Source: Deltaproteobacteria bacterium (lineage in GTDB: Bacteria > UBA10199 > SBBF01). Taken from it: 10,399 bases of DNA. The stretch is from positions 1 to 10,399 of the forward strand of contig JACQOY010000039.1 of NCBI GenBank assembly GCA_016207765.1, written 5' to 3'. This document shows, in pieces, positions 1 through 10,399 of this stretch. Numbering within the stretch: position 1 is the first letter of the stretch; every line of letters starts with the position of its first letter. The notes beneath the pieces are model-generated. The model was not told the DNA's origin and searched no databases. It was given only the letters and a program-made list of their open reading frames with translations. Made by a program: the position numbers and the translations under genes.

Positions 1-27
1 AAAATTTTTATCAGAATCAAAAAAACC

Positions 28-3000
28 ATGACCCAAGATACGGCTACTTCCATTCCTAAAATTATTGATGACCAGTTCCGTGTTGAAAAAATGCTGGGGG
101 AGGGGACATTTGCCCGGGTCTTTAAAGTTCGTCGCGGGAAAGAGATCTGGGCCCTCAAACTTCTGAAAAAACCTCTCAGCGGTCAAAACGGGGAAGCCTG
201 GATTGAGGCCTTCCGGTTCGAATTTTCACTCCTTAAAGATATCATTCATCCGGCTGTCGTCAAAATCGGCGATTTTGGATGGGATAAACAGCTCGAATCG
301 ATTTATTTTACCGAAGAATTGGTCGAAGGGACTCCTCTCGATGAGTTCACCAAAGAGTGCGATCCCCAGGTGGGAGAGGCGCTCTTTATTCAGTGTCTTG
401 AGGCGCTGGATGCCATTCACCGGGCGGGGGCGGTGCACGGTGACGTCAAACCATCCAATATATATGTTGTTGAAGGGGCCGGGGGATCCAGGGATCCGCA
501 GATCAAGATTCTTGATCTCGGCATCGCCCATCCCAAGTTTCAACTCATTGCCGGGACTCCTTCGTATTTTGCCCCGGAAAAGGTGTTGAACGAGTCGGTG
601 GACGAACGGTCCGATCTTTATTCCCTCGGAGTGACCTTTTATTATTGTCTGACGGGATCAAACCCGTTTGTACGAGCCAGCCCGACCGAAACACTGCGGG
701 CGCAGGTCTCGGTTATTCCCCCCGCCCCTGGTTCCATCAACCCGAAGATATCCCCCTATTTAAACCGAATCCTTTGTCGTCTTTTGGCCAAAAATCCGCG
801 CGATCGTTTCGTCAATGCCAAAGAGGTGTTGACTGAACTGGATTTCGAAAAGGGGGTGCCGAAGGCCACCAGTGGCGTGGCCACCGGTGGCGTGGCCACC
901 AGTGGCGTAGCCGCCGCTCCCCCCGTCCTGATTTCCGAAAAATGGGTCGGCCGGGCAAAGGCCGTCGAGGGAATCAGGAAATGGGTCGATTCCGGAAAGG
1001 GAGGATTGTTGCTGATCGCGGGCGAAGCGGGAATCGGAAAGAGCCGCCTTTTGAATGAAATGAGGTACGAATTGGAGCTCAAAGGGTTTCCCGTTCGAAC
1101 CGATTGTTCTTCCGTGGACGCGCGCATGCCGGCGGAGATGGTTTTTTTAATCGATATGAACCGGTTCGATCCCGCGGGGCTTCAGCCCTTGATCGGCAAG
1201 AGCTGGAAAGGAATTGTCGCTCTTCTGCCGGACGAAGCCGAAAAAGCCTCCCAATGGGGGGCCGAATATTCCCTGCCGGTTGAAACCGTGACGCTCGAAC
1301 CGATGACCCGTGATGATGTCCGGCGGCTGATTGCCCTCTCAACCCGCGACGAAAATCCCCCGGCTCTTTTGGTTGATCCCCTTTATGCCGAAACGAAGGG
1401 ACACCCGGGGACGACTGTTTCCCTTCTTTTGGCCCTCTGTCGGGCCGGAAAACTGGTGGGACCGCACGGTGAATGGAATCTGGCCCTTTTCCGCGAAGGG
1501 CTGGATTACGCCACCCTCGAAATGACCCCTTCCGAGCGCGACCAGCTTCTCTCGCATCTGGGGAGGGATAAGCCGCTTGAAAAGGCGGAGCTTCTGATCG
1601 AGGCATGTGATGAAAAACTCAAGCTTGGCCGTTTCGACGAGGCGGCTTTGTTTTTTGACGAGGTGGAGGATCTCATCAAAATTCTGCCCCGAGGGGAAGA
1701 CCGCCTTAAATTGCGGATCGCCCTTTTGGAAAAAAGGGGATGGAAATCGATCCGTGAGGAAAATTTCGATGCCGCAAAGCGTGAACTGGAGGTGGCTCTC
1801 GGTCTTCTGGAAGAACTTGAAGATTCGCCGGAGGGTGGTTTTTCCTCCGTTATTTCCCTTCGGGTGAGGAATTATTACGCCTTTGTCCTGATGCACGAGG
1901 GGAAGGCTGTAAGGGCGGTCGAAATTTTCCGGAAAACCGAAGAGGAATGGGAAAAACTTCCCTCCGATGAAGATCGGAGAAAGGTCACCAACAACGACCT
2001 TGCGCTGGCCCTGATGCAACAGGGGGAGTGTGCCCAAGCCGCCAATTTTTTGGAGGGGCGGCTCCCTTTTTACGAGGAGCTGGCCGATTCCGCCCTGAAA
2101 AACCGGTGTCATTACAATCTGGGTGAATGCTTTCTCAAATTGGGGGATCACCAACGGGCCATCGAACATTATCAGGCGTCTGTCCAGGGGGCCCGCCCGG
2201 CGCGCCAGTGGGATCTGTTGTTGCGTGCCTACAACGGTTTGGGAAATGCCTACAATCTGCTCAAGGATGTGGATGCAACATTGGCCAATTACCAAAGGGC
2301 GCTGGATTTGGCGCGTTACCTCAAGGATTGGGCGGCCGCCAGCGCTGTGGCCCAGAACATGGGGGTGATCCAGCAGGAATTGGGACAAACCGCCCGGGCG
2401 GAAAAAAACATCACTCTCTCACTTCAAATGCTGAAACAGGTCACCGAGATGACTCCCCACATCCGTTATCTCAAGGCCCGGGCTACCCTCGAATTGGGTG
2501 AGGTCGAGCGCCAGCAGAGGCAGTTTGACAAGGCCCGAACCCTGTTTGGACAAGCCTCCCAATTGGTCATGAACGAAAAAGGGCTTGAGGATTTTGTGTT
2601 TTGGGTGATGCATTCGCAGGCTCTTTTGGCTTTGGATGAAGACCGTCCGCAGGAATTTTCCCGTCTCTATCCGGAGCTTTTGCACCACGCGGTTGGTGAT
2701 GAGCAAAAAAAACGGGTCGAATTTTTGAAAAAACGCTCGCCGGTTGACCCGACTCTTCCCCAGTTTCAGGGGAGCGGGGAGGTGCGATCGGAGTGGAAGT
2801 CGGATCGGGGAGGTATTGTCCGGAGGGAGAGCAGTGGCCCCCTCCAAATGCCTCCTTTGCCCCCGAAAATTCCCCATGTCCGTCCGGACAATGATCCTTT
2901 TCTGGCGGTTTTGCAAATAAACACCCTTTTGGGAACTGAGCGCGATCTTCAGGCTCTTTTGTCTTTGGTCCTGCAATGCGCCCTGAACCTTTCGAAAGCC

Positions 3001-4656
3001 GAAAGCGGCCTGATCCTTCTTGCCGATGAAAGGAGGGAGCTGTCGGTCGCCGCCTCGCGCAACATGGAAGTGGACGACGATCTTTCCCAGGTCAGCCGTC
3101 AGGTGGCCGGGAAGGTTCTGGAAACGGGGAAGGCGGTCTGCTCCGACAATGCCCTCAATGACCCCGAATTCAAAAACTACCGATCGGTGATGCTCATGGG
3201 GCTTAAGTCGATTTTTTGTCTCCCGGTCCGATCAGGCGGAAAAGTGATCGGTGTTTTGTATCTTACGCACCGTTTTCAGACTTCCCTTTTCAACGCCGAG
3301 ACAATGGAGGTGATGCAGGTTTTTGCCGATCAGGCGGGGATGGCCCTCTCGCACGCCCAGTTGCTGGCGCAGATTGAAGAACAAAACAGAAAACTCGAAA
3401 ACCGTCTCGCCGTTGCCGATGAACAGATCGAGACCTTCCAAACGCTCCTGCGCGAAAAAAGCCTTGAGAAGCGTCATCCCTATGCCGAAATTATTTCAAA
3501 AAGTCCGGCCATGGAGAGGGTGTTTGGCCTTCTTGACCGGGTGACCGCAACGAATCTTTCGGTTCTCATTCATGGTGAATCGGGAACGGGAAAAGAGCTG
3601 GTGGCGCGGGCTCTGCACAAAAACGGTTCCCGCGCCGACGGCCCTTTTGTCGCCATCAACTGCGGAGCTCTTCCGGCCAATCTGATCGAATCGGAACTTT
3701 TTGGATACAAGGCGGGGGCCTATACCGGGGCGGTGCGAGACAAACCGGGCCTCTTCGAGATGGCGAAGGGGGGGGTTCTTTTTTTGGACGAGATTGGGGA
3801 ACTGGATGTGACCCTTCAGGTAAAACTCTTAAGGGCGGTTCAGGAGAGGGAGATCATGCGGCTGGGAGATACCCGGCTTATTCCCATTGATGTCCGGATT
3901 GTTTCGGCCAGTCTGAAGAATCTGAAGGAAGAACTGGCCCGAAAAAAATTTCGGGAAGATCTTTATTACCGCATTGCCGAAATTCAGATCGATCTTCCCC
4001 CGCTTCGCGAACGGTGCGAGGACATCCCGCTTCTTATCCATCATTTTGTGGAGCAGTTTGCCCGGGAGCAGGGGCTTAAAAAAAACCCGGCGGTGGCGAA
4101 AGATCTTTTACGCCTCTTGGTCGAGCATCGCTGGCCGGGAAACGTCCGCGAACTGGCCAATCGGGTTCGGGTGGCCTGCGCTTTATCCGACGGCAAGGTT
4201 GTCCGCATCGCCGATTTGCCCGAAGCGGATCGCCTTCTCCTTGTGGCGGGTGAGGGAAAAAAGACAATTGTCCCCCCCGGTGGAAGTCAAAGGGTTGACA
4301 GGAAAAAATTCTTCGGGGATCTTTTGAGGGGCAAGAAAAAGTGGAAAGAGATTGAAAACATCATCATGGCAAAAGCGCTGTTAAAAAGCGGTTTTGACGT
4401 GGTGGTTGCGGCGCGAGCCTTGGGAGTTGCGCAAGCAACGCTTTACAATCGCCTGCGGCGCGAGCGGTTCCGCGCCCGTAAATCAGAGTTTGAAGTGCTT
4501 CCTTTTATTTTGAGCGAGGGAATCCCCCTGGAGATACTCAAGCGCGAGGTGTTTTGCCTTGCCTATGAATTGAACGAGGAACGCCCCTACCACGCCGCGC
4601 GAAGTCTGGGGGTATCTCCCGGAATGTTTTACCAGTGGGTGGAAAAGAAAGTTTAA
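28..4656 (+). CDS. Hanks-type kinase / ATPase / TPR / GAF / sigma54-activator fusion regulator
   Basis: A 1542-residue cytoplasmic signalling protein that should activate sigma54 RNA polymerase. Seen in order: a Ser/Thr kinase domain (about 17-272) with G-loop at 23-28, K44, HGD catalytic motif (H137, D139, K141, N144), DLG at D163 and APE at 182-184; a short Ala/Thr/Gly/Val repeat linker (280-295); a compact ATPase with Walker A GEAGIGKS at 332-339 and a Walker B-like aspartate D376; TPR-like helices (about 510-900); GAF (about 965-1115); a short coiled coil; a sigma54 AAA+ domain (about 1152-1410) with Walker A at 1183-1190, GAYTGA at 1230-1235, DE at 1254-1255 and WPGNVREL at 1369-1376; then Fis-type HTH at about 1442-1481 and a second HTH-like unit at 1502-1542. 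No transmembrane segment is evident. ATG 28 has no clear Shine-Dalgarno, and the frame is open back to base 1, so the true start could lie upstream. The signal and target genes are unknown. Confidence 0.93.
865..909 (+). repeat. Three tandem 15-bp repeats in the kinase-ATPase linker
   Basis: Three in-frame copies (865-879, 880-894, 895-909) of GCCACCAGTGGCGTG, differing by single substitutions (A to G in copy 2, final G to A in copy 3). They encode [10 protein letters not shown] and ATSGV in the flexible linker between the kinase and ATPase domains. The middle copy contains the perfect 12-bp palindrome GCCACCGGTGGC. Because the unit is a multiple of three, copy number can change without breaking the frame. 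Confidence 0.9.
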
Positions 4657-4841
4657 GCCACCGGAACGTCGCGGTCCATGACGGTCTTGCGTCCATCGGA
4701 CTTGGCGTTTTCGATGGCCTTCTCAACGATCTGCTGAAGGCGCTGGGTTAAGGCCTCCATTGTCGAAGCAGAGGTGTTGCAATCCCCTTTTTCCTTGATG
4801 AATTTTTTGACCTTTGATGCGATAACAAGAAGTTCGCTCAT
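4653..4841 (-). CDS. Bacterial singlet histone (histone-fold DNA-binding protein)
   Basis: A 62-residue basic protein whose layout matches a minimal histone fold: alpha1 about residues 4-18 ([12 protein letters not shown]), loop, long alpha2 about 24-49, then the L2 motif [10 protein letters not shown] at 49-58. R51 and D58 are seven residues apart, the spacing of the Arg-Asp clamp in archaeal histones such as HMfB. The helix that should follow D58 is nearly absent (VPVA), which fits the shortened alpha3 reported for the Bdellovibrio histone Bd0055/HBb; I rely on memory for that comparison. The protein would act as a dimer on DNA in the nucleoid. The gene is monocistronic, convergent with the large regulator (the two stop codons share TTAA) and divergent from archease. 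The start is supported by the fold beginning directly after it and by an upstream GGAGG that a hairpin would bring close. It is not a DUF1931 double histone, which would be about twice as long. Confidence 0.85.
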
Positions 4842-5005
4842 TATTTTGTATGTTTCACGCTAAGGTGAAACATCCTCCGTGGTGAGATACGCCCTTGGAC
4901 AATTCAACAAATTTCACAGCAAAGATCCTTTCTTTACGGTAAAATGTTGCTACATGTCCGGGTATGATGCCATGAATTGGGCCAAACTTAAGGATTTTCG
5001 GCAAA
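4842..5005. other. Divergent intergenic region, histone to archease
   Basis: This 164-bp region should hold the promoters of the histone gene (leftward) and archease-rtcB (rightward). Visible are the histone leader hairpin at 4851-4872, a TTTCAC half-copy of its arm at 4912-4917, a small palindrome TTTACGGTAAA at 4933-4943, and the archease Shine-Dalgarno AAGGA at 4990-4994. I see no confident -35/-10 pair. Confidence 0.45.
4851..4878 (-). promoter_or_regulatory. Hairpin leader and displaced Shine-Dalgarno of the histone gene
   Basis: A perfect 8-bp inverted repeat (TGTTTCAC at 4851-4858 and GTGAAACA at 4865-4872, 6-nt loop) lies 9 nt upstream of the histone ATG. The only strong Shine-Dalgarno, GGAGG (plus-strand cctcc, 4874-4878), sits 1 nt beyond the hairpin. 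Linear distance from GGAGG to ATG is 32 nt; with the hairpin folded the remaining spacing is 10 nt. It could instead be a protein operator in DNA. The sequence is directly visible; its function is inferred. Confidence 0.55.
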
Positions 5006-5428
5006 ATGGCAAGGAATTTTTATCAACTCATTGATCACACGGCCGATATTGGTATCGAGGTGACAGCCCATACCAAGGGAGAATTATTCACCAAGGCGGC
5101 GTGCGCCTTTTGCGACCTGATCTGCAATTTGAAGACCGTCAGACCGGTTGTCGAACGAAAGATCGCCGTTATTCGCGACAACCCCGCGCATCTTCTGCAG
5201 GCGCTCCTTAACGAACTTCTTTATCTCTTTGAGACAAAGCATGAACTTTACCCGGAAGTGGTCCGGCTGAATTTCAAGGACAACGGGTTGACGGCCGTTG
5301 TGCGCGGCGAGAAGATCGATCCGGCGCGGCATGAAATCAAAACAGGGATCAAGGCGGTGACGTTTCATCAGTTGGAGGTAAAAGAAGAGGGGGGAGTCTG
5401 GAAAGCCAGAGTGATATTTGATGTCTGA
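5006..5428 (+). CDS. Archease, RtcB-activating protein
   Basis: A 140-residue protein of normal archease length. Archease is a small cytoplasmic cofactor that promotes guanylylation of the RNA ligase RtcB and allows multiple turnovers. Seen: the N-terminal DHTADIG signature (residues 10-16, with D10 and D14), an acidic-hydrophobic core containing LLNELLYLFE, and the conserved C-terminal IFDV end with D139, which together supply the family's metal-binding acidic residues. The ATG at 5006 is preceded by AAGGA at 4990-4994 with 11 nt spacing. Its 3' end overlaps the rtcB start by 8 bp, which indicates translational coupling and supports the functional pairing. Nothing looks degenerate, which matters when judging whether the neighbouring interrupted rtcB is still used. 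Confidence 0.95.
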   Translation: MARNFYQLIDHTADIGIEVTAHTKGELFTKAACAFCDLICNLKTVRPVVERKIAVIRDNPAHLLQALLNELLYLFETKHELYPEVVRLNFKDNGLTAVVRGEKIDPARHEIKTGIKAVTFHQLEVKEEGGVWKARVIFDV

Positions 5429-6434
5429 ACAAAAATTCACAGGCCCAGTCGAGCGGATCGACGAAAACCGTATTCGCATCCCCAAAAGCGGGAATATGCG
5501 GGTGGACGGCATCGTGTATGTCGATGAAACCCTCCACGAGGGGATCAAAGACGACATGTGCCTTCAACAGGTGGCCAATGTCGCCACCCTCCCAGGCATT
5601 CTCAAGGCCTCCATTGGAATGCCCGATATCCACTGGGGTTACGGATTTCCCATCGGTGGTGTCGCCGCCTTTGATCTGAACGAAGGGGTCGTTTCTCCCG
5701 GCGGTGTCGGTTATGACATCAACTGCGGCGTGCGACTCCTTCGAAGCAATTTAACAAAAGATGAGGTGAGGCCCGAACTCAAAACCTTGGTTGGTGCCCT
5801 CTTTCACAAAATTCCCTCAGGGGTCGGCTCCAGCGGGACTTTTCCGCGGCTCTCGGAGGGTGATTACAAAAAGGTATTTGTAAAAGGGGCCGCCTGGCCG
5901 ATTGAGCATGGCTACGGCGACAGCGATGATCTCAAACACCTTGAAGCGGAAGGGTGCATCCCGCATGCCGACCCCGATTTGGTCACTCCGCGGGCCAAAA
6001 AGAGGGGGGCAGACCAGCTTGGAACGCTCGGTTCCGGCAATCATTTTCTGGAAATTGACTATGTGGCCCGTATCTTTGACGAGGATATTGCCTCTCAATT
6101 GGGGCTTTTTCAAGATCAGGTTTGTGTCACAATCCATTGCGGCTCGCGCGGCCTCGGACATCAGACCTGCGAGGACAATCTGGGGATAATGCTCGCCGCG
6201 GCGCGGAAATACGGCATCAATCTTCCGGACAGTCAGCTTTGTTGTGCGCCGATCAAATCAAACGAGGGAAAAAACTATCTGTCAGCCATGGCGTCGGCGG
6301 CCAACTTTGCCTTCGCCAACCGTCAGGTGATTGCCCATCTGGTGCGGCGCGTCTTTTCCCATATTTTCAAGAAGAGCGAAGGTGAGTTGGGAATGAATGT
6401 CGTCTCTGACGTCTGCCACAACATCGCCAAATAG
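5421..6434 (+). CDS. rtcB: RtcB RNA ligase, N-terminal 337 residues up to an in-frame amber codon
   Basis: This encodes the first 337 residues of RtcB, the Mn/GTP-dependent ligase that joins 2',3'-cyclic phosphate or 3'-phosphate RNA ends to 5'-OH ends in tRNA splicing and RNA repair. Metal-ligand motifs are all present: GYDINCG (D99, C102), GSGNH (H208), IHCGSRG (H239) and DVCHNIAK (H333), aligning with the Pyrococcus horikoshii ligands D95, C98, H203, H234 and H329. The frame then meets TAG at 6432-6434. Without it the same frame continues as the rest of RtcB to 6878, giving 485 residues, close to the roughly 480 of full-length archaeal-type RtcB. ATG 5421 is preferred over TTG 5418; it overlaps the archease stop. 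On its own this fragment lacks the GMP-accepting histidine and should not ligate. Confidence 0.93.
   Translation: MSEQKFTGPVERIDENRIRIPKSGNMRVDGIVYVDETLHEGIKDDMCLQQVANVATLPGILKASIGMPDIHWGYGFPIGGVAAFDLNEGVVSPGGVGYDINCGVRLLRSNLTKDEVRPELKTLVGALFHKIPSGVGSSGTFPRLSEGDYKKVFVKGAAWPIEHGYGDSDDLKHLEAEGCIPHADPDLVTPRAKKRGADQLGTLGSGNHFLEIDYVARIFDEDIASQLGLFQDQVCVTIHCGSRGLGHQTCEDNLGIMLAAARKYGINLPDSQLCCAPIKSNEGKNYLSAMASAANFAFANRQVIAHLVRRVFSHIFKKSEGELGMNVVSDVCHNIAK
6432..6434 (+). other. In-frame amber (TAG) codon inside rtcB
   Basis: Codon 338 of rtcB is TAG, between CHNIAK and EKHLVDGK, with the frame identical on both sides and no sign of inserted or lost bases. The position is one where RtcB homologues carry an ordinary residue. 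One substitution could make TAG from Leu (TTG), Tyr, Trp, Gln, Lys, Glu or Ser codons. The next base is G and the bases TAGGA combine the stop with a weak Shine-Dalgarno 10 nt before GTG 6447, so reinitiation is possible. A nonsense mutation, assembly error, readthrough or deliberate split cannot be separated from sequence alone. Confidence 0.9.
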
Positions 6435-6446
6435 GAAAAACATCTC

Positions 6447-6878
6447 GTGGATGGAAAGGAGCGAATGGTTTGTGTCCACCGCAAAGGGGCCACACGGGCG
6501 TTTCCGCCGGGGCATCCCGAAACGCCGGAGGCGTATCAGAAAACGGGCCAGCCGGTTTTGATTCCCGGCGACATGGGACGGTATTCTTATGTGTTGGTCG
6601 GCACGGGCCAAGCCTTTGAAGAGGCGTTTGGTTCTTCGTGTCACGGCGCCGGACGGCTGATGAGCCGAAACAGGGCATTGAAGAGCGTTCGCGGCCGTAA
6701 TGTCGCGCGCGAGATGGAACAACGCGGAGTGATTGTGCAGGCCGACAGTTATCGGACCCTTGGCGAGGAAATCCCGGAGGCCTACAAGGATGTCGCCCAG
6801 GTTGTCCGTGTTGTGGAAAACGCGGGGCTCGCCAAAATCGTCGCCCAGCTCAAGCCGATCGGGGTGGTGAAGGGGTAA
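6447..6878 (+). CDS. rtcB: RtcB RNA ligase, C-terminal part carrying the nucleophilic histidine
   Basis: About 143 residues that continue RtcB after the amber codon in the same frame. Seen: VHRKGATRAFPPGHP (substrate/GTP-site region), IPGDMG, and SSCHGAGRLMSR, whose histidine (residue 408 counted from 5421) aligns with the guanylylated H404 of P. horikoshii RtcB, followed by a normal C-terminus ending VVKG. The sequence is intact to its TAA, so decay is either recent or absent. If translated separately it could start at GTG 6447, with AGGA at 6433-6436, or at ATG 6465, with GGAAAGGAG just upstream. Otherwise it is made only by readthrough. There is no terminator-like hairpin between it and the convergent TPR gene 26 bp away. 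Confidence 0.85.
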   Translation: MDGKERMVCVHRKGATRAFPPGHPETPEAYQKTGQPVLIPGDMGRYSYVLVGTGQAFEEAFGSSCHGAGRLMSRNRALKSVRGRNVAREMEQRGVIVQADSYRTLGEEIPEAYKDVAQVVRVVENAGLAKIVAQLKPIGVVKG

Positions 6879-6904
6879 ATGCGCGGAAGTTGCAGGGTAA
6901 TAAT

Positions 6905-7720
6905 CTAATGCTTTTCCAAAATCTCAAAAATCTTGTCGTACGTTCCGCTGTCCTGTTGTTTGAATGACGCGAGATATTTTTGGGCCTCCTGATTGTTGGG
7001 GTCGATCTCCAGCACTTTTTGATAATACCGTTTGGCCCCGTCCTTTTGGTCCTGTTTGGCGTACATCCGCGCAAGGGTTAAAACCAGATCGAGCCGGGCT
7101 TCGGCGGTCAAATCGGGGTCATTGGAGCGAAGCGCCCGTTCGTAATAAGCGGTGGCGGTCAAGGTGTCGTCTTTCGAAAGGGCCAGATCGCCCAGAAGTT
7201 TAAGCAACCAGAAACTCTCCGAACTTTTTGCGGCCTTTTCCAGATGGGATAAAGCCTTTTCTGTCTGCCCCATCATGTAGAGGGCCCTGCCGTAATTTTC
7301 ATCGAAGGTGCGGTTGTAACGGTGATCGGTATTGGCCTTGGAGAATTGCGCCTTTGCCTGTTCGTAATACTGGACGGCGGAATAGTGGGAGCCGAGGGCT
7401 TCGTAACTCAAGGCGAGTTTGAAATAGACGAGCGGCGATTGACAGCCAAGCCCCACCGCCTTTCTTAAAAATTCGATTGTGTTTTCGGTGTCTTGCCGAT
7501 CGAGCATCTGAAAACCTTCTTGGACAAAAGAATCCCATTCGGGACTGGTGTGTGGGCTCTTTTTGTAGTCCTTGTAATCCTCCGCCGCGTAAGAGGTGGG
7601 AGGGGAAGCGGTTTGGGTGTTGGCAAGCCCCGGGAGGAACAGAATAATAACCAGCGAAAGTAAAGTTAAGCACTTGAACATACTTGGGAATATTACGCTT
7701 GCATTGTAACATTTGCCCAT
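6905..7720 (-). CDS. Exported TPR-repeat protein
   Basis: A 271-residue protein with an N-terminal hydrophobic segment, likely a signal peptide (about residues 17-33, CLTLLSLVIILFLPGLA, preceded by Lys), with no lipobox cysteine at its end. The rest is TPR helices: units around VYFKLALSYEALGSHYSAVQYYEQA, ENYGRALYMMGQTEKALSHLEKA, WLLKLLGDLALSKDDTLTATAYYERAL and LTLARMYAKQDQKDGAKRYYQKVLEIDPNNQ, typical of protein-interaction scaffolds. It should act in the periplasm or at the membrane; no specific function is recognisable. The start at 7720 has GGTGAT 3 nt upstream, a good match to the distal part of the anti-Shine-Dalgarno pairing. An internal ATG at 7681 would give a tighter signal peptide but has no visible ribosome site. 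It ends with TAG, and is convergent with rtcB and divergent from rpsB. Confidence 0.8.
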   Translation of the reverse strand: MGKCYNASVIFPSMFKCLTLLSLVIILFLPGLANTQTASPPTSYAAEDYKDYKKSPHTSPEWDSFVQEGFQMLDRQDTENTIEFLRKAVGLGCQSPLVYFKLALSYEALGSHYSAVQYYEQAKAQFSKANTDHRYNRTFDENYGRALYMMGQTEKALSHLEKAAKSSESFWLLKLLGDLALSKDDTLTATAYYERALRSNDPDLTAEARLDLVLTLARMYAKQDQKDGAKRYYQKVLEIDPNNQEAQKYLASFKQQDSGTYDKIFEILEKH

Positions 7721-7840
7721 GCTATCACCAAACGCTTTTTATTCAATTCACACGCTTTTCTCGGCCACCTTGGTTCATTCGCCTTTAAGCGGATGTTGGG
7801 GGGTTGGGCCAGCTTTAAGGCTCCCGGAAAAGCGGAGGAA
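7721..7840. other. Intergenic region between divergent TPR gene and rpsB leader
   Basis: This 120-bp stretch must hold the promoters of both divergent genes, since each gene starts a transcription unit here. I could not pick out convincing -35/-10 pairs on either strand, and no small ORF with a good ribosome site is visible. Confidence 0.4.
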
Positions 7841-7884
7841 TACTAGCAAGTCCAAAGAGATGTTCTCGTGAGAACTTGCTAGTA
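7841..7884. repeat. 11-bp perfect inverted repeat with inner hairpin, upstream of rpsB
   Basis: TACTAGCAAGT at 7841-7851 is exactly complementary to ACTTGCTAGTA at 7874-7884. Inside the 22-nt interval lies a second hairpin, GTTCTC (7862-7867) and GAGAAC (7870-7875), which overlaps the outer right arm by two bases. No T-run follows, so this is not an intrinsic terminator. It may be part of an rpsB mRNA leader or a small palindromic repeat element. Confidence 0.8.
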
Positions 7885-7943
7885 CTACAGGACCGTTTGA
7901 TAGTCCTCCCGGACTATCAATTAAATTTGCGGTCCTGTTAGTA
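7883..7943. repeat. Nested inverted repeats directly upstream of rpsB
   Basis: The outer arms CAGGACCG (7888-7895) and CGGTCCTG (7930-7937) pair perfectly. They extend outwards as TACTA (7883-7887) with TAGTA (7939-7943), with one bulged T at 7938. The inner arms TTGATAGTCC (7897-7906) and GGACTATCAA (7911-7920) form a perfect 10-bp stem with a TCCC loop. The structure ends 7 nt before the rpsB Shine-Dalgarno AGGAG (7951-7955). Its position suits a ribosomal-protein leader controlling rpsB-tsf, as S2 autoregulation does in E. coli, but no homology to that leader is claimed. Confidence 0.75.
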
Positions 7944-7960
7944 AACCTAAAGGAGAAACA

Positions 7961-8884
7961 ATGATTCAGATTTCAATTCAAGAAATGCTCGATGCTGGTG
8001 CCCACTTTGGTCACCAGACCCGCCGCTGGAACCCCAAAATGAAGCCCTACATATACGGGACCCGTTCCGGGGTTCATATTATCGATCTGCAACAGACCTT
8101 GACGCTTTCGCAAAAGGGTTTGGGTTTCCTCGAAGAGGTGGTGGGCCGCGGGGAAGATGTTTTGTTCGTGGGGACCAAGAAACAGGCGCAAAAGGTCGTG
8201 GAAGAAGAGGCCAAGCGGTGTTCCATGCCTTATGTGACCCACCGCTGGATGGGGGGAACGCTCACCAATTTTCAAACGATCAAAAAGAGCGTGGATCGTC
8301 TTATTGATATCGAAACGCGCCGGACCAACAACGATTTTCAGGGGTATACGAAAAAGGAGCTTTTGGGAATCGACCGCGAAATTGAGAAACTTCTTTCGGC
8401 CTTGGGGGGCATTCGAAACATGAAGATCCGTCCCGGCGCCCTGTTCGTGGTCGATCCGGGCCAGGAGCGAATTGCGGTTCATGAGGCGCAAATTCTTGAA
8501 ATTCCGGTGGTGGCCATGACCGATTCCAACTGCGATCCCGATCCCATTAGTTATCCCATGCCGGCCAACGACGATGCGCTTCGTTCCATTCAGCTGTTTA
8601 CGGCACGGGCGGCCGATGCCTGCCTGGCCGGCCTCGAAAAAAGGGAACTTCGAGCCCGTGAGGAAGGGGTGAAAGGGGGGGGGGAGATGAAAAAGCGTCC
8701 GGGGCGCAAGTTCCAGGAAATGGAAGGGGGGGCTGGAAAGGCCTATGTCTCCCGTGTCGACAAGTTCGAGGAAGGGGAAGCGGTCGAAAGCTTCTCTGCG
8801 GCAGTGACAAAGGAGGAACCGACTTCGATAGCGGAGGAATTGGCGAAAGAAGAGACGGCGGAGGAGAAGAAAAAGGAAGAGTAA
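7961..8884 (+). CDS. rpsB: 30S ribosomal protein S2 with charged C-terminal extension
   Basis: Ribosomal protein S2 of the small subunit, needed for assembly and binding of S1. Seen: the N-terminal signature MLDAGAHFGHQTRRWNPKM, YIYGTRSGVHIIDLQQT, VGTKKQAQ, YVTHRWMGGTLTNFQT and PGALFVVDP, all characteristic of S2. At 307 residues it is about 65 longer than the E. coli protein (241). The extra part, from about residue 239, is rich in Lys, Glu and Gly, looks unstructured and carries no motif I recognise. It begins at a run of ten G (8675-8684). The start has AGGAG 5 nt upstream. tsf begins 1 nt after the stop, the classical rpsB-tsf arrangement. Nested inverted repeats in the leader suggest post-transcriptional control. 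Confidence 0.98.
   Translation: MIQISIQEMLDAGAHFGHQTRRWNPKMKPYIYGTRSGVHIIDLQQTLTLSQKGLGFLEEVVGRGEDVLFVGTKKQAQKVVEEEAKRCSMPYVTHRWMGGTLTNFQTIKKSVDRLIDIETRRTNNDFQGYTKKELLGIDREIEKLLSALGGIRNMKIRPGALFVVDPGQERIAVHEAQILEIPVVAMTDSNCDPDPISYPMPANDDALRSIQLFTARAADACLAGLEKRELRAREEGVKGGGEMKKRPGRKFQEMEGGAGKAYVSRVDKFEEGEAVESFSAAVTKEEPTSIAEELAKEETAEEKKKEE
8675..8684 (+). repeat. G10 homopolymer in rpsB
   Basis: Ten consecutive G encode the glycines of VKGGGE at S2 residues 239-241 and part of the following Glu codon. Nine G would read GGG GGG GGG AGA TGA and end S2 after residue 242, about the length of E. coli S2. Eleven G would run on past the tsf start. Confidence 0.9.
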
Positions 8885-8885
8885 A

Positions 8886-9778
8886 ATGTTAATCACCGCT
8901 CAACTGGTAAAAGAACTTCGCGAAAAAACCGGCGCCGGCATGATGGAATGCAAAAAGGCGCTGGGAGAATCGAAGGGGAATATCGAAGAAGCGATCGAAT
9001 ATCTCCGGAAGCAGGGCCTTCAGGCCTTAAGCCAAAAAGCCGGGCGGGTGGCCGCCGATGGGCTTGTGGCTTCGGTAGTTGCCCCCGACAAAACGGCAGG
9101 GGCGTTGATCGAGGTCAACTGCGAAACCGACTTTGTGGCGAAAAACGACGACTTTCGGCGGTTTGTTGCCGAGGCGGCGGAATTGGCGCTCGCCAAAAAG
9201 CCTTCTTCCATGGAGGCGCTGGCGGCCCTCTCAATGGGAGCTGAAACGGTCGGCGATCGTCTGAATACCCTGGTCGCCAAGATTGGCGAGAAACTGAGCC
9301 TCCGGCGTTTTGCTCTTCAGAGCGCCGCTACCGGGGAAAAAATCGGAACCTACATTCATCTGGGGAGCAAGATCGGCGTTCTGGTCAGAATCAAGGGGAA
9401 CAAAGCCGACGAAAATCTCCTGAAGGATATTGCCATGCATGTGGCCGCTTCCCACCCGCAGTATCTCAACAAGGAGGATATTCCCCCCAAGGTTATCGAA
9501 TCGGAAAAGTCCATTTACCGCGAACAGATGAAAGATTCCGGCAAACCGCCGCAGGTGCTCGAAAAGATTATCGAGGGGAAACTGGCCAAATTTGCCGGCG
9601 AGGTTTGTTTGAACGATCAGGTTTTTATCAAGGACCCCACGGGCAAGAAAAGCGTCCGGCAGATCTTGAAAGAGGTCGATCCAACGTTGACGATTGTTTC
9701 ATTTATCCGCTACCAGGTCGGCGAAGGGATGGAAAAAAGGCAGGACGATTTCGCCGCCGAAGTGGCAAAGATGATTCG

Positions 9779-9782
<4 letters not shown>
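8886..9782 (+). CDS. tsf: Translation elongation factor Ts
   Basis: EF-Ts, the cytoplasmic guanine-nucleotide exchange factor that regenerates EF-Tu-GTP. The 298-residue length is normal. Seen: the N-terminal UBA-like module with LVKELREKTGAGMMECKKAL, and TDFVAKND (T81, D82, F83), the strongly conserved motif that disrupts the EF-Tu nucleotide site. The core follows with HVAASHPQYL, and the C-terminal module with LNDQVFIKDP. The ATG lies 1 nt after the rpsB stop, with AAGGA 8 nt upstream inside rpsB, so translation is probably coupled. The protein ends at the expected place, at a TAG that lies in a GC-rich palindromic element. pyrH follows in the same reading frame with no other stop between. 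Confidence 0.98.

Positions 9783-10399
<617 letters not shown>

What the first reader, a model, noticed from the sequence alone, without database searches (positions are those of the whole stretch)
4653..4841. A minimal bacterial histone next to archease-rtcB
The 62-residue product has alpha1, a long alpha2 and a GRKTVMDRD loop with R51 and D58 at the clamp spacing of archaeal histones, but almost no alpha3. Bacterial histones are rare; the Bdellovibrio one is reported to be a major chromatin component with an unusual DNA-binding mode. Another family member with a proline right after the clamp is useful for asking how little of the fold is needed.
Basis: partly seen in the sequence, partly recalled or inferred. 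Interest (0 to 1): 0.75.

Follow-up and report, generated by a model that had tools for sequence, protein, structure and literature searches.

The report
HBb-type bacterial histone, ordinary family member
This small gene encodes a genuine bacterial histone of the same kind as the one already studied in the predator Bdellovibrio; its stubby end is normal for the family, so on its own it is a new example of something known, in a lineage that carries several histone kinds at once.

Summary
In detail: window 4653-4841 (-) encodes a 62-residue protein with α1, a long α2, an RKT loop, R51/D58 at clamp spacing and a 3-residue α3. The histone call holds too: the best solved relative is Bdellovibrio HBb/Bd0055 (phmmer E 5e-18; best fold matches). 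But the features presented as special are family-typical: a 3-4-residue α3 defines published α3 histones, and position 60 is Pro in 50 of 120 listed rows. By residues and tree it is a "bacterial dimer" histone; the Arg/Asn pair of tetrameric FtF histones is absent. Among loci examined, histone beside archease-rtcB is seen only in its own family. Modestly new: the same genome also encodes an FtF (HLp-like) histone, a contig-edge piece of a ZZ-type fold and three HU/IHF genes; relative G006 carries all three histone types intact. The 5' region has 79 more bases between an SD-like sequence and the ATG than relative G001, with a possible leader ORF and a 9-bp inverted repeat. Verdict: new member of a known kind, low-to-moderate interest.

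The parts
4653..4841 (-). HBb-type bacterial dimer histone, 62 aa
4683..4691 (-). R51-K52-T53 of loop L2 (clamp arginine and DNA-contacting KT)
   Evidence: 120 of 120 listed rows, own included, keep R51, K52, T53; KT contacts DNA in HBb (PMC11317129)
4668..4670 (-). D58, clamp aspartate
   Evidence: 120 of 120 listed rows, own included
4662..4664 (-). P60, the proline remarked on
   Evidence: Pro in 50 of 120 listed rows, own included
4653..4656 (.). TTAA in which the stop codons of the histone (-) and of the 1542-aa kinase/sigma54 regulator (+) overlap tail to tail
   Evidence: sequence
4850..4873 (.). perfect 9-bp inverted repeat ATGTTTCAC-6-GTGAAACAT between the histone start and archease; its 8-bp-arm core is found once in the held genome (84% complete)
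   Evidence: sequence; pattern search; RNA fold of the region not better than shuffles, z -0.98, 28 of 200 shuffles as good
4855..4917 (-). possible 20-aa leader ORF (GTG start) between a displaced Shine-Dalgarno-like sequence and the histone start
   Evidence: inference
4925..4935 (-). AAAGAAAGGAT, 83 nt before the histone ATG here but 4 nt before it in relative G001
5006..5428 (+). archease, divergent neighbour
   Evidence: PF01951 E 2.5e-39
5418..6878 (+). rtcB with in-frame TAG at 6432-6434
   Evidence: PF01139 on both sides of the stop; only RtcB match in the held genome
28..4656 (+). 1542-aa Ser/Thr kinase-AAA-TPR-GAF-sigma54 activator, convergent neighbour

Best explanation
A nucleoid-associated histone of the 'bacterial dimer' class (same kind as HBb/Bd0055). 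Two chains form a handshake dimer through antiparallel alpha2 helices. The dimer binds the DNA backbone at the minor groove without sequence preference through the first turn of alpha1 (S9, K10, K12), loop L1 (T23, S24, A25) and L2 (K52, T53, R57), with the R51-D58 clamp (plus D49) holding L2. It would bend and compact DNA as single dimers beside HU/IHF rather than build nucleosome-like stacks. Shown here: sequence family, predicted monomer fold, conserved contact residues, absence of the FtF tetramer pair. Inferred by homology: dimerisation, DNA binding, bending, abundance.
Against: No dimer or DNA complex could be modelled here. T8, which touches DNA in one HBb crystal form, is Ala (Ala in 51 of 120 rows). 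It scores below the curated cut-offs of Pfam PF00808 (19.0 vs 21.4) and PF09123 (21.3 vs 21.8) and NCBIfam NF043032 (36.7 vs 50), and the whole-genome PF00808 search found nothing. The likely ancestral Shine-Dalgarno lies 83 nt from the ATG, so expression is not assured. HBb's own binding mode is disputed in print (straight sheath vs bending).
Confidence: 0.9

Rival explanations
1. A face-to-face (FtF, HLp-like) histone that makes tetramers and wraps about 60 bp of DNA.
For: Same alpha3-short family; HLp 9qt0 is a weaker match (E 4.3e-6; Foldseek rank 6).
Against: The R/N pair that ties FtF dimers together is N/D here. FtF rows lie on one side of a branch in 96% of bootstrap trees, though that branch's own support is weak, 71/81. 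The same genome has a distinct gene with R/N matching HLp at E 5.9e-19.
Confidence: 0.04
2. An orphan small helical or transcription-factor-like protein only resembling a histone (for example a CBF/NF-Y-like heterodimer subunit).
For: Weak sub-threshold Pfam hits PF09123 and PF00808.
Against: E 5e-18 to a solved, functionally studied histone over residues 1-60, with the clamp residues kept.
Confidence: 0.02
3. A decaying or silenced histone copy: the inserted 5' segment has cut it off from its ribosome-binding site.
For: SD-like AAAGAAAGGAT is 83 nt from the ATG instead of 4 nt in G001; the neighbouring rtcB carries an in-frame TAG.
Against: The reading frame is intact, pN is far below pS, six near-identical proteins (88-95% identity) of the same 62-residue length are listed from other contigs, and an A-rich start or reinitiation after the leader ORF could serve (inference).
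Confidence: 0.08

Closest known systems
HBb / Bd0055 of Bdellovibrio bacteriovorus (PDB 8cmp, 8fvx, 9ezz, 9f0e)
   Same: Near-equal length, fold, RD clamp with D49, RKTVM loop, SK motif in alpha1, most DNA contacts, dimer-face hydrophobics
   Different: About 55% identity; Ala at position 8 (Thr in HBb) and Asp at 56 (Ala in HBb); two residues shorter than the 64-residue 8fvx chain; uncultured host of unknown life style; divergent from archease-rtcB
HLp of Leptospira perolatii (FtF histone, PDB 9qt0)
   Same: alpha3-short histone fold, clamp
   Different: Lacks the R49/N53 tetramer pair and has RKT where HLp has RTT; that type is encoded elsewhere in the same genome (G000:C204)
ZZ histones (zinc finger plus dimer-like fold; B. 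bacteriovorus HD100 has one, PMC11390915)
   Same: Closely related histone fold
   Different: No N-terminal zinc finger; the ZZ type sits at other loci in the lineage
Archaeal nucleosomal histones (HMfA/HMfB)
   Same: Histone fold, clamp, KT motif
   Different: alpha3 of 3 residues instead of about 10; PDB sequence matches only E 0.0041 (Asgard 9qv5) and 0.42-0.46 (HMfA 1hta, 1b67)

Membership tests
alpha3 (alpha3-truncated) histones | alpha3 of only 3-4 residues and shortened alpha2 | tested here: met
   DSSP helix 56-58 and alpha2 25-48 on the model; definition from PMC11390915 (passages)
alpha3 histones, bacterial dimer class (HBb-like) | Sequence clustering with HBb | tested here: met
   E 5e-18; starred clade with HBb 95/96
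alpha3 histones, bacterial dimer class (HBb-like) | RKTxxxD motif and alpha1 lysines | tested here: met
   RKTVMDRD; K10, K12, K16 in 120 of 120 rows, own included
alpha3 histones, bacterial dimer class (HBb-like) | Lacks the Arg/Asn pair of FtF histones | tested here: met
   N45/D49
alpha3 histones, bacterial dimer class (HBb-like) | Forms dimers and not higher multimers; binds and bends DNA | not testable with these tools
   only single chains could be predicted
FtF histones (HLp-like) | R/N tetramer pair | tested here: not met
ZZ histones | N-terminal zinc finger | tested here: not met
   the open frame is 68 codons, with 6 residues and no cysteine before the histone's Met
Archaeal nucleosomal histones | alpha3 of about 10 residues; PF00808 over cut-off | tested here: not met

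The most novel reading that the evidence does not exclude
This uncultured lineage runs a layered histone chromatin: a dimeric DNA-bending histone (this gene), a tetrameric DNA-wrapping FtF histone and a zinc-finger ZZ histone coexist with three or more HU/IHF proteins in one small genome, with divided labour. In this strain the bender has acquired its own leader-ORF and inverted-repeat control region.
Probability: 0.2. Interest if true: 0.55.

Novelty: new member of a known kind. Interest (0 to 1): 0.28.

Why it matters
On its own it adds a close relative of a solved histone. The useful part is the lineage: histones of some type match in 38 of 46 held class genomes, own included, and dimer and FtF types sit side by side in 9 of those 46. 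That makes it a natural place to ask how bending and wrapping histones share a bacterial chromosome with HU.

Tried and rejected
Rejected as special: the short alpha3 and Pro60 (family-typical). Rejected: a functional tie of histone to archease-rtcB. It is seen in the own genome and in G001 and G002 (the 2 other same-family genomes examined) but in none of the 57 genome-contig loci nor in the other G loci; several of those hold under 1.5 kb on one side, so absence is not complete. Of the 5 papers that hold histone, archease and RtcB, none concerns bacterial histones by title and abstract start (listing only). Rejected: inverted repeat as intrinsic terminator (no T-run by eye, and the terminator scan of 4600-5100 gave only one site, inside the regulator gene) or as a repeat family (one site). 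RNA fold not better than shuffles. No Rfam hit in the window at gathering scores. The promoter scan gave two weak 9-of-12 matches, against a shuffle mean of 0.6; the one on the histone's strand overlaps its start codon, so it is of little use. The halves of the repeat resemble a split parS site (recalled consensus, not tested); no unsplit exact copy was found in the held genome. The phylum could not be verified. Lengths of five same-class contigs (G009:C34, G012:C14, G016:C5, G020:C136, G026:C148) equal those of records titled 'Deltaproteobacteria bacterium'. I recall such MAGs being placed in a GTDB group called UBA10199, untested; a search for that name with histone gave 0 papers.

Full report
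The thing itself. Window 4653-4841 on the minus strand is a 62-codon ORF. Its protein has pI 8.9 and 6.85 kDa. phmmer against solved chains gives HBb/Bd0055 of Bdellovibrio at E 5.2e-18 (8fvx) and 5.8e-18 (8cmp) over residues 1-60. The next matches are the FtF histones 9f2c (1.8e-6) and 9qt0 (4.3e-6); HMfA is at 0.42-0.46. Generic libraries nearly miss it: Pfam DUF1931 21.3 bits against a cut-off of 21.8, CBFD_NFYB_HMF 19.0 against 21.4, NCBIfam archaea_histone 36.7 against 50. A PF00808 scan of the whole genome is empty, so annotation pipelines may well leave it 'hypothetical' (inference).

Residues. In the 120 listed rows (the window's own protein is one) S9, K10, K12, K16, N22, T23, R51, K52, T53, V54, M55 and D58 never vary. 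HBb contacts DNA with K12, T23, S24, A25, K52, T53, R57 and, in another crystal form, T8, S9, K10 (PMC11317129, section 17 part 1 of 3). All are kept in the window except T8 (Ala; Ala in 51 of 120). A25 itself varies in the family (A 66, G 35, S 19). Dimer-face residues are kept or conservatively changed (V11, L31, I35 to L, L38 to I, I59 to V). Pro60 is in 50 of 120 rows, among them P0092, whose source name is Bdellovibrionaceae. Residues after D58 number 3-7: 4 here, as in 14 of 120; 5 rows have fewer and 78 have 6. So the tail is on the short side but within the family's range.

Class. PMC11390915 (sections 7 and 8 read, otherwise passages; [quoted passage not shown] The window lacks the FtF Arg/Asn pair: N45/D49 here, R/N in HLp and in 24 of the 51 locus rows (one of them the own-genome paralogue, one the ungrouped L150). 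In a 54-row tree it sits in a starred clade with HBb and three relatives. FtF and ZZ rows are each one side of a branch in 96% and 98% of bootstrap trees; branch supports are 71/81 (weak) and 93/91. The dimer group is not one side of a branch: ZZ nests within it, and L080 (G011), counted as dimer because its open frame has no zinc finger, groups with ZZ. The tree has only 61 columns and 25 of 51 inner branches are open, so finer order is unresolved.

Genome. G000 (84% complete, 256 contigs) has two more histone loci. C204:3235-3417 matches HLp at E 5.9e-19. A 37-codon piece at the edge of C124 matches the ZZ-type histone fold by eye (QCAIDALT...SGRKTVMGRD); its N-terminus is off the contig, so the zinc finger is unseen. 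The genome also has three HU/IHF genes; 59 of 60 genomes examined have HU/IHF. A histone match of some type is found in 39 of 60 genomes examined: 38 of 46 in its class, own included, and 1 of 14 outside. By type, classified and tallied by hand: dimer in 21, FtF in 23, ZZ in 7 of the 46 (two of the 7, G000 and G015, from contig-edge pieces). Dimer and FtF occur together in 9, and all three in 2: G000, with its ZZ piece cut, and G006, 100% complete, with all three full. The five full-length ZZ proteins all have the CxxC..C....C..CxxxC..H..H pattern. The parts of the papers that I saw do not discuss such triple co-occurrence (searches are term searches; supplements could not be looked up). PMC11390915 says only that 50% of proteomes with a ZZ histone hold a second histone, so I do not claim that it is unpublished.

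Neighbourhood. The gene is tail-to-tail with a 1542-aa kinase-AAA-TPR-GAF-sigma54 activator, their stop codons overlapping in TTAA, and back-to-back with archease-rtcB. In G001 all nine window queries match around the histone; G002 keeps histone, archease and rtcB within the 12 kb held, without the regulator; none of the 57 genome-contig loci shows archease or RtcB. This is family-level gene order, not a widely conserved partnership.

5' region. In G001 the sequence AAAGAAAGGAT ends 4 nt before the histone ATG; in the window the same 11 bases end 83 nt before it, 79 more. G002 and G006 also have purine-rich SD-like sequences close to their ATG (by eye). The extra bases hold a possible 20-codon leader (GTG at 4917, stop at 4855-4857) and the repeat ATGTTTCAC-6-GTGAAACAT at 4850-4873. 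The core of the repeat occurs once in the held genome, and the 89-base stretch has no second copy there. Translational coupling or an operator are both possible; neither is shown.

Verdict. Interest is modest and rests on the multi-histone lineage rather than on the fold.

Noticed in passing
window 6432-6434 (+): In-frame TAG in rtcB. Relatives G001 and G002 have intact frames there. It is the only RtcB match in the held genome, so a lesion, a polymorphism or an assembly error.
   Followed up: partly
L094 5163-6725 (relative G002): RtcB of G002 carries an in-frame insertion of about 44 residues a few residues downstream of the place of the window's stop; it looks like a repeat element inserted in frame (by eye).
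   Followed up: no
G000:C204:3235-3417 (L091): FtF/HLp-type histone just upstream of an A/G-specific adenine glycosylase-like ORF in the same genome (product name recalled from its sequence).
   Followed up: partly
G000:C124:3-113 (L092): Contig-edge piece of a ZZ-type histone fold, the third histone locus of the genome.
   Followed up: partly
window 4842-4935 (-): 79 extra bases between a Shine-Dalgarno-like sequence and the histone ATG compared with G001, with a possible 20-aa leader ORF; the start of the leader weakly resembles the start of the histone gene by eye.
   Followed up: partly
window 28-4656 (+): 1542-aa fusion of Ser/Thr kinase, AAA, TPR, GAF and sigma54 activator with a C-terminal HTH region and an extra tail. 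Its best PADLOC match is an RtcR/PspF-type sigma54 regulator over residues 1121-1478, the AAA-HTH part only, curious given rtcB nearby.
   Followed up: no
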